Assembly (NCBI RefSeq): GCF_009882935.1
Contig: NZ_WTVA01000001.1
Location: 310,001 to 374,000, forward strand
DNA from: Sneathiella chungangensis
Lineage (GTDB): Bacteria; Pseudomonadota; Alphaproteobacteria; Sneathiellales; Sneathiellaceae
Length of the DNA stretch: 64,000 bases
Reading direction: 5' to 3'
Below the pieces are notes generated by a model. That model was not told the DNA's origin, did no database searches, and saw only the letters and a program-made list of their open reading frames with translations. A program made the position numbers and the translations under genes. Position 1 is the first letter of the stretch; each line of letters begins with the position of its first letter. This document shows, one piece after another, positions 1-64,000 of the stretch.

Positions 1-403
1 GCCCCATGCGCGTCAGGAGCTCCGTCGCATGCGCCCTCGCCGCCGACTTGGCGACGCCGGCGATCAGGTTCGGCATCATGACATTCTCAAGCGCCGAGAA
101 TTCCGGCAGCAGATGATGAAACTGGTAAACGAAGCCGATCTTATCGCGGCGCACCTCGGTCCGTTTGTTATCGCGCGCCTTGCTGCAATCGATCCCGTCG
201 ATAACAACGGTGCCGCTCGTCGGCGGCTCAAGAAGTCCGGCAATCTGCAGAAGCGTCGACTTGCCGGAGCCCGACGGGCCGAGCAACGCGACAATCTCGC
301 CGGGGCGCAGCTCCAGCTCCACATTTTCGAGCACCAGCAGCTTTTCCTGCCCCTGCGCGAAGGTGCGACCGATATTTTCAAGCTTCAGGACCGGCTCACT
401 CAT
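1..403 (-). CDS. lolD: LolD, lipoprotein-release ABC ATPase (3' end cut off)
   Basis: Cytoplasmic ATPase of the LolCDE complex, which extracts outer-membrane lipoproteins from the inner membrane and hands them to LolA. The visible N-terminal 134 residues begin MSEPVLKLENIG and carry a Walker A motif GPSGSGKST near residue 42 and a Q-loop FVYQFHHLLPEF near residue 90, typical of LolD. Its ATG lies inside the end of the upstream lolC/E gene (8-base overlap), so the two are probably co-translated. The C-terminal half with the signature and Walker B motifs lies beyond position 1. Identification rests on the N-terminal motifs plus the neighbouring permease gene. Confidence 0.93.
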   Translation of the reverse strand, partial: MSEPVLKLENIGRTFAQGQEKLLVLENVELELRPGEIVALLGPSGSGKSTLLQIAGLLEPPTSGTVVIDGIDCSKARDNKRTEVRRDKIGFVYQFHHLLPEFSALENVMMPNLIAGVAKSAARAHATELLTRMG

Positions 404-1640
404 ATCGCAGCGCCTCCACCGGATCGAGACGCGCCGCCCGCCAGGAAGGATAAATTGTCGCCAGCAGCGAAATGACGAGTGCCATGATAACTACCGTCGT
501 CACCTCAACCGGATCGATCTTGGCGGGCAGATGGGAGAGGAAATAAATCTCGGCAGAGAAAAGCTCCGCCCCCGTCATACCTTCAATCAGGCCCTTGATA
601 CGGTCGATATTGGCGCAAAAACCGAGCCCGAGCGCAAAGCCGAAGGCCGTGCCGATCACGCCGATGCTGGCACCCGAAATAAAGAAGACGCGCATGATCA
701 TGCCGCGCGTCGCCCCCATGGTGCGAAGAATGGCGATATCCCGCCCCTTGTCCTTCACCAGCATGATCAGGCTTGAAATGATGTTGAAGGCCGCGACGAG
801 AATGATCAGAGTCAGGATCAGGAACATGACGTTCCGCTCGACCTCCAAGGCATTGAAGAAACTCGCGCGGGACTGCTGCCAGTCATAGATGAAGGCGCGG
901 ATATTCACCGCCTGGATAATCTCGCGGCGGATCTCGAGCGCCTTCTCGGGGTCCGACGCATAAACCTCGAGCGCGGTAACGCCGTCGCCGAGACGGAAAT
1001 AACTCTGCGCCGCCGTCAGCGACATATAGATATAGCCGCTGTCATACTCATACATCCCGGTATCGAAGAGCGCCGCAACGTCATAGGTTTTCACCCGCGG
1101 CATGGTGCCGAAGGCCGTCGGCGTGCCATTGGCGGAAATGAGTTTCACCTTGTCCCCCGCCGCAACACCAAGGGTGCGCGCGAGCCGGTAGCCCAGGACG
1201 ATCGAATTGTCATCGCCGAAGGTCTCGAGAGAGCCGTCGACGATATTCGTCGAAATGACATCGAGCGAGGCCAGCTGGTTCGGCGAAATTCCGCGCACAA
1301 GCGCGCCGCTCGCCTCCTTGCCGGAGGCCATCACCTGCCCCTCGACGATCGGCGTGACACGCCTGACATCGGGAATTGCGGAAAGACGCGCCACCACGCC
1401 GCCATAATCCACAAGCGATTCCTCCGCCGGGGCCCGCACTTCGTAATGACCGTTAAGGCCAAGAATGCGGTCAAGCAGCTCGGCGCGGAAGCCGTTCATG
1501 ACGGACATAACAATGATCAGGGTCGCGACGCCCAAACCGATCCCGAGAAAGGAGAAGGTGGCGATGACGGAAATAAAGCCTTCCTGCCGCCGGGCGCGCA
1601 GATAGCGAAGCGCCATCGTCCATTCGAAGCGGGAAAACAC
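396..1640 (-). CDS. lolC: LolC/LolE family lipoprotein-releasing permease
   Basis: Inner-membrane subunit of the Lol lipoprotein exporter, 414 residues, the usual family length. One N-terminal membrane helix (about residues 22-44) is followed by a large periplasmic domain and an FtsX-type block of three helices at the C-terminus (about 270-290, 320-340 and 375-395). The start is GTG at 1640, sharing one base with the proS stop codon, which implies translational coupling. Many alphaproteobacteria have a single LolC/E hybrid permease; whether a second copy exists elsewhere cannot be seen, so the C-versus-E label is uncertain. Confidence 0.92.
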   Translation of the reverse strand: MFSRFEWTMALRYLRARRQEGFISVIATFSFLGIGLGVATLIIVMSVMNGFRAELLDRILGLNGHYEVRAPAEESLVDYGGVVARLSAIPDVRRVTPIVEGQVMASGKEASGALVRGISPNQLASLDVISTNIVDGSLETFGDDNSIVLGYRLARTLGVAAGDKVKLISANGTPTAFGTMPRVKTYDVAALFDTGMYEYDSGYIYMSLTAAQSYFRLGDGVTALEVYASDPEKALEIRREIIQAVNIRAFIYDWQQSRASFFNALEVERNVMFLILTLIILVAAFNIISSLIMLVKDKGRDIAILRTMGATRGMIMRVFFISGASIGVIGTAFGFALGLGFCANIDRIKGLIEGMTGAELFSAEIYFLSHLPAKIDPVEVTTVVIMALVISLLATIYPSWRAARLDPVEALRYE

Positions 1641-2959
1641 TAGCCCCGGCCCACCAGAAATTCGAGGGCGGCGTCAACGGACAGTTCCTGTTTTTCGCCG
1701 GTGCTGCGGTTCTTGACCTCGACCATCCCCGCTTTCACGCCGCGCGGGCCGATGGTCGCCTGCCAGGGAAGGCCGATCAGGTCCATTTTCGCGAACTTTT
1801 CGCCGGCTCGTCCCGCCGTATCGTCATACAGCACCTCGACAGTCGCGGTCTTCAGCTTGCCATAGAAATCCTCGCAGGCCGCATCACAGGCGTCATCGCC
1901 GCTTTTGAGATTGATCAGGCCGACCTTGAACGGCGCGACGCTTTCCGGCCAGATGATGCCATCGTCATCATGGCTTGCCTCGATAATGCCACCGACAAGG
2001 CGGGAGACGCCAATTCCGTAGGAGCCCATGGAGACAGTCACGTCCTTGCCGTCCGGCCCGGCAACCGCCGCGCCCATGGCCTTTGAATATTTGTCGCCGA
2101 AATGGAAAATATGGCCGACCTCGATCCCGCGGCGGGAGACAAGATCCCCTGCGCTCACATCGCAATTTTCCGGATCATGCATATCATCCGCCGCCGCATA
2201 ATAGCTCGTCCATTGATCGACGATTTCCTGAAGTTCCGTGGCGGAATAATTTTCCTGTTCCGGCGTTTCAAGGGTCAGCAGGTCCTTGTGGTAGAAAACC
2301 TCGCTTTCGCCGGTATCGGCGAGCACGATGAATTCATGCGACAGGTCGCCGCCGATGGGGCCGGTCTCCGCACGAAGCGGTATCGCCTTCAATCCAAGAC
2401 GCGCGAATGTCTTAAGGTAAGCCACAAACATATTGTTGTAAGCCGTTTTGGCGCCTTCATAATCCAGATCGAACGAATAGGCATCCTTCATCAGGAATTC
2501 GCGGCCCCGCATGATTCCGAAGCGTGGACGCACTTCATCTCGGAACTTCCACTGGATATGATAGAGATTGAGCGGCAGGTTCTTGTAGCTCTTCACGTGG
2601 GAGCGGAAAATATCCGTCACCTGCTCCTCATTCGTCGGGCCGTAGAGCATGTCGCGCTCATGCCGGTCGGTGATGCGCAGCATTTCCTTGCCATAATCGT
2701 CATAGCGGCCGGATTCCCGCCAAAGATCGGCCGGCTGCAAGGTCGGCATCAGGATTTCAAGGGCGCCGGCCCTGTCCTGTTCCTCCCGCACGATGCGTTC
2801 GATATTCTTCAATACCCGAAACCCCATCGGCAACCAGCTGTAAATGCCGGCGGACGACTGCTGGATCATCCCAGCCCGGAGCATCAGGCGATGCGAAACG
2901 ATCTGCGCTTCCTTTGGGTCTTCCTTCAGTGTCGGGAGAAAAAAACGGGACAGACGCAT
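1640..2959 (-). CDS. proS: Prolyl-tRNA synthetase, short alphaproteobacterial form
   Basis: Charges tRNA-Pro with proline. At 439 residues it is much shorter than the roughly 570-residue E. coli enzyme; the cis-editing insertion between class II motifs 2 and 3 is missing, as is usual in alphaproteobacteria. Motif 2 ([17 protein letters not shown], near residue 140) and motif 3 ([13 protein letters not shown], near residue 315) are present, followed by the anticodon-binding domain. Editing of mischarged Ala-tRNA-Pro would then need a separate YbaK/ProXp protein, not seen here. It heads the proS-lolC-lolD run; 80 bases separate it from the gene upstream. Confidence 0.96.
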
Positions 2960-3039
2960 GGGAGCCTCGGTTAAATAATACTCAGTTGAATAGATGTCAG
3001 ACTTTTAACGGGATTTACCAAGATTGCAAGGATTTCACC

Positions 3040-3459
3040 CTATTGATAACGCTTGCGGCATTCATTTGCGATGGCATTCTCCACCGGATCGGCAAGTTCC
3101 TGACCGTTATAGAGCAGACTTCCCGTCGCAAGATCATATTCAACAGTGCCGACATATACTTCCGCATTTTTAAGTTTCGGATTATAGTTTTTGAGTAAAT
3201 CCTTAAAGGGAATAGATAAATCTATAAATATCCTGTCGGGTATCTGGAGTTGGTTTCCGCCGTTGATATCGGCCGGCGCCACCGGCCGCCCATGTACGTC
3301 GACACCGCCCTTATAGGCGACATCCGGTTCGGGGATATATTTGACGATCCGCTGGCAATCGATTTTCGACACTTCGATTTGGATATCTTCGGCGAAGGCG
3401 ACCGCGCCAAAAAACATCAGCGGCAGCAAAAGACACAACAACCGGAGCAGCCGCGCCAT
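3040..3459 (-). CDS. Small exported protein of unknown function
   Basis: 139 residues. The first 23 residues form a clear signal peptide: basic MARLLRL, a hydrophobic core and a likely cleavage after AFA. The mature part is soluble, with one cysteine near each end (about residues 34 and 134) that could form a disulfide. It contains the phrases DRIFIDLSIPF and VGTVEYDLATGSLLYNGQ. I do not recognise a named family. It starts one base after the stop of the DUF1467 gene, so it belongs to the nuo-to-lol gene run and is probably periplasmic. Confidence 0.75.
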   Translation of the reverse strand: MARLLRLLCLLLPLMFFGAVAFAEDIQIEVSKIDCQRIVKYIPEPDVAYKGGVDVHGRPVAPADINGGNQLQIPDRIFIDLSIPFKDLLKNYNPKLKNAEVYVGTVEYDLATGSLLYNGQELADPVENAIANECRKRYQ

Positions 3460-3460
3460 G

Positions 3461-3721
3461 CTAGGTCCCCTGGAAGTAGGCGCGAAAATCGATCAGCTCG
3501 AGATCGATGACCGTATAGATGATCACGAAAATAAGGATTGTTATCAACGTCGTCATCGCGAACTTGGTCCAGATCCTCGGGTGAACCGGCGCGCTTTCGA
3601 CGGTCCCGGGTTCAATCTCCCCCTCCTGCTCGCCTTGCGGCCTTACGCCCCAGGGCAGAACCGTGAAGAGGACCACCATCCAGACAATACAGAAGACAAC
3701 GATGCCGCCGACAAGTGACAT
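3461..3721 (-). CDS. DUF1467 family membrane protein
   Basis: 86-residue protein with two predicted membrane helices (about residues 4-24 and 52-73) joined by a short acidic loop. The segment VVLFTVLPWGVRPQ in the first helix is characteristic of DUF1467, a small family found next to mce and proS in alphaproteobacteria. Function is unknown. It lies 9 bases after mce and one base before the exported-protein gene, in the same orientation, so it is almost certainly co-transcribed with them. Confidence 0.85.
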   Translation of the reverse strand: MSLVGGIVVFCIVWMVVLFTVLPWGVRPQGEQEGEIEPGTVESAPVHPRIWTKFAMTTLITILIFVIIYTVIDLELIDFRAYFQGT

Positions 3722-3730
3722 ATCGCCGCC

Positions 3731-4135
3731 CTATACCTGTTCCAGCTCGACGAGCGTGCCGCTGAAATCCTTCGGATGCAGGAAAAGAACCGGTTTCTTG
3801 TGGGCGCCGATCTTGGGTTCGCCATCACCAAGAACGCGAGCCCCCTTGGCTTTCAGCTGATCGCGCGCCGCGAGGATATCCTCCACTTCGTAGCAGACAT
3901 GGTGAATACCGCCCGACGCATTCTTCTTCAAAAAGCCCTCAATCGGGGAATTTTCTCCAAGCGGATGCAACAGCTCTATTTTCGTGTTGTCGAGCTCGAC
4001 GAAAACCACGGTCACGCCGTTGTCCGGCTCATCCTGCGGCGCGCTTACCTTCGCGCCCAGCGTATCGCGATAAACCGCGGCGGCCGCCGCCAGATCCGGA
4101 ACCGCAATGGCAACATGGTTCAATCGTCCAATCAT
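3731..4135 (-). CDS. mce: Methylmalonyl-CoA epimerase
   Basis: Interconverts (R)- and (S)-methylmalonyl-CoA in the propionyl-CoA to succinyl-CoA route. 134 residues, one VOC/glyoxalase fold of two beta-alpha-beta-beta-beta repeats. It begins MIGRLNHVAIAVPDL, supplying the first metal-binding histidine (residue 7); the second repeat has GIHHVCYEV with another ligand histidine, and LVELEQV at the C-terminus supplies the glutamate. Sits 12 bases downstream of the RNase J gene. Propionyl-CoA carboxylase and the mutase are not in the window. Confidence 0.92.
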   Translation of the reverse strand: MIGRLNHVAIAVPDLAAAAAVYRDTLGAKVSAPQDEPDNGVTVVFVELDNTKIELLHPLGENSPIEGFLKKNASGGIHHVCYEVEDILAARDQLKAKGARVLGDGEPKIGAHKKPVLFLHPKDFSGTLVELEQV

Positions 4136-4147
4136 CTTTCAGCTTCC

Positions 4148-5827
4148 TTACTCTTCTTCAAATCTTATGACATAAATATCGGTGATCGGCCGCCGTCCGG
4201 CAAGCCTTCGGAAAACCCGGCGGACCGCATTATGCGCTGTTTCCTCGACTTTTTCATCATCCAGTTTTTCTTGTTTTTTCAACTGGTTATGGCGTTCTAT
4301 TATCTGCGCCTTGAGTTCCTTTTGCAATTCGGGGAACAGATTCTCATCGACAACGCCGCGAAGGCGGATGATCGGGTCCTCCGTGATATGGCCCTTTTCA
4401 TTGACCAGAACAACCCCGCTGACGGCGCCATTAAAGACAAGCCGGCGTCGGGTTGACAGGAATTCGCCATCCAGCGGCGTCAGCCCGCCCGCGTCAACGG
4501 CAAGCCGTCCCGAGGGCACATCCGCGATGATTTCTGCATCCCCCGGCGCGAGCCTGAGGATATTGCCGTTTGTAATCTCGATTGCCTGCTCAACGCCGAG
4601 CGACCGGGCGAGTTCGCAATGGGCGCGGATATGGCGCGCCTCCCCATGCACCGGAATCGCGATCTTCGGCTTGACGATCCCGTACATATCGGTCAATTCC
4701 CCGCGTGCCGGATGTCCGGAAACATGAACGAATTCATCGGCTTCCGTGATGACCTCAATGCCCTTTTCCGTCAATTGGTTATGCAGCGCATAGAGCGTCT
4801 TTTCATTGCCCGGGATGACCTTGGAAGAGAAAATGACCGTATCGCCGGGATCAAGCGCGATATGCGCATGCTCGCCGCGGGCAATCCGGGCCATGGCGCC
4901 ACGCGCTTCGCCCTGGCTCCCCGTACAGAGCAGCAGGATCTTGTCGCGCGGAATATGACTTGCATCTTTTTCATCAATAAAGGGCGGCAAGTCATTGAGA
5001 TATCCTGATCTTTTCGCGGCCTCCGTCATCCGATGCAGCGACCGCCCGACCAGCACCACATGCCGGTCGTGGCGCTCGGCCACGCTGGCGATCGTCATCA
5101 GCCGCGCGATATTGGACGCAAAGGTCGTGACCGCGATCCGTCCTGTCGGAATACCCCCGAGGATCACATCGAGACTATCCTGCACATCAAGCTCGGATCC
5201 CGACACCCCCGCCTTGAAGACATTGGTGGAATCACAGATCATGGCGAGAACGCCCTGCTCCGACACGCGCTGCATTTTGACAAGGTTGCTGGCGGGCCCG
5301 ACCACCGGATCGGGATCGAGCTTCCAGTCGCCGCTATGGAGGACACGTCCGTAAGGGGTCGTGATCATCAGGGCCTGCATTTCCGGAATGGAATGAGTGA
5401 GGTCGACAAAATCGATATGGAAATCGCCGATGGCCATGGAACTGCCGGGCGCGACCACATTGACCTCGACGTCATTCTCCAGCCCCTCTTCCGCCAGTTT
5501 CAACGCCAGAATTTCAGCCGTAAAGGGACTGGTATATACCGGGCATTGAAACTGCGGCCAGAGACGCGCGACGGCCCCGACATGATCCTCATGCGCATGG
5601 GTGACGATAATCGCGAGCAGATCCGCCCTCCGTTCGGCAATCCAGGTTGGATCCGGGACGATGACATCGATCCCCGGCGCCCTGTCATCGGCGAAGGAGA
5701 TCCCGCAATCGATCATCACCCATTTGCCATTACAGCAATAAAGGTTGAGATTCATGCCGATTTCCCCGCTCCCGCCGAGCGGAAGAAAGTAAAGGCCGTT
5801 TTTTAAACTGGCGTCTAAATTACCCAT
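4148..5827 (-). CDS. rnj: Ribonuclease J
   Basis: Metallo-beta-lactamase/beta-CASP ribonuclease with 5'-to-3' exonuclease and endonuclease activity, acting in rRNA maturation and mRNA decay. The metal site HAHEDH lies at about residues 77-82 from the chosen start; LGGSGEIGMN near the N-terminus and SGHPARGEL further on are family hallmarks, and a C-terminal RNase J domain is present. I chose ATG at 5827 (559 residues); a TTG at 5839 overlapping the coaX stop would add four residues. Sits directly after coaX in the nuo-birA-coaX run, the usual alphaproteobacterial order. Confidence 0.94.
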   Translation of the reverse strand: MGNLDASLKNGLYFLPLGGSGEIGMNLNLYCCNGKWVMIDCGISFADDRAPGIDVIVPDPTWIAERRADLLAIIVTHAHEDHVGAVARLWPQFQCPVYTSPFTAEILALKLAEEGLENDVEVNVVAPGSSMAIGDFHIDFVDLTHSIPEMQALMITTPYGRVLHSGDWKLDPDPVVGPASNLVKMQRVSEQGVLAMICDSTNVFKAGVSGSELDVQDSLDVILGGIPTGRIAVTTFASNIARLMTIASVAERHDRHVVLVGRSLHRMTEAAKRSGYLNDLPPFIDEKDASHIPRDKILLLCTGSQGEARGAMARIARGEHAHIALDPGDTVIFSSKVIPGNEKTLYALHNQLTEKGIEVITEADEFVHVSGHPARGELTDMYGIVKPKIAIPVHGEARHIRAHCELARSLGVEQAIEITNGNILRLAPGDAEIIADVPSGRLAVDAGGLTPLDGEFLSTRRRLVFNGAVSGVVLVNEKGHITEDPIIRLRGVVDENLFPELQKELKAQIIERHNQLKKQEKLDDEKVEETAHNAVRRVFRRLAGRRPITDIYVIRFEEE

Positions 5828-5835
5828 AAAAGCTT

Positions 5836-6603
5836 TCAATTATTCTTGTAAAAAATTTCGACGAGACCGGTCAGCGTCAGATCCGCGTCAACATGATCGA
5901 TGATATCGGTTCCCTTGTCGAACAGGGGGGCGAGACCGCCGGTCGCGATGACTTTCAGATTCTCGCCATATTCGGCGCGAATTCTGGCGATCAATCCCTC
6001 GATCATGGCGATGTAGCCCCAATAGATGCCGGATTGCATACATTCAAGCGTATTTTTGCCGATCACCCGCGACGGCCGTGCGACGGCAATGCGCGGCAGC
6101 TTCGCCGCCGCCTTGTGCAGGGCATCGAGGCTGAGATTAACCCCCGGCGCAATGACCCCGCCGATATAGTTCCCGTTTTCGTCAACTACATCGAGGGTCG
6201 TTCCCGTGCCAAAATCGACAACGACAAGCGGCCCGCCGTAAATCGCATGGGCGGCAACCGCATCGACCAACCGGTCGGCGCCCGCCTCGGCCGGATTGTC
6301 GATCAGCGGCTTCATGCCAAGATCGACGCCCGCCTCGCCGATGACCATGGGCGCAACGCCAAAATAGCGGCGGCAAAATCCCTTGATGTTGAACAGGGTT
6401 TCCGGAACCACGGTGGCGACGATGGCATCTTTGATATCGCCAAGCTTCAAGTTGTCGAGCGCCATTGCCTGACTAAGCCAGACGCCGTACTCCTCCGCGG
6501 TGCGAGACGCGGAGGTCGATATCCGCCATTCATTGACGAGCTTGCGGTCGTTATAGGCTGCGCAGGTAATATTGGTATTTCCGACATCAATCGCCAGTAA
6601 CAT
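5836..6603 (-). CDS. coaX: Type III pantothenate kinase
   Basis: Catalyses ATP-dependent phosphorylation of pantothenate, the first step of coenzyme A synthesis. 255 residues, normal for CoaX. The N-terminal phosphate-binding motif DVGNTN is at residues 6-11, and the second phosphate motif VVDFGTGTT and the pantothenate-site motif GADRLVDAVAAH are both present. The type III enzyme is insensitive to CoA feedback and to common pantothenamide analogues in characterised members. It sits 12 bases downstream of birA. Confidence 0.95.
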   Translation of the reverse strand: MLLAIDVGNTNITCAAYNDRKLVNEWRISTSASRTAEEYGVWLSQAMALDNLKLGDIKDAIVATVVPETLFNIKGFCRRYFGVAPMVIGEAGVDLGMKPLIDNPAEAGADRLVDAVAAHAIYGGPLVVVDFGTGTTLDVVDENGNYIGGVIAPGVNLSLDALHKAAAKLPRIAVARPSRVIGKNTLECMQSGIYWGYIAMIEGLIARIRAEYGENLKVIATGGLAPLFDKGTDIIDHVDADLTLTGLVEIFYKNN

Positions 6604-6615
6604 ACATGCCTCCTG

Positions 6616-7398
6616 TTATTGTCCCGACGCCGGGGCAAAAAAAATCTCGCCCGCCGTTATCCGTTTCTTTTCACCCGTATCGAGCTCAAGGATCAACGCC
6701 CCGTTTTCATCGAGGCCGAGGAAAAGACCGTCCAGCGTCTCGTTGGACAGTCGGGCGGTAATCCGCTCGCCGATTCCTGTCGCATGATTGAGCCATCGAT
6801 CGCGGATTGGGGCAAACCCCTCGCGCTTCCAGACCATATAGAGCGCAAGCAGGGCATATCCATAGGCCGACAGAACGTCACCAACGCCGACTTTGGCCCC
6901 CGCGGCGGACAGGGACGTTGCGGGCAGACCATCGGTCCGCTCGGGAAACGTCGCGATATTAATTCCAGTCCCGACGATGACATAATCCATTTTACCGTCA
7001 GGCCTCGTCTTGCTTTCAAGCAGGATGCCGGCTGTCTTGTGACCATCAATCAGAACATCGTTGGGCCATTTAAGACCGAGAGACTGCGCGCGCGGCAATA
7101 ATGGGGCGATGGCGTCATGCAGGCCCAGGGCCACCAGGAATGAAAGACGCGCCGCCTCCGTAGGTTCGCAGTTAGGACGGAGAATCAGCGAGCAGTACAA
7201 GTTCCCCTCCGGGCTTACCCACTGCCGCCCGCGCCGGCCGACCCCCTGCTCCTGTCGCTTCGCCCAGGCGATGGTCCCCTCCTCCGCGCCGGCTTCGGCC
7301 AGCTTACGGGCCTCGACGTTGGTGCTGCCAACAACGTCGTAGGCATGAAGCCTGAAAAACGGTGGAAGATCCACGCCGCCATCCGGGGATTGGTTCAC
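6616..7398 (-). CDS. birA: Biotin--[acetyl-CoA-carboxylase] ligase
   Basis: Attaches biotin to the biotin carboxyl carrier protein via biotinyl-AMP. 260 residues, with the catalytic domain only: the ligand-binding loop GVGRRGRQW lies near residue 53, and LKWPNDVL follows near residue 108. The N-terminal winged-helix repressor domain of E. coli BirA is absent, so this is a monofunctional ligase. The start is GTG at 7398, overlapping the nuoN stop by four bases (GTGA), so its synthesis is coupled to complex I. Confidence 0.94.
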
Positions 7399-8834
7399 GA
7401 GAACAATACAGCCGCCGCCGCCTGGGCACCCTCAAGGAGCGGTGCCGGAAAGAGAACGAAGAATGCCACGAACAGACCTGAAACCGTCATGATGATCGAC
7501 TGCGTCCGGCTGGTCGGCTCAAACCCTTCCGCGGGATCATCGAAATACATGATTTTGACAATCCTGAGGTAATAATAGGCGCCAACGACGGACGTCACCA
7601 AGCCAATCACCGCGAGCGGAATAAGCCCGGCATTGATCGCCGCAATGAAGATATAGAATTTGCCGAAAAAGCCAGCGAGCGGCGGAATACCGGCAAGGCT
7701 GAACATGAAGATCAGGAAGAAGAACGCCATCCAGGGCTGCGACTTGCTGAGACCCGCGAGTTCCGATATCTCCTCGACCATGCCGTCACGATGACGCATG
7801 GAGAGAATGCAGGCGAAGGTGCCGATATTCATCACCACATAGATCGCCATATAGATCAGCACACCGCGCACCCCTTCCTCGGTTCCGGCGGCAAGCCCGA
7901 CGAGGGCGTAGCCGATATGTCCGATGGAGGAATAGGCCATCAGTCGCTTGATATTCTTCTGGTTGATCGCGGCAAAGGCGCCAAGGATCATCGAGGCGAC
8001 GGAAATGAAGATGATGATCTGCTGCCACTGCCCGACCAGTTCCCCAAATGGCGTGATGAATACGCGGAGGAACAGGGCAATTGCGGCGACCTTCGGCGCG
8101 GCCGCGAAAAAGGCCGTCACCGGCGTCGGCACCCCTTCGTAAACGTCCGGTGTCCACATATGGAACGGCACGGCGGAGACCTTGAAGGCAAGACCCGCAA
8201 TCATGAAGACGATGCCGATCAACAGGCCAATACCTGCTTCTTCTGCCCCGCTCTTGAAAAGACCGGCGAGAACATCGAAGTTCGTCGTCCCGGTGAAGCC
8301 GTAAATCAACGAGACGCCATAGAGCAGCATGCCCGAGGACAGGGCGCCGAGAACGAAATATTTAAGACCCGCCTCCGTCGAGCGGACGCTGTCCCGCTTG
8401 AAGGCAGCCGTCACATAGAGCGACAGGCTCATCAGCTCGATGCCAAGATACATGGTCATCAGATCGTTGGCCGAAATCATCACCATCATGCCGAGGGTGG
8501 CTATCACGATGAGGATGGGGAATTCGAACCGCACCATCTTCTCGCGTTTGTTGAAATCGATGGACATGATCACGGCGAAGGCCGACGCGCCGAGGCAGAG
8601 GGTCTTCATGAAGATGCCGAAGGCGTCGTCCCGGTACAGTCCGTCAAAGGTGGTAACGCTGGTTTGCGCCTCGAACTGTACCAGGAATCCGGCGATAATA
8701 AAGGCCAGAACCGACAGCCAGCAGATCAGGCTGGTCGCCTTGTTTCCGCGAAAGGCACCGATCATCAGGAGCGCCATGGCGACACAGGCGAGGAATATTT
8801 CCGGAAGTGCGATTGAAAAATCAGGCAAACCCAT
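7395..8834 (-). CDS. nuoN: NADH-quinone oxidoreductase subunit N
   Basis: Antiporter-like membrane subunit of complex I taking part in proton pumping. 479 residues, about 14 hydrophobic helices. The Proton_antipo_M core includes [16 protein letters not shown] with its conserved glutamate near residue 133 and [18 protein letters not shown] with a conserved lysine in the middle of the membrane. Last nuo gene, overlapping birA by four bases; 14 bases separate it from nuoM. Confidence 0.97.
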
Positions 8835-8848
8835 TTCTTTAATCCTAC

Positions 8849-10360
8849 CTACTTAGACGCGTTGATGATTGCTTTGCCGGCCTGCAAGGCCGTCTCATGC
8901 TGGTCCATCAGATTGATGACGGACGCATGCATGACATCAAGGAACGGCTCGGGATAGATGCCAATCCAGAACGCCACGAGAATGAGCGGCGTAAAGATGA
9001 TGATTTCCCGGCGCCCTACATCCACAATGTTCTTGAGGTCTTCTTTCACCAACTCTCCGAAGACAACCCGCCGGTAAAGCCACAGGCTGTAGGCTGCACC
9101 GAGGATCACGCCGATGGTCGCAAGGAAGGCAACCGTCGTATTCACCTGATAGGTGCCGACCAGGATAAGGAACTCGCCGACAAAGCCGCTGGTTCCCGGC
9201 AGGCCGATGGTGGCCATGGTGAAGATCATGAAAATCAACGCATAGCGGGGCATCCGGTTGACAAGTCCGCCGTAGCGGGCGATCTCGCGGGTGTGCATGC
9301 GGTCGTAAACCACCCCGACGCACAGGAACAGTGCACCGGAAACAATACCATGGCTGATCATCTGCAGGATGCCGCCTTCCAGCCCCTGCTGGGTGAGTGT
9401 GAACATACCGATCGTAATGAACCCCATATGCGCGACGGAAGAATAGGCGATCAGCTTCTTCATGTCCTTCTGCACAAGTGCCACGAGCGAGGTATAGAGG
9501 ATGGCGACCACGCTGAGGGCGAAGATGAGCGGCGCAAAATAATCAGATCCTTCCGGGAACATCGGGATCGAGAAGCGCAAAAAGCCGTATCCGCCCATTT
9601 TCAGGAGCACGCCGGCCAGAATGACCGATCCCGCCGTCGGCGCCTGCACATGGGCATCGGGCAGCCAGGTATGCACCGGCCACATCGGCACCTTCACCGC
9701 GAAGGACGCAAAGAAGGCAAGCCACAGCCAGAGCTGCAGATGCGGATCAAAATTAAAGTCGATCAAGGTCGGGATATCGGTCGTGCCCGCGATGAAATAC
9801 ATGGTGATCATCGCCGCCAGCATCAGGACCGAGCCGATCAGGGTATAGAGGAAGAACTTGAAGCTTGCATAAACCCGCTGTGCCCCGCCCCAAATTCCGA
9901 TAATCAGGAACATCGGGATCAGCCCCGCCTCGAAGAAGAGGTAGAAGAGCACCATGTCAAGCGCGCAGAAAACCCCGATCATCAGGGTTTCCATGACCAG
10001 GAAGGCGATCATATATTCGCGTACCCGGACCGTAATCGCCTCCCAGCTCGCCAGAATGCAGAGCGGCATCAGGAAGGTGGTCAGGATGATGAAGAGCATC
10101 GAAATGCCATCCACACCCATATGATAGTTGATGTTCCCCCCGAGCCAGTCGCCTTTTTCGACGAACTGGAAGGCGGCTGTCCCGTTTTCGAAATTGATCC
10201 AGACGAAAAGGGAAATCACGAAGGTGAACAGCGTCGTCCAGAGCGCCACCCAGCGGGCGTTGCGGGCAGAGGATTCTTCCTTGCCGCTGGTCAGCAGAAT
10301 AAGCAGCACCCCGACCAGGGGCAGAAATGTCACCGTTGATAAGATTGGCCAATCAAGCAT
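8849..10360 (-). CDS. nuoM: NADH-quinone oxidoreductase subunit M
   Basis: Second antiporter-like proton-pumping subunit of complex I, 503 residues with about 14 membrane helices. The diagnostic run [20 protein letters not shown] supplies the pump lysine and the discontinuous helix, and [18 protein letters not shown] supplies the conserved glutamate. Only 3 bases separate it from nuoL upstream. Confidence 0.97.
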
Positions 10361-10363
10361 GAC

Positions 10364-12298
10364 TTAATGTCCACCCGCGAAGAAAAAGTAAGAAACAAAG
10401 GCTGCAACGCCGAGCAGCATGGCGAATGCGTAATGATACATGTACCCGCTTTGAAGCTGCGACGCACGCCGGGCCAGTACCAACACCCGGCCCGCGATCC
10501 CGTCCGGCCCCAGGCCGTCGATCACCTTGCCGTCACCGAAGGTCCAGAAGAACCGGCCGATGGCCTTGGCAGGCCGCACGAAGAGGAAGTCGTACAGCTC
10601 GTCGAAATACCATTTGTTCAGCAGGAACTGATAAAGCGCCGAATGGGTCTTGGCGAGCTGCACCGGGATATCCGTCCGGCGGATATACATCTGATAGGTG
10701 AGCGCAATGCCGAAAACACCGAGAACCAGCGGCAATAGCTTGACCCAGAGCGGCACATGATGGGCATCCAGCATCGCCGTGCTGTTCTCCAGCATCAGGA
10801 TGGAGGCACCCCAGAATTCCCGGAAATCCTCTCCGGTCATCGGTCCGGCGAACAGCATACCGGCGAAAATCGCTCCCGCCGCCAAAACGCCAAGCGGGAT
10901 CAGCATGACCATCGGGCTTTCATGGACATGCGCCATGACTTCCTTGCTCGCCCGTGGCTCCCCATGGAAGGTCATGAAGATGAGACGGCCCGAATAGAAG
11001 GCCGTCAGCAAAGCCGCCGCCACGCCCGCCCAGAAGGCATAGTCACCGACGCCGGTATGGGCCGCGAAGGCGCTTTCGATGATCAGGTCTTTCGAATAAT
11101 AGCCGGCAAAGAGAGGAATACCGGCAAGCGCCAGTGACCCGATCCACATCATCGCGTAGGTGACTTTAATATGCTTCCAGAGCCCGCCCATCTTGCGCAT
11201 GTCCTGCTCGTCAGAGACCGCATGAATGACGGACCCCGCGCTCAGGAACAAAAGCGCCTTGAAGAAGGCATGGGTGAAGAGATGGAAAATCGCTGCCGGA
11301 TAGGCGCCAATGCCAAGGGCGAAGAACATATAGCCGAGCTGCGAGCAGGTCGAATAGGCAATCACCCGCTTGATATCGTTCTGCACAAGGCCGATGGTCG
11401 CCGCAAAGAAACAGGTTGTCGCGCCGACGACCGTCACCACCATCAGGGCTTCGGGCGAATATTCGAAAATCGGTGAGCAGCGCGCGACCATGAAGACACC
11501 GGCGGTCACCATCGTCGCGGCATGGATAAGGGCGGAAACCGGCGTCGGCCCCTCCATCGCGTCAGGTAGCCAGGTATGCAGGCCAATCTGCGCCGACTTG
11601 CCCATGGCGCCGACAAACAGCAACAGGCACAGCGTCGTCAGGATATCGACCTGATAGCCGAGGAATTCAAAGGTCTGCCCCGCCTGGCTAGGCGCAGCGG
11701 CGAAGACCTCATCGAAGCTCACGGAATTGAATACGAAGTAAATCCCCATGATGCCGAGCGCGAAGCCGAAATCGCCGACGCGATTGACGACAAAAGCCTT
11801 GATCGCCGCGGCATTGGCTGCCGGCTTTTTGTACCAGAAACCGATCAGCAGATAACTCGCGAGACCAACCCCTTCCCAGCCGAAATACAGCTGAACAAAG
11901 TTATCCGAGGTCACCAGCATCAGCATGGCGAAGGTAAAGAGCGAGAGATAGGCCATAAAGCGCGGCTTGTGCGGATCATGGGACATATAGCCGATGGAAT
12001 AGACATGCACGACGGCCGAGACCGTGTTCACCACCACCAACATCACCGCCGTAAGGCTGTCGATACGAAGCGCCCAGTTGACGTCAAAATCCCCGGAATT
12101 GATCCAGGTCAGAAGCTCGACCGCTTCTGTTGTCTGCTGAAACGCGATCTGGTAGAGCGCGACCCAGGAAAGAATGGCACTGATGATCACGGCGCCGCAG
12201 GTAATCAGCTGGCTGCCGCGATCGCCGAGGGAGCGACCGAAAAGCCCCGCAATCAGGGCCGCAAGCAGCGGCAGGAAAACAATGAGGACGTACATCAT
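10364..12298 (-). CDS. nuoL: NADH-quinone oxidoreductase subunit L
   Basis: Largest membrane subunit of complex I, the distal proton pump with the long lateral helix. 644 residues. YFGWEGVGLASYLLIGFWY and GLHTWLPDAMEGPTPVSALI are conserved in all NuoL proteins, and the C-terminal amphipathic and anchoring helices are present. Two adjacent ATG codons could start translation (12298 or 12295). Nine bases separate it from nuoK. Confidence 0.97.
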   Translation of the reverse strand: MMYVLIVFLPLLAALIAGLFGRSLGDRGSQLITCGAVIISAILSWVALYQIAFQQTTEAVELLTWINSGDFDVNWALRIDSLTAVMLVVVNTVSAVVHVYSIGYMSHDPHKPRFMAYLSLFTFAMLMLVTSDNFVQLYFGWEGVGLASYLLIGFWYKKPAANAAAIKAFVVNRVGDFGFALGIMGIYFVFNSVSFDEVFAAAPSQAGQTFEFLGYQVDILTTLCLLLFVGAMGKSAQIGLHTWLPDAMEGPTPVSALIHAATMVTAGVFMVARCSPIFEYSPEALMVVTVVGATTCFFAATIGLVQNDIKRVIAYSTCSQLGYMFFALGIGAYPAAIFHLFTHAFFKALLFLSAGSVIHAVSDEQDMRKMGGLWKHIKVTYAMMWIGSLALAGIPLFAGYYSKDLIIESAFAAHTGVGDYAFWAGVAAALLTAFYSGRLIFMTFHGEPRASKEVMAHVHESPMVMLIPLGVLAAGAIFAGMLFAGPMTGEDFREFWGASILMLENSTAMLDAHHVPLWVKLLPLVLGVFGIALTYQMYIRRTDIPVQLAKTHSALYQFLLNKWYFDELYDFLFVRPAKAIGRFFWTFGDGKVIDGLGPDGIAGRVLVLARRASQLQSGYMYHYAFAMLLGVAAFVSYFFFAGGH

Positions 12299-12307
12299 GA
12301 TTTTGTC

Positions 12308-12616
12308 TTAACCCTTCATGTGATGGATGTCCTCAACCGCGATGGTGCCGCGATTTCGGAAGTAAACGACAAGAATGGCCAGGCCAATCGCCGCCTCGCC
12401 GGCCGCCACGGTCAGGATGAACAGCGCGAACACCTGACCGACCAGGTTGCCGAGAAACGCGGAAAAGGCGACGAGATTGATATTGACCGCGAGCAGGATA
12501 AGCTCAATCGACATCAGAATGACGATAACATTCTTCCGATTCAGGAAAATACCGAAAATACCCAAGGTCAGCAAAATCGCCGACACTGTCAGGTAATGTG
12601 CAAGACCGATTTCCAT
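12308..12616 (-). CDS. nuoK: NADH-quinone oxidoreductase subunit K
   Basis: Small membrane subunit of complex I, homologous to Nad4L and MrpC. 102 residues, three helices. Two in-membrane glutamates that form part of the proton path are visible in [19 protein letters not shown] (near residue 37) and [13 protein letters not shown] (near residue 73). Length and position between nuoJ and nuoL are standard. Confidence 0.96.
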
Positions 12617-12625
12617 AATTCCCCC

Positions 12626-13240
12626 TTACACGCCCTGTCCAGGCTCAACTTTACGAACCGCCATGGACTCTTCCGGACGACGGTAAACCTGGGTCGCGAT
12701 ATTCTGCTTGCGCACCCCGGCGCGCTTGCGGTTCGTCAGAACGATCGCCCCGATCATCGCAACCAGCAGGATCATGCCCGCGATCTGGAATAGATAGGCA
12801 TAATCAGTATAGATGATCTGCCCGAGCTGTTCCGTATTGGTGAGACCGGACGTAAGCGGCGCGACCTGCGAACTGACGTCCAGGGCTTCGGGCGAGAGCA
12901 CCCATCCGCTCACCACCAGGATCAGCTCGATCAGCAGGATAATACCGACGAGACCGCCGATCGGCAGATACTGCAAAAATCCCTGACGCAATTCCGCGAA
13001 GTTGATATCAAGCATCATGACGACGAAGAGGAAAAGCACCGCGACGGCGCCGACATAGACAACTACGAGGATCATCGCCAGGAACTCCGCCCCGAGCAGC
13101 ACGAACAGCGCCGCCGAGTTGAAAAAGGCAAGGATCAGATACAGCACCGAATGAACGGGATTCTTCGCCGAGATCACCATAAAGGCCGAGGCAATGGTCA
13201 TCGCCGCAAAAAGATAGAAGGCAATCGTCGAGATAATCAT
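12626..13240 (-). CDS. nuoJ: NADH-quinone oxidoreductase subunit J
   Basis: Membrane subunit of complex I, homologous to Nad6. 204 residues, five helices; EFLAMILVVVYVGAVAVLFL contains the helix with the pi-bulge seen in complex I structures. The C-terminal 30 residues are hydrophilic and presumably cytoplasmic. It is separated from nuoI by 64 bases, the widest gap inside the operon, in which I see no gene or terminator. Confidence 0.96.
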   Translation of the reverse strand: MIISTIAFYLFAAMTIASAFMVISAKNPVHSVLYLILAFFNSAALFVLLGAEFLAMILVVVYVGAVAVLFLFVVMMLDINFAELRQGFLQYLPIGGLVGIILLIELILVVSGWVLSPEALDVSSQVAPLTSGLTNTEQLGQIIYTDYAYLFQIAGMILLVAMIGAIVLTNRKRAGVRKQNIATQVYRRPEESMAVRKVEPGQGV

Positions 13241-13304
13241 CGCGCCCCTCTTTCCGTAACTTTCAGATCCGTCATTTTCATGGCTGTCTCAATTTTACCT
13301 TCGA

Positions 13305-13793
13305 TTATCTGTAGGGCGCGTCGGCGACCAGATTCTGCGCGATTTCCTGCTCCCAGCGGTCGCCGTTGGCGAGCAGCTTTTCCTTGTCATAGAAAAGCTC
13401 TTCCCGGGTTTCCGTAGCGAATTCGAAATTCGGTCCTTCGACAATCGCGTCCACCGGGCAGGCCTCCTGACAGAAGCCGCAATAGATGCATTTGGTCATA
13501 TCGATGTCATAGCGGGTGGTGCGCCGGCTGCCGTCTTCGCGCGGCTCCGCCTCGATGGTGATGGCGAGCGCCGGGCAGGCCGCCTCGCAGAGTTTGCAGG
13601 CGATGCAGCGCTCTTCCCCGTTGGGATACCGCCGAAGCACATGTTCGCCGCGGAACCGGGGGCTCAGCGGACCCTTTTCATAGGGATAGTTGATGGTCGC
13701 CTTCGTCTTGAACATATAGCGGAATGTCGTCGCGAGACCCGTGACGATTTCCGTAAGGAGCAGACTGCGCGCCTGTTTATCGATAAAGCTCAT
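13305..13793 (-). CDS. nuoI: NADH-quinone oxidoreductase subunit I
   Basis: Peripheral-arm ferredoxin-like subunit holding clusters N6a and N6b. 162 residues with two 4Fe-4S motifs, [12 protein letters not shown] near residue 62 and [12 protein letters not shown] near residue 101, each with four cysteines. It passes electrons from NuoG towards NuoB and quinone. The N-terminal amphipathic helix that rests on the membrane is present. Confidence 0.97.
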
Positions 13794-13824
13794 ATTAAAT
13801 CAGCCTTTTCATCATTTCATTTTC

Positions 13825-14850
13825 CTATGCCGGAATCTTGTCGAAATAGACAAGGAATCCGGCCGTAACGACGACCCACAGCAGCGAGAAGGGCAAAAAC
13901 ACTTTCCAGCCAAGCCGCATCAGCTGGTCGTAGCGGTAGCGTGGCAGGGTCGCGCGCACCCAGATAAAGACAAAGAGCAGGATGGCAATCTTGATGCCGA
14001 ACCAGATGACGCCCGGGATCCAGGTGAAAATCGCCCAGTCCGCCGGTGGCAGCCAGCCACCGAGGAAGAGGATCGTGCAGATCCCGCTCATCAGGATCAT
14101 GTTCGCATATTCGCCAAGGAAGAAGAGCGCGAACGCCATCGACGAATATTCCGTCTGGTATCCGGCCACAAGCTCCGCTTCCGCCTCCGGTAGGTCGAAA
14201 GGATGCCGGTTCGTTTCCGCCAGGATCGAGACGAAGAAGATAATAAACATCGGGAACAGCGGAATGAACCACCAGTTCAGAAGCCCGAGGTCACCCTTCT
14301 GCGATAGCACGATGCCGGACAGGTTCAAGGTTCCGGCGCATAGCAATACCGTGACGATCACGAAGCCGATGGAAACCTCATAGGAAACCATCTGCGCCGC
14401 GGAACGAAGCGCGCCAAGGAACGGATAGCGCGAGTTCGATGCCCAGCCGGCCACGATGATGCCGTAAACGCCGAGCGAGGAGATCGCGAAGAGGTAGAGG
14501 CCACCGACATTGATATCGGCCAGAACCATTCCCTCATCGAAGGGAATCACCGCCCAGGCGATGAGGCTGAGGATAAAGGTCACCATCGGGGCCAGCAGGA
14601 ACAGCACCTTGTTTGCGCCCGTCGGGACCACCGTCTCCTTGAAAAAGAGTTTCGCACCGTCGGCAATCGGCTGCAGCAGCCCGAACGGCCCCACCACATT
14701 GGGGCCCTTGCGAAGCTGCATCACCGCCATGACTTTCCGTTCATACAGCGTCAGATAAGCCACCGCCACCAGCAGCGGCACGACGATCAGCAAAATCTGG
14801 CCAACGATAATCAGGGCCGGCAGAAGATAAAAATCCCAAAACTCAGCCAT
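13825..14850 (-). CDS. nuoH: NADH-quinone oxidoreductase subunit H
   Basis: Membrane subunit that forms the quinone-binding pocket with NuoB and NuoD, about eight helices, 341 residues. Diagnostic phrases include [18 protein letters not shown] and [19 protein letters not shown], the charged loops at the quinone chamber. The ATG at 14850 lies eight bases inside the end of nuoG (ATGGCTGA); an in-frame GTG at 14868 would lengthen it by six residues but is less likely. Confidence 0.97.
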
Positions 14851-16894
14851 TTGTACCGGTCCCCTCACTTTTTACTTTAGAAAAGGTCGCGCTGCATTCC
14901 GCCATGATCCGGCTGGCCCGGGAAATCGGGTTGGTCAGGTAATAATCGGTAACCGGACTGACGAAGGGCGTATCCTCGATGGCCCCTTCCGTCCCGAAGG
15001 CGCCCCACGGCGCCGGCGTCACCTGATCGATTTCCGCGAAATGCGGCGCCGCTTCGGCCATTTTCTGTCGTAACTCGGATATCGTGTTGTAGGGCAACGT
15101 CTTCCCGAGCTTTTCCGAAAGCGCCCGCAGGATCGTCCAGTCCTCCCGTGCTTCACCGGGCGGGAATATCGCCCGCCGCCCAAGCTGAACGCGCCCCTCC
15201 GTATTGACCCAGGTCGCATCCTTTTCCGTAAAGGCGGCGCCGGGCAGGATCACGTCGGCAACGGAGGCTCCCGCATCTCCGTGGCTGCCCTGATAAATCA
15301 CGAAACTCTTCTCCAGCCTGGAGGTATCGATTTCATCCGCGCCCAGCATGAACAGGACATCAAGGGACCCGTCCAGCATCTCCTTCGCGGATTTGCCGCC
15401 CTCGCCCGGTACGAGACCGAGATCAAGGCCGCCAACGCGCGCCGCCGCCGTATGCAGGATGTTGAAACCGTTCCAGTCATCGGAAACAAGCCCGAAACTG
15501 TCGGCGATTTTCTTCGCGAGCGCCAGAATCGCCGCCCCGTCGCTACGGCTGAGCGCCCCTTGCCCGACGATGATCATCGGCCGTTCGGCTGTTTTGAGCG
15601 TCTCGGCAAAGGAATGCTTGCCGTCGGCCACTTCCTTCAAGGTCGCCGGACCCGCGCCGAGATAGTCATATTTGTAATTGAGATCAAGCTGTTCGCCGAT
15701 CAGCGCAATCGGAAAACCGCCCATTTTCCAGCGTTTGCGAATGCGGGCATTGATCAGCGCCGCCTCGTGACGTGGATTGCTGCCGACGATCAGGAGCGCG
15801 TCCGCCTCTTCAATTCCGGCGATCGTCGTATTAAAAAGATAGGCGCCACGGGTTTCCGTCGAGAGCGCCGCGCTGTCCTGGCGGCAGTCAATATTCGGCG
15901 AGCCGAGCATGTCCATCAGGTCTTTCAGCGCCTTCATGCTTTCGGCGCAGGCGAGATCCCCCGCGATTGCCCCGATCTTCGCGCCGTCGAGACCGTCGAG
16001 CTTCGTCGCAATCGCCTCAAAGGCGTCACCCCAGCTCGCGGCCTGCAACTTGCCGTCCTTGCGGACATAGGGCGTATCGAGACGCTGCGTCTTCAGACCA
16101 TCATAGGAAAAGCGCGAGCGGTCCGCGAGCCATTCCTCGTTGATATCCTCATTCAGGCGCGGAAGAATGCGCATGACTTCCTGCCCGCGGCTGTCAACGC
16201 GGATATTCGCACCGACAGCGTCAAGGGCGTCGATGCTCTCGGTCTTGCTGAGCTCCCACGGCCGGGCCGTGAAGGCATAGGGCTTCGAGGTGAGCGCGCC
16301 GACAGGGCATAAATCAATGATATTACCCGATAATTCGCTATCGAGGGCCTGCTCAAGATAGGTCGTGATTTCCATGTTTTCGCCGCGATTGATCGCGCCG
16401 AGATCCTCGACGCCCGCCACTTCCGTCGCGAAGCGGATGCAGCGCGTGCAATGGATGCAACGGGTCATGGTCGTCTTGATCAACGGCCCCATGTTCTTTT
16501 CCGCAACGGCCCGCTTCAGTTCGTGATACCGGCTGGTACCGGAGCCATAGGTCATCGACTGGTCTTGCAGATCGCATTCCCCGCCCTGATCGCAGATCGG
16601 GCAATCGAGCGGATGGTTGATCAGCAGGAACTCCATGGCCCCTTCGCGGCCTTCCTTCACTTTCGGTGAATTGGTGTGGATGACCATGCCATCGCCCGCA
16701 GGCATCGCGCAGGAGGCGATCAGCTTCGGCGATTTTTCCATCTCCACCAGGCACATGCGGCAGTTCCCGGCGATCGAGAGCCGCTCGTGATAGCAAAAGC
16801 GCGGGATTTCCGCGCCCGCTTCCTCACAGGCTTGAAGCACCGTGGTTCCCGGTTCGACCGTGATTTCTACACCATCTACTGTAAGTGTCGGCAT
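14843..16894 (-). CDS. nuoG: NADH-quinone oxidoreductase subunit G
   Basis: Iron-sulfur subunit of the NADH-oxidising arm, 683 residues. An N-terminal 2Fe-2S ferredoxin domain ([17 protein letters not shown]) is followed by the His/Cys cluster region ([13 protein letters not shown]) and a 4Fe-4S site ([10 protein letters not shown], near residue 147), then a molybdopterin-oxidoreductase-like domain with no visible cofactor function, as in the family. Length matches alphaproteobacterial and mitochondrial 75-kDa subunits. Ends eight bases inside nuoH. Confidence 0.97.
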
Positions 16895-16919
16895 TCTTCA
16901 CTCCTCACGCGGTCGCCCT

Positions 16920-18200
16920 TCAGGCGGCCCTTGCGGCCTTCCGTGATTTAATACGTTCTTCGATAACCGGGCGGAAGTGCCGCACCAGCCCCTGAATCGG
17001 CCAGGCCGCCGCGTCACCCAGGGCGCAGATGGTATGGCCTTCTATCCTTTTTGATACATTGATCAACATGTCGATCTCCTCGATCTCCGCATCCCCGGAG
17101 ACGAGGCGCTGCATTACCCGCCACATCCAGCCGGTACCCTCCCGGCACGGCGTGCACTGGCCGCAGCTTTCATGCTTGTAGAAATGCGAGAGCCGCTCGA
17201 TCGCGCGAATAACGTCAGTCGACTTGTCCATGACAATCACCGCCGCCGTACCGAGCCCGCTCTGGGCGTCGCGCAGGCTGTCGAAATCCATCAGGATGTC
17301 ATCGCAAATGCTTTTCGGCAGCAACGGAACGGAGGATCCGCCCGGGATGATGGCGAGCAGGTTGTCCCAACCGCCACGCACGCCGCCCGCATGCTTCTCG
17401 ATCAGCTCTTTCAGCGGAATGCCCATTTCCTCTTCGACATTGCAGGGCTTGTTGACATGCCCGGAAATGCAGAAAAGCTTCGTGCCGGTATTGTTCGGAC
17501 GGCCAAGACCGGAGAACCAGCCCTCCCCGCGCCGAAGAATTTCGGGCGCAACGGCAATGCTCTCGACATTGTTGACGGTCGACGGACAGCCCCAGACGCC
17601 AACGTTTGCGGGAAACGGCGGTTTCAGGCGCGGCTGGCCCTTGTTGCCTTCAAGGCTTTCGATAAGCGCCGTTTCCTCGCCGCAGATATAGGCGCCGGCG
17701 CCGCGATGCAGGTAGATATCGAAATCATAGCCCGAATTCGCGGCGTTCTTGCCGATCAGACCGTCGGCATAGGCCTCCTGAATGGCGATTTCGAGATTGA
17801 TGGCCTCCTGCACGAATTCGCCGCGAATATAGATATAGGCGGCGACGGCGCGCATGGCGAAACCGGCAACCAGACAACCTTCGAGAAGGCGATGCGGGTC
17901 GAACCGCATGATCTCGCGGTCCTTGCAGGTACCGGGCTCCGATTCGTCCGCATTGACGACAAGATAGCTGGGCCGGCCATCGGATTCTTTGGGCATGAAG
18001 GACCATTTGAGACCGGTCGGGAAACCGGCGCCGCCACGTCCGCGCAGGCCGCTTTCCTTCATCGCATCGATGATCCCGTCCTGCCCCATCTCGATGAGAG
18101 CCTTGGTGTTATCCCAGATGCCGCGGCTCTTTGCCCCCGCCAGTTTCCAGTCGTGAATGCCGTAAAGATTGGTAAAAATACGATCTTGATCTTTCAGCAT
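16920..18200 (-). CDS. nuoF: NADH-quinone oxidoreductase subunit F
   Basis: NADH- and FMN-binding subunit, the electron entry point. 426 residues from the ATG at 18200, which shares one base with the nuoE stop (TGATG); a GTG one codon earlier is the alternative. The glycine-rich FMN/NADH site [13 protein letters not shown] lies near residue 55, and the N3 cluster motif [10 protein letters not shown] near residue 347 has three of its four cysteine ligands, the fourth being in TICALGDAA. Confidence 0.97.
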
Positions 18201-18802
18201 CACGCGCCCTCCGTCTTTTCAAGCAATGTCGTCGGACCCCCTTCTGGCGCCGAATTGATCCGGTCGATCTGCGGGCCCTTGGGCGGAACGTCACCCTTTG
18301 CCAGCTTGTCGAGAACCGCCTCGAAATTCTCGGCGTTCAAATCCTCATAAAAATCGTCATTGATCTGGACGACCGGCGCATTCACGCAGGCGCCGAGGCA
18401 TTCCACCTCGAGCAGGCTGAACATGCCGTCTTCAGTTGTCTCGCCGTTCGAAATGCCCAGCTTGTTCTTGCAGACAGCTTCCAGATCGTCGCTGCCGCGC
18501 AGCCAACACGGCGTCGTCCGGCAGAGCTGCAAGAAATATTTGCCGACGGGCTTGAGGTTATACATCGTGTAGAAGGTCGCCACCTCCAGCACGCGCATAT
18601 AGGGGATATCAAGGAAGTTGCCGACATATTCAAGCGCTTCCTTGGACAGCCAATTCTCGTTCTGGCGCTGCGCGAGGTCGAGGAGCGGCATAACCGCGCT
18701 CTGTTGGCGGCCTTCCGGATATTTGGCGATAAAGACCTTCGCCTTTTCGATATTTTCCGGCGTGAATTCAAACGCCTTGCCTGTTTCGATAACCTGACTC
18801 AC
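18200..18802 (-). CDS. nuoE: NADH-quinone oxidoreductase subunit E
   Basis: Thioredoxin-fold subunit carrying the 2Fe-2S cluster N1a. 200 residues. Cluster ligands are in [10 protein letters not shown] (near residue 93) and [10 protein letters not shown] (near residue 134). The C-terminal tail of about 30 residues is longer than in E. coli, as is common in alphaproteobacteria. It starts with GTG at 18802, overlapping the nuoD stop by four bases (GTGA). Confidence 0.96.
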
Positions 18803-19977
18803 CGGTCCACCTCACCAAATACGATATCCAGACTTCCGAGGATTGCCGACGCATCCGCCAGCATATGGCCACGGGTAAGGAAATCCATGCCTTGCAGATG
18901 CGCGAATCCCGGCGCCCTAATCTTGCAGCGATAGGGCTTGTTGGAGCCATCCGAGACAAGATAGACGCCGAACTCGCCCTTCGGCGCCTCAACCGCTGTA
19001 TAGGTTTCCCCGGCCGGAACCCGTACGCCCTCTGTGTAATGCTTGAAATGATTGATCAGCGCTTCCATCGACGTCTTCATGTCGCTGCGCCGGGGCGGCG
19101 CGATCTTCGGATCGGTCGAGAGAACCGGTCCCGGCTTCATCTGATCGAGACACTGCGTCATGATTTTGAGCGACTGGCGCATTTCCTCCATCCGCATCAG
19201 ATAGCGATCGAAGCAGTCGCCATTGAGGCCGACCGGGATGTCAAAGTCCATTTTCGCATAGACATCATAGGGCTGGGCTTTACGAAGATCCCAGGCAAGC
19301 CCGGTTGAGCGCAGCATGACGCCGGAAAAGCCCCAGGCCATCGCCTCTTCATCCGTCACCACGCCGATATCGACGTTCCGCTGTTTGAAGATGCGGTTTT
19401 CCGTCAGCAACGCCTCGATATCCTCAAGCACCTTCGGGAAATGCGCGATAAAGGCGCGAATATCCTCTTCAAGCTTTTCCGTGATGTCCTGATGGACGCC
19501 GCCGACGCGGAAATAGGCGGCATGCATGCGCGCGCCGCTTGCCCGCTCGTAAAACTCCATAAGGGTTTCCCGCTCGACAAAGCCCCAGAGCATGGGCGTC
19601 GTCGCCCCGACGTCCATGGCCTGCGCGCAGACATTCATGAGATGGTTGAGAATGCGGGAAATCTCGGAAAAGAGAACGCGGATATATTGCGCCCGCTCCG
19701 GCACTTCACAGGCCAGAAGCTTCTCCGCCGCGAGCACAAAGGCATGCTCCTGGCTCATCGCCGCCACATAATCGAGGCGATCGAAATACGGCATCGCCTG
19801 CATATAGGTCTTGTGCTCGATCAGCTTTTCCGTGCCACGATGAAGAAGGCCGATATGCGGATCGATCCGCTCGACAACCTCACCGTCGAGCTCCATGACC
19901 ATCCGAAGCACGCCATGGGCCGCGGGATGCTGCGGACCGAAATTCAGCGTGTAATTCTTGATCTGGACTTCGGCCAT
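18799..19977 (-). CDS. nuoD: NADH-quinone oxidoreductase subunit D
   Basis: The 49-kDa subunit that, with NuoB, lines the quinone site; descended from the large subunit of NiFe hydrogenase, without the metal-ligand cysteines. 392 residues. [20 protein letters not shown] near residue 13 includes the quinone-contacting histidine, and [12 protein letters not shown] at the C-terminus is invariant. ATG shares one base with the nuoC stop. NuoC and NuoD are separate here, not fused as in E. coli. Confidence 0.97.
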
Positions 19978-20585
19978 CAGCCCTGCCCCTCTGCTTTTTC
20001 ATCGCCCGGCAGAACGTACTGCGTTCCCTCCCACGGGCTTTCGAAATCAAATTTGCGAAATTCCTGCGTCAGATTGACCGGCTCATACATGACCCGTTTC
20101 TCATCCTCGCTGTAGCGCAGCTCAACATAGCCGGTCAGCGGGAAATCCTTGCGCAGCGGATGGCCTTCAAAGCCATAGTCCGTCAGCATCCGGCGAAGAT
20201 CCGGATGGCCGGAGAACATGATGCCATACATGTCCCAGGCTTCGCGCTCGAACCAGTTCGCCGCCGGAAACAGGCCAACGACGGAGGGAACAGGCGTACG
20301 CGCATCGGTCTCCGTCTTGACGATGATCCGCTGGTTATGCCGCAGGCTGAGAAGATTATAGACGACATCGAACCGTTTGCTGCGGTTGGGATAATCCACC
20401 CCGCACACGTCGCACAGGACCTCGAACTTGCAATTCGGATCATTGCGCAGAAATTCGAGAACCTTGTCGACCGAATCCGTCCGGATATTGACGATCAGTT
20501 CACCAAGGGCGATTTTCGTCGAAACCACATCGTCGGAAAGTTCAGCCGCGATCAATTCGCCGAGCTCTTTAAGCGCTTCATACAT
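19977..20585 (-). CDS. nuoC: NADH-quinone oxidoreductase subunit C
   Basis: The 30-kDa peripheral-arm subunit, structural with no cofactor. 202 residues from ATG at 20585, chosen because an AAAGGGG ribosome-binding site lies about ten bases upstream and [11 protein letters not shown] matches the family start; the open frame extends 35 codons further without likeness to NuoC. The signature ERFxxDxxGhxFxGHPDLRR is seen as [20 protein letters not shown]. Confidence 0.96.
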
Positions 20586-20605
20586 GTGATTGCTGCCCCT
20601 TTCCG

Positions 20606-21154
20606 TTAGCGCAAAAATGTTCCGGTGCGACGAATCTTCTTTTGCAGCTGGAACACGCCATAAATTAGAGCCTCCGCTGTCGGCGGGCATCCGGGTACAT
20701 AGATATCGACCGGCACGATCCGGTCACAACCGCGTACGACGGAATAGGAATAATGGTAATACCCCCCTCCGTTGGCGCAGGACCCCATCGAGATAACGTA
20801 GCGCGGCTCCGCCATCTGGTCGTAAACCTTGCGGAGCGCCGGTGCCATCTTGTTGGTCAGTGTACCGGCGACGATCATCACGTCGGACTGGCGGGGCGAC
20901 CCACGCGGGACGACCCCCAGACGTTCCATATCGTACCGGGGCTGCCAGGCATGCATCATCTCGACAGCACAGCAGGCGAGGCCGAAGGTCATCGGCCAGA
21001 GAGACCCTGTCCGCGCCCAGTTGACGAGCTTGTCGACCTGGGTGACGACAAAGCCCTTGTCATCCAGTTCCTGGCCGATCCCGCGGAAAAACGCGTCCTG
21101 ATCTTGGGCGCCGGGACGGATCTCCGTGCCGACCGGTTCAGAACTTACTCCCAT
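20606..21154 (-). CDS. nuoB: NADH-quinone oxidoreductase subunit B
   Basis: Holds the terminal 4Fe-4S cluster N2, which reduces quinone. 182 residues. Tandem cysteines in [11 protein letters not shown] and further ligands in [10 protein letters not shown] and [10 protein letters not shown] are all present. I start it at ATG 21154 (ATGGGAGTAA, overlapping nuoA by ten bases) because AAGGGAG lies about six bases upstream; an ATG at 21175 would add seven residues but has a weak site. Confidence 0.97.
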
Positions 21155-21510
21155 TCCAGAGCTCCCTTCTTCCATTCATAGATAAAGCCGATGGTGAGTA
21201 TCCCGAGGAATACCATCATCGACCAGAAGCCGTAAAGCCCCACCCCGCCGAGCGAGATCGACCAGGGGAACAGGAAGGCCACTTCAAGATCAAAAATGAT
21301 GAACAGGATCGCGACGAGATAAAACCGGACATCGAACTGGTTCCGGGCATCATCGAACGGCTCGAAGCCGCATTCATAGGGTGAGAGTTTTTCCGCATCC
21401 GGATGCTGCGCGGCCACGATCATCGATGCAATCACGATCACTGCGGACAAACCGACGGCAAGTCCGAGGAAAATCAGAATGGGCAAATATTCAACGAGTA
21501 AGGCTTCCAT
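21145..21510 (-). CDS. nuoA: NADH-quinone oxidoreductase subunit A
   Basis: Small membrane subunit with three helices, homologous to Nad3. 121 residues from ATG at 21510 ([11 protein letters not shown]), the normal family length. [20 protein letters not shown] near residue 52 is the conserved loop at the quinone cavity, with the Cys that switches accessibility in active/deactive transitions of related enzymes. First gene of the nuo operon; the open frame runs 24 codons further upstream without likeness to NuoA. Confidence 0.96.
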
Positions 21511-21584
21511 AATATAAACTGTCGCGCCGAACGGGTCCATTTTGACCCCACGGGCAACAACCCCTCCTACCAAATACAGCAAGT

Positions 21585-21590
21585 ATTATA
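21585..21590 (-). promoter_or_regulatory. Candidate -10 element for the nuo operon
   Basis: A perfect TATAAT on the minus strand lies about 75 bases upstream of the nuoA start and downstream of tRNA-Asp. I could not see a good -35 at the proper spacing, so this is a weak call; read-through from the tRNA gene is the alternative. Confidence 0.35.
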
Positions 21591-21723
21591 GTGTCGGGTT
21601 ATAAGGAAGAAAACCGAATTAGCAACAAAATTCCGCCCTAATTCGAAATGTGGTAGCGCATAGCCGGACAGGCACCAGCGATTGGCTGGAAATGCGAAAT
21701 TGGTTTGCGGTTTTCGGGAGAAA

Positions 21724-21800
<77 letters not shown>

Positions 21801-21875
21801 GCAGAGACGCTGTTTTCTATTGGACCTCACTCCCCATGTCAAGCCGCATAAACAGTTTTCGATAAGAAAATTTTA

Positions 21876-21899
21876 GCCCCGGTTGACGCGGGGCATTTT
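21876..21899 (+). terminator. Terminator-like hairpin upstream of the SDR gene
   Basis: Stem GCCCCG / CGGGGC (21876-21881 with 21889-21894) with a 7-base loop, followed on the plus strand by ATTTTT and preceded by TTTTA, so it could act in either direction. No gene ends here. It may sit in the leader of the SDR gene or be a remnant. Confidence 0.4.
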
Positions 21900-22068
21900 T
21901 CGGCGGCTCGCGCGTGGCACTGCCGTCTTTGGGTGGGCGTGAGCGGCTGTTACACTCCCCCTCTTCGCGTGTTCCCTGTCGATTCGATATCGCCATTCGG
22001 GAAGATAAAGAAACCGGCATCGTCGAAGTTCCTTTCCGGCGCAATCAACAGTATTTGAAGGAAACTTA

Positions 22069-22839
22069 ATGAAACTCTCAGGAAAAACCGCAATCGTCAC
22101 TGGTGCAAGCTCGGGTATCGGACGGGCGATTACCCATCTGTTCGCCCGCGAGGGCGCGCAAATTGTTGCCGCAGCACGCACGGCGGCGGCGCTGGAAAAT
22201 CTCAAATCGGAAATCGGGGCGATAGGCGGAAACATTATCTGCATGTCAGGTGACGTGCAAAGTGAAATCTACAACTCCGCCCTTGTCTCGATGGCCATTG
22301 AACATTTCGGCTCCCTCGATATTGCCGTCAATAATGCGGGAACTCTCGGCGACCTTGGCGAGATTACCGACCTTTCTGTGGAAAGCTGGAGACAGACAAT
22401 TGATACCAACCTGACAAGTGCGTTCTTTGCGGCGAAGTACCAGATACCGGCTCTTCTCGCCTCGGGCGGCGGCAGCATGATCTTCACCGCCAGTTTCGTC
22501 GGCTACACAGTCGCGATGCCAGCGATGTCAGCCTATGCGGCCAGCAAGGCCGGACTCATCGGCTTTGCGCAAAATCTCGCGGTGGAATACGGGCGCAAGG
22601 GCATAAGGGTCAACAGCCTGCTTCCGGGCGGGACGGAAACGCCAATGGGCCAGTCTTTTCTCACCGATGCCGAGACAAGAAAAAAGGTGGAGGAATTGCA
22701 TGGACTGGGCCGGCTTGCAGCACCTGAGGAAATTGCCAGGGCCGCTCTCTTTCTCGCATCCGACTCCGCAAGCTTCGTCACCGGAATTCCCCTTCGCGTC
22801 GACGGCGGAATTTCCATATACCGCGGCGGTTTCAACTGA
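22069..22839 (+). CDS. SDR family oxidoreductase
   Basis: Classical short-chain dehydrogenase/reductase of 256 residues with a Rossmann fold. Cofactor motif TGASSGIG is at residues 11-18, the NNAG structural motif at 88-91 and the catalytic YAASK at 156-160. The C-terminus (VTGIPLRVDGGIS) is typical of family members annotated as 3-oxoacyl-ACP-reductase-like, but the substrate cannot be told. Ribosome site GAAGGAAACTTA precedes the ATG. It is the only plus-strand protein gene in the first 33 kb and lies between two tRNA genes. Confidence 0.93.
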   Translation: MKLSGKTAIVTGASSGIGRAITHLFAREGAQIVAAARTAAALENLKSEIGAIGGNIICMSGDVQSEIYNSALVSMAIEHFGSLDIAVNNAGTLGDLGEITDLSVESWRQTIDTNLTSAFFAAKYQIPALLASGGGSMIFTASFVGYTVAMPAMSAYAASKAGLIGFAQNLAVEYGRKGIRVNSLLPGGTETPMGQSFLTDAETRKKVEELHGLGRLAAPEEIARAALFLASDSASFVTGIPLRVDGGISIYRGGFN

Positions 22840-22900
22840 TATGGGCAATGGTGCGCAATGACCGAACAGCCACTTCAAAATGTCGGTATTTTCGGGGAAA

Positions 22901-22977
22901 TGGTGGGTGATGAGAGATTCGAACTCCCGACCCTCTCGGTGTAAACGAGATGCTCTAACCAGCTGAGCTAATCACCC
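22901..22977 (-). tRNA. tRNA-Val (TAC)
   Basis: Complete cloverleaf: acceptor GGGTGAT with ATCACCC, discriminator A, encoded CCA, T-loop GTTCGAATC and anticodon stem TCTCG/CGAGA around loop TTTACAC, giving anticodon TAC. Confidence 0.97.
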
Positions 22978-23022
22978 AAATCTTAAGCGAGCCCGTGTAT
23001 ATCAACCTACACCGGCAATTGG

Positions 23023-23067
23023 AAGCAAAAAAAACAAAGCCAGATTCAAAATTTTGAATCTGGCTTT
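23023..23067 (-). terminator. Intrinsic terminator of hup
   Basis: Near-perfect hairpin, arms AAAGCCAGATTCAAAA and TTTTGAATCTGGCTTT (23036-23067), followed on the minus strand by a run of T residues. It starts about 25 bases after the hup stop. Confidence 0.9.
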
Positions 23068-23092
23068 CATTTTGGTCTGCAACCCGTTTTGG

Positions 23093-23368
23093 TTACTTGT
23101 TGACCGAGTCTTTCAAGGCTTTGCCAGCTTTGAATTTCGGCTGTTTGGAAGCCGGAATCTTGATCGTTTCGCCAGTGCGAGGGTTGCGGCCTTCAGAGGC
23201 TTTACGTGCAGCAACGCTGAACGTACCAAAGCCCACGAGGCGAACTTCATCACCGCTGCTTAGAGCGCTGGAAACTGCTTCGAGAACCGCGTCAACACTC
23301 TTCCCCGCTTCTGATTTCCCCAGACCTGAAATATCAGCGACTGCGGCAATGAGATCATTCTTATTCAC
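23093..23368 (-). CDS. hup: DNA-binding protein HU
   Basis: Nucleoid protein that binds and bends DNA as a dimer. 91 residues, normal length. The beta-arm signature GFGTFSVAARKASEGRNPRTG begins near residue 46 and includes the Arg-Asn-Pro tip that intercalates into DNA. The start is GTG at 23368 preceded by AAGGGGG. It stands alone between lon and tRNA-Val with its own strong terminator. The HU-alpha versus HU-beta label cannot be assigned in an organism that may have only one. Confidence 0.96.
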   Translation of the reverse strand: MNKNDLIAAVADISGLGKSEAGKSVDAVLEAVSSALSSGDEVRLVGFGTFSVAARKASEGRNPRTGETIKIPASKQPKFKAGKALKDSVNK

Positions 23369-23451
23369 TATAAGCCCCCTTCAATTTAGACTTGAACATA
23401 TCTTATCTATAAATTCGTTTAAGACGGTGGCATACTAGTTTGTCGACTGCT

Positions 23452-23506
23452 CCGGGTCAAAGGGAAAAATCAAGATATCCCCAACTTTTCTGCGGTTTTG
23501 ACCCGG
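23452..23506. repeat. 10-bp inverted repeat between lon and hup
   Basis: CCGGGTCAAA at 23452-23461 and its exact complement TTTGACCCGG at 23497-23506, 35 bases apart. On the plus strand the right arm runs into a T tract, but no plus-strand gene ends here. It lies about 85-140 bases upstream of hup and just downstream of lon. Confidence 0.6.
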
Positions 23507-23519
23507 TTTTTTATAAAAG

Positions 23520-25931
23520 TCAGTGGGTTGTTACACCATCCTCAACTTTTCGCTGAGCCGACGCCCCCGCAAGCTCTTTCGCAAGCTCTTCCTCACTCCA
23601 GTTAAGCGGCACGAGGGGCTTCGTCAGCGCATGTTTCAGCACCTCGGAAACCTCGGATACGGGGATGATTTCGAGACCTTCCTTCACATTGTCCGGAATT
23701 TCCGCGAGATCCTTCTCGTTTTCCTTTGGAATCAGCACCTTCTTGATACCGCCCCGCAAGGCTGCGAGAAGTTTTTCCTTCAATCCGCCGATCGGAAGGA
23801 CGCGGCCGCGCAGGGTAACTTCACCCGTCATCGCGACATCCTTGCGCACCGGAATATTGGTCAGCACGGAAATGATCGAGGTGACCATGGCGACACCGGC
23901 AGACGGGCCATCCTTCGGGGTCGCCCCTTCGGGAACATGGACATGAATATCATGCTTGTCAAAATCGGTCGGCTTCACGCCCATTTCCAGGCAGCGCGAC
24001 TGCACGTAGCTCTTCGCGGCCTGAACAGATTCCTGCATAACATCGCCGAGTTTACCCGTGATTTGCATCCGGCCCTTACCATAGAGCTTGACCGCTTCGA
24101 TCGTCAGCAACTCGCCGCCGACTTCCGTCCAGGCAAGGCCCGTCGTCAGACCGACCTGGTCTATTTCCTCGACCTCACCGAAACGATACCGGCGAACGCC
24201 GGCATAGTCCTTGAGATTATCGGACGTGATCTTCACGGATTTCACGCCGTCCGTAATAATCTGCTTGATCGATTTACGGCACAGCTTTGCGATCTCCCGC
24301 TCCAGGTTACGAACGCCGGCTTCGCGGGCGTAATAGCGGATCAGGTCCCGGATTGCTTCGTCGGTGATCGACCATTCGTCCTTTTTCAGGCCATGCGCCT
24401 TCATCTGTTTTGCGACAAGATGGCGCTTCGCGATTTCCACTTTTTCATCTTCCGTGTAACCGGAAAGATGAATGATTTCCATGCGGTCGCGCAGCGGTCC
24501 CGGCATATTGAGGGAATTTGCCGTACAAATGAACATCACTTCGGAAAGGTCAAACTCGACTTCCAGATAATGATCGGCGAAGGTCGCGTTCTGCTCCGGA
24601 TCCAGCACTTCGAGCAGCGCCGAGGACGGATCGCCGCGGAAATCATTCCCGAGCTTGTCGATCTCGTCAAACAGGAACAGTGGATTGCTGGATTTCGCCT
24701 TTTTCATGGACTGGATGACCTTGCCCGGCATGGAGCCGATATAGGTCCGCCGATGACCGCGAATTTCCGCTTCATCCCGCACGCCGCCAAGGGCAACGCG
24801 CACAAAATTCCGACCCGTCGCCTTGGCGACAGACTTGCCAAGCGAGGTTTTACCGACGCCCGGAGGGCCAACAAGGCAAAGAATGGATCCGCGAATTTTC
24901 TTCATCCGCTGCTGCACGGCGAGATATTCGAGGATGCGTTCCTTGACCTTTTCAAGCCCGTAATGATCGTCATTGAGGATCTTCTCGGCCCGGACCAGAT
25001 CCTTCTTGATCCGTGTCCGCTTGTTCCACGGCAGGCTGGTGATCCAGTCGAGATAATTGCGCACGACCGTTGCTTCCGCGGACATCGGGCTCATGTTCCG
25101 GAGCTTCTTCATCTCCTGATTACATTTTTCGAGCGCTTCCTTGGTGAGCTTCGTCTTGGCGATTTTCTCCTCAAGCTCGGTCAGTTCGTCGCGGCCGTCC
25201 TCGCCTTCGCCGAGTTCCTTCTGGATCGCCTTCATCTGCTCGTTGAGATAATATTCGCGCTGGGTCTTCTCCATCTGGCGCTTGACCCGGCTGCGGATTT
25301 TCTTCTCGACCTGCAGAACGCCGATTTCATCTTCCATCAGCGCATAGACACGCTCCAGCCGTTCCGTCGCGCTTTCGATTTCGAGCAGTTCCTGCTTCTC
25401 GGAAATCTTGAGCGCCATATGCGAGGCCATTGTATCGGCAAGCTTAGACGGCTCGTCAATCTGGTTGAGCGAGACAAGCACTTCCGGCGGAATCTTGCGG
25501 TTCAGCTTCACATATTGCTCGAACTGGGAAATGACGGAGCGCGCAAGCGCTTCCAGTTCCGGCGTGTCGGCGTCTTTTTCCTCAAGAATTTCCGCATGAG
25601 CCTGGAAAAATTCAGGGTTATCGACAAATTTGTCGATCCTTGCCCGCTCGCCGCCCTCGACCAGAACCTTCACGGTTCCGTCAGGAAGCTTCAGAAGCTG
25701 AAGAACCGAGGCAATCGTGCCGACGCGATGGATGTCGTCTTCGCCCGGATCGTCCTGGCTCGCATTTTTCTGCGCCACGAGAAGGATCTGCTTGTCATCC
25801 TTCATCACATCTTCAAGCGCCCGCACGGATTTATCACGTCCGACGAACAGCGGAACGATCATATGCGGGAAAACGACGATATCGCGGAGCGGAAGAACCG
25901 GAAATATCTGGGTACGAGGTGTATCAATCAT
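23520..25931 (-). CDS. lon: Lon ATP-dependent protease
   Basis: Cytoplasmic AAA+ serine protease that degrades damaged proteins and selected regulators. 803 residues: N-terminal substrate domain ([19 protein letters not shown] near residue 11), a coiled-coil linker, an ATPase module with Walker [14 protein letters not shown], and a protease domain with catalytic Ser677 in [10 protein letters not shown] and the partner lysine in the GGLKEK segment near residue 720. All catalytic residues are intact. It follows clpX after a terminator and 110 bases, so it is likely transcribed independently. Confidence 0.98.
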
Positions 25932-26000
25932 TATAGTGCCTTCTGGGACCGGCAGTTTGACATGCCACGGCAGCCGGAGAAAATATGCTGGTCCTGTTTA

Positions 26001-26030
26001 AACAAAAACGGCGGGAAGAGGACTCTTCCC
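26001..26030 (-). terminator. Intrinsic terminator of clpX
   Basis: On the minus strand GGGAAGAG-TC-CTCTTCCC (plus 26013-26030) is followed by GCCGTTTTTGTTT. It begins 11 bases after the clpX stop codon. Confidence 0.85.
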
Positions 26031-26041
26031 ACAACGCCCGA

Positions 26042-27304
26042 CTAGGCGCTACTCGTCGCGTCCTGCCGGTCAGCATATATATGGAGAGGCTGGGTTCCAC
26101 CGTCAACCACCTCCGCATTTATCACAATCTCCTCAACCCCTTCGAGGGACGGCAAATCGTACATCGAATCCAGAAGAATGTTTTCCATGATCGAGCGGAG
26201 ACCACGAGCGCCGGTCTTGCGGATGATCGCTTTTCTGGCGATCGACGTAAGGGCGTCGTCGGTGAATGTCAGATTGATATTCTCCATATCGAACAGGCGC
26301 TGATACTGCTTGACCAGAGCGTTCTTCGGCGTCGTCAGAATTTCAATCAGCGCTTCCTCATCGAGGTTTTCCAGCGTCGCGACAACCGGCAGGCGGCCGA
26401 CAAATTCCGGGATCAAACCGAATTTCAGAAGATCTTCCGGCTCCACATCCTTCAGAGTCTCGCCGACATTGCGGTCTTCTTCCGCCTCGACGGAGGCGCC
26501 GAACCCGATGGAGGTATCCTTGCCGCGCGAGCCGATGATCTTGTCTAGGCCGGCAAAGGCGCCGCCGCAGATGAACAGGATATTCGTCGTATCCACCTGC
26601 AGGAATTCCTGTTGCGGATGTTTCCGTCCGCCCTGTGGCGGCACGGAGGCAACCGTCCCTTCCATGATTTTCAGGAGGGCCTGCTGCACGCCTTCACCGG
26701 ACACATCGCGGGTGATCGACGGATTGTCGGACTTGCGGCTGATCTTGTCGACCTCGTCGATATAGACAATGCCGCGCTGCGCCCGCTCGACATTGTAATC
26801 CGCGGATTGCAGAAGCTTGAGAATGATATTTTCCACATCCTCGCCGACATAACCGGCTTCGGTCAGAGTCGTCGCGTCGGCCATGGTGAAGGGCACGTCA
26901 AGAATGCGGGCCAGCGTCTGCGCCAGTAACGTCTTGCCGCAACCGGTCGGGCCGATCAGCAGAATGTTGGATTTCGCCAGTTCGACATCGTCGGATTTAC
27001 CGCTGTGATGCAACCGCTTGTAATGGTTATGAACAGCGACGGACAGGACCCTTTTCGCATGGAACTGGCCGATCACGTAATCATCCAGAACCTTGCAGAT
27101 TTCCTTCGGTGTCGGAACGCCATCGCTTGTTTTTACCAGCGTGCTCTTATGTTCCTCGCGAATAATATCCATGCACAGTTCGACGCATTCATCGCAAATG
27201 AACACGGTCGGTCCCGCGATCAGCTTTCTCACTTCATGCTGGCTTTTGCCGCAGAAGGAGCAGTACAGGGTGTTTTTCGAATCTCCACCACTTAATTTGG
27301 TCAT
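26042..27304 (-). CDS. clpX: ClpX, ATPase subunit of the ClpXP protease
   Basis: AAA+ unfoldase that feeds substrates to ClpP. 420 residues. The N-terminal zinc-binding domain has Cys15, Cys18, Cys37 and Cys40 (CSFCGK...CDECVELC). Walker [16 protein letters not shown] is near residue 117, and Walker B and sensor motifs follow; the tripeptide IGF that docks on ClpP appears in DTSIGFGAS. In alphaproteobacteria ClpXP drives the cell cycle and is generally essential. 212 bases separate it from clpP, so a separate promoter is likely. Confidence 0.98.
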
Positions 27305-27516
27305 AGATACTCCAATAGTCCGTTCGACTTCGCATATTAGCCATCGTCTTGGCGGGCGACAACAATTAATGTTTGTCCGGTCGAAATCAATGGCGGCGAA
27401 CCGCGGTTCTCGTCTCGAGGATATATAATATGTAAAATTGACTCAACTTTTCGTTAACAAGACGCAACAAGTCCTTGCTTTACGAAAAAATAATATACCG
27501 GGAAGAGCCGCAGGAT

Positions 27517-28161
27517 TTACTTGGATTTCTTGCTGTCCTCTTCCCCGTCCACCGGGCGCTTTGTCACAACCTCGTCAACCAGTCCGAAGTCTTTCGCTTC
27601 CTCGGCGGTCATGAAGTTATCGCGCTCCATCGAGGCTTCGATCACATCCAGCGGCTGGCCTGTATGCTCAACATAAAGCTTGTTGAGACGTGCCCGGACT
27701 TTCAGGATTTCGCGGGCCTGGATTTCGATATCCGTCGCCTGCCCCTGAGCCCCGCCGGAGGGTTGATGGATCATGATCCGGGCGTTTGGCAGGCTATAGC
27801 GCTTGCCTTTCGTCCCCGCCGTCAGAAGGAAGGATCCCATTGACGCCGCCTGACCGATGCAGACGGTGGCGATATCCGGCTTGATATATTGCATCGTGTC
27901 GTAAATCGCGAGACCGGAGGTCACCACGCCCCCCGGCGAATTGATGTACATATAGATCGGCTTTTTCGGGTTTTCCGCTTCCAGAAACAGAAGCTGCGCC
28001 GTAATAAGGCCTGCCATACCGTCCTGAATTTGCCCGGTCACGAAGATAATCCGTTCTTTCAGAAGGCGCGAGAAAATATCGTATGACCGCTCGCCGCGCG
28101 CCGTCTGCTCTACCACCATCGGGACCAGGTTATTCATGTAGGTGTCAATGACATCAACCAT
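27517..28161 (-). CDS. clpP: ClpP protease subunit
   Basis: Serine peptidase that forms the 14-mer chamber of ClpXP/ClpAP. 214 residues with the catalytic triad Ser107 (GQAASMGS), His132 (IMIHQPSGG) and Asp181 (ERDNFM). The sequence before [17 protein letters not shown] is a short propeptide-like N-terminus. Upstream AAGGAA serves as ribosome site. The basic, Glu/Asp-rich C-terminal tail is slightly longer than in E. coli. Confidence 0.98.
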
Positions 28162-28183
28162 TCTCGAGTTTCCTTACGTCTAG

Positions 28184-28225
28184 CAGTTGCGCCACGTCAG
28201 CATATAGGTGCGACGAACGCAACTG
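28184..28225. repeat. 8-bp inverted repeat in the clpP leader
   Basis: CAGTTGCG at 28184-28191 and its complement CGCAACTG at 28218-28225, with a 26-base loop, fill most of the tig-clpP gap. No T tract follows on the minus strand, so it does not look like a terminator; it may be a leader structure or protein-binding dyad. Confidence 0.5.
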
Positions 28226-28242
28226 TAAATCGGGTTCGTGGA

Positions 28243-29721
28243 TTATTTCTTCTCAGCCGCCTTCTTTGCCGCCGGCTTTTTGGCCGCCGCTTTTTTTGGA
28301 GCGGCCTTTTTCGGCGTTTCCTTGTCGTCGCCGGAGTCTGCCTTCTTGGCTGGCGCCTTCTTGGCGGCCGCCTTTTTCTTCTTCGGTTTTGCCGCCTCTT
28401 CTTCGTCCGGATCCTTCATCAACTCGTCGACGGAGACTTTTTTCTCGGTAATCGTCGCGAGTTCGGAGATAAAGTCGATGACCTTGTCCTCAAAGATCGG
28501 CGCCCGAAGCTGCGCCTGCATTTCGGGGCGTTTCTGGAACATTTCGAAGATCATCTTCTCCTGGCCCGGATAGTTGCGGGCCTGCGCGATCATCGCCTGA
28601 TTGACCTCGTCCTGGGAGACTTCGATATTGTTGATGCGGCCAACTTCTGCCAGCAACAGTCCCAGCCGCACGCGGCGCTCGGCAATGTTCATATATTCGT
28701 CCCGGAGTTCCTCCTCGGACTGATCCTGGTCCTCAAGCTTCTGTCCGGACTGCTCCAATTCCTGCTCGAACTGCTGCCAGATACTATCGAACTCGCCCTG
28801 TTTCATTCCGGGCGGCACTTCGAAGTCATGCGCCTCTGCCATGGCGTCGAGCATATTGCGCTTCAGTGACTGGCGCGACAGCTGGGCATATTGCTGTTCG
28901 ATCTGTCCGCGAACCGCATCCTTCAGCGCGTCGAGATTATCAAGGCCGAGCTTGGTGGCGAATTCGTCGTTGATTTCGACCTCCGCCGCTTCACGCACCT
29001 CATGAATCTTCACGTCAAACACGGCGTCCTTGCCCGCAAGATGCGCGGCGCCATAATTCTCCGGGAACGTCACCTTGACCGCAACCTCGTCGCCGCCCTT
29101 GGCGCCGATCAGCTGGTCTTCAAATCCGGGAATAAAGCTGTTGGAGCCGAGCTCCAACTGATGCCCTTCGGCAGAACCTCCTTCGAAGGCCTCGCCATCC
29201 ACCTTGCCGACAAAATCGATCAGGAGGGAGTCTCCCTCTTTGGACTTCCGGTTCTTGGCCACTGCAACGAAATTCTTCTGCTGCCCGGCAATTTCCTTCA
29301 GTGCCTCGTCAACCTTGGCGTCCTCGACTTCGGCGACCATCTTTTCCAGTTTGAGCTTGGAAAAATCCATCGGCTTGAAGTCCGGCATGATCTCGACTTC
29401 GAGGGTGAATTCAAGATCCGCGCCTTCATCGAACTTGGTGATTTCGATTTTCGGCTGCTGCGCCGGGCGCAATTCGTTGTCGTCGAGCGCCTTCTGGCTC
29501 ATTTCATTGACAGTCTGTTCAAGGACTTCGCCCATGACGGATTTGCCGAACCGCTGACGCAGAATGGCGAGCGGTACCTTGCCCGGACGGAATCCCGGCA
29601 GTTTTATGTCCGCACCGACCGTCGTCAGTCTTTCCGTAACTTTCGTGTCGATTTCCGCGGCATCAACAACAATGGTAAAATCCCGCTTTAAGCCGTCAGA
29701 ATTAGTCTGTGTAATTTGCAT
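28243..29721 (-). CDS. tig: Trigger factor with a Lys/Ala-rich C-terminal tail
   Basis: Ribosome-bound chaperone and peptidyl-prolyl isomerase for nascent chains. 492 residues compared with about 430 in E. coli. The N-terminal ribosome-binding domain contains the signature LPGFRPGKVP near residue 40, the FKBP-type domain spans about 160-245 and the C-terminal chaperone arms follow. Residues 443-492 are an added low-complexity tail containing 20 lysines and 17 alanines with repeats such as KKAAPKKAAAKK, resembling histone H1-like proteins. The reading frame stays open with normal codon use, so the tail appears real. Confidence 0.97.
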   Translation of the reverse strand: MQITQTNSDGLKRDFTIVVDAAEIDTKVTERLTTVGADIKLPGFRPGKVPLAILRQRFGKSVMGEVLEQTVNEMSQKALDDNELRPAQQPKIEITKFDEGADLEFTLEVEIMPDFKPMDFSKLKLEKMVAEVEDAKVDEALKEIAGQQKNFVAVAKNRKSKEGDSLLIDFVGKVDGEAFEGGSAEGHQLELGSNSFIPGFEDQLIGAKGGDEVAVKVTFPENYGAAHLAGKDAVFDVKIHEVREAAEVEINDEFATKLGLDNLDALKDAVRGQIEQQYAQLSRQSLKRNMLDAMAEAHDFEVPPGMKQGEFDSIWQQFEQELEQSGQKLEDQDQSEEELRDEYMNIAERRVRLGLLLAEVGRINNIEVSQDEVNQAMIAQARNYPGQEKMIFEMFQKRPEMQAQLRAPIFEDKVIDFISELATITEKKVSVDELMKDPDEEEAAKPKKKKAAAKKAPAKKADSGDDKETPKKAAPKKAAAKKPAAKKAAEKK

Positions 29722-29812
29722 GAACGATCGCCCGTCATCTTTAATTTAGCAATAAACGCCTCCCGTGCCATATCGTGACGAGAAGCGCCAGCCCGAAAGC
29801 TTTCTTCAGTGT

Positions 29813-29896
29813 TGGTGCGGGTGGAGGGAATCGAACCCCCACTTCAAAGAAACTGGTACCTAAAACCAGCGCGTCTACCAATTCCGCCACACCCGC
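29813..29896 (-). tRNA. tRNA-Leu (TAG)
   Basis: Class II tRNA with extended variable arm: acceptor GCGGGTG with CACCCGC, discriminator A, encoded CCA, anticodon stem CTGGT/ACCAG around loop TTTAGGT, giving anticodon TAG, and T-loop GTTCGATTC. Lies upstream of tig in the same direction. Confidence 0.96.
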
Positions 29897-30139
29897 GTTT
29901 CAAATTCTTATCCCCGGCGCCCGCAATTTGCTCGGGCACCCCAACGGGGAGCGGCTGTCTATAGCATATGATTTCTTGGATTGACTAGGGGAATTACCGA
30001 TAAAAGGCGAGAAAAGTGGCGAGAAGGGAAAAGCCGGTAATCCGCATCCCGGAATCGACGATGTTTTGGGGATTGGGCAGGCGGGAAGACTTCGACAGCG
30101 GGGCGTTGGAACAGGTCGCTTCAGCCCCGGCACATCGAT
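29897..30139. other. Intergenic region, nothing recognised
   Basis: 243 bases between tRNA-Leu and the next gene. Open frames here look random and have no ribosome site or family likeness. The tRNA-Leu promoter should lie in its left part, but I cannot point to convincing elements. Confidence 0.5.
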
Positions 30140-30385
30140 TTACTGGGCGGCGCGGAAATCCCGTTCAAAAATAGCGAGCGCCAGGACATTCGTTCCCGCA
30201 TGCTCCTGATAGCCGGTGCGCAGCACCGTTTTCTCATAATGCACGTGAGGGATGCCCTGATCGTCATCTTCGATGCGAAGAACTTTCGCCTGTTCCTGGA
30301 GGCTCAGCATCATACGGCGGTAAAAGATATCGCCAGAGGCGATCCGGTCACGCAAACTCTGTTTTCTAAAGAACATGTCACTCAC
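30140..30385 (-). CDS. Small protein of unknown function
   Basis: 81 residues, soluble, charged, no signal peptide or membrane helix. It begins MSDMFFRKQSLRDRIASGD with a GTG at 30385, or at the ATG at 30376 (three codons later) which has GGGTGAG just upstream. The middle has DDDQGIPHVHYE and the end NVLALAIFERDFRAAQ. I do not recognise a family. A terminator-bounded position between the NAD(P)HX repair gene and tRNA-Leu suggests it is transcribed alone. Confidence 0.6.
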   Translation of the reverse strand: MSDMFFRKQSLRDRIASGDIFYRRMMLSLQEQAKVLRIEDDDQGIPHVHYEKTVLRTGYQEHAGTNVLALAIFERDFRAAQ

Positions 30386-30449
30386 CCAAAAAAATATCGG
30401 CTTTTCTACCTATATCCATTTAATAGGGGCAAATCGTAAAAAAACGGTT

Positions 30450-30476
30450 GAAAAATGCGTCGCTTTTTACGCATTT
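30450..30476 (-). terminator. Intrinsic terminator of the nnrD/E gene
   Basis: On the minus strand AAATGCGT / ACGCATTT (plus 30453-30460 with 30469-30476) followed by TTC; it starts three bases after the stop codon. The stem is A/T-rich at its base, so strength is moderate. Confidence 0.7.
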
Positions 30477-30478
30477 CC

Positions 30479-31957
30479 CTAGACATGTAAAAGTTTTTTC
30501 AAAAGCATCGGAATTTTCGTTTCAATATCCTCTGAGATCATCCCCGGACCCAGCTCATTGCCGGCAGCGCCGTGAAGCCAGGCCGCCGCGGCGGCTGCGG
30601 AAAACGCAGTCATGCCGCCGGAGAGAAATCCCGTTATCAGTCCGGCCAACACATCCCCCGATCCCGCCGTCGCAAGATAGGGCGGCGCGTTGTAGTTAAT
30701 GACGGCTTTACCATCCGGCGTCGCGATCACCGTATCGGCGCCCTTGAGAAGTACAACCGCGCCGGACATTTCCGCCGCCTGTCGCGCCCGCTGCAGCTTG
30801 GAGCCGGAAAGCGAGAAAATCCTCTCGAATTCCGCTTCATGCGGCGTCAGGACCACCTCCCCTTCCATCTTCTCCTCAATCATCGAAAAGAGCGTATCGG
30901 GTTCTTCCGCGAATACCGTGATCGCGTCAGCGTCAAGGACGACATCCGCGGAACTCTCGAGGGCGAGCGCAGTGAAATCGCGGGTGCGCTCCGTGACGCC
31001 GTTGCCGGGCCCGATCAGCAGGCTTCCGATGCGCCGGCGGTTCAGCCAGTCCGTGAATTCCTCACCGTCCGAGATGGATTTAACCATCACCGCCTCGAGC
31101 GCCGCAGCATAGATGACAAGAGCAGACGGCGGACAGGCAACGGTTGCCGCCCCGGCTCCCGCCCGCAGACATGCCCGCGCCGCAAGCCGTGCCGCGCCGG
31201 TCGAGGATGTTCCCCCGCCGACGATCGCCGCATGTCCCCGGCTGTATTTCTGCATCTCGGGCCTGATCACCGGCAGGTCATCCTGCCAGAGCTCAGGATC
31301 ATTCAGATGCGTGTCCGGATCGATCTCTTCCAGATAGTCCGCGTCGATCCCGATATCGATGATCCTGATATCACCGCAGTATCCCCGACCGGGATAGAGA
31401 AAATGGCCGGGCTTCGCGCGAAAAAAGGTCACTGTCATCGCCGCCGGAATGGCACCGGTATCGACCGCGCCGGTATCGCCATTAACGCCGCTTGGCACAT
31501 CCACCGCGACGACCGGAATGCCGGCCCGCTTGATGCGCGCCAGAAGCGTGGAGACGTCCTCTTCCAGATAGCGCGAAAATCCGGCACCGAACAGCGCGTC
31601 AACCACAAGCGTCACACCATCGATCGAGACGGCGGCGAAGGGCGTAATCGGCCCGCGCCAGCGATCGCGCATGATCGCCGCATCGCCGCCAAGCGCCGCC
31701 GGGTCGTGAAGTGAGGCGAGATCAACCTGCCAGCCCGCCTCCCGGAGGTGACGAGCGACGACATAGCCATCGCCGCCATTGTTGCCCGGTCCGCATAAAA
31801 CGAGGCAGCGGCCGACTGGTCGGCTTTCCAGTATCAGATCGGCGATCCCCCTGCCCGCCGCCTCCATCAGGGTCGCGCCGGAGACGCCGCCATCAATGGC
31901 GAGACGGTCTGCCTGATACATCTCCGCAACGCTCAGGAGTTCGCTCGGCAGTGCCAT
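30479..31957 (-). CDS. nnr: Bifunctional NAD(P)H-hydrate epimerase/dehydratase
   Basis: Repairs hydrated NAD(P)H: the N-terminal YjeF_N domain epimerises R- and S-NAD(P)HX and the C-terminal ribokinase-like domain dehydrates S-NAD(P)HX using ADP. 492 residues from ATG 31957 (MALPSELLSV). The epimerase part has CGPGNNGGDGYVVARHL near residue 55; the dehydratase part ends with the anion-hole motif AGSGDVLAGLI. I prefer this start because the open frame beyond it only overlaps the amidase end and is Arg/Ser-rich. Four bases separate it from the amidase stop. Confidence 0.94.
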   Translation of the reverse strand: MALPSELLSVAEMYQADRLAIDGGVSGATLMEAAGRGIADLILESRPVGRCLVLCGPGNNGGDGYVVARHLREAGWQVDLASLHDPAALGGDAAIMRDRWRGPITPFAAVSIDGVTLVVDALFGAGFSRYLEEDVSTLLARIKRAGIPVVAVDVPSGVNGDTGAVDTGAIPAAMTVTFFRAKPGHFLYPGRGYCGDIRIIDIGIDADYLEEIDPDTHLNDPELWQDDLPVIRPEMQKYSRGHAAIVGGGTSSTGAARLAARACLRAGAGAATVACPPSALVIYAAALEAVMVKSISDGEEFTDWLNRRRIGSLLIGPGNGVTERTRDFTALALESSADVVLDADAITVFAEEPDTLFSMIEEKMEGEVVLTPHEAEFERIFSLSGSKLQRARQAAEMSGAVVLLKGADTVIATPDGKAVINYNAPPYLATAGSGDVLAGLITGFLSGGMTAFSAAAAAAWLHGAAGNELGPGMISEDIETKIPMLLKKLLHV

Positions 31958-31961
31958 CGGA

Positions 31962-33383
31962 TCAAAGCAGCTTTGAAAGATCTGGCCGCGCCGTCGCGAC
32001 CGGCGATACCTGCTCGAAGGCGAACGCGGCATTCAGGACCGCCAGATCATCCTGCATCGGCCCGACAATCTGCAGCCCGATCGGCAGGCCATCCGCCGAC
32101 AGGCCGCAGGGAATGGAGCAGGCCGGCTGCTGCGTCAGGTTGAAGGGATAGGAGAACGGCGTCCAGTCGACCCAGGCGCCAACTTCCGCGAGATCGTCGG
32201 GCGCCAGCTTGCCGGCCTCAAACGCCGGAAGGGCGAGCGCCGGAGTGATCAGGAGGTCATACTCCTGATGGAACTTCCGCATCCGGATGCCGAGCTCCCC
32301 GCGCGCCTGATTGGCCTGAAGATACTCGGCCAGGGATATTTTCTCTCCCTCCTCCACGACCTGCCGAAGGCCCGGATCCAGTTCGTCCAGCTGCTTATCC
32401 GTCACGTTGCGGAGCGCGAAATAGGCGCCAGACCACCAAAGAGTGTTGAAGATCGGCAGCGGATTTTCAAAACCGGGATCGACTTCCTCGACATGCGCGC
32501 CGAGGTCTTCAAAAAGCTTCGCCGCATTCTTGACCGCCGCCGCGACGTCCGGATGCACCTTGGCATATCCCAGCGCCGGGCTGTAGGCGATCTTCTTGCC
32601 CCGGATCGATGCGGAAAGCCCGCCCACGTAATCCGTATTCGTCGGCGGCAGCGATGTCCAGTCGCGGACATCCGGCTCGCTCATTACCTGAAACATGATG
32701 GCGCCGTCGCGCACCGTTCGGGCCATGGGGCCGATATGGGCGACGGAGCCAAAGGGCGACAAGGGCCAGGCGGGCACCCGGCCAAAACTCGGCTTGAGGC
32801 CGAAAATACCGGCGAAAGAGGACGGAATGCGGATCGAGCCGCCACCGTCCGTGCCGACATGAAGGACACCCATTCCGGCCGCACAGGCCGCCGAGGCACC
32901 GCCGCTGCTCCCGCCCGGGGTCATATTCCTGTTCCATGGATTGCGGGTGATCCCGGTGCGCGGGCTGTCGGTCACGCCCTTCCAGCCGAATTCCGGCGTC
33001 GTCGTCTTGCCGAGGATAACCGCGCCATGCTCCTTGAGTCGCGCGACGCAGGGCGCATCATCATTCCAGGGCCCGGCGGCATCGACGGTCATTGACCCCC
33101 GGAGCGTCGGCCAGCCTTCGGTGAGAATGATATCCTTGATGGTCGTCGGCACCCCATCGATGAGACCAATGGGCGTTCCCGCCTGCCAGCGGGCTTCCGA
33201 TTCCCGTGCCTTCGCCAGCGCATAATCCTCGTCGATCAGCACAAAGGCGTTCAGCGCGCCGTTGTATTTCTCTATCTGGGCAAGCGCCGCCTTTGTCGCC
33301 TCCACTGGGGAAATCGCCCCGTCCCGATAGCCGTCGAGTAATTCCGTTACAGTTGCATATGCCAGATCGTTGCTCACCGTCAT
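31962..33383 (-). CDS. Amidase signature family amidohydrolase
   Basis: 473-residue amidase using the Ser-cisSer-Lys triad: the catalytic lysine lies in GVPTTIKDIILTEG near residue 83, and the two serines in TPGGSSGGASAACAAGMG near residues 155-180. Members hydrolyse diverse amides, and the GatA subunit is a relative; the absence of gatB/gatC neighbours and the C-terminal substrate region argue for a stand-alone amidase of unknown substrate. Its close spacing with nnr suggests one operon. Confidence 0.92.
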   Translation of the reverse strand: MTVSNDLAYATVTELLDGYRDGAISPVEATKAALAQIEKYNGALNAFVLIDEDYALAKARESEARWQAGTPIGLIDGVPTTIKDIILTEGWPTLRGSMTVDAAGPWNDDAPCVARLKEHGAVILGKTTTPEFGWKGVTDSPRTGITRNPWNRNMTPGGSSGGASAACAAGMGVLHVGTDGGGSIRIPSSFAGIFGLKPSFGRVPAWPLSPFGSVAHIGPMARTVRDGAIMFQVMSEPDVRDWTSLPPTNTDYVGGLSASIRGKKIAYSPALGYAKVHPDVAAAVKNAAKLFEDLGAHVEEVDPGFENPLPIFNTLWWSGAYFALRNVTDKQLDELDPGLRQVVEEGEKISLAEYLQANQARGELGIRMRKFHQEYDLLITPALALPAFEAGKLAPDDLAEVGAWVDWTPFSYPFNLTQQPACSIPCGLSADGLPIGLQIVGPMQDDLAVLNAAFAFEQVSPVATARPDLSKLL

Positions 33384-33516
33384 CCCCCTTAATAATGCTC
33401 CCGGTTTGACACGAGATTAGGCGTTACGGCCGCGTCAGGCAACCGCCATTCCTTGACGCCGCCTTTTTTTAAAGCCATATCAACAAAACCGTGTGAAGCC
33501 CATTAAATCCGGATCA

Positions 33517-33765
33517 ATGCCAAAACCCATCATCCGCAATCCCAAGACAAAGCTCGGTCGTTTCATCCTCGGCTGGTCGATGGTCATCGGCGGCATTTTC
33601 GGCTTCCTCCCCGTCCTCGGCTTCTGGATGATCCCGCTCGGCCTTCTTATCCTCTCCGCCGATTACGCCTTCGCCCGCCGCTGGCGGCGCAAAGTTCAGG
33701 TGTGGATGGGACGACGGCGGAGAAAACAACCCGCAGAGCAAGACAGCCGAGGTTCCGACAGCTGA
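33517..33765 (+). CDS. Small two-helix membrane protein, PGPGW-like
   Basis: 82 residues from ATG 33517 (a GTG at 33493 would add eight). Two closely spaced hydrophobic helices, GWSMVIGGIFGFLPVLGFW and MIPLGLLILSADYAFA, are followed by a strongly basic tail (RRWRRKVQVWMGRRRRK). The layout resembles the small PGPGW-type membrane proteins common in proteobacteria, whose function is unknown. Assignment to that family is tentative. Confidence 0.65.
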   Translation: MPKPIIRNPKTKLGRFILGWSMVIGGIFGFLPVLGFWMIPLGLLILSADYAFARRWRRKVQVWMGRRRRKQPAEQDSRGSDS

Positions 33766-33790
33766 AATATCAGGATTTTCATTTGGCGTC

Positions 33791-33828
33791 TTGACAGAAT
33801 AAAATTCATGGATATTTTTTATCTATGA
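33791..33828 (+). promoter_or_regulatory. Promoter and near-palindromic operator of the Rrf2 gene
   Basis: A perfect -35 TTGACA (33791-33796) is followed after 16 bases by TATTTT as a possible -10. Over the -10 lies a dyad: TCATGGATA (33806-33814), TTTTT, TATCTATGA (33820-33828), eight of nine bases symmetric. It sits 17 bases before the ATG, as expected for an autoregulatory site. Confidence 0.6.
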
Positions 33829-33845
33829 TTATGAAGGGCGATTGA

Positions 33846-34352
33846 ATGAAACTCAGCGACGGCATCGAACAGGCAATCCACAGCGTGACCATGCTATGCG
33901 GACTTTCCGGCGACGGGGTCCTTTCCGCTGCGGCGCTTGCGGAGTTTCACGGCGTCTCGACGAGTTACCTGTTGAAGCATTTGCAGGCCCTCTCCGGCCG
34001 GGGCATCCTGGAAACAGTGCCGGGGCCCAAGGGCGGATACCGCCTCGCCCGCAAACCGGAGGCGATTTCGCTCCTCGATATCGTGCTCGCCGTGGAAGGA
34101 TCAGAACCTGCCTTCCGCTGCAAGGAGATTCGCCAGCGCGGCCCGAACCCCCTTCCCGCGAGCGCATTCGTCAAACCCTGTGGCATCAACAGGGTGATGC
34201 TGCGCGCGGAGCAGGCCTATCGCGCGGAACTTCGCAAAGTCACCATCGCCGACATTATTGCGGACCTGAACGCCACCGATGACGGGTCCATCAGGGAACG
34301 GGGCTGCCGGTTCCTCGCCCTTCATGAACGCAACTCGACCATCAATATTTAA
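33846..34352 (+). CDS. Rrf2 family transcriptional regulator
   Basis: 168-residue winged-helix regulator of the IscR/NsrR/CymR family. It begins MKLSDGIEQAIHSV, has a recognition helix in VSTSYLLKHLQALS (near residue 40) and the wing VPGPKGGYRLAR near residue 58. Cysteines are at 18, 92, 112 and 154; the last three are placed where Rrf2 members bind an Fe-S cluster or sense thiols, but the 92-to-112 spacing differs from IscR, so the sensed signal is uncertain. Likely controls itself and the AhpD-like gene 18 bases downstream through the dyad upstream. Confidence 0.9.
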   Translation: MKLSDGIEQAIHSVTMLCGLSGDGVLSAAALAEFHGVSTSYLLKHLQALSGRGILETVPGPKGGYRLARKPEAISLLDIVLAVEGSEPAFRCKEIRQRGPNPLPASAFVKPCGINRVMLRAEQAYRAELRKVTIADIIADLNATDDGSIRERGCRFLALHERNSTINI

Positions 34353-34370
34353 ACCAGACCAAGGAGAATC

Positions 34371-34838
34371 ATGATGCAATCAAGATTAGATTTTACCAAA
34401 GCCTCCCCCGCCGCCCTGCAGGCAGTGCTTGGGCTTGAAAATTATGTTTCCAAGCAGTCCGGCCTCGACCGGCATCTCATTCATCTACTGAAACTGCGGG
34501 CATCGCAGATTAACGGCTGCGCCTACTGCGTCGATATGCACGCCAAGGAAGCAAGGCGGAGCGGTCTGAGCGAGCAATGGATCAACCTCGTCAGTGTCTG
34601 GCGTGAATCCCCTGTCTTTGATGAGCGCGAACGCGCGGTTCTGGAATGGACGGAGGCGCTGACCAACGTCGCCGCGACCGGCGCGCCAAGCGAGACCTAC
34701 GAGCCGCTTAAAGATCACTTCACCGAGAAGGAAATCATGGACCTGACGGTGGCAATCGGCACGATCAATGTCTGGAACCGCCTCGCCGTCGGCTTCCGCT
34801 CCCAACACCCGGTCGATGAGGTGAGAAAAGCCTCCTGA
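34371..34838 (+). CDS. Carboxymuconolactone decarboxylase/AhpD-like protein
   Basis: 155 residues, all-alpha CMD fold. The redox motif NGCAYCVDMH has Cys50, Cys53 and His57, the CxxC-xxx-H pattern of AhpD-type alkylhydroperoxidases, so a thiol-dependent peroxidase role is more likely than decarboxylation. Strong ribosome site AAGGAGAATC. Downstream of and probably regulated by the Rrf2 protein, which suggests a role in peroxide, nitrosative or electrophile stress. Confidence 0.9.
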   Translation: MMQSRLDFTKASPAALQAVLGLENYVSKQSGLDRHLIHLLKLRASQINGCAYCVDMHAKEARRSGLSEQWINLVSVWRESPVFDERERAVLEWTEALTNVAATGAPSETYEPLKDHFTEKEIMDLTVAIGTINVWNRLAVGFRSQHPVDEVRKAS

Positions 34839-34872
34839 ACTCCGACCATTTTTCCCGATACGGAAAAAACAA

Positions 34873-34904
34873 AAAGCCCCGAAATCGCGAGACTTCGGGG
34901 CTTT
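34873..34904. terminator. Bidirectional terminator
   Basis: AAAGCCCCGAA and TTCGGGGCTTT arms around a 10-base loop, with A-rich sequence to the left (34865-34875) and TTT to the right. It can end the Rrf2-AhpD-like transcript and the tRNA-His transcript from the other side. Confidence 0.85.
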
Positions 34905-34910
34905 GAAATT

Positions 34911-34988
34911 TGGGGCGAACGAGGGGTCTTGAACCCCCGACCTCCTGAGTCACAGTCAGGCGCTCTAACCAACTGAGCTACGTTCGCC
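34911..34988 (-). tRNA. tRNA-His (GTG)
   Basis: Complete cloverleaf with the histidine hallmark: extra G at position -1 opposite discriminator C73. Acceptor GCGAACG with CGTTCGC, anticodon stem CCTGA/TCAGG around loop CTGTGAC, giving anticodon GTG; CCA is encoded. Confidence 0.97.
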
Positions 34989-35037
34989 ATAAGAGCGGCC
35001 CTGTTTAGCGATCCTCCCCCCGCCGGTCAAGAGAACT

Positions 35038-36207
35038 TTAGCCTCTTTCGGCAAAAAAATCCCGCAATTTATCGATGGCCGCTTTCAACACCTCGGGCCG
35101 TTTGCAAAAGCAGAAGCGGGCGAAATTCTTCCGGGCGCCATCCGACTGATAGAAGGCGCTGACCGGAACCGCGGCGACCCCGGCTTCCGTTGTGATCAGG
35201 CGGCAAAACTCCTCATCGGTGCCGGTGAATCCGATTGAGGAAATGTCCGCATTGATGAAATAGGTGCCGTCGCAATCGGCCGTCGCAAACCCGATCCCAT
35301 TCAGTCCATCGCGGAAAAAATCCCGTTTCGACTGCATGGATTTTTTCAGATCCCGGTAAAAAATATCGTCCTTCGCAAGGCCGTAGGCGACCGCCTTCTG
35401 TAAGTTCGGTGCGGTGGTGAAGGTGAGGAACTGATGCGCCTTGGCGATACGGGCGGTCAACTCGGCCGTGGCAGTCAAATAGCCCACCTTCCAGCCGGTC
35501 AGCGAGAATGTCTTGCCGGCCGAGGCAATCCGCGCGGTTCTTTCGCCCATTCCCGGCAGTGTCAGCAGCGAGATATGCTTCTTGTCGCCGAAGATAATAT
35601 GTTCATACACTTCATCGCAGATAGCGTAGGCGTCATGCTTGATGACAAGATCGGCGATCAGTTCCAGTTCCTCCCGCGAGAAAACCTTACCTGTCGGGTT
35701 CATCGGACTGTTCATCAGGATCAGCTTCGTCCTGTCGCTGAAGGCCGCGCGAAGCTTGCCCTCGTCAATTTCCCAGTTGGGCGGATCGAGCCGGACAAAT
35801 TTCGGAATGCCGCCCGCCAGCTTGATCATCGGCAGATAGCAATCGTAAAGCGGCTCGAACAGGACCACCTCGTCCCCCGGATTGATAAGACCGAGCATGC
35901 TGGCGGCGAGCGCCTCCGTCGCGCCGGAGGTGACAAGGACATCGCTCTGCCAATTGACGGAAATGCCGTAGAAGCGCGCATCATGCTCGGCAACCGCCTG
36001 GCGCAACTCCGGCACGCCCATCATCGGCGGATACTGGTTCGGGCCATCGTCAACCGTGCGGGCGGCAACGGCGCGAATGTCGGCGGGACCGTCCTCATCG
36101 GGAAACCCCTGACCGAGATTGATCGCTTTATGCTCGATCGCGAGCTTGGACATGACTTCGAAGATGGTCGTCCCGAAGCCCGCTAGTACGTCACTGGTGT
36201 TTTTCAC
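35038..36207 (-). CDS. Class I/II PLP-dependent aminotransferase
   Basis: 389 residues, fold type I. The PLP lysine is in SAGKTFSLTGWKVGY and the aspartate in AICDEVYEHIIF; NSPMNPTGKVFS is the substrate/PLP loop. The sequence style (GQGFPDEDGP, NQYPPMMGVPELRQA) resembles the YbdL/kynurenine aminotransferase-like group acting on methionine, glutamine or aromatic amino acids. Substrate cannot be assigned. Divergent from a second aminotransferase 160 bases away. Confidence 0.92.
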   Translation of the reverse strand: MKNTSDVLAGFGTTIFEVMSKLAIEHKAINLGQGFPDEDGPADIRAVAARTVDDGPNQYPPMMGVPELRQAVAEHDARFYGISVNWQSDVLVTSGATEALAASMLGLINPGDEVVLFEPLYDCYLPMIKLAGGIPKFVRLDPPNWEIDEGKLRAAFSDRTKLILMNSPMNPTGKVFSREELELIADLVIKHDAYAICDEVYEHIIFGDKKHISLLTLPGMGERTARIASAGKTFSLTGWKVGYLTATAELTARIAKAHQFLTFTTAPNLQKAVAYGLAKDDIFYRDLKKSMQSKRDFFRDGLNGIGFATADCDGTYFINADISSIGFTGTDEEFCRLITTEAGVAAVPVSAFYQSDGARKNFARFCFCKRPEVLKAAIDKLRDFFAERG

Positions 36208-36367
36208 GGCAATTCCTGTCAGATTAACGTCGCGCGCCCAAATTAAGCCGGGACCGGCTCACATATCAAGCGAAACCGCGAACCGGGTCACCGCGCCGGA
36301 TTCTTTCCTTGCCCGTTAAGGCAAAGCGCGGCATATCTTGGGCCAACAACAAGGGAGCAAAACCAGC

Positions 36368-37537
36368 ATGGGTATATCCGCGAAAATGTCCCGTCTTGGG
36401 ACGGAGACCGCCTTCGATGTCCTGGCCCGCGCCAACGCGCTCGCCGGCGGCGGCATGGATGTGATCAATCTCGGCATCGGCCAGCCCGACTTTCCAACGC
36501 CGGACAATATCGTCGAAGCGGCGGTAAAGGCGCTTCGTAGCGGTGCCCATGGCTACACCGCCGCCAACGGCATTCCGGAACTTCGCGCGGCCGTCGCGGC
36601 AGATATCGCGAAATACCGGAACGTTACGGTCAATCCCGATCACATCATTGTCGTGCCGGGCGGCAAAGTCACCATGGCCTTCGCCATCGAGATGTTCGGC
36701 GAGGACGGTGCGGAGATCATGTATCCCAATCCCGGATTTCCGATCTATGAGAGCATGATCCGCTATACCGGCGCGACCCCCGTCGCCATTCCCCTGATCG
36801 AGGAGAACGGATTTTCCTTCGCGGCAGACACGGTGCTTTCCAAGATTACCGACAGGACGCGATTGATCATCCTCAATACCCCGGCAAATCCGACCGGCGG
36901 CGTTGTACCTGAAACGGAACTTGAAAAGCTCGCGTCCGGCCTTAAGAAATACCCGGATGTTTATGTTTTATCGGATGAAATCTACAGCCGCATGACCTAT
37001 GACGGTGAAGGCCATTGCAGCATGTTGAAATTCCCAGACCTGCGGGACCGGCTTATCGTCCTCGATGGCTGGTCGAAGACCTATGCGATGACCGGCTGGC
37101 GCATGGGTTGGGGACTATGGCCAGAACAACTCGTGCCTCATGCCCAGCGCCTCTGCGTGAACTTCCATTCCTGCGTCAATGCAGCCGCCCAGTTCGCGGG
37201 GATAGAGGCCTTGCAGGGCGACCAGGGCCCCGTCGATATGATGATGGAGGCGTTCGATGCGCGGCGGAAGCTGATCCATGCCCGCTTGAACGAGGCGCCG
37301 GGCGTCCGCTGCGTGATGCCGAAAGGCGCCTTCTACGCCTTCCCCAATATCTCCGGCACGGGCCTGAGCGCGAAGGAAATGCAGGACAGGCTGCTCAGCG
37401 AGAAAGGTGTCGCCGTGATCGCCGGCACCAGCTTCGGCGCCCATGGCGAGGGTTATGTCCGCTTTTCCTATGCAAACTCACTCGTTAATATCGAACGGGC
37501 GATGGACCGCTTCGATGATTTTCTGAAAGGACTGTAA
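36368..37537 (+). CDS. Class I PLP-dependent aminotransferase
   Basis: 389 residues from ATG 36368, preceded by AAGGGAGC. PLP-binding features: LNTPANPTGGVVP, VLSDEIYSRM with the aspartate, and the Schiff-base lysine in LDGWSKTYAMTGWRMGW. It resembles the aspartate/aromatic aminotransferase subgroup Ib. The upstream gene on the other strand is a different aminotransferase, not a duplicate. It is followed by slyX after eight bases, but shared function is not implied. Confidence 0.92.
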   Translation: MGISAKMSRLGTETAFDVLARANALAGGGMDVINLGIGQPDFPTPDNIVEAAVKALRSGAHGYTAANGIPELRAAVAADIAKYRNVTVNPDHIIVVPGGKVTMAFAIEMFGEDGAEIMYPNPGFPIYESMIRYTGATPVAIPLIEENGFSFAADTVLSKITDRTRLIILNTPANPTGGVVPETELEKLASGLKKYPDVYVLSDEIYSRMTYDGEGHCSMLKFPDLRDRLIVLDGWSKTYAMTGWRMGWGLWPEQLVPHAQRLCVNFHSCVNAAAQFAGIEALQGDQGPVDMMMEAFDARRKLIHARLNEAPGVRCVMPKGAFYAFPNISGTGLSAKEMQDRLLSEKGVAVIAGTSFGAHGEGYVRFSYANSLVNIERAMDRFDDFLKGL

Positions 37538-37544
37538 AAAATCT

Positions 37545-37748
37545 ATGGAGGACAAGCGCCTTACTGATCTTGAGCTTAAATTCATGGAGCAGGAACATGC
37601 CCTCTCGGAGCTCAGCGATATCGTAAACCGGCAATGGCAGGAGATAGAAGCTTTAAAACGCAAGCTCCTGCAGGCCAATGACCGCATTGTCACGCTGGAG
37701 GATGCGCTTCCCTCGTCTCCCGACCGTGAAAAACCGCCGCATTATTGA
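37545..37748 (+). CDS. slyX: SlyX family protein
   Basis: 67 residues, a single coiled coil: LTDLELKFMEQEHALSELSD continues into NRQWQEIEALKRKLL, then a short Pro-rich tail ending EKPPHY, the family hallmark. Biological function is unknown despite the name. Confidence 0.9.
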   Translation: MEDKRLTDLELKFMEQEHALSELSDIVNRQWQEIEALKRKLLQANDRIVTLEDALPSSPDREKPPHY

Positions 37749-37832
37749 TCCGGAGGCGGTCAGGCGTGATGCCGCTTGCCTTCGCGCTGAAACGCCTTTA
37801 AAGCTGCGGTCTTTGAGAATCCGAGGAAACCG

Positions 37833-38138
37833 ATGAGCAAAGATAAGGACACTGCCGCAAAGCGAGACATCGAGGACGATCCCGTCGTTGGCTATATCCT
37901 CCGTGCCGTGAGTTCCGGGCAGGATGTGGCGCCGCAGGAGATTGCGCAGGCGATCGCCGCCGACCGGGCGAAGGAAACCGCCCCGAAAGACATCTGGCGA
38001 AAATACATGACAGCAGTACGCCAGCAGGCCATCCATCTCGCGCGGGATGGACGTCTTCTCATCATCCGCAAAGGCGAAATTGCCGACCCGAATGACTTCA
38101 AAGGGCTATATAAATTGCGGCTGCCACCGGCTGACTAA
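37833..38138 (+). CDS. DUF3253 domain protein
   Basis: 101 residues. The pattern ILRAVSSGQDVAPQEIAQAI, IWRKYMTAVRQQAIHLARDG and KGEIADPNDFKGLYKLRL matches DUF3253, a small winged-helix-like domain found in many proteobacteria; function is unknown. Ribosome site GAGGAAACCG precedes the ATG. Independent of glnB, whose own promoter lies in the following gap. Confidence 0.8.
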   Translation: MSKDKDTAAKRDIEDDPVVGYILRAVSSGQDVAPQEIAQAIAADRAKETAPKDIWRKYMTAVRQQAIHLARDGRLLIIRKGEIADPNDFKGLYKLRLPPAD

Positions 38139-38263
38139 TTTTTAATCATTTGCCTAATTTTTAAGCGCCTATTTTTTGACCAAATCGCTGCAGATTTGTA
38201 CTCGGATGCCGAAAACCGCAGTTTTTATGGATTTTGCAGCGCATCAAAATTACCTCCCAATTC

Positions 38264-38279
38264 TGGCACGCCTCATGCT
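38264..38279 (+). promoter_or_regulatory. Sigma-54 promoter of glnB
   Basis: TGGCACGCCTCATGCT matches the -24/-12 consensus TGGCACG-N4-TTGCW with one mismatch and exact GG-to-GC spacing. It lies 55 bases upstream of the glnB ATG. I found no convincing NtrC palindrome upstream by eye. Confidence 0.75.
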
Positions 38280-38319
38280 ATAGAATGGGCAAAGAAACCT
38301 TGGACGTTCGGACATTTAG

Positions 38320-38673
<354 letters not shown>

Positions 38674-38680
38674 ATAATAA

Positions 38681-38701
38681 GCCGACCGGTGGACGGTCGG
38701 C
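38681..38701 (+). promoter_or_regulatory. Hairpin between glnB and glnA
   Basis: GCCGACC / GGTCGGC stem with a 7-base loop and no T tract, directly after glnB. It may set the relative expression of glnB and glnA by processing or pausing. Confidence 0.5.
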
Positions 38702-38749
38702 GGTCGACATAAACTTATCCCGTGAACAGTTAAACAGAGAGACGTACTA

Positions 38750-40153
38750 ATGGCTGCTGATATTATGAAAACCATCAAGGAAAACGAAGTCGAATATGTG
38801 GATCTTCGTTTTACGGACCCGAAAGGCAAGTGGCAGCATCTCGCCATGCATGTGGATGTTGTCGACGAAGACATGTTCGAAGACGGCGTGATGTTTGACG
38901 GATCTTCCATCACCGGCTGGAAGGCCATCAATGAATCCGACATGACCCTGATGCCCGACAATTCCACCGCAGTTATGGATCCCTTCGCGGCGCGGCCGAC
39001 GCTGATTGTCTTTTGCGACATTCTCGACCCGCTCTCCGGCGAAAGCTACGAGCGCGACCCGCGGTCCGTTGCCAAGAAGGCGGAAGCCTATCTCGCCAGC
39101 ACCGGCATCGGCGATACGGCCTTTTTCGGACCGGAAGCAGAATTCTTCATGTTTGACGACGTGCGTTTCGGCGTCGGCAGCCATCACACCTTCTACAAGC
39201 TGGGCGATATCGAAGCACCGTTCATGTCCGGCGAGGAAATCGAAGGCGGCAACAGCGGCCATCGCCCGCGCGTCAAGGGCGGCTACTTCCCGGTTCAGCC
39301 CGTCGACAGCGGCGCCGATATCCGCAGCGAAATGGTCACCGTCTGCAAGGAAATGGGCCTGTCCGTCGAAAAGCACCATCATGAGGTGGCGCCGAGCCAG
39401 CACGAACTCGGCATGAAATTCAACACGCTGGTATTGGCCGCCGACGAAATCCAGAAACAGAAATATGTTGTGCATAACGTGGCGCATGCCTATGGCAAGT
39501 CGGTTACCTTCATGCCGAAGCCGGTTTCCGGCGATAACGGCTCCGGCATGCATACCCATATGTCCATCTGGAAAGACGGCAAGCCGACCTTCGCGGGCTC
39601 CGGTTATGCTGACCTGTCCGAGACGGCGCTCTTCTATATCGGCGGCGTCATCAAGCATGCCAAGGCGATCAACGCCTTTACCAATGCCAGCACTAACTCC
39701 TACAAGCGCCTGATCCCGGGATTTGAGGCACCCGTGCTGCTCGCCTATTCCGCGCGCAACCGCTCCGCGTCCTGCCGTATCCCCTACTCCCCGAGCCCGA
39801 AGGGCAAGCGCGTTGAAGTCCGCTTCCCCGACTGCACGGCCAACCCTTACCTCGCTTTCGCGGCGATGATGATGGCCGGCCTTGACGGTATCCAGAACAA
39901 GATCCATCCGGGCGACGCCATGGACAAGGACCTTTATGATCTGCCGCCGGAGGAGCTGAAAGACATCCCGACGGTTTGCGGCTCCCTCCGCGAGGCTCTC
40001 GAGGCGCTCGATGCGGACCGTGAATTCCTGAAAAAGGGCGGTGTTTTCACCGACGACATGCTCGATGGCTATCTCGCCATGAAATGGGACGATGTGTTCA
40101 AGTTCGAGCATTCACCGCACCCGATCGAGTTCGACATGTACTACAGCGTCTGA
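38750..40153 (+). CDS. glnA: Glutamine synthetase, type I
   Basis: Assimilates ammonium: glutamate + NH3 + ATP to glutamine. 467 residues, dodecameric GSI-beta class. The active-site stretches [20 protein letters not shown] and [15 protein letters not shown] are intact, and the adenylylation tyrosine lies in [11 protein letters not shown], so activity is probably tuned by GlnE. It follows glnB by 76 bases and is ended by a strong terminator. Confidence 0.98.
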
Positions 40154-40174
40154 GCATTCCGGTTACGACAAAGG

Positions 40175-40206
40175 AAAGCCGCGGAATTTTTTCCGCGGCT
40201 TTTTTT
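40175..40206 (+). terminator. Intrinsic terminator of glnA
   Basis: AAAGCCGCGGAA, TTTT loop, TTCCGCGGCTTT, then TTTT. It begins 22 bases after the glnA stop and may also serve the facing thioesterase gene. Confidence 0.93.
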
Positions 40207-40232
40207 ATGCTGAACTCAAGAATTGACGGCGA

Positions 40233-40607
40233 TCACCCATCGACGGGCCGCGGGCGTCCATTGTCATCAATGGCGACAAAGACGTAGATTCCCTCGGTGA
40301 CCTTGATTTCCCCCGGATCCAGCTTGCGGGTGACGATGGTCGTGAGTTTCACGGCGATCGATGTCCGTCCGACGCGCGCGATCTCGCCATAGATGCTGAC
40401 CACATCGCCAACCTTGATGGGTTCGTGAAAGGTCATTGCCTCGACGGCGACGGTGACCGTGCGGCCGTTGGCGCGCCGGGCCGCCACGATCCCTCCCGCC
40501 ATATCCATCTGCGAGAGAACCCAGCCGCCAAAGATATCGCCATTGCTGTTGCAATCGCTGGGCATCGGCGCGGTTCGGATAACCGGGTCACGGAATTCAC
40601 TTGTCAT
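40233..40607 (-). CDS. Acyl-CoA thioesterase, YciA/hot-dog type
   Basis: 124 residues, single hot-dog domain. SNGDIFGGWVLSQMDMAGG is the acyl-CoA hydrolase signature with the catalytic aspartate on the long helix, and AVEAMTFHEPIKVGD follows. Members hydrolyse a broad range of acyl-CoA esters. It stands alone, facing glnA and divergent from parE. Confidence 0.9.
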   Translation of the reverse strand: MTSEFRDPVIRTAPMPSDCNSNGDIFGGWVLSQMDMAGGIVAARRANGRTVTVAVEAMTFHEPIKVGDVVSIYGEIARVGRTSIAVKLTTIVTRKLDPGEIKVTEGIYVFVAIDDNGRPRPVDG

Positions 40608-40723
40608 GATCTTAGGGCTTCCTAATTGCTATGAGTTAGGGGTATAAGTTATACACTTTCAGCCGGCCCCGAGAACAGGTTTTATCCGGTAGAGTGTCAC
40701 TTTTAGTACAGCGAATTGCCTTA

Positions 40724-42685
40724 ATGTCCGATCTTTTCCAGCAGACCAAAACCGACACATCAGATTACTCCGCAAAAGACATCGAAGTCCTTGAGGGGCT
40801 TGAGCCCGTCCGCCTGAGGCCGGGCATGTATATCGGCGGCACGGACGAGCGGGCGCGTCATCACCTCGCCGCGGAAGTCCTCGATAATTCGATGGATGAG
40901 GCCGTTGCCGGGCATGCGACGCGGATCGAGGTTGAGCTCTTTGCCGACGGATCCCTCGCCATTCGGGACAACGGCCGTGGCATCCCGATTGACCGGCATC
41001 CCAAGTTCAAGGACAAGTCCGCGCTCGAGGTCATCCTGACCACGCTGCATTCAGGCGGCAAGTTCTCGAACAAGGTCTATCACACGGCGGGCGGTCTGCA
41101 TGGCGTCGGCATCTCGGTGGTGAACGCCCTTTCCGACCGGATGACAGTAGAGGTCGCACGCGACAGGGAACTCTGGCGACAGGAATTTTCGCGGGGCCTG
41201 CCGCTGAGCGCCCTTGAAAAAATCGGCGCCGCGCCGAACCGCAGGGGAACCTCCGTTCAGTTCCATCCCGACCCCGAAATCTTCGAGGCCGGAACCGCGC
41301 TGCGTCCGGCAAGGCTTTACAAGATGGTGCGGTCCAAAGCCTATCTGTTCCGCGGGGTCGAAATCCGCTGGAAATGCGCGGAGGAGCTCATCAAGGATGA
41401 AACCCCGGCGGAAGCGACCCTGCATTTTCCGGGCGGGTTGCGCGATTTCCTTGATGCCTCGCTTGAAGGCGTCAAGAGTGTGACGCAAGAGCCCTTCGCC
41501 GGTCGGGTCGAAATGGAGGGCGATCGCGGACGCGTCGAATGGGCAATCGCCTGGCCGACTGTCAATATGACGTTCCTGAATTCCTACTGCAACACCGTTC
41601 CGACACCGGAAGGCGGCACTCACGAGATGGGATTCCGCGGCGCACTCCTGCGCGGCCTCAAGGCCTATGGCGATCTCATCAACAACAAGAAGGCATCGCA
41701 GATCACGGCGGAAGACATTTTTTCCGGCGCGGCCGCCGTTCTTTCCGTCTTCATCCCCGACCCGCAGTTCCAGGGGCAGACGAAGGAAAAACTTACGACG
41801 ACAGAGGCGACGCGCCTTGTCGATCTCGCCATCAAGGATCATTTCGACAACTGGCTCGCCGGCGCGCCGGACCAGGCCAATAACCTGCTCGCCTGGGTCA
41901 TTGAAAAATCGGAAGAGCGGCTGCGTCGCCGACAGGAAAAGGAAACCAGCCGCAAGACAGCGACGAGCCGCCTGCGGCTTCCGGGCAAACTCGCCGACTG
42001 CAGCCAGAATGGCCGCGAAGGCACCGAAATATTCATCGTCGAGGGCGACAGCGCCGGCGGGTCCGCCAAGCAGGGCCGCGACCGTAAAACCCAGGCGATC
42101 CTGCCGCTGCGCGGCAAGATCCTCAATGTTGCGTCGGCCACTAACGACAAGATTAAGGCGAACCAGGAGTTGCAGGATCTTGTACAGGCCTTGGGCTGCG
42201 GCTTACGGGACAAATACCGGAGCGAAGACCTGCGCTACGAGAAAGTCATCATCATGACCGACGCGGACGTCGACGGCGCGCATATCGCCTCCCTGCTTAT
42301 GACCTTCTTCTATCGCGAGATGCGGGCCCTGATCACGGACGGCCACCTCTATCTCGCACAGCCCCCCCTCTATCGTCTCTCGCAGGGCGGAAAAACGCTC
42401 TACGCCATGGACGACGCCCATAAGGACAGGCTGATGGAAACCGAGTTTTCCGGCCGCGGCAAGGTCGATATCAGCCGCTTTAAAGGTCTTGGTGAAATGC
42501 CGCCGGCGCAGCTCAAGGAAACAACGATGAATCCGAAAAACCGGGTCCTTCTCAAAGTGGATGTTCCGATGGAGGAATTCGGTGAGACCGCGGACCGCGT
42601 CGAAAGCCTGATGGGCAAGCGGCCGGAGCTCAGATTCGCCTTCATCCAGGAAAACGCCCGCTACGTCGAGGATCTGGACGTATAA
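40724..42685 (+). CDS. parE: DNA topoisomerase IV subunit B
   Basis: ATPase subunit that, with ParC, unlinks daughter chromosomes. 653 residues from ATG 40724 (MSDLFQQ); a GTG at 40694 would add ten residues. GHKL ATPase motifs: EVLDNSMDEA, IRDNGRGIP and HTAGGLHGVGISVVNAL; the TOPRIM domain has EGDSAGGSAKQGRDRKTQA and the DxD motif in MTDADVDGAHI. I call it ParE rather than GyrB because it lacks GyrB's extra length and has the alphaproteobacterial ParE N-terminus. Confidence 0.94.
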   Translation: MSDLFQQTKTDTSDYSAKDIEVLEGLEPVRLRPGMYIGGTDERARHHLAAEVLDNSMDEAVAGHATRIEVELFADGSLAIRDNGRGIPIDRHPKFKDKSALEVILTTLHSGGKFSNKVYHTAGGLHGVGISVVNALSDRMTVEVARDRELWRQEFSRGLPLSALEKIGAAPNRRGTSVQFHPDPEIFEAGTALRPARLYKMVRSKAYLFRGVEIRWKCAEELIKDETPAEATLHFPGGLRDFLDASLEGVKSVTQEPFAGRVEMEGDRGRVEWAIAWPTVNMTFLNSYCNTVPTPEGGTHEMGFRGALLRGLKAYGDLINNKKASQITAEDIFSGAAAVLSVFIPDPQFQGQTKEKLTTTEATRLVDLAIKDHFDNWLAGAPDQANNLLAWVIEKSEERLRRRQEKETSRKTATSRLRLPGKLADCSQNGREGTEIFIVEGDSAGGSAKQGRDRKTQAILPLRGKILNVASATNDKIKANQELQDLVQALGCGLRDKYRSEDLRYEKVIIMTDADVDGAHIASLLMTFFYREMRALITDGHLYLAQPPLYRLSQGGKTLYAMDDAHKDRLMETEFSGRGKVDISRFKGLGEMPPAQLKETTMNPKNRVLLKVDVPMEEFGETADRVESLMGKRPELRFAFIQENARYVEDLDV

Positions 42686-42692
42686 GGCGCGG

Positions 42693-43397
42693 CTATCGGG
42701 CCAGCCAGTGGCGCATGAATTTGCTGGTCAGTTCCGGCTCTTCCATTGTCGGCAGATGCCCGCATTTCGGAATTTCGACATATTGCGCCGTCGGGATTTC
42801 CACGGCCATTTCCCGCTGAATTTTCGCCGGAATAAGCAGATCATCGGCACCGGCCAACACCAGAGTCGGGCAGGTTATGTCCTTCAGCGTGTCCCATAGC
42901 ACGGTTCGGTCGAGTAACGCCCGCTCCTGCCGGAGAAAGGCCTCCTTGCCGACATCTTCCGCCATCTTGAATATCCGCGCGACAAGCTCCTCGTCGTCCA
43001 GGCGGGAAGGATGGATGAGGATCGGCAGCAGGCTCCGCGTCACGCCCTTGAAGGCCGACCCCTGCTCCACCAGCTTGATGAAATCCAGCCGTTTCTGGCG
43101 GTCCTCGGGCGTGTCCGCGACGGCGCGGGAATCCATGATCGCAAGATGGGTGATGCGCTCCGGCGCCTGGCGCATCATTTCAAGCACGATGTACCCGCCC
43201 ATCGACAGACCGGCGAGCGCGAATTTCGGCGGCGCATTCGCCAGTATCCGTTCGGCAATCGCGGGCATAGTGTCGTCCTGCGTATGATCTCCGACGGTAA
43301 TATCGGCGATATCGGAAAGCGCGTCGATCTGGTCGCGCCACAGATCCGCCGTGCAAAGCAGGCCGGGAACAAGGACAAGTGAATGTTTTTCTGTCAT
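42693..43397 (-). CDS. Alpha/beta-fold hydrolase
   Basis: 234 residues with the nucleophile elbow GLSMGGY near residue 84, the acid in GADDLLIP near residue 185 and a late histidine in CGHLPTMEEP. The oxyanion turn is VPGLLC near the N-terminus. It resembles 3-oxoadipate enol-lactonase-like and esterase-like members, but the substrate cannot be told. It faces parE with only seven bases between the stops and no visible terminator. Confidence 0.9.
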   Translation of the reverse strand: MTEKHSLVLVPGLLCTADLWRDQIDALSDIADITVGDHTQDDTMPAIAERILANAPPKFALAGLSMGGYIVLEMMRQAPERITHLAIMDSRAVADTPEDRQKRLDFIKLVEQGSAFKGVTRSLLPILIHPSRLDDEELVARIFKMAEDVGKEAFLRQERALLDRTVLWDTLKDITCPTLVLAGADDLLIPAKIQREMAVEIPTAQYVEIPKCGHLPTMEEPELTSKFMRHWLAR

Positions 43398-43562
43398 TTT
43401 TTCGCGATTTGTAGTAGTTTACTGCGTGATTGCGCCGGTGACATAGTCTCTTCTTTTACAGTTACGGCGTCGGCTTGAGAACCGTTAACTTTAATTAGCG
43501 GTAAATTTAGTGTAATAACCAGCCTTCAAGCCCGGTTTTACTGGTGAAATCGCAGGAATCAT

Positions 43563-43590
43563 TTGACAGAAAGCGCTAATTCACTAGATT
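43563..43590 (+). promoter_or_regulatory. Candidate promoter of the DEAD-box helicase gene
   Basis: TTGACA (43563-43568), a 16-base spacer, TAGATT (43585-43590). Transcription would start about 45 bases before the ATG at 43642. Confidence 0.5.
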
Positions 43591-43641
43591 GCGCACAGTT
43601 TTACGAAGATTTTATTTTTTACGAACGGTAGTTCTCATTAT

Positions 43642-45072
43642 ATGAAATTTGCAGATCTCGGCCTCAGCCCAGAAGTTTTAAAAGCGGTTGGCGAAACCGG
43701 TTACGAAACCCCGACTCCGATCCAGGAAAAAGCCATTCCCTATGTGTTGATGGGACGGGATGTTCTGGGCACGGCGCAAACCGGTACTGGCAAAACGGCA
43801 AGCTTTACCTTGCCGATGATCGATATTCTCGCCTCGGGTCAGGCGAAGGCGCGCATGCCGCGATCCCTCATTCTGGAGCCGACCCGCGAGCTGGCGGCCC
43901 AGGTCGCCGACAATTTCGAGAACTACGGCAAATACAGCAAGCTTTCCATGGCGCTCCTGATCGGCGGCATGTCCTTCTCGGATCAGGATGCGAAACTCGA
44001 CAAGGGCGTCGACGTGCTGATCGCAACGCCGGGACGGCTTCTCGATCATGTGGAGCGCGGCAAGGTTCTTCTCAACGGCGTCAAGACCCTCGTCATTGAC
44101 GAAGCGGACCGCATGATGGACATGGGTTTCATCCCGGACGTCGAACGGATCGTGTCTCTGCTGCCCCCGCTGCGCCAGACCCTCTTCTTCTCGGCCACCA
44201 TGTCGAAGGAGATGCGGAAACTCGCCGACATGTTTCTCATCAATCCGAAGGAAGTCGCCGTCTCACCGCCCACCTCGACCGCCGCGACGGTAACGCAAGG
44301 CGTCTTGAAGGTGCTGAAAACCGAGAAGCGTCCGGCGCTTCGCAAGCTCCTTCGCAACGAAGACGTCAGAAATGCCTTCATTTTCTGTAACCGCAAGAAG
44401 GATGTGGACATCCTTCTTGGCTCGCTGGTCAAGCATGGCTTCAATGCGGGCGCGCTGCATGGCGATATGAGCCAGAGCCACCGCATGGAAACCCTCGACC
44501 GGTTCAAGAGCGGCGATATAAAGCTACTCGTCTGTTCCGACGTCGCCGCCCGCGGCATTGACGTCAGCGCCGTCAGCCATGTGTTCAATTTCGACGTGCC
44601 GACCCATGCGGAGGATTATATCCACCGGATCGGACGGACGGGCCGTGCCGGCCAGGAGGGCCACGCCTATACGATCGCCACCAAGGGCGAGGAAAAATAT
44701 CTCGAAGCCGTTCAAAAGCTGGTTGGTCGTGAAATCCCGGCCATAACCGTCGACGGCATGGAAGAGATCGCGGAGGAAGCGACACAAATCGCCGAGCGCG
44801 AGAAAAAACTTGGCAAGGACAAGAAGGGCGCGCCGAGAAAGGGCCGCCGCCGCGACGACGACACGAAGGGAAGAGCACCGCGCAAGACCGCCGAGGTGGA
44901 TGAGGCGCCGGCGAAGCGGGAGCCGGATACAAAAAAGGATGCCAAGCCCAGAAAAACGAAATCGGCGCCGCCCCGTCATGCAAATGATGAAGGGGATTCC
45001 CCGGTCGTCGGACTTGGCGACAATGTCCCCGCCTTCTTCAAGATTCCCTTCCGCAAGACCGCGCAGAAATAA
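43642..45072 (+). CDS. rhlE: DEAD-box RNA helicase, RhlE-like
   Basis: ATP-dependent RNA unwinding, acting in ribosome assembly or mRNA decay, often cold-induced. 476 residues: Q motif TPTPIQEKAIPY, Walker A AQTGTGKT at residues 45-52, PTRELA, DEAD box in VIDEADRMMDMGF, SAT, and HRIGRTGR. The last 90 residues are a Lys/Arg/Asp-rich disordered tail typical of RhlE, presumed to bind RNA. The assignment to RhlE rather than another DEAD-box subgroup is by overall resemblance. Confidence 0.92.
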   Translation: MKFADLGLSPEVLKAVGETGYETPTPIQEKAIPYVLMGRDVLGTAQTGTGKTASFTLPMIDILASGQAKARMPRSLILEPTRELAAQVADNFENYGKYSKLSMALLIGGMSFSDQDAKLDKGVDVLIATPGRLLDHVERGKVLLNGVKTLVIDEADRMMDMGFIPDVERIVSLLPPLRQTLFFSATMSKEMRKLADMFLINPKEVAVSPPTSTAATVTQGVLKVLKTEKRPALRKLLRNEDVRNAFIFCNRKKDVDILLGSLVKHGFNAGALHGDMSQSHRMETLDRFKSGDIKLLVCSDVAARGIDVSAVSHVFNFDVPTHAEDYIHRIGRTGRAGQEGHAYTIATKGEEKYLEAVQKLVGREIPAITVDGMEEIAEEATQIAEREKKLGKDKKGAPRKGRRRDDDTKGRAPRKTAEVDEAPAKREPDTKKDAKPRKTKSAPPRHANDEGDSPVVGLGDNVPAFFKIPFRKTAQK

Positions 45073-45085
45073 CTCGGAAATATCG

Positions 45086-45112
45086 AAGGCTTCCATCCGG
45101 AAGCCTTTTTTG
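45086..45112 (+). terminator. Intrinsic terminator of the helicase gene
   Basis: AAGGCTTCC, ATCC loop, GGAAGCCTT, followed by a run of T residues. It starts 13 bases after the stop codon. Confidence 0.93.
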
Positions 45113-45199
45113 TTTTCATGACCCGATGAAATCCGTAATATCCGGAAACATACAGGATCGCGGAACAAGACGCGCGACCGCTGGGAAAGGTGACCTCTC

Positions 45200-45442
45200 G
45201 TGAAGACAATTTTTATCATGGTGAAATGTGATCTTGGCAAGGCCTATGATGTTGCGGCGGAGGCGGTCGAGAATGTGGAGCATGTCTCCGAGGTCTATTC
45301 GATTTCCGGCAAATATGATCTGATGATGAAATGCTATCTGAGTGACGAGCAGGATATCGGCCATTTCGTCAATGAGCAGATCCAGACCCTGCCGGGGATA
45401 AAGGACACCTTTACCATGATTACCTTCAAGGCGTTCAACTGA
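45200..45442 (+). CDS. Stand-alone Lrp/AsnC ligand-binding (RAM) domain protein
   Basis: 80 residues with the beta-alpha-beta-beta-alpha-beta fold of the Lrp C-terminal domain: IFIMVKCDLGKAYDVAAEAV, VSEVYSISGKYDLMMKCYL and GIKDTFTMITFKAF. There is no DNA-binding helix-turn-helix. The start is GTG at 45200. Such SraA/RAM-only proteins bind amino acids or related ligands and may partner with full-length regulators. It precedes the Liv-type ABC transporter in the same direction, 137 bases from its first gene. Confidence 0.88.
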   Translation: MKTIFIMVKCDLGKAYDVAAEAVENVEHVSEVYSISGKYDLMMKCYLSDEQDIGHFVNEQIQTLPGIKDTFTMITFKAFN

Positions 45443-45485
45443 CGCGGCCGCTGATCCGCGCGCCACAGAGATACAAACAAAATCT

Positions 45486-45513
45486 TTGCGTCGACGGCAA
45501 AATTCTTTAATCT
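45486..45513 (+). promoter_or_regulatory. Candidate promoter of the Liv-type transporter operon
   Basis: TTGCGT (45486-45491), a 16-base spacer, TAATCT (45508-45513), about 65 bases upstream of the GTG start at 45580. Both boxes are imperfect. Confidence 0.35.
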
Positions 45514-45579
45514 GCACATTGCTTTAGGGAGTTGGAGCGGGGCGTCCCGTTTCTGAGACAGCATAGGGAGACTTCAATC

Positions 45580-46755
45580 GTGAACAAGAAATTTATCAGC
45601 CTGGTGTCGGCACTTGCCATGATGGGCGCGCCGGCCATGGCGAATGCGGCAGACGCCGTCAAAATCGGCTTCGTGACCACCCTGACGACGGGGGCAGGCG
45701 CCATCGGCGAAGATATGCGCAATGCCGTGGACCTTGCGGTCGAACATCTTGGCGGCAAGATGGCCGGCCGTGACATCGAGGTTATTTACGAAGATGACGG
45801 GTTCAAACCCGAAATCGGCAAGCAGAAAACCGACAAGCTGGTCAAGAAGGACGATGTCGATTTCGTCGCCGGTTATATCTGGAGCCATGTCCTGATGGCA
45901 TCCTATAAAAGCGCGGTGGACAATGGCAAGTTCCTGATCAGTTCCAATGCGGGGCCGAGTGCCCTCGCCGGCAAGCTCTGCCATCAGGATTTCTTCTCGA
46001 CCTCCTGGCAGAATGACCAGACCCCGATGGCGATGGGCGAGGTTCTGAACCAGCGCGGCATCAAGAAACTCTATATCATGGCCCCGAATTATGCGGCGGG
46101 CAAGAACATGGTGACCGGCGTCGAGCGCACCTTCAAGGGCGAGATTGTCGGCAAGGACATGACGAAATTCCCGGCGCAGCTCGATTTCTCAGCGGAGCTT
46201 GCGAAGGTGCGTGCGGCAAAGCCCGACGCTCTTTTCGTTTTCTACCCGGGCAAGCATGGCGCCCAGTTCATGACGCAGTATGCGCAGGCCGATCTCGCCA
46301 AGACGGTACCCCTCTATACGACCTTTACAATCGACTCCCTGAGCCTGCCGCGCGTTGGTGAACAGGCCGAGGGAAGCCTGATGACGATGTTCTGGTCGCC
46401 GGATCTCGATACACCGGCGAACAAGAAATTCGTCGGGGATTTCAAGGCGAAATACGGCCATTATCCGAGCCATTACGCCGCGCAATCCTATGATTCCATT
46501 ATGCTGATCAACAGCGCCGTGGAAAAGGTGAAGGGCGATCTCAGCAATCATGACGCCGTCCGCGATGCCCTGAAGGCGGCGGAGTTCAGCAGCATTCGTG
46601 GCGACTTCAAATTCGGCCACAATCATATTCCGATCCAGGATTTCTATCTGCGTCAGGTCGTCAAGGATAGCGACGGGGTCTATACGACGAAAATTGTTTC
46701 CAAGGTATATGAAGACCATCAGGATCCGTATGCCGCAGAATGCGAAATGAAATAA
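45580..46755 (+). CDS. Liv-type ABC transporter substrate-binding protein
   Basis: Periplasmic binding protein of the leucine/isoleucine/valine family, 391 residues from GTG 45580 with AGGGAG upstream. The signal peptide ends in AMANA, then ADAVKIGFVTTLTTGAGAIG begins the type I periplasmic fold. It resembles the family branch that binds aromatic acids rather than amino acids, and the paa genes downstream support this; the ligand is an inference. The next gene is separated by a hairpin that probably makes the binding protein more abundant than the permeases. Confidence 0.9.
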   Translation: MNKKFISLVSALAMMGAPAMANAADAVKIGFVTTLTTGAGAIGEDMRNAVDLAVEHLGGKMAGRDIEVIYEDDGFKPEIGKQKTDKLVKKDDVDFVAGYIWSHVLMASYKSAVDNGKFLISSNAGPSALAGKLCHQDFFSTSWQNDQTPMAMGEVLNQRGIKKLYIMAPNYAAGKNMVTGVERTFKGEIVGKDMTKFPAQLDFSAELAKVRAAKPDALFVFYPGKHGAQFMTQYAQADLAKTVPLYTTFTIDSLSLPRVGEQAEGSLMTMFWSPDLDTPANKKFVGDFKAKYGHYPSHYAAQSYDSIMLINSAVEKVKGDLSNHDAVRDALKAAEFSSIRGDFKFGHNHIPIQDFYLRQVVKDSDGVYTTKIVSKVYEDHQDPYAAECEMK

Positions 46756-46780
46756 CTCTTCTGCATTTCGAATTCTCGCG

Positions 46781-46818
46781 AAAAAGGCGCGTAAGTCGAC
46801 CGGCCTGCGCGCTTTTTT
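46781..46818 (+). terminator. Partial terminator/attenuator between binding protein and permease genes
   Basis: AAAAAGGCGCG and CGCGCTTTTTT arms (46781-46818) with one bulged base and a run of T residues. Placed inside the operon, it probably reduces transcription into the permease genes instead of ending it. Confidence 0.65.
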
Positions 46819-46853
46819 CGCTAATCGGAACTGACTTCGGATAAGGCGTATCC

Positions 46854-47783
46854 ATGAACTGGTTGTTGTTGCTGGAACAGATTCTGAACGGTTTCCAGCT
46901 TGGCCTGCTCCTGTTCCTGCTGGCGGCCGGGTTGACGCTTGTGTTCGGCATCATGGATATGGTCAACCTCGCCCATGGCTCGTTCTATATGATGGGCGCG
47001 TATTTCTGCGCGACCTTCACCGGCTGGACGGGGTCTTTCCTGCTAGGGGCGGTTCTGACACTTCCCGCCGTCTTCCTGCTTGGCATCATTGTCGAGGTCA
47101 TCGCCCTTCGAACCTTATATTCGCGGGATCATCTTGATCAGGTGATGGCAACCTTCGGCCTGATCTTGTTCTTTAATGAAGCCACCCGGTTAATCTGGGG
47201 GCCGATCGGCCTCGTCATTCCCCTGCCCGACTTTCTGAACGATACGGTCGAGATCATTCCCGGCGCGCCCTACCCGGCGTTCCGGCTTGCTATCATTCTC
47301 GTCGGATTTCTCGTTGCCGGGCTTCTTTATTTCATCGTCGCCCGCACCAAGCTCGGTATGCTCATCCGGGCGGGCGCCAGCAATCGCGAGATGATCGGCG
47401 CGCTCGGCGTCAATATCCGTCTGCTCTTCACGCTTGTTTTCGGTCTTGGCGCGGCCCTTGCCGGGCTTGCGGGCCTGATGGCGGGCCCCATTCTTTCCGT
47501 CGAGATCGGGATGGGAGAGAGCATTCTGATCCTGACACTCGTGGTCATCGTCATCGGTGGCATCGGCTCGATAAAGGGGGCCTTTATCGCGGCCATCCTG
47601 ATCGGCCTCATCGACACGGTGGGTCGCTCTTTCCTGCCGGAAATTCTGGACCTCGTCCTCCCCGCTCAGACGGCGGCGACGGCGGCCCCGGCGATTTCCT
47701 CGATGATGATCTATCTTCTGATGGCCCTGGTGCTCGCCATCCGGCCGCAGGGCCTGTTCCCGCCGAAGGGGGTTGGACGATGA
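46854..47783 (+). CDS. livH: Branched-chain-type ABC transporter permease LivH-like
   Basis: Inner-membrane permease, 309 residues, about eight hydrophobic helices. LTLVFGIMDMVNLAHGSFYM at the N-terminal end is the LivH signature, and GIGSIKGAFIAAILIGLIDT near the C-terminus faces the ATPase. Gene order binding protein, LivH, LivM, LivG, LivF is standard. Overlaps livM by four bases (ATGA). Confidence 0.95.
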   Translation: MNWLLLLEQILNGFQLGLLLFLLAAGLTLVFGIMDMVNLAHGSFYMMGAYFCATFTGWTGSFLLGAVLTLPAVFLLGIIVEVIALRTLYSRDHLDQVMATFGLILFFNEATRLIWGPIGLVIPLPDFLNDTVEIIPGAPYPAFRLAIILVGFLVAGLLYFIVARTKLGMLIRAGASNREMIGALGVNIRLLFTLVFGLGAALAGLAGLMAGPILSVEIGMGESILILTLVVIVIGGIGSIKGAFIAAILIGLIDTVGRSFLPEILDLVLPAQTAATAAPAISSMMIYLLMALVLAIRPQGLFPPKGVGR

Positions 47784-48772
47784 CCGCATCCCCGCGATAT
47801 GTGATCAACGCGGCCCTGCTGATCTTTCTCGCCGTTCTCCCTTTCCTGACCGACTGGGCCGGCGACAGTTTTTACACCGGCCTTGTCTCCCGCATCCTGA
47901 TCCTCGCCATCGCCGCCCTCAGCCTCAACCTGCTGATCGGCTACGGCGGGATGGTAAGTTTCGGTCACGCCGCCTATATCGGCGTCGGCGCCTATGTCGT
48001 CGGCATCGGCGCCTTCCATGCGTTCGAAGACGGGATCGACTGGATGCTGAACGGCTATGCCCAACTTGCCGCCGCCCTCTTCGGCTCCGCGGTCATCGCG
48101 CTCATCATCGGCGCGATCAGCCTGCGCACGCGTGGCGTTTACTTCATCATGATCACGATGGCCTTTTCCCAGATGCTGTATTTCAGCGCCGTCGGCGTCG
48201 AGACTTATGGCGCCGACGACGGCCTGACCATCTATTCGCGCAGCGATATGCTCGGCCTGATTGACCTCAACAACGAGAAGAGCCTTTATTACCTTATCTT
48301 CCTCTCGCTTCTTGTGGTGCTCTACCTGATGCATCGACTGGTCGGCTCCCCTTTTGGCAATGTCATTCGCGGCACCAGGTCGAATGAGGCGCGGATGCGC
48401 GCGATCGGTTTCTCTCCCTACAAGTACCGGTTGACGGCCTTCGTCATTGCCGGTGTCATCGCCGGATACGCCGGATTTCTGATGGCCAATCTCAATGATT
48501 TCGTGAGCCCGGACCTGATGCACTGGACACGCTCGGGCGACCTTATCATCATGATCGTCCTTGGCGGCATGAGCAGTCTTTTCGGCCCGCTGTACGGCGC
48601 GCTGGCCTTCCTGATACTGGAGGAACTGCTTTCCTCCATCCCGCTCACCGTTGGCGGACTTCGCATCGGCGAATATTGGCAGTTGATATTCGGACCGCTC
48701 CTGATCCTGATCGTGCTCTATGCGCGCAACGGGATCGATAGCTTCCTTCCGGCCGCGAGGAAAGAAGAATGA
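47780..48772 (+). CDS. livM: Branched-chain-type ABC transporter permease LivM-like
   Basis: Second permease, 330 residues, about nine helices. LLIGYGGMVSFGHAAYIGVG and the ATPase-facing loop GTRSNEARMRAIGFSPYKYR are diagnostic of LivM. Overlaps its neighbours by four bases on each side, so LivH, LivM and LivG are translationally coupled. Confidence 0.95.
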   Translation: MTASPRYVINAALLIFLAVLPFLTDWAGDSFYTGLVSRILILAIAALSLNLLIGYGGMVSFGHAAYIGVGAYVVGIGAFHAFEDGIDWMLNGYAQLAAALFGSAVIALIIGAISLRTRGVYFIMITMAFSQMLYFSAVGVETYGADDGLTIYSRSDMLGLIDLNNEKSLYYLIFLSLLVVLYLMHRLVGSPFGNVIRGTRSNEARMRAIGFSPYKYRLTAFVIAGVIAGYAGFLMANLNDFVSPDLMHWTRSGDLIIMIVLGGMSSLFGPLYGALAFLILEELLSSIPLTVGGLRIGEYWQLIFGPLLILIVLYARNGIDSFLPAARKEE

Positions 48773-49518
48773 CGGTGAATATCCTGACAGTTGAGAAGCT
48801 GGTGAAACATTACGACGGACTGCTTGCCACGGACGAGCTGTCGATCGATGTGCGTGACGGTGAGCTGCATGCCATCATCGGACCGAACGGCGCCGGCAAG
48901 ACAACGTTGATCAAGCAGTTGACGGGTGAAATTTCGCCGGATAGCGGCCGGATTACGTTCGCCGGGCGGAATCTCCGACGGCTGACGGAACCGCAGCGCT
49001 CCCATATCGGGCTCGCGCGGTCGTTCCAGATAACCTCCCTGTTCAAGAATTTCACCGTGCTCGACAATGTCCGGCTTGCCGTACAGGCCCATAGCGGCCA
49101 TTCCTTTCATTTCTGGCGCAAGGTGAAGGACGACGACCGGCTGACCGAACCGGCGCTGGACATCCTCCGCGAGATGGGCCTTGACGATCGCGCCGAGACG
49201 CTCGTCGCCAACCTGAGCCATGGGGAGCAACGTCAGCTCGAGATCGCGGTGGCCCTCGCGACGAAACCGAAGATGCTGCTCCTCGACGAGCCGATGGCCG
49301 GCATGTCGGGCGAAGACAGTGAGCGCCTTGTCGCGCATCTCGCGAAGCTCAAATCCCGTTTCAGCATCCTTCTTGTCGAGCATGACATGGATGCGGTTTT
49401 CAGCCTTGCCGACCGGATCAGTGTTCTTGTCTACGGACAGGCGATCGCAACGGGAACGCCGGAAGAAATCCGAAGCAACGAGAAGGTCCGCCAGGCCTAT
49501 CTCGGCGAGGAGGAGTGA
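48769..49518 (+). CDS. livG: Branched-chain-type ABC transporter ATPase LivG-like
   Basis: 249 residues. Walker A GPNGAGKTTL is near residue 39, the signature motif LSHGEQRQLEIAVAL near 148 and Walker B MLLLDEPMAGM near 170. The LivG-type C-terminal extension VYGQAIATGTPEEIRSNEKV is present. Forms a heterodimer with the LivF-like ATPase. Confidence 0.96.
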   Translation: MTVNILTVEKLVKHYDGLLATDELSIDVRDGELHAIIGPNGAGKTTLIKQLTGEISPDSGRITFAGRNLRRLTEPQRSHIGLARSFQITSLFKNFTVLDNVRLAVQAHSGHSFHFWRKVKDDDRLTEPALDILREMGLDDRAETLVANLSHGEQRQLEIAVALATKPKMLLLDEPMAGMSGEDSERLVAHLAKLKSRFSILLVEHDMDAVFSLADRISVLVYGQAIATGTPEEIRSNEKVRQAYLGEEE

Positions 49519-49521
49519 CCG

Positions 49522-50223
49522 ATGCTGGACGTGACGGCGATCGACAGCTACTACGGGCAAAGCCAGGTGTTGTTCCAGATGTCGCTCAAGGTGAACGAGG
49601 GCGAAGTCGTCACGCTGATGGGGCGGAACGGCATGGGGAAAACGACAACGGTCCGCGCCATTATGGGACTGACGCCCGCCCGGCGTGGCCGCGTCCGTTT
49701 TAAAAATGCGGATATTACCGCCCTGCCTCCCTATCGGATCGCCCGCATGGGGATCGGACTTGTTCCCGAAGGGCGAATGATTTCCCCCAATCTTTCCGTT
49801 GAAGAAAACCTGGTCGCCACGGGCAATATGGGCCCGGCGCGAAACGGCAGATGGACACTGGACGCCATCTGGCAGCTTTTCCCAAAGCTGCGCGAGCGCA
49901 AGAACAGCATGGGGAACCAGCTATCCGGCGGCGAGCAACAAATGCTCGCTATCGCCCGGGCGCTCATGACGAACCCCGACCTCCTCATGCTGGACGAGGC
50001 GACGGAGGGGCTTGCCCCCCTCATCCGCCAGGAAATCTGGCGCTGCCTTCATGATCTCAAGAATGAAGGGCAGTCAATTCTTGTCATCGATAAAAATATT
50101 CAGGCACTCAGTGAAATCGCCGATCGTCACTATATCATCGAAAAAGGCAGCGTCGTCTGGGAAGGGTCATCCCGCGATTTGCAGGAAAACGACGAGATCA
50201 AGCATAAGTATCTCGGCGTCTGA
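49522..50223 (+). CDS. livF: Branched-chain-type ABC transporter ATPase LivF-like
   Basis: 233 residues. Walker A GRNGMGKTTTVRAIMG is near residue 34; VPEGRMISPNLSVEENL is the LivF hallmark; LSGGEQQMLAIARALM and LLMLDEATEGLAP follow. Last gene of the transporter operon; 180 AT-rich bases separate it from the GGDEF gene. Confidence 0.96.
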   Translation: MLDVTAIDSYYGQSQVLFQMSLKVNEGEVVTLMGRNGMGKTTTVRAIMGLTPARRGRVRFKNADITALPPYRIARMGIGLVPEGRMISPNLSVEENLVATGNMGPARNGRWTLDAIWQLFPKLRERKNSMGNQLSGGEQQMLAIARALMTNPDLLMLDEATEGLAPLIRQEIWRCLHDLKNEGQSILVIDKNIQALSEIADRHYIIEKGSVVWEGSSRDLQENDEIKHKYLGV

Positions 50224-50403
50224 TTTTCAATTTTTTAGTGTTCAAATTGAATTCACATCGCTTTTTTATGACTAAATTCACGTGAAATCTCAATAAATTG
50301 GTGAATTTAAATATTTTTTTAATTATAAGCAGATAAGAATTCCCCGCCCAAAAAAAGTAAATCCACAAGTAGAGTTGTTAATTTTGCGGGTTAGGATTTT
50401 AAT
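50224..50403. other. AT-rich intergenic region
   Basis: 180 bases, very A/T-rich compared with the flanking genes. A weak TTCAAT/ATTGAA dyad directly after livF could help termination. I see no gene and no clear promoter boxes, though the GGDEF gene must be expressed from here or by read-through. Confidence 0.5.
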
Positions 50404-51438
50404 TTGTTGCAGTTAAACGATTTAGAGAAGGTCCGACTCACAGCCAAAAGAACAATGGCTTTGATGGAAGAACAGGACATTCGACAAACGCCACAAAACT
50501 ATGCCATCTGGTATGAATATCTTCAGGAGACGAACCCGGACCTGGTCAGGGCAGTTAACGGGCTAATTGCCAAAAACGGCAAATATACGGAAAAGATCGG
50601 GAAAGAGCTGTATGAACGGTTCTTCACGCGCGAGAAAGAAGGACGCGCGATCCAGGAGACCAGCCGTCTCGTGCAACAATCCATGGACAGCATGATGGGT
50701 GATCTTTCGAGAAGTTCCGCCGATTTCTCGAGCTACGGCGAGCAATTGCACGATTTCGCCACCAAAGCCGGCGATTTGAGCGGCCCGGAGTTAAAGACGT
50801 TTATCGGCGAGATCGTCAACCAGACAAATTCGATGTCCGATAATACCCTATCGCTCCAGGAAGGCCTTAATAGCGCTTCGCGGGAAATCGCAGAACTGAA
50901 ACGGCGGCTCCATTATGTCCAGAGAGAGGCCTATACCGATTCCCTGACGGGTATTGGGAACCGTAAAAGTTTTGATACGGAACTTTCCAAACTGGTCGCC
51001 CGGGCACAGGAAACGAAGTCAGACCTCTGCCTGATCATGGCGGATATCGATCATTTCAAGCAGTTCAATGATACGCATGGCCATACCTTCGGTGATCAGG
51101 TCATCAAGCTCGTCGCCGCCACCATATCAAAGGGTCTCGAACAGGGGTCGATTGCGGCAAGATATGGCGGCGAGGAATTTGGCGTCATTCTCCCCGATAT
51201 GACGATGGCCGACGCGGTCATCCTCGCGAATGATCTGCGATCGGCGATCTCGGCGAAAAAACTTATCAAACGCTCCACCAAGAAAGAGGTTGGTAAAGTC
51301 ACCATGTCCTTCGGTGTTACCGCCTATGCGCATCCCGAAGAACCGCTGGCATTTATCAACCGCGCAGATCAGGCGCTCTACACCGCCAAAAATTCCGGAC
51401 GGAACTGCGTCAAACGCCTCGAGCCCGCCATTTCCTGA
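50404..51438 (+). CDS. Diguanylate cyclase (GGDEF domain)
   Basis: Makes cyclic di-GMP from two GTP. 344 residues; the N-terminal 160 residues are helical with no membrane segment and the motif TPQNYAIWYEYL, a domain shared by a proteobacterial subgroup of GGDEF proteins; a coiled coil leads to the catalytic domain with GGEEF at residues 255-259, so activity is expected. The RxxD inhibitory site five residues before it is replaced by EQGS, so product inhibition is probably lost. The start is probably TTG 50404 with AGGA upstream; the ATG at 50455 would remove conserved residues. Confidence 0.9.
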   Translation: MLQLNDLEKVRLTAKRTMALMEEQDIRQTPQNYAIWYEYLQETNPDLVRAVNGLIAKNGKYTEKIGKELYERFFTREKEGRAIQETSRLVQQSMDSMMGDLSRSSADFSSYGEQLHDFATKAGDLSGPELKTFIGEIVNQTNSMSDNTLSLQEGLNSASREIAELKRRLHYVQREAYTDSLTGIGNRKSFDTELSKLVARAQETKSDLCLIMADIDHFKQFNDTHGHTFGDQVIKLVAATISKGLEQGSIAARYGGEEFGVILPDMTMADAVILANDLRSAISAKKLIKRSTKKEVGKVTMSFGVTAYAHPEEPLAFINRADQALYTAKNSGRNCVKRLEPAIS

Positions 51439-51532
51439 GTGTGGATTACGGCAATCCATTGTCGCCGCTACGTAATCCGCAGACTTCCCGACAATTCTGA
51501 TTTTTCAATAAAATTCTGTCCTCTCCGAGCCT

Positions 51533-51558
51533 ATTCGATTAAATTGGATCGATCGAAT
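51533..51558 (+). promoter_or_regulatory. Operator-like dyad upstream of paaG
   Basis: ATTCGAT (51533-51539) and its exact complement ATCGAAT (51552-51558) with a 12-base spacer, 31 bases before the paaG ATG. The size fits a dimeric repressor such as a TetR-type PaaR, but no such gene is in the window. Confidence 0.5.
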
Positions 51559-51589
51559 ACTCTCAAAATAATAAGAAAGTACGGGGATA

Positions 51590-52372
51590 ATGACATACGC
51601 GACAATCAAACTCGATATCAAGGACGGGGTTGCCAAGATTACGCTGAACCGGCCGGACAAGCTGAATTCTTTCAGCGATGAAATGCATAAAGAGCTTCGC
51701 TCCATTATGCCCCTCCTGAAAAGCGATGATGTACGCGCCGTCCTGATCACCGGTGAAGGTCGGGCCTTTGGCGCCGGCGCCGATTTATCGGCAAGCAGCG
51801 CATCGGGCGGTGTGCTGGATGCCGGAGAAACGCTCGAGAAAAACTATAACCCGCTGATCCTCTTTGTCCGCACGATCGAAAAGCCGGTGATTGCCGCTGT
51901 CAATGGTATCGCGGCCGGCGCCAGCATGAGTTTGGCCCTTGCCTGCGATATCGTGCTTGCGGCCAAGTCCGCCTATTTCCTGCAGGCCTTCTGCCACATT
52001 GGTCTCGTCCCGGATGCGGGCAGTACCTATTTCCTGCCGCGCCTTGTCGGATCGGGCAAAGCCATGGGCCTTGCCATGCTGGGGGACAAGCTGCCGGCCG
52101 AAGACGCCGAAAAGATGGGGCTGATCTGGAAAATCTATCCGGACGACGAGTTGATGCCCGCCGCCGAGGAACTGGCGAAACGAATGGCCTCGGGCCCAAC
52201 GAAAGGCTATGCCCTGATCAAGAAGGCAATGAACGCGAGCCTTGGCAACGATCTTGAAACGCAATTGAAGGTCGAGCGCGATTTCCAGCAGATGGCAAGC
52301 AGCACGGAAGATTTCTACGAAGGCGTCGCCGCTTTCCTCGGCAAACGGAAAGCCAACTTCAAGGGCCGGTAA
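51590..52372 (+). CDS. paaG: Enoyl-CoA hydratase/isomerase, PaaG-like
   Basis: Crotonase-fold enzyme of 260 residues; in the phenylacetate route PaaG isomerises ring-epoxide-CoA to the oxepin form. Oxyanion-hole segments GRAFGAGADLSAS and NGIAAGASMSLALACDI are present, and the acidic residue in GLVPDAGSTYFLPR matches PaaG/PaaB-type isomerases rather than classical hydratases. The gene starts a tight run with paaI, thiolase and paaK, which supports the specific assignment. Confidence 0.85.
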   Translation: MTYATIKLDIKDGVAKITLNRPDKLNSFSDEMHKELRSIMPLLKSDDVRAVLITGEGRAFGAGADLSASSASGGVLDAGETLEKNYNPLILFVRTIEKPVIAAVNGIAAGASMSLALACDIVLAAKSAYFLQAFCHIGLVPDAGSTYFLPRLVGSGKAMGLAMLGDKLPAEDAEKMGLIWKIYPDDELMPAAEELAKRMASGPTKGYALIKKAMNASLGNDLETQLKVERDFQQMASSTEDFYEGVAAFLGKRKANFKGR

Positions 52373-52374
52373 TC

Positions 52375-52839
52375 ATGTCCGACAACGAGGGCCTGAGCGC
52401 CCAGGATATCGCGCGAACGGTCGGCGAGACCATGTACCGCAAGGACGATGCGGCGCAGCATATCGGCATCGCGCTGAAGGAAATCAGCCCCGGCCGCGCC
52501 GTCATGACCCTGCGCGTGCTGGACTATATGCTGAACGGTCATCGCATCTGCCATGGTGGCTATGTTTTCACCCTGGCGGATACGGCCTTTGCCTATGCCT
52601 GCAACAGCTACAACCAGAATACGGTCGCGCAGGCCGCGCAGATAAATTTCATCAAGCCCGTTCCGGTCAACAGCCTGCTGACCGCGACGGCGGTCGAGGT
52701 TGCGAAAACCGGCCGAACGGGTCTTTACGATATCGTCGTCCGCGACGAAAGCGGCGAAACCGTCGCTTTTTTTCGCGGCAACTCTCATACTATCAAGGGA
52801 CAGATGATCCCAGGCCTTAATGAAAGAGAAGAAAAATGA
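52375..52839 (+). CDS. paaI: Hydroxyphenylacetyl-CoA thioesterase PaaI
   Basis: 154 residues, hot-dog fold. CHGGYVFTLADTAFAYACNS holds the HGG loop and the catalytic aspartate (Asp69). PaaI hydrolyses dead-end phenylacetyl-CoA derivatives, freeing CoA. Two bases after paaG, overlapping the thiolase gene by four bases (ATGA). Confidence 0.92.
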   Translation: MSDNEGLSAQDIARTVGETMYRKDDAAQHIGIALKEISPGRAVMTLRVLDYMLNGHRICHGGYVFTLADTAFAYACNSYNQNTVAQAAQINFIKPVPVNSLLTATAVEVAKTGRTGLYDIVVRDESGETVAFFRGNSHTIKGQMIPGLNEREEK

Positions 52840-54038
52840 AGAATGCCTATATTTGTGATGCCGTCCGCACTCCCATCGGCCGTTACGGCGGCAGCCTGTC
52901 CGCCGTCCGTGCGGATGATCTCGGCGCCATTCCAATCCGGGCGCTTATGGAGCGTAATCCAACCGTCGACTGGGAAAAAGTCGATGACGTGATCTATGGA
53001 AACGCCAATCAGGCGGGCGAGGATAACCGCAATGTCGCCCGCATGTGCACGCTGCTGGCGGGATTGCCGGAAAGTGTTGGCGGCGCCACCATCAATCGGC
53101 TTTGCGGCTCCGGCATGGACGCCACCGCGACCATCGCCCGCCAGATCATGACAGGCGAATCCCATCTTGGCATTTCCGGCGGCGTTGAAAGCATGAGCCG
53201 TGCGCCCTTCGTTATGGGCAAGGCGACGGAACCCTTCTCGCGCAACGCCGAGATTTTCGACACCACCATCGGCTGGCGCTTCGTCAACAAGAAGATGAAG
53301 GAACAATATGGCACCGATTCCATGCCGGAAACGGCGGAAAACGTGGCCGAAGACTATCAGGTTCGCCGCGAGGACCAGGACCTTTTTGCACTCCGGAGCC
53401 AGGAAAAGGCCGCTGCCGCCCAGGCCAATGGATCCTTCAACGACGAGATAATCCCCGTCGTCATCCCGCAGCGCAAAGGTGATCCGGTCGTTGTCGATGT
53501 GGACGAGCATCCACGGGCGACCAGCATCGAAAAACTCGCGGCCCTGAAGGCGCCCTTCCGCGCCGGGGGCTCCGTGACGGCGGGCAATGCCTCGGGTGTG
53601 AATGACGGTGCCTGCGCCCTCCTCCTCGCCTCCGATGAAGCGATCGAGGAATATGGCCTGACGGCAAAGGCCCGCATCCTCGGCGCCGCCACCGCCGGCG
53701 TTCCGCCGCGCATTATGGGGATCGGCCCGGCCCCCGCCAGTAAGAAACTGCTAGCCCGCCTTGGCCTTTCCATGGATGACATGGACGTTATCGAGCTGAA
53801 CGAAGCCTTCGCGGCGCAAGGCCTTGCCGTCATGCGCGAGCTCGGCCTCAAGGACGACGATCCGCGCGTAAACCCCCTGGGGGGCGCCATTGCCCTCGGT
53901 CATCCGCTTGGCATGTCCGGCGCGCGCCTGCTGACCACGGCGATGTACCAGCTCCACCGGACAGGAGGGCGCTATGCCCTTTGCACCATGTGCATTGGTG
54001 TCGGACAGGGGATCGCCACGGTAATCGAAAGAGTCTAG
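52836..54038 (+). CDS. pcaF: 3-oxoadipyl-CoA thiolase (PaaJ/PcaF type)
   Basis: Cleaves 3-oxoadipyl-CoA with CoA to succinyl-CoA and acetyl-CoA, the last step of the phenylacetate and beta-ketoadipate routes. 400 residues. Nucleophilic Cys90 in NRLCGSGMDA, His in GHPLGMSGAR and the second active cysteine in CTMCIGVGQG are intact. GNANQAGEDNRNVARM near residue 55 is typical of PcaF/PaaJ rather than acetoacetyl-CoA thiolase. In the context of paaG, paaI and paaK it is the paa copy; the symbol pcaF is shared by both routes. Confidence 0.9.
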   Translation: MKNAYICDAVRTPIGRYGGSLSAVRADDLGAIPIRALMERNPTVDWEKVDDVIYGNANQAGEDNRNVARMCTLLAGLPESVGGATINRLCGSGMDATATIARQIMTGESHLGISGGVESMSRAPFVMGKATEPFSRNAEIFDTTIGWRFVNKKMKEQYGTDSMPETAENVAEDYQVRREDQDLFALRSQEKAAAAQANGSFNDEIIPVVIPQRKGDPVVVDVDEHPRATSIEKLAALKAPFRAGGSVTAGNASGVNDGACALLLASDEAIEEYGLTAKARILGAATAGVPPRIMGIGPAPASKKLLARLGLSMDDMDVIELNEAFAAQGLAVMRELGLKDDDPRVNPLGGAIALGHPLGMSGARLLTTAMYQLHRTGGRYALCTMCIGVGQGIATVIERV

Positions 54039-54049
54039 ACGAGGAAGTC

Positions 54050-55348
54050 ATGCGCCTTACTCCGCCATTGAAGAACGAGCTTGATCCCATTGAAATCGCA
54101 AGCCGGGACGAGATTTCGGCGCTTCAGCTCAAGCGGATGAAAAAGAGTTTGGCGCATGCCTATCAGAATGTACCCCTGTTCCGCGGGAGGTTTGACGCGG
54201 CAGGGGTTCATCCGGACGATCTCACATCGCTTGACGAGATCGCGAAATTTCCCTTCTGCAAAAAGCAGGATCTTCGCGACAACTATCCCTTCGGCATGTT
54301 CGCCGTTCCGAAGCGTGACATCGTCCGGCTTCATGCCTCCTCGGGCACGACGGGCCGGGCAACGGTTGTCGGCTATACACAGGGCGATGTCGATAACTGG
54401 TCGCATCTCGTCGCCCGTTCCATCCGCGCTGGCGGCGGACGGAGGGAGCATATCGTCCATGTGACCTATGGCTATGGTCTGTTCACCGGCGGTCTTGGCG
54501 CGCATTACGGCGCCGAGATTCTGGGCTGCACCGTCGTTCCCATATCCGGTGGCCAGACGGAGCGACAGGTGCAGATCATCAACGATTTCGGCGCCGATAT
54601 CATCATGGTCACCCCCTCCTACATGATGGCGATTGCCGACGAGTTTGAACGCCAGGGGCTGGACCCGCGAAAATCGCCGCTGAAAGCCGGAATTTTCGGC
54701 GCCGAGCCCTGGAGCGAAGCGATGCGGAGCGAGATTGAAACACGCTTTGATATCGACGCGCTCGATATCTATGGTCTTTCCGAAGTCATGGGACCGGGCG
54801 TCGCCAGTGAATGTATCGAGACCAAGGACGGGCCGGTGGTCTGGGAAGATCATTTCTACCCCGAAATCATCGACCCCGAAACCGGCGAGGTTTTACCCGA
54901 TGGCGAAAAGGGCGAGTTGGTCTTCACCTCCCTCACCAAGGAGGCCTTTCCTGTCATCCGCTACCGCACGGGAGATCTTTCCCGGCTTCTGCCCGGCACC
55001 GCGCGCTCCATGCGGCGGATGGAAAAAATCACGGGCCGCACCGACGACATGCTGATCATCCGGGGCGTCAACCTTTTCCCCTCGCAAGTGGAGGAACTGG
55101 TCGTGCAGACGGCGGGCCTGTCCGCCCATTATCAGCTCGAAGTGCGCCGCGAAGGCGCCCTTGACAGCCTGACCGTCCGCGTTGAGCGGGAGCCTGCGGG
55201 CGGCGCGGACAGCGATACGGCCGGAAAACTGCGCCACCGGATAAAAGGTGTTCTCGGGGTAACTGCCATAATCGACATTTGCGAACCCGGCTCAATCGAG
55301 CGGTCTCTCGGCAAGGCAAAACGGGTTATTGACCACAGGAAAGCGTAA
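54050..55348 (+). CDS. paaK: Phenylacetate-CoA ligase
   Basis: Activates phenylacetate with ATP and CoA, trapping it in the cell. 432 residues, normal PaaK length, from ATG 54050 with GAGGAAG upstream. The P-loop-like ATP site SSGTTGRATVVGYT is at residues 97-110; YGLFTGGLGAHYGAE and DIYGLSEVMGPGVASEC define the aryl substrate pocket; the C-terminal lid begins at ITGRTDDMLIIRGVN. Related ligases for hydroxyphenylacetate or benzoate-like acids are possible. Confidence 0.93.
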   Translation: MRLTPPLKNELDPIEIASRDEISALQLKRMKKSLAHAYQNVPLFRGRFDAAGVHPDDLTSLDEIAKFPFCKKQDLRDNYPFGMFAVPKRDIVRLHASSGTTGRATVVGYTQGDVDNWSHLVARSIRAGGGRREHIVHVTYGYGLFTGGLGAHYGAEILGCTVVPISGGQTERQVQIINDFGADIIMVTPSYMMAIADEFERQGLDPRKSPLKAGIFGAEPWSEAMRSEIETRFDIDALDIYGLSEVMGPGVASECIETKDGPVVWEDHFYPEIIDPETGEVLPDGEKGELVFTSLTKEAFPVIRYRTGDLSRLLPGTARSMRRMEKITGRTDDMLIIRGVNLFPSQVEELVVQTAGLSAHYQLEVRREGALDSLTVRVEREPAGGADSDTAGKLRHRIKGVLGVTAIIDICEPGSIERSLGKAKRVIDHRKA

Positions 55349-55359
55349 AGGGCGGAGCC

Positions 55360-56061
55360 ATGACAAGTAATTTTCAGGGGTTCCCGAAGGACTTTCTGCG
55401 GTTTTACGCCGAGCTGATCGAGAACAACAATCGGGAATGGTTCAATGCGAATAAACAGCGCTACAAGGATGTCGTTGTTTACCCGATGTGCGATTTCATC
55501 GAGGCGATGGCGCCGCGGCTTGAGGCAATTGCGCCAATGTTCATTGCCGACCCCCGGCCTAACGGCGGTTCGATGTTCCGCATTTACCGGGACGTGCGAT
55601 TCTCCCGCGATCCAAAGCCGTATAAAGAGCATGCGGCCTGCCAATTTCGACATCAGGCCGGCCGCGACGCCCATGCTCCGGGATATTATGTGCATCTGGC
55701 GCTCGACGGGGTGCGCTTCGGCGGCGGTATCTATCTGCCCCCGGCCCCGGTGCTTGCCAAAATCCGCCATGCCATCGATGAAAGGGGTAAGGAATGGAAG
55801 GGAATCAAGGCGGACCCCGATTTCCGGGCGACCTTCCATGAGGGCATTCGCGGAGACGGCCTGAAACGCGCGCCCAAAAACTTCTCTATCGATCATCCGG
55901 AAATTGAGGATCTTAGGCGCAAGACCCTGTTTGTCATGAAGCCGCTGGACGATATCAACAGGATTACCCGCCCAGATTTCGTCGATGAGGTGGAGGATGC
56001 CTTCCACAAGGCGACGCCGTTCATGCGGTTCCTGACCAACGCCGTCGAACTCCCTTTTTAG
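55360..56061 (+). CDS. DUF2461 domain protein
   Basis: 233 residues with the DUF2461 hallmarks: FLRFYAELIENNNREWFNAN near the N-terminus, GSMFRIYRDVRFSRDPKPYK in the middle and a C-terminal PLDDINRITRPDF-like segment. The family is widespread and of unknown function. It lies 11 bases after paaK with a ribosome site, so it is probably in the same transcript, but nothing links it chemically to the pathway. Confidence 0.9.
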   Translation: MTSNFQGFPKDFLRFYAELIENNNREWFNANKQRYKDVVVYPMCDFIEAMAPRLEAIAPMFIADPRPNGGSMFRIYRDVRFSRDPKPYKEHAACQFRHQAGRDAHAPGYYVHLALDGVRFGGGIYLPPAPVLAKIRHAIDERGKEWKGIKADPDFRATFHEGIRGDGLKRAPKNFSIDHPEIEDLRRKTLFVMKPLDDINRITRPDFVDEVEDAFHKATPFMRFLTNAVELPF

Positions 56062-56158
56062 GTATTCGCTGCCCCGCCCGGACTTTAACCTTCTTTTAAG
56101 AGTGTTTTCCTAAAATTGGTGCAAGTTGATAAATCGGCACCGCTTAAGGACGAACGCC

Positions 56159-56383
56159 ATGATGAATATCATTGAACTGCACCCGGATACGACAATCGAT
56201 CTGTACAGCACCGCGCATAACCTGATCGTGCATCAGGGCGAAAATGCAGTGGAATTGCTGCGCGCCGAGGCCGAGGCGCTGCGCCGGAACAGCACCGCGG
56301 AAGAAGACCTCTATGCCTGCATCGAATTGATGCGCGTGGTGAATGAACTCATCGATATGGAAATCGGCGGCCCCATCCACTAA
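56159..56383 (+). CDS. Small protein of unknown function
   Basis: 74 residues from ATG 56159 (or 56162), preceded by TTAAGGACG. Soluble, acidic, mostly helical, with LLRAEAEALRRNSTAEEDLY and VNELIDMEIGG; no signal peptide or membrane helix. I recognise no family. Its good ribosome site, own terminator and normal codon use argue that it is real. Confidence 0.6.
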   Translation: MMNIIELHPDTTIDLYSTAHNLIVHQGENAVELLRAEAEALRRNSTAEEDLYACIELMRVVNELIDMEIGGPIH

Positions 56384-56403
56384 TCGCACCGGCACCGGAA
56401 TAC

Positions 56404-56436
56404 AAAAAAGGCGGCACTTAAAATGCCGCCTTTTTT
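56404..56436. terminator. Bidirectional terminator
   Basis: AAAAAAGGCGGCA (56404-56416) and TGCCGCCTTTTTT (56424-56436) around a 7-base loop. It separates the converging small gene and adh gene and can serve both. Confidence 0.93.
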
Positions 56437-56457
56437 TCTTTTTTGTCGCCAGAGATT

Positions 56458-57507
56458 TTAGCTCTGCAATACCACCCGGCCGACGATCTTTCCGGCGCGC
56501 AGATCCTCAAGGGTATTGTAGGCCTCCTTCATCGGGCGGGGCGTGATGGCGAGTTCGCTCAGCTTGCCCGCCTTGGCGAGTTCCATCAGTTCCCGCATTT
56601 CACGAAGATTGCCCACATAACTTCCCTCGACCGAGATGGCCTTGATCGGAAACATGGGAAGCGGCATGGAGAAACCGCCGCCGAAAAGTCCGACGATGAC
56701 AAGCTTGCCGCCCTTCGCAAGCACCTTGGCGCCGAAAGCCGCGCTGCTTTCCGCACCGACAAAATCGATGGTGGCATTGACGCCGCCGCCGGTGGTTCCC
56801 ATGAAACTCTTGAAGGCCGCAGGATCGGAGGGATCTATGGCGGCGACCGCACCCGCCTTGATTCCCGCGTCGCGCTTCGCCGGATCGATATCAGCGACGT
56901 AAATCTCTGCATCGGTGACGGATTTCGCGATCGCCATGGCCGCAAGACCAACGCCGCCCGCGCCAATGATCAAAAGCTTGCCGCCGTCCGTGCGGGATTT
57001 GACCTTCTGAAGCGCGCTGTAGGCCGTCAGACCCGAACAGGTATAGGTGCAAGCCAGATCCTTCGAGAGCGCGCCATAATCGAGCAAATAGCGCGAATGC
57101 GGCACCAGCAGCGTATCGGCATACCCCCCCGCCACATCGATGCCGAGCTGGCGCGGGCGACTGCAGAGCTGCTCCTCTCCGGATTCGCAAATGGCGCATT
57201 TGCCGCAGCCGATCCAGGGATAGACCACCCGCTTGTCACCGACCTTCACATCCGTGACATTCTCGCCCACGGCCGCAACCGTTCCGACAATTTCATGGCC
57301 GAGCGTATGTGGCAGTTGCCGCCCGCCCCGGATATCCAGTTTTTTGTCGTTGCCGAGATCGAAATATCCCTCCCAGATATGGATATCGCTGTGGCAAACG
57401 CCGCAGGCCGTAACATCCATCAGAACCTCGTCTCCACTCACGGTGGGCGCATCGCCCGTGTTCTCGACCAGCGGCGCGCCATATTCCTCGAATTGGAAGC
57501 TTTTCAT
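56458..57507 (-). CDS. Zinc-dependent alcohol dehydrogenase
   Basis: Medium-chain dehydrogenase/reductase, 349 residues. Catalytic zinc site: Cys38 in CGVCHSDIH and His71-Glu72 in TLGHEIVG. Structural zinc: cysteines 101, 104, 107 and 115 in CGKCAICESGEEQLC. The NAD site is GAGGVGLAAMAIAK. Substrate range of such enzymes is broad (primary alcohols). Thirty bases after the aldehyde dehydrogenase gene, suggesting oxidation of an alcohol to an acid in two steps. Confidence 0.93.
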   Translation of the reverse strand: MKSFQFEEYGAPLVENTGDAPTVSGDEVLMDVTACGVCHSDIHIWEGYFDLGNDKKLDIRGGRQLPHTLGHEIVGTVAAVGENVTDVKVGDKRVVYPWIGCGKCAICESGEEQLCSRPRQLGIDVAGGYADTLLVPHSRYLLDYGALSKDLACTYTCSGLTAYSALQKVKSRTDGGKLLIIGAGGVGLAAMAIAKSVTDAEIYVADIDPAKRDAGIKAGAVAAIDPSDPAAFKSFMGTTGGGVNATIDFVGAESSAAFGAKVLAKGGKLVIVGLFGGGFSMPLPMFPIKAISVEGSYVGNLREMRELMELAKAGKLSELAITPRPMKEAYNTLEDLRAGKIVGRVVLQS

Positions 57508-57537
57508 TTTCTGTATCCCGTTTTTCTTCCCAATCGA

Positions 57538-59043
57538 TCAGGCAATATTGATCCAGGTCGTCTTGAGCTGGGTGTATTTTTCAAGCGCATGGAGCGAGCG
57601 ATCGCGGCCGCTGCCGGACTGCTTGTAGCCACCGAATGGCGTCGACATATCCACATCGTCATAGGTATTGACCCAGACCGTACCGGCCCGGAGGGACTGC
57701 GCCAGTTGATGCGCCTTAGAGATATCCCGGGTCCAGACAGACGCCGCAAGGCCGTAGATCGTATCATTGGCGATCTTGACCCCTTCATCCATATCCTTGA
57801 AGGTGATCGTGCTGATGACGGGACCGAAAATTTCCTCACGGGCGATGGTCATGTCATTGGAGACATTGTCGAAAATCGTCGGCTCGATATAAAAGCCGCC
57901 GGTTTCTTGAAGCACCTGCTTGCCGCCATAAAACAGGCTGGCGCCCTCTTCCTGTCCCTTGTTGATATAGCCCATCACCCGGTCGGTCTGGGTTTTGTCG
58001 ACCATGGCGCCGACGACGGCTTTCGGGCTCAACGGATCGGTCGGTTGCAGGGTTTTGGCAACATTAGCAATTTTCTCGACAAGTTCGTCCTTGATGCTGT
58101 CCTGCACCACCAGGCGGGAGGCTGCCGTGCAAACCTCCCCCTGATTGAAGAAGACACCCATGGCGATCTTTTTCGCGGCAAGGTCGAGATCGGCGTCCGC
58201 CATGACCAGGCTCGGGCTCTTGCCGCCGCATTCCAGCCCGACGGCCTTGAGATTGCTTTCACCGGAATAGCGCATGAAGAGCTTGCCCACTTCGGTCGAG
58301 CCGGTGAAGGCAAGTGCATCGACGTCCATATGGCGGCCAAGGGCCTGCCCGGCGGTTTCGCCGAACCCCGGAAGCACATTGAATACCCCTTCAGGGATGC
58401 CGGCTTCCACAGCAAGCTCGGCGATGCGCAGCGCCGTCAGCGGCGACTGTTCCGCCGGCTTCAGGATCACGCTGTTGCCCGCGGCAAGCGCCGGCGCAAA
58501 TTTCCACGATCCCATCAGCAAGGGGAAGTTCCACGGAACCACACAGGCGACAACGCCAATCGGTTCGCGGGTGATCAGGGCGAGCGACCGCCGCCGGTCC
58601 GTCGGCGCGATTTCGTCATACATCTTGTCGATCGCTTCGGCATACCAGGAGATACAGCCAGCGGACCCCGGAACGTCCACCGCGCCCGCCCATTTCACGG
58701 GCTTGCCCATATCGAGACATTCCAGCAGCGCCAGCTCGTCCTTGTTTTTCATGATCAGGCCGGCGAATTTCTGCAACACCGATTTGCGCTTTGCCGGCGC
58801 TGCGCGCGACCAGGCGCCGGAGTCAAATGCGGCACGCGCGGCGGCAACGGCACGATTGACGTCCTCGACATCGCAGGCGGCGACTTTCGTCAGAACGCGG
58901 CCATCAACCGGGCTGACGCAATCGAATGTTTTCCCGGAGGCCGCATCGACATACTGGCCATTGATAAAGGCCTTGTTGCGGATCGTGATCTGGCTTTCCA
59001 GTTTCTCCCAATCTTCGCGTGTGGGGGCAGGTGCTGCGGACAT
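57538..59043 (-). CDS. NAD(P)+ aldehyde dehydrogenase, PuuC-like
   Basis: 501 residues from ATG 59043 with AGAGGA upstream (an ATG at 59079 would add 12). VVPWNFPLLMGSWKFAPALA, FTGSTEVGK and the general-base glutamate in GLECGGKSPSL precede the catalytic cysteine in FNQGEVCTAASRL. The C-terminus SGSGRDRSLHALEKYTQLKT resembles PuuC, the gamma-glutamyl-gamma-aminobutyraldehyde dehydrogenase of putrescine breakdown, and related 4-guanidinobutyraldehyde enzymes. No other putrescine genes are nearby, so the substrate remains open. Confidence 0.9.
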   Translation of the reverse strand: MSAAPAPTREDWEKLESQITIRNKAFINGQYVDAASGKTFDCVSPVDGRVLTKVAACDVEDVNRAVAAARAAFDSGAWSRAAPAKRKSVLQKFAGLIMKNKDELALLECLDMGKPVKWAGAVDVPGSAGCISWYAEAIDKMYDEIAPTDRRRSLALITREPIGVVACVVPWNFPLLMGSWKFAPALAAGNSVILKPAEQSPLTALRIAELAVEAGIPEGVFNVLPGFGETAGQALGRHMDVDALAFTGSTEVGKLFMRYSGESNLKAVGLECGGKSPSLVMADADLDLAAKKIAMGVFFNQGEVCTAASRLVVQDSIKDELVEKIANVAKTLQPTDPLSPKAVVGAMVDKTQTDRVMGYINKGQEEGASLFYGGKQVLQETGGFYIEPTIFDNVSNDMTIAREEIFGPVISTITFKDMDEGVKIANDTIYGLAASVWTRDISKAHQLAQSLRAGTVWVNTYDDVDMSTPFGGYKQSGSGRDRSLHALEKYTQLKTTWINIA

Positions 59044-59154
59044 GCTTTTTTCCTCTTTTATCTTATTGATGTCAGACAATATTTAATTGATATCGAGAAT
59101 ACCCAATGCCTCCTCTTCGTGAAAGCCTTACTTTGACCGATGGCTCAAAAAAAA

Positions 59155-59193
59155 TTGTTTGATTGCCAACTGACAGTTAAACAATTTTATTGT
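59155..59193. promoter_or_regulatory. Operator-like dyads in the aldh-lysR intergenic region
   Basis: Two overlapping symmetric elements lie in the 196 bases between the divergent genes: TTGTTT (59155-59160) with AAACAA (59179-59184), and ACAATTTTATTGT (59181-59193). LysR regulators usually bind such AT-rich dyads, so this is a candidate site for control of both directions. Confidence 0.5.
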
Positions 59194-59239
59194 ATAACCT
59201 TTTCTTACCAAGACGCTCCGTTCCCGATAGGATAAATTT

Positions 59240-60157
59240 ATGGTTCCGGGAAACATCAACCTGACCCAATTGCAGACTTTCCTCTGGGTGGCGACGCTAC
59301 GCAGTTTCCGCAAAACGGCCGAAAAACTGAATACAACTCAACCCGCAATTTCATCGCGTATCGCCCGGCTTGAAGAAACATTGGGTGTTCGCCTGTTCGA
59401 GCGCGATACCAGCTTTATCCGGTTGACGGCGAAGGGTCTCGAGCTTGTGCCCTACGCGGAGAAGCTCTTGCGGACATCCGCGCTCCTGGTGGATCGCATC
59501 GGGCAGAATGAAGATCTTGCGGGCATCCTCCGCCTTGGCGTATCGGAGACAATTGTTCATACCTGGCTTCCCGCCTTTATCACCGGCCTGCACCGCAAAT
59601 ACCCGACGATCGAGGTCGAGATCGTCGTCGATGCGACCATCAACCTCCGCCGGGAGCTTACGGAAAGATCGCTCGATTTCGCCTTTCTGATGGGACCACT
59701 TTCCGATTTTCAGATAGAGAACCATGATCTTATCGAATTTGAAATCGTCTGGGCCGCCTCCCCGTCTCTCAATATCCAGACGGCGCGGCCCGTCACGTTG
59801 GATGAACTCGCCGATAACCCGCTGATCACCTATGCGCGAAATACGCGGCCCTATGCGGAACTGGCCCGCCAGCTTCGTAAATATACCGAACTTCCGGCGC
59901 GGATATTTCCGTCAAGCTCGCTCGCCGCGATCCTGCGGATGGCGCTGGACGGCATCGGCGTCGCAACCTTGCCGCGGCAAATGATCCAGAAGGAACTGGC
60001 GAATGGAAGCCTTCAGGAAATCCAGTGTGAATGGCGGCCACCCCGCCTGAAATTCACCGCCTCCTACCCGACGGAGCCCTATAATCCCGTGACCGAAAAA
60101 ATCATCGACCATGCGCTGGAAATTACCCGTGCGTACCAGAAACAGGCCGCCAGGTAA
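59240..60157 (+). CDS. LysR family transcriptional regulator
   Basis: 305 residues. The N-terminal winged helix-turn-helix includes TAEKLNTTQPAISSRIARLE and LFERDTSFIRLTAKG; the effector domain follows from about residue 90 (LRLGVSETIVHTWLPAF). Divergent from the aldh-adh pair and upstream of the DUF1445-TRAP genes, so it could control either; the dyads lie on the aldh side. Confidence 0.93.
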   Translation: MVPGNINLTQLQTFLWVATLRSFRKTAEKLNTTQPAISSRIARLEETLGVRLFERDTSFIRLTAKGLELVPYAEKLLRTSALLVDRIGQNEDLAGILRLGVSETIVHTWLPAFITGLHRKYPTIEVEIVVDATINLRRELTERSLDFAFLMGPLSDFQIENHDLIEFEIVWAASPSLNIQTARPVTLDELADNPLITYARNTRPYAELARQLRKYTELPARIFPSSSLAAILRMALDGIGVATLPRQMIQKELANGSLQEIQCEWRPPRLKFTASYPTEPYNPVTEKIIDHALEITRAYQKQAAR

Positions 60158-60384
60158 TTTTTTACCGTCGATAGGCTGCCCTTTAATGTAATGTTTTCGT
60201 TTAATTATTTTATCTATCTAATTATTTTATAATATTTTTCTCGAATGAAAATTACCAAAACGGATGATAAAATTAATTTATCACTAAGGCAAAAAATTAA
60301 GAATTAGATTTTATGAATTTACTGTGAGATAAATTTCCCAAGCCAATAAGGAACCCGACCTAAACAAACGGCGGAGGGAATGAC
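60158..60384. other. AT-rich intergenic region
   Basis: 227 bases, strongly A/T-rich in its first 150. It should hold the end of lysR and the promoter of the DUF1445-TRAP genes. I see several A/T tracts but no boxes I would name, and no gene. Confidence 0.5.
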
Positions 60385-61233
60385 GTGGGACAGTCGCCAG
60401 AGACATCGGAAAGAAAAGATGCCGTATCTTATCGGCAGCTCAGCAGCCTTTCCCCTTACGACGTCCGCCAGCATATCCGCAAGGGACGATACAGCGGACA
60501 GACGGCCGGATTGGGTGCCGGTCACCTGCAGGGGAATATCGCGATCGTTCCCGCCTCCCACGCCGAGGATTTTGAAACCTTCTGCCGGAACAATCCAAAA
60601 CCTTGTCCGCTGGTCGGAATGACGGAGACAGGAGATCCTATCCTGCGACGCCTCGGCAGGGATGTAGACATTCGCACCGACGTTCCGGCCTATAATATCT
60701 ATCGCGGCGGCGTCCTGGATGCGCGCGTCACCTCCCTTCTCGATATCTGGACAGATGATCTGGTCGCCTTTGTCCTCGGCTGTTCCTTTTCCTTCGAGGA
60801 AGCATTGATCCATGAGGGAATATCTCTCCGCCATATCGACGAGAACAAGACGGTATCCATGTACCGGACGACCATTCCGACCGTCGCGGCCGGGCCGTTC
60901 GTCGGGCCGCTGGTTGTTTCCATGCGCCCGCTCGACCCGAATGATATTGACCGGGCCGTCGAGATAACCCGTGAATTTCCGCAGGCGCATGGCACGCCCG
61001 TGCATATCGGCGATCCGTCGGCGATCGGAATTCGCGACATCGCGACGCCCGACTGGGGCGACGCAACCCGGTTCGAGGATGGGGAGGTCCCGGTTTTCTG
61101 GGCCTGCGGCGTCACGCCACAGGCCGCAATCGAAGCGGCGGAACTGCCGGTTTTTATCTCGCACGCCCCCGGCCATATGCTGGTCACCGATCTTGCAAGC
61201 GATGATCCGGCCTGTCTGCTGCCATCAACTTAA
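60385..61233 (+). CDS. DUF1445/YcsI-type putative hydro-lyase
   Basis: 282 residues. The start is GTG at 60385 with GGAGGGAA upstream. The family hallmarks GLGAGHLQGNIAIVP, CPLVGMTETGDP, PAYNIYRGG, VLGCSFSFEEALIHEG, HIGDPSAIGI and VPVFWACGVTPQ are all present; relatives include YcsI and the catalytic part of D-glutamate cyclase. Probably a cytoplasmic lyase/cyclase for a hydroxy or amino acid. Placed 30 bases before a TRAP transporter, so it likely acts on the imported compound, whose identity is unknown. Confidence 0.9.
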   Translation: MGQSPETSERKDAVSYRQLSSLSPYDVRQHIRKGRYSGQTAGLGAGHLQGNIAIVPASHAEDFETFCRNNPKPCPLVGMTETGDPILRRLGRDVDIRTDVPAYNIYRGGVLDARVTSLLDIWTDDLVAFVLGCSFSFEEALIHEGISLRHIDENKTVSMYRTTIPTVAAGPFVGPLVVSMRPLDPNDIDRAVEITREFPQAHGTPVHIGDPSAIGIRDIATPDWGDATRFEDGEVPVFWACGVTPQAAIEAAELPVFISHAPGHMLVTDLASDDPACLLPST

Positions 61234-61263
61234 ATAAAAGGTTTATTAAAAAGGGAGAAAGTT

Positions 61264-62319
61264 ATGAAGATACTGAAAAAAATCTGCACCGGAATGGCGA
61301 TGGTCGCCGCTTTCGGTGCGTTCACTGTCACCGCGAAGGCGGACGATCCCGTCATGATCAAGGCGGTTGGCACCTGGGGAAATCTTCCCAATTACCAGAA
61401 ACATGAAGGACCGTTCTGGAACGAGAAAATTTCCGCCGCGACCGGTGGTGCAATTGTCGGCGATATCAAGCCGCAAACCGAGCTTGGCCTCAAGGGCTTC
61501 GAAATCATGCGTCTTCTGAAACTTGGCGTTTATGATTACGCCCATGGGCTGCCGGGATATGTCGCGGCGGAAAACCCGGTCTTTGAGGGGGCCGATCTTT
61601 CCACTATCACGCAAGATATCGACACCCAGCGCAAAGTCGCCGAGGCCTATTTCCCGATTTTGGAAAAGGCCGTCGCCGATATATACAATGCCAAGTTGCT
61701 GCAGCTGTATCCGTTCCCGAGCCAGATGCTCTGGTGCAAGGGAGAGGTTAGCAAAATCGATGACCTGGAGGGCAAGAAAATACGCGTTTATGCGACAACC
61801 CTCGGCGATTTCGTTGAAGGTGTTGGCGGCACCAGCGTGACCGTCCCCTTCGCTGAAGTGATCCCAGCGCTTGAAAAGGGCGTTGTTGACTGTGCGATTA
61901 CCGGCACCATGTCGGCCTATTCCGCAAAATGGTACCAGGTTGCCGATTACGGCTATACCATGCGGGTTGGCTGGGGCCTCGCCTTCGGCGCCATGAATAT
62001 GGACAAATGGAATGCGCTTGGCCCGGAAAAGCAAGCCACGCTGCAAGCGGAGCTCGACAAGCTGACCGACGCCATGTGGGCGGAAACGGCAACGGAAGAT
62101 GCCATTGCACTGGATTGTCTGTCGGGCAAGAAATGCGACATTGGCGAAGCCGCCAGCATGACTTTGATCACGCCGAGCGCGGATGATCTCAAGGCGCGCG
62201 ACCAGATTGCCAAGGATGTCATTCTCGCCCGCTGGGCAGAGCGCTGCGGCGCGGATTGTGCGGCGGACTGGAATGCAACAGTCGGCAAAATTACGGGTAT
62301 GCAGGCGACCGCCAAATAG
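61264..62319 (+). CDS. dctP: TRAP transporter substrate-binding protein (DctP/TAXI-type fold)
   Basis: 351-residue periplasmic binding protein with a signal peptide ending TAKA-DDP. The conserved carboxylate-binding arginine is Arg174 in GKKIRVYAT, and EVIPALEKGVVDCAITG is the DctP-type signature. The mature part has six cysteines (158, 210, 285, 291, 328, 332), unusual for this family and able to form disulfides. The ligand is unknown but is presumably a carboxylate. Confidence 0.93.
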   Translation: MKILKKICTGMAMVAAFGAFTVTAKADDPVMIKAVGTWGNLPNYQKHEGPFWNEKISAATGGAIVGDIKPQTELGLKGFEIMRLLKLGVYDYAHGLPGYVAAENPVFEGADLSTITQDIDTQRKVAEAYFPILEKAVADIYNAKLLQLYPFPSQMLWCKGEVSKIDDLEGKKIRVYATTLGDFVEGVGGTSVTVPFAEVIPALEKGVVDCAITGTMSAYSAKWYQVADYGYTMRVGWGLAFGAMNMDKWNALGPEKQATLQAELDKLTDAMWAETATEDAIALDCLSGKKCDIGEAASMTLITPSADDLKARDQIAKDVILARWAERCGADCAADWNATVGKITGMQATAK

Positions 62320-62336
62320 ACCCGAAACAAAAACCG

Positions 62337-62367
62337 CGGAGGCCGGTGGGTAAAAAGCCGGCCTCCG
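62337..62367 (+). promoter_or_regulatory. Strong hairpin between dctP and dctQ
   Basis: CGGAGGCCGG (62337-62346) and CCGGCCTCCG (62358-62367), ten base pairs, without a run of T residues. It probably stabilises or processes the mRNA so that the binding protein exceeds the membrane subunits, a common arrangement in such operons. Confidence 0.65.
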
Positions 62368-62392
62368 TCAATAATTTGCAGGGAGAAGCGCG

Positions 62393-62956
62393 ATGATAAA
62401 CAGGTTACTGGGATCATTCGAGGCAATATCGAAACGTCTCGTCTGGCTGGGCGGGATCATGCTGATTGGGGCCGCCTTTCTCGTCACGATCGATGTATTT
62501 GCCAGGAAATTTCTGAATATAAGCCTCGCCGGATCGGACGAGCTTTCCGGATACGCCTTCGGTATGTCAACGAGCCTTGCCTTCGCCTATGCGCTGCTCA
62601 GCCGCGCCAATATCCGCGTCGATGCCTTTTATCATCTGTTTCCGCGATGGGGCCGCGTCGCGTCCGATATTATCGGGCTTGCCCTCCTCCTCGGATTTAT
62701 CGGCCTGATCGCCTATCTCGGGTTCAATCTGCTGACGGACAGCTTTTTCCATGGATCGCGGTCAATCACGCCGCTGCGCACGCCGCTCGCCATCCCGCAA
62801 ACCGTCTGGTGGCTGGGCCTTGCCTTCGCGCTGCTGACCGGCCTTCTCATCCTCGTCGCCTCCCTCCATGCCGTCTTCAGGAAGGACTGGGCGACCATCC
62901 AGCGCCTCGTCGGCGTCAAGTCCGTCGATGAACAGATCGACGAAGAAACAGCCTGA
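62393..62956 (+). CDS. dctQ: TRAP transporter small permease (DctQ)
   Basis: 187 residues, four membrane helices (about 18-38, 58-76, 92-112 and 138-160), the DctQ layout. The family signature is visible in FARKFLNISLAGSDELSGYA. Forms the membrane complex with DctM. Eleven bases precede the dctM gene. Confidence 0.92.
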   Translation: MINRLLGSFEAISKRLVWLGGIMLIGAAFLVTIDVFARKFLNISLAGSDELSGYAFGMSTSLAFAYALLSRANIRVDAFYHLFPRWGRVASDIIGLALLLGFIGLIAYLGFNLLTDSFFHGSRSITPLRTPLAIPQTVWWLGLAFALLTGLLILVASLHAVFRKDWATIQRLVGVKSVDEQIDEETA

Positions 62957-62967
62957 GGAGACCTGCC

Positions 62968-64000
62968 ATGTTGTTTCAAGCGATCTTCATTCTCCTCGGC
63001 CTCGTGGCGCTCGGTATCCCGATCGCCGCGGCGCTCGCCTGGCTGGCCCTGTCGCTCAATTTCAGCTTCTCTTCAAGCCCGCTCTATCTCGCACTTGGCG
63101 ATATTGCCTGGCAGAACAGCACCGAATTCCTGCTGGTGGCGATCCCGATGTTCGTCCTCCTCGGCGAGCTGCTGTTGCGGTCCGGCATTGCCTCAAAGAT
63201 GTATGAAGGAATGGTGCAATGGCTGAGCTGGCTGCCCGGCGGCCTGATGCATTCGAATATCGGCGCCTGCTCCCTGTTCGCGGCAACCTCGGGCTCAAGC
63301 GTTGCCACGGCCGCGACAATTGGCACCGTGGCCCTCCCCGAAGTTCAGAAACGCAATTATAATGAGCGGCTGTTCCTTGGGACACTTGCTGCCGGCGGAA
63401 CGCTCGGCATCCTTATCCCGCCGTCGATCAACCTGATCCTCTATGGCCTGCTCACCGATACTTCCGTGCCGGAACTGTACCTTGCCGGCTTCCTTCCCGG
63501 CCTCCTCCTAGCCGGGCTTTTTATGCTCACGGTCATTGTTGCCTGCTTCTTCCGTAAAAGCTGGGGCGGCAGCAAGGTCGATGTTACCTGGAAAACGCGC
63601 ATTGGCAGTCTTCCGGGCCTTCTCCCCCCGCTTGGTATCTTCCTCGTCGTTGTCGGCTCGATTTATGCGGGTCTTGCAACACCGACGGAAGCCGCCTCTC
63701 TCGGCGTCGTTGCGGCGCTCGGACTTGCCGCCGCCAACAAAACTCTCAGCATCGACATGCTGAAGGCGGCGATTGAGGGAACCATGCGGACGACGGCGAT
63801 GATCATGCTGATCATTCTGGCCGCGATATTCCTGAATTTTATCCTGGCGACCATCGGCCTGACGCAGGCGTTGACGCAGGCCATCGTTGATCTTGGCTGG
63901 ACGCCGTTCCAGACGATGCTGATGATCATCGGTTTCCTAATCCTGCTCGGGTGCTTTATGGAAACCCTGTCAATGCTGCTGACGACTGCCCCGCTCCTTG
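62968..64000 (+). CDS. dctM: TRAP transporter large permease (DctM), 3' end cut off
   Basis: Ion-coupled transport subunit. The visible 344 residues start MLFQAIFILLGLVALGIPIA and include FAATSGSSVATAATIGTVA, GGTLGILIPPSINLILYG and GSIYAGLATPTEAASLGVVA, the DctM hallmarks. The full length should be about 430 residues, so roughly 80-90 are lost beyond position 64000. Confidence 0.95.
   Translation, partial: MLFQAIFILLGLVALGIPIAAALAWLALSLNFSFSSSPLYLALGDIAWQNSTEFLLVAIPMFVLLGELLLRSGIASKMYEGMVQWLSWLPGGLMHSNIGACSLFAATSGSSVATAATIGTVALPEVQKRNYNERLFLGTLAAGGTLGILIPPSINLILYGLLTDTSVPELYLAGFLPGLLLAGLFMLTVIVACFFRKSWGGSKVDVTWKTRIGSLPGLLPPLGIFLVVVGSIYAGLATPTEAASLGVVAALGLAAANKTLSIDMLKAAIEGTMRTTAMIMLIILAAIFLNFILATIGLTQALTQAIVDLGWTPFQTMLMIIGFLILLGCFMETLSMLLTTAPLL

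Follow-up and report, generated by a model that had tools for sequence, protein, structure and literature searches.

A predicted autoregulated operon of an RsrR-type Rrf2 regulator and an AhpD-like protein in Sneathiella chungangensis

In the window analysed here, which is the whole stretch of 64,000 nucleotides taken from contig NZ_WTVA01000001.1 of Sneathiella chungangensis, a promoter and two co-directional genes occupy positions 33766-34838. The features of this locus and of its downstream flank, in window coordinates, are the following:

33791-33796, forward strand: TTGACA, the -35 hexamer, read from the sequence; TTGAC is conserved at orthologue loci
33806-33828, no strand assigned: operator dyad TCATGGATA-N5-TATCTATGA, a putative RsrR-type box with the core GGATA-N5-TATCY, conserved across loci
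33813-33818, forward strand: TATTTT, a -10-like hexamer inside the dyad, with a 16-nt spacer to TTGACA
33846-34352, forward strand: RsrR-type Rrf2 regulator of 168 aa, with predicted ligands Glu8, His12, Cys92 and Cys112, an extra Cys154, and Gln at the Trp9 position
34371-34838, forward strand: CMD-family AhpD-like protein of 155 aa with Cys50-x-x-Cys53-x3-His57, a relative of Atu0492 (2gmy) and PA0269 (2o4d)
34873-34904: hairpin, terminator-like for the minus strand
34911-34987, opposite (minus) strand: tRNA-His gene

The first gene encodes an Rrf2 protein (PF02082, E 6e-33), and the second, which starts 18 nt past the stop codon of the regulator, a CMD protein (PF02627, E 4e-22) carrying the CxxC-xxx-H redox site that an initial annotation of this DNA had ascribed to it. 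The CMD protein scores over the cut-off of the TIGR00778 domain (52.7 bits versus 27.8) and below that of TIGR00777, which describes AhpD proper. By eye, tandem ATG codons at 34371-34376 provide two possible starts for this gene.

The same annotation had placed a dyad over the predicted -10 of the rrf2 gene, downstream of a perfect TTGACA, and this arrangement holds. The dyad, TCATGGATA-TTTTT-TATCTATGA, with 8 of its 9 arm pairs complementary, overlies the TATTTT upstream of the regulator gene, and TTGACA and TATTTT together match 10 of 12 consensus positions. With up to 3 mismatches allowed, the dyad pattern matches only this site on both strands of the 64-kb window (shuffled windows gave a mean of 0.03 matches), and the home genome of 3.81 Mb holds one further match, at 3 mismatches. 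An inverted-repeat search requiring an exact seed of 6 missed the dyad, since the mismatched arm pair interrupts the seed.

Across the genus, the degenerate dyad occurs without mismatch in exactly 8 of 24 genomes, once in each and at the orthologue, and the same eight genomes hold the orthologue at an identity of at least 80%, a co-occurrence that is expected because the site lies at the gene. None of these eight genomes carries another perfect copy. The core RGATA-N5-TATCY is matched 16 times in the home genome (3 for a reversed-pattern control), and symmetric outer arms are found at the window site only, the others having 0-2 of the 4 outer pairs and lying mostly inside long reading frames, on which grounds a wider regulon in this genome was rejected. 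The best of the other core matches (in L191) is inside a 136-aa reading frame, and one more (L185) lies outside long frames and is devoid of outer symmetry. Sites with 2 mismatches were not clearly commoner across the genus than those of the reversed control, and a scan of the stretches fetched around two of them (L189 and L190) listed no core pattern there. The initial description of the system as autoregulatory-looking and self-contained is well supported by these searches, which gave no second full site in the home genome, as well as by the position of the dyad over the promoter at all of the 80 named orthologue loci treated below.

Among proteins of solved structure, the nearest relative of the regulator by sequence is RsrR of Streptomyces venezuelae (6hsd, E 1e-33), with homology over the full length, and the next protein, an IscR, follows at 6e-9. 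An AlphaFold2 monomer model (pLDDT 86.7), built from 18 own and locus sequences, predicts an RsrR-like fold as well: its best match is 6hsd_B (E 7.7e-14, TM 0.77), whereas IscR, CymR and NsrR all rank behind RsrR, the IscR and NsrR matches having E values of 5e-8 or worse. The [2Fe-2S] cluster of RsrR is reported to be held by two cysteines of one monomer and by the histidine and glutamate of the other (PMC11138216), with E8, H12, C90 and C110 given as the ligands (PMC9218516). High-affinity DNA binding is ascribed there to oxidised RsrR only, the reduction of which releases the DNA (PMC11138216), and RsrRs form a cluster of their own in a published similarity network (PMC9218516). In the window regulator, Glu8 and His12 align directly with those of RsrR, and the counterparts of Cys90 and Cys110 are Cys92 and Cys112. 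Because these two cysteines match two of the four RsrR [2Fe-2S] ligands, the signal class is likely to be the cellular redox state acting on the predicted cluster.

Homologues at E 1e-15 or better were found in 9 of 25 genomes of the order, in 22 of 385 sampled from the class and in 30 of 398 sampled from the phylum. RsrR itself was aligned with 55 loci from searches of the order, class and phylum, 80 named loci and 12 plasmid loci, giving 148 RsrR-type rows. All 148 keep Glu8, His12, Cys92 and Cys112, a count that is biased for the 80 named loci, chosen by peptide patterns that include Glu8, residue 9 and Cys92; among the distinct homologues not selected by pattern, each of the four ligands is kept in 67 of 67. 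The ligand set is absent from the three other strong Rrf2 paralogues of the home genome, with Asp, Asp and Leu at position 8 and Val, Arg and Glu at position 12.

A sensor of nitric oxide, cluster supply or iron of the NsrR, IscR or RirA type would come from the same superfamily, and the models of these regulators do match the protein weakly, but always far below their cut-offs (RirA 59.5 versus 193, SUF regulator 49.6 versus 110.65, IscR 37.8 versus 207.55, NsrR 36.8 versus 182). Moreover, the ligand-region cysteines are 20 residues apart and form no three-Cys pattern, and such roles could fall to other Rrf2 proteins of the home genome, one SUF regulator over its cut-off and one RirA/NsrR-like protein below. 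Membership of the IscR, NsrR or RirA groups was rejected on these scores and on the ligand pattern, and a sensor of this kind is very improbable at this locus. The initial annotation had singled out Cys92, Cys112 and Cys154 and their non-IscR spacing; the presence of the three residues and the spacing stand, and what is revised is their meaning, with the first two as predicted ligands and Cys154 as an extra.

The presence of the dyad upstream of orthologues, on which the initial proposal had been made to depend, was found at every one of the 80 named loci, where, no more than 120 nt from the start, at least 10 of the 12 positions of the core TGGATA-N5-TATCCA are matched (at least 11 in 74 loci and 12 in 30). 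TTGAC stands 9-12 nt before the dyad in 79 of the 80, as an exact TTGACA in 37, and it occurs in 1.65% of shuffled 30-nt stretches. Conservation drops in the spacer and outside the arms, so that the spacer varies while both arms hold. For RsrR, the primer table of PMC5015018 gives two sites at its own promoter, ACTCGGATA-CCCGA-TGTCCGAGA and ACTCGGATA-GTCTG-TGTCCGAGT, and the class 1 site ACTCGGATA-N5-TGTCCGAGT; as given there, these sites have in common with the window dyad the 9-5-9 layout and the GGATA core, and differ from it in the outer bases. A predicted site matching the geometry and core of the RsrR inverted repeat ACTCGGATA-N5-TRTCCGAGT is present, and conserved, at the promoter of the window regulator, and a core of the GGATA-N5-TATCC type recurs at RsrR-type loci of other phyla, including Actinomycetota. 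Judged from the sequences, it is very likely that an RsrR-type regulator controls its own operon here through the dyad.

The likeness to RsrR ends at residue 9. In RsrR, the redox switch is attributed to Trp9, and the window regulator has Gln9 instead, without the switch residue of the RsrR type, which makes it a variant of this type and not RsrR itself. With Trp9 replaced by Gln, the transmission route of RsrR cannot be the same here, and signal transmission may differ accordingly. Residue 9 is Gln in 98 of the 148 rows, Trp in 20, Tyr in 20, Ala in 9 and Cys in 1. Cys154 is present in 93 of the 97 distinct proteins with Gln or Ala at position 9 and in none of the 40 with Trp, Tyr or Cys (137 distinct proteins in all). 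Of the three cysteines whose conservation was to be checked, Cys92 and Cys112 are hence general, as the unselected homologues indicate, and Cys154 belongs to the Gln/Ala9 branch only. In a quick IQ-TREE phylogeny of 77 rows, with SH-aLRT support only and columns 9 and 154 left out, the Gln/Ala9 group forms one side of a single branch (support 84) and RsrR falls among the Trp9 proteins. On this tree, residue 9 seems to have changed to Gln/Ala only once, and its link with Cys154 therefore amounts to one correlated history, not to repeated evidence. Cys154 itself needs 3 changes, being missing from the early branches L149 and L150 and from L017 and L153.

These residues bear on two other readings of the sensor. 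A thiol-disulfide switch without a cluster, similar to HypR, would let oxidants join two of Cys92, Cys112 and Cys154, by which the dyad would be freed and the AhpD-like protein induced. The frequency of Cys154 within the branch is consistent with it, HypR is reported to employ two widely spaced cysteines (PMC9218516), and RclX of Pseudomonas aeruginosa is described as induced by HOCl and HOSCN, though through another regulator (PMC7950407). However, Glu8 and His12 are just as invariant as Cys92 and Cys112, in the full alignment and among the unselected homologues alike, which a pure thiol switch does not explain, and Cys154 is missing from 4 of the 97 branch members and from all 40 proteins outside, all of which renders this switch unlikely. 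The second reading is a hybrid, where the cluster governs DNA binding and a thiol input from Cys154 replaces the Trp9 relay; it would refine a cluster-based explanation and is compatible with it. All four ligands are retained in the branch, a single step on the tree separates Trp9 from Gln/Ala, and Cys154 is confined to the Gln/Ala side. Against this, a single origin is one correlated event, the link of which may be due to chance, and Cys154 was seen to require 3 changes, with four proteins of the branch lacking it, so we regard the hybrid as rather improbable, if less so than the pure thiol switch.

The branches defined by residue 9 also differ in their boxes. When a 10-position core was scored over the 150 nt upstream of the regulator, at least 9 of 10 positions were matched at 100 of 107 Gln/Ala9 loci, 12 of 19 Trp9 loci and 0 of 21 Tyr/Cys9 loci, a level reached by 0.5-0.6% of Markov-resampled sequences. 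The Tyr9 branch thus keeps the four ligands and yet has no GGATA-type box at this threshold, and the ligand set and the operator are therefore separable. A different dyad, ACGCGGAY-N7-RTCNGCGT, lies near the regulator in 4 of the 21 Tyr/Cys9 loci (L026, L029, L031 and L033) and may be the operator of that branch, where the usual neighbour is an FAD/NAD(P) oxidoreductase.

Partner genes recur around these regulators. CMD lies directly 3′ of the regulator in 69 of the 80 named loci, and in the other 11 an NmrA-like gene, a cupin gene and CMD were found by tblastn; in the two of those 11 taken in full, the NmrA-like and cupin genes stand between the regulator and CMD. At L140, a Pfam search of the frame-shortened protein in the cupin position gave no match. 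By branch, CMD accompanies 107 of 107 Gln/Ala9 loci and 9 of 19 Trp9 loci, and an FAD oxidoreductase, a class pooled from two reference proteins with no match between them, 16 of 21 Tyr/Cys9 loci. At least one of CMD, NmrA-like, cupin and FAD oxidoreductase genes was found in the flanks (1.5 kb for most) of 65 of 73 tree loci, and none of the four in the flanks of L023, L024, L028, L030, L050, L053, L057 and L148, nor at the three strong Rrf2 paralogues of the home genome. The parsimony changes needed on the tree are 4, 4, 5 and 6 for the four classes. Plasmid annotations list an NAD(P)H-binding, SDR or NmrA gene at L143, L145, L146, L147 and L151, and CMD at L149 to L154.

At five Trp9 loci, the CMD gene precedes the regulator in the direction of transcription. 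Four of them (L016, L021, L022 and L052) have two overlapping boxes, 19 bp apart, immediately before CMD, and the fifth, L051, has none. L151 and L152 combine a single box at the regulator with a pair ahead of their CMD-led operon, and L144 and L148 showed no good box anywhere in the stretches scanned. That the boxes stand before CMD where it heads the operon is the strongest hint from the sequences that CMD would be a true target and not a mere neighbour. The opposite case, with the dyad as a chance or structural feature and the two genes as simple neighbours, could invoke shared ancestry, through which such gene pairs can persist, Rhizobiaceae accounting for most of the 80 named loci. But the two arms hold while the spacer varies, the same core is seen in Actinomycetota, the box moves with CMD when CMD leads, and the association with CMD takes 4 changes on the tree, so that coincidence has hardly any probability left. 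Within the genus, genome G011 has no orthologue of the window regulator and carries, at L016, a Trp9 RsrR-type regulator behind CMD with two overlapping boxes; together with the window, it presents two layouts of one idea within a genus.

As to the second gene, the nearest structure is Atu0492 (2gmy, E 9e-65), labelled only as a hypothetical protein in the structure match listing, followed by PA0269 and relatives. The 2gmy sequence is 94.6-96.1% identical to the CMD of seven rrf2-CMD pairs and 90.8% identical to that of one more, among the best eight loci listed, and hence the structure of a near-identical partner exists. Atu0492, PA0269 (2o4d) and lpg0406 are AhpD-like proteins that have in common with the window CMD protein the CMD fold and the CxxC-x3-H site. 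In PA0269, the relay residue is reported as Glu36, which in an alignment by eye corresponds to His38 of the window protein, as it does in Atu0492. PA0269 reportedly reduces hydrogen peroxide weakly, and the AhpD-like RclX is described as protecting P. aeruginosa against HOCl and HOSCN (PMC7950407). These relatives suggest, by analogy, a role of the CMD protein against thiol-reactive oxidants. The ‘stress’ role that the initial annotation proposed for the pair is a putative one.

Taken together, these observations make it rather probable that the two genes form an autoregulated operon under an RsrR-type Rrf2 repressor with cluster-based release, repression and autoregulation being read from its layout. 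The 168-aa protein would form a dimer with one [2Fe-2S] cluster per subunit, bound by Cys92 and Cys112 of one subunit and by Glu8 and His12 of the other. In its DNA-binding state, it would occupy the GGATA-N5-TATCY dyad that overlies its own -10, thereby excluding RNA polymerase, whereas a redox change or loss of the cluster would release the dyad, and the regulator and the CMD/AhpD-like thiol protein would then be co-produced until redox balance is restored. It is probable that the protein binds a [2Fe-2S] cluster through Glu/His/Cys/Cys ligands and acts as a repressor; the cluster type and the assignment of binding to the oxidised form and of release to the reduced form would be borrowed from RsrR. 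The latter assignment raises a difficulty, as the induction of an antioxidant gene by reduction would be odd, the need for such a gene being expected under oxidation. The inducing form may instead be the apo-protein or a protein with a damaged cluster, and damage to the cluster from oxidants or NO, or else a thiol input through Cys154, would fit better than reduction.

A broader reading can be offered tentatively, where the Gln/Ala9-Cys154 branch would be a hybrid sensor that keeps the RsrR [2Fe-2S] site, has discarded the Trp relay and couples the cluster or Cys154 to release by a new route, with a portable GGATA-N5-TATCC box wiring CMD, NmrA-like, cupin and FAD oxidoreductase genes to RsrR-type regulators across two phyla.

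RclR of P. aeruginosa, a member of the AraC family and, unlike the window regulator, not an Rrf2 protein, is one of the known systems to be compared. The RclR-RclX pair resembles the window operon in having a dedicated regulator beside an AhpD-like gene of the CMD family, but RclR, a homologue of the HOCl sensor of E. coli, is reported not to autoregulate (PMC7950407). SifR, HypR and SaiR are described as repressors of the Rrf2 family that act on redox or electrophile-defence genes and have operator dyads; however, the SifR/HypR operator, TGTAA-N9-TTACA, is unlike the window dyad, and these monothiol or dithiol proteins (thiol- or quinone-sensing) have their cysteines placed elsewhere and are not cluster proteins (PMC9218516). 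RsrR (Sven6563) has in common with the window regulator the ligand positions, the geometry and core of the box and the site at its own promoter, and its NmrA-like neighbour is found in 11 of the 80 named loci of this branch. They differ in Gln9 for Trp9, in the extra Cys154, and in the partner, a divergent NmrA gene for RsrR and CMD in a co-directional operon here. Moreover, 630 ChIP-exo sites are reported for RsrR (PMC5015018), in contrast with the one full site predicted in the home genome.

As far as found, RsrR has been characterised from one Streptomyces protein, the deletion of which is reported to have caused no visible phenotype in S. venezuelae, its physiological purpose being left open (PMC5015018). 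The openly licensed PMC papers searched yielded none on rrf2-CMD pairs or on RsrR homologues as such. RsrRs are already known as a group; what appears to be new is the box across phyla, the partner set common to these loci, and a branch that has Cys154 but not Trp9. Tracing the ligand set, the operator core and the partners through Alphaproteobacteria and other Actinomycetota provides a candidate core regulon of CMD, NmrA-like, cupin and FAD oxidoreductase genes. The window holds its smallest form, with one regulator, one site and one enzyme gene, and would offer a simple read-out of the signal, and the redox-relay mechanism that has been proposed can be tested directly, thanks to the natural loss of Trp9.

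Two further arrangements deserve mention. Several Rhizobiaceae genomes have two copies of the regulator (L091/L107, L109/L121 and L081/L139), one with CMD directly downstream and the other with the NmrA-like gene, cupin and CMD, and each with its own box. On a plasmid of Tsukamurella tyrosinosolvens (L154), an actinobacterial RsrR-type regulator has CMD directly downstream and a box core of 9/10, which is the layout of the window on a different branch of the tree.
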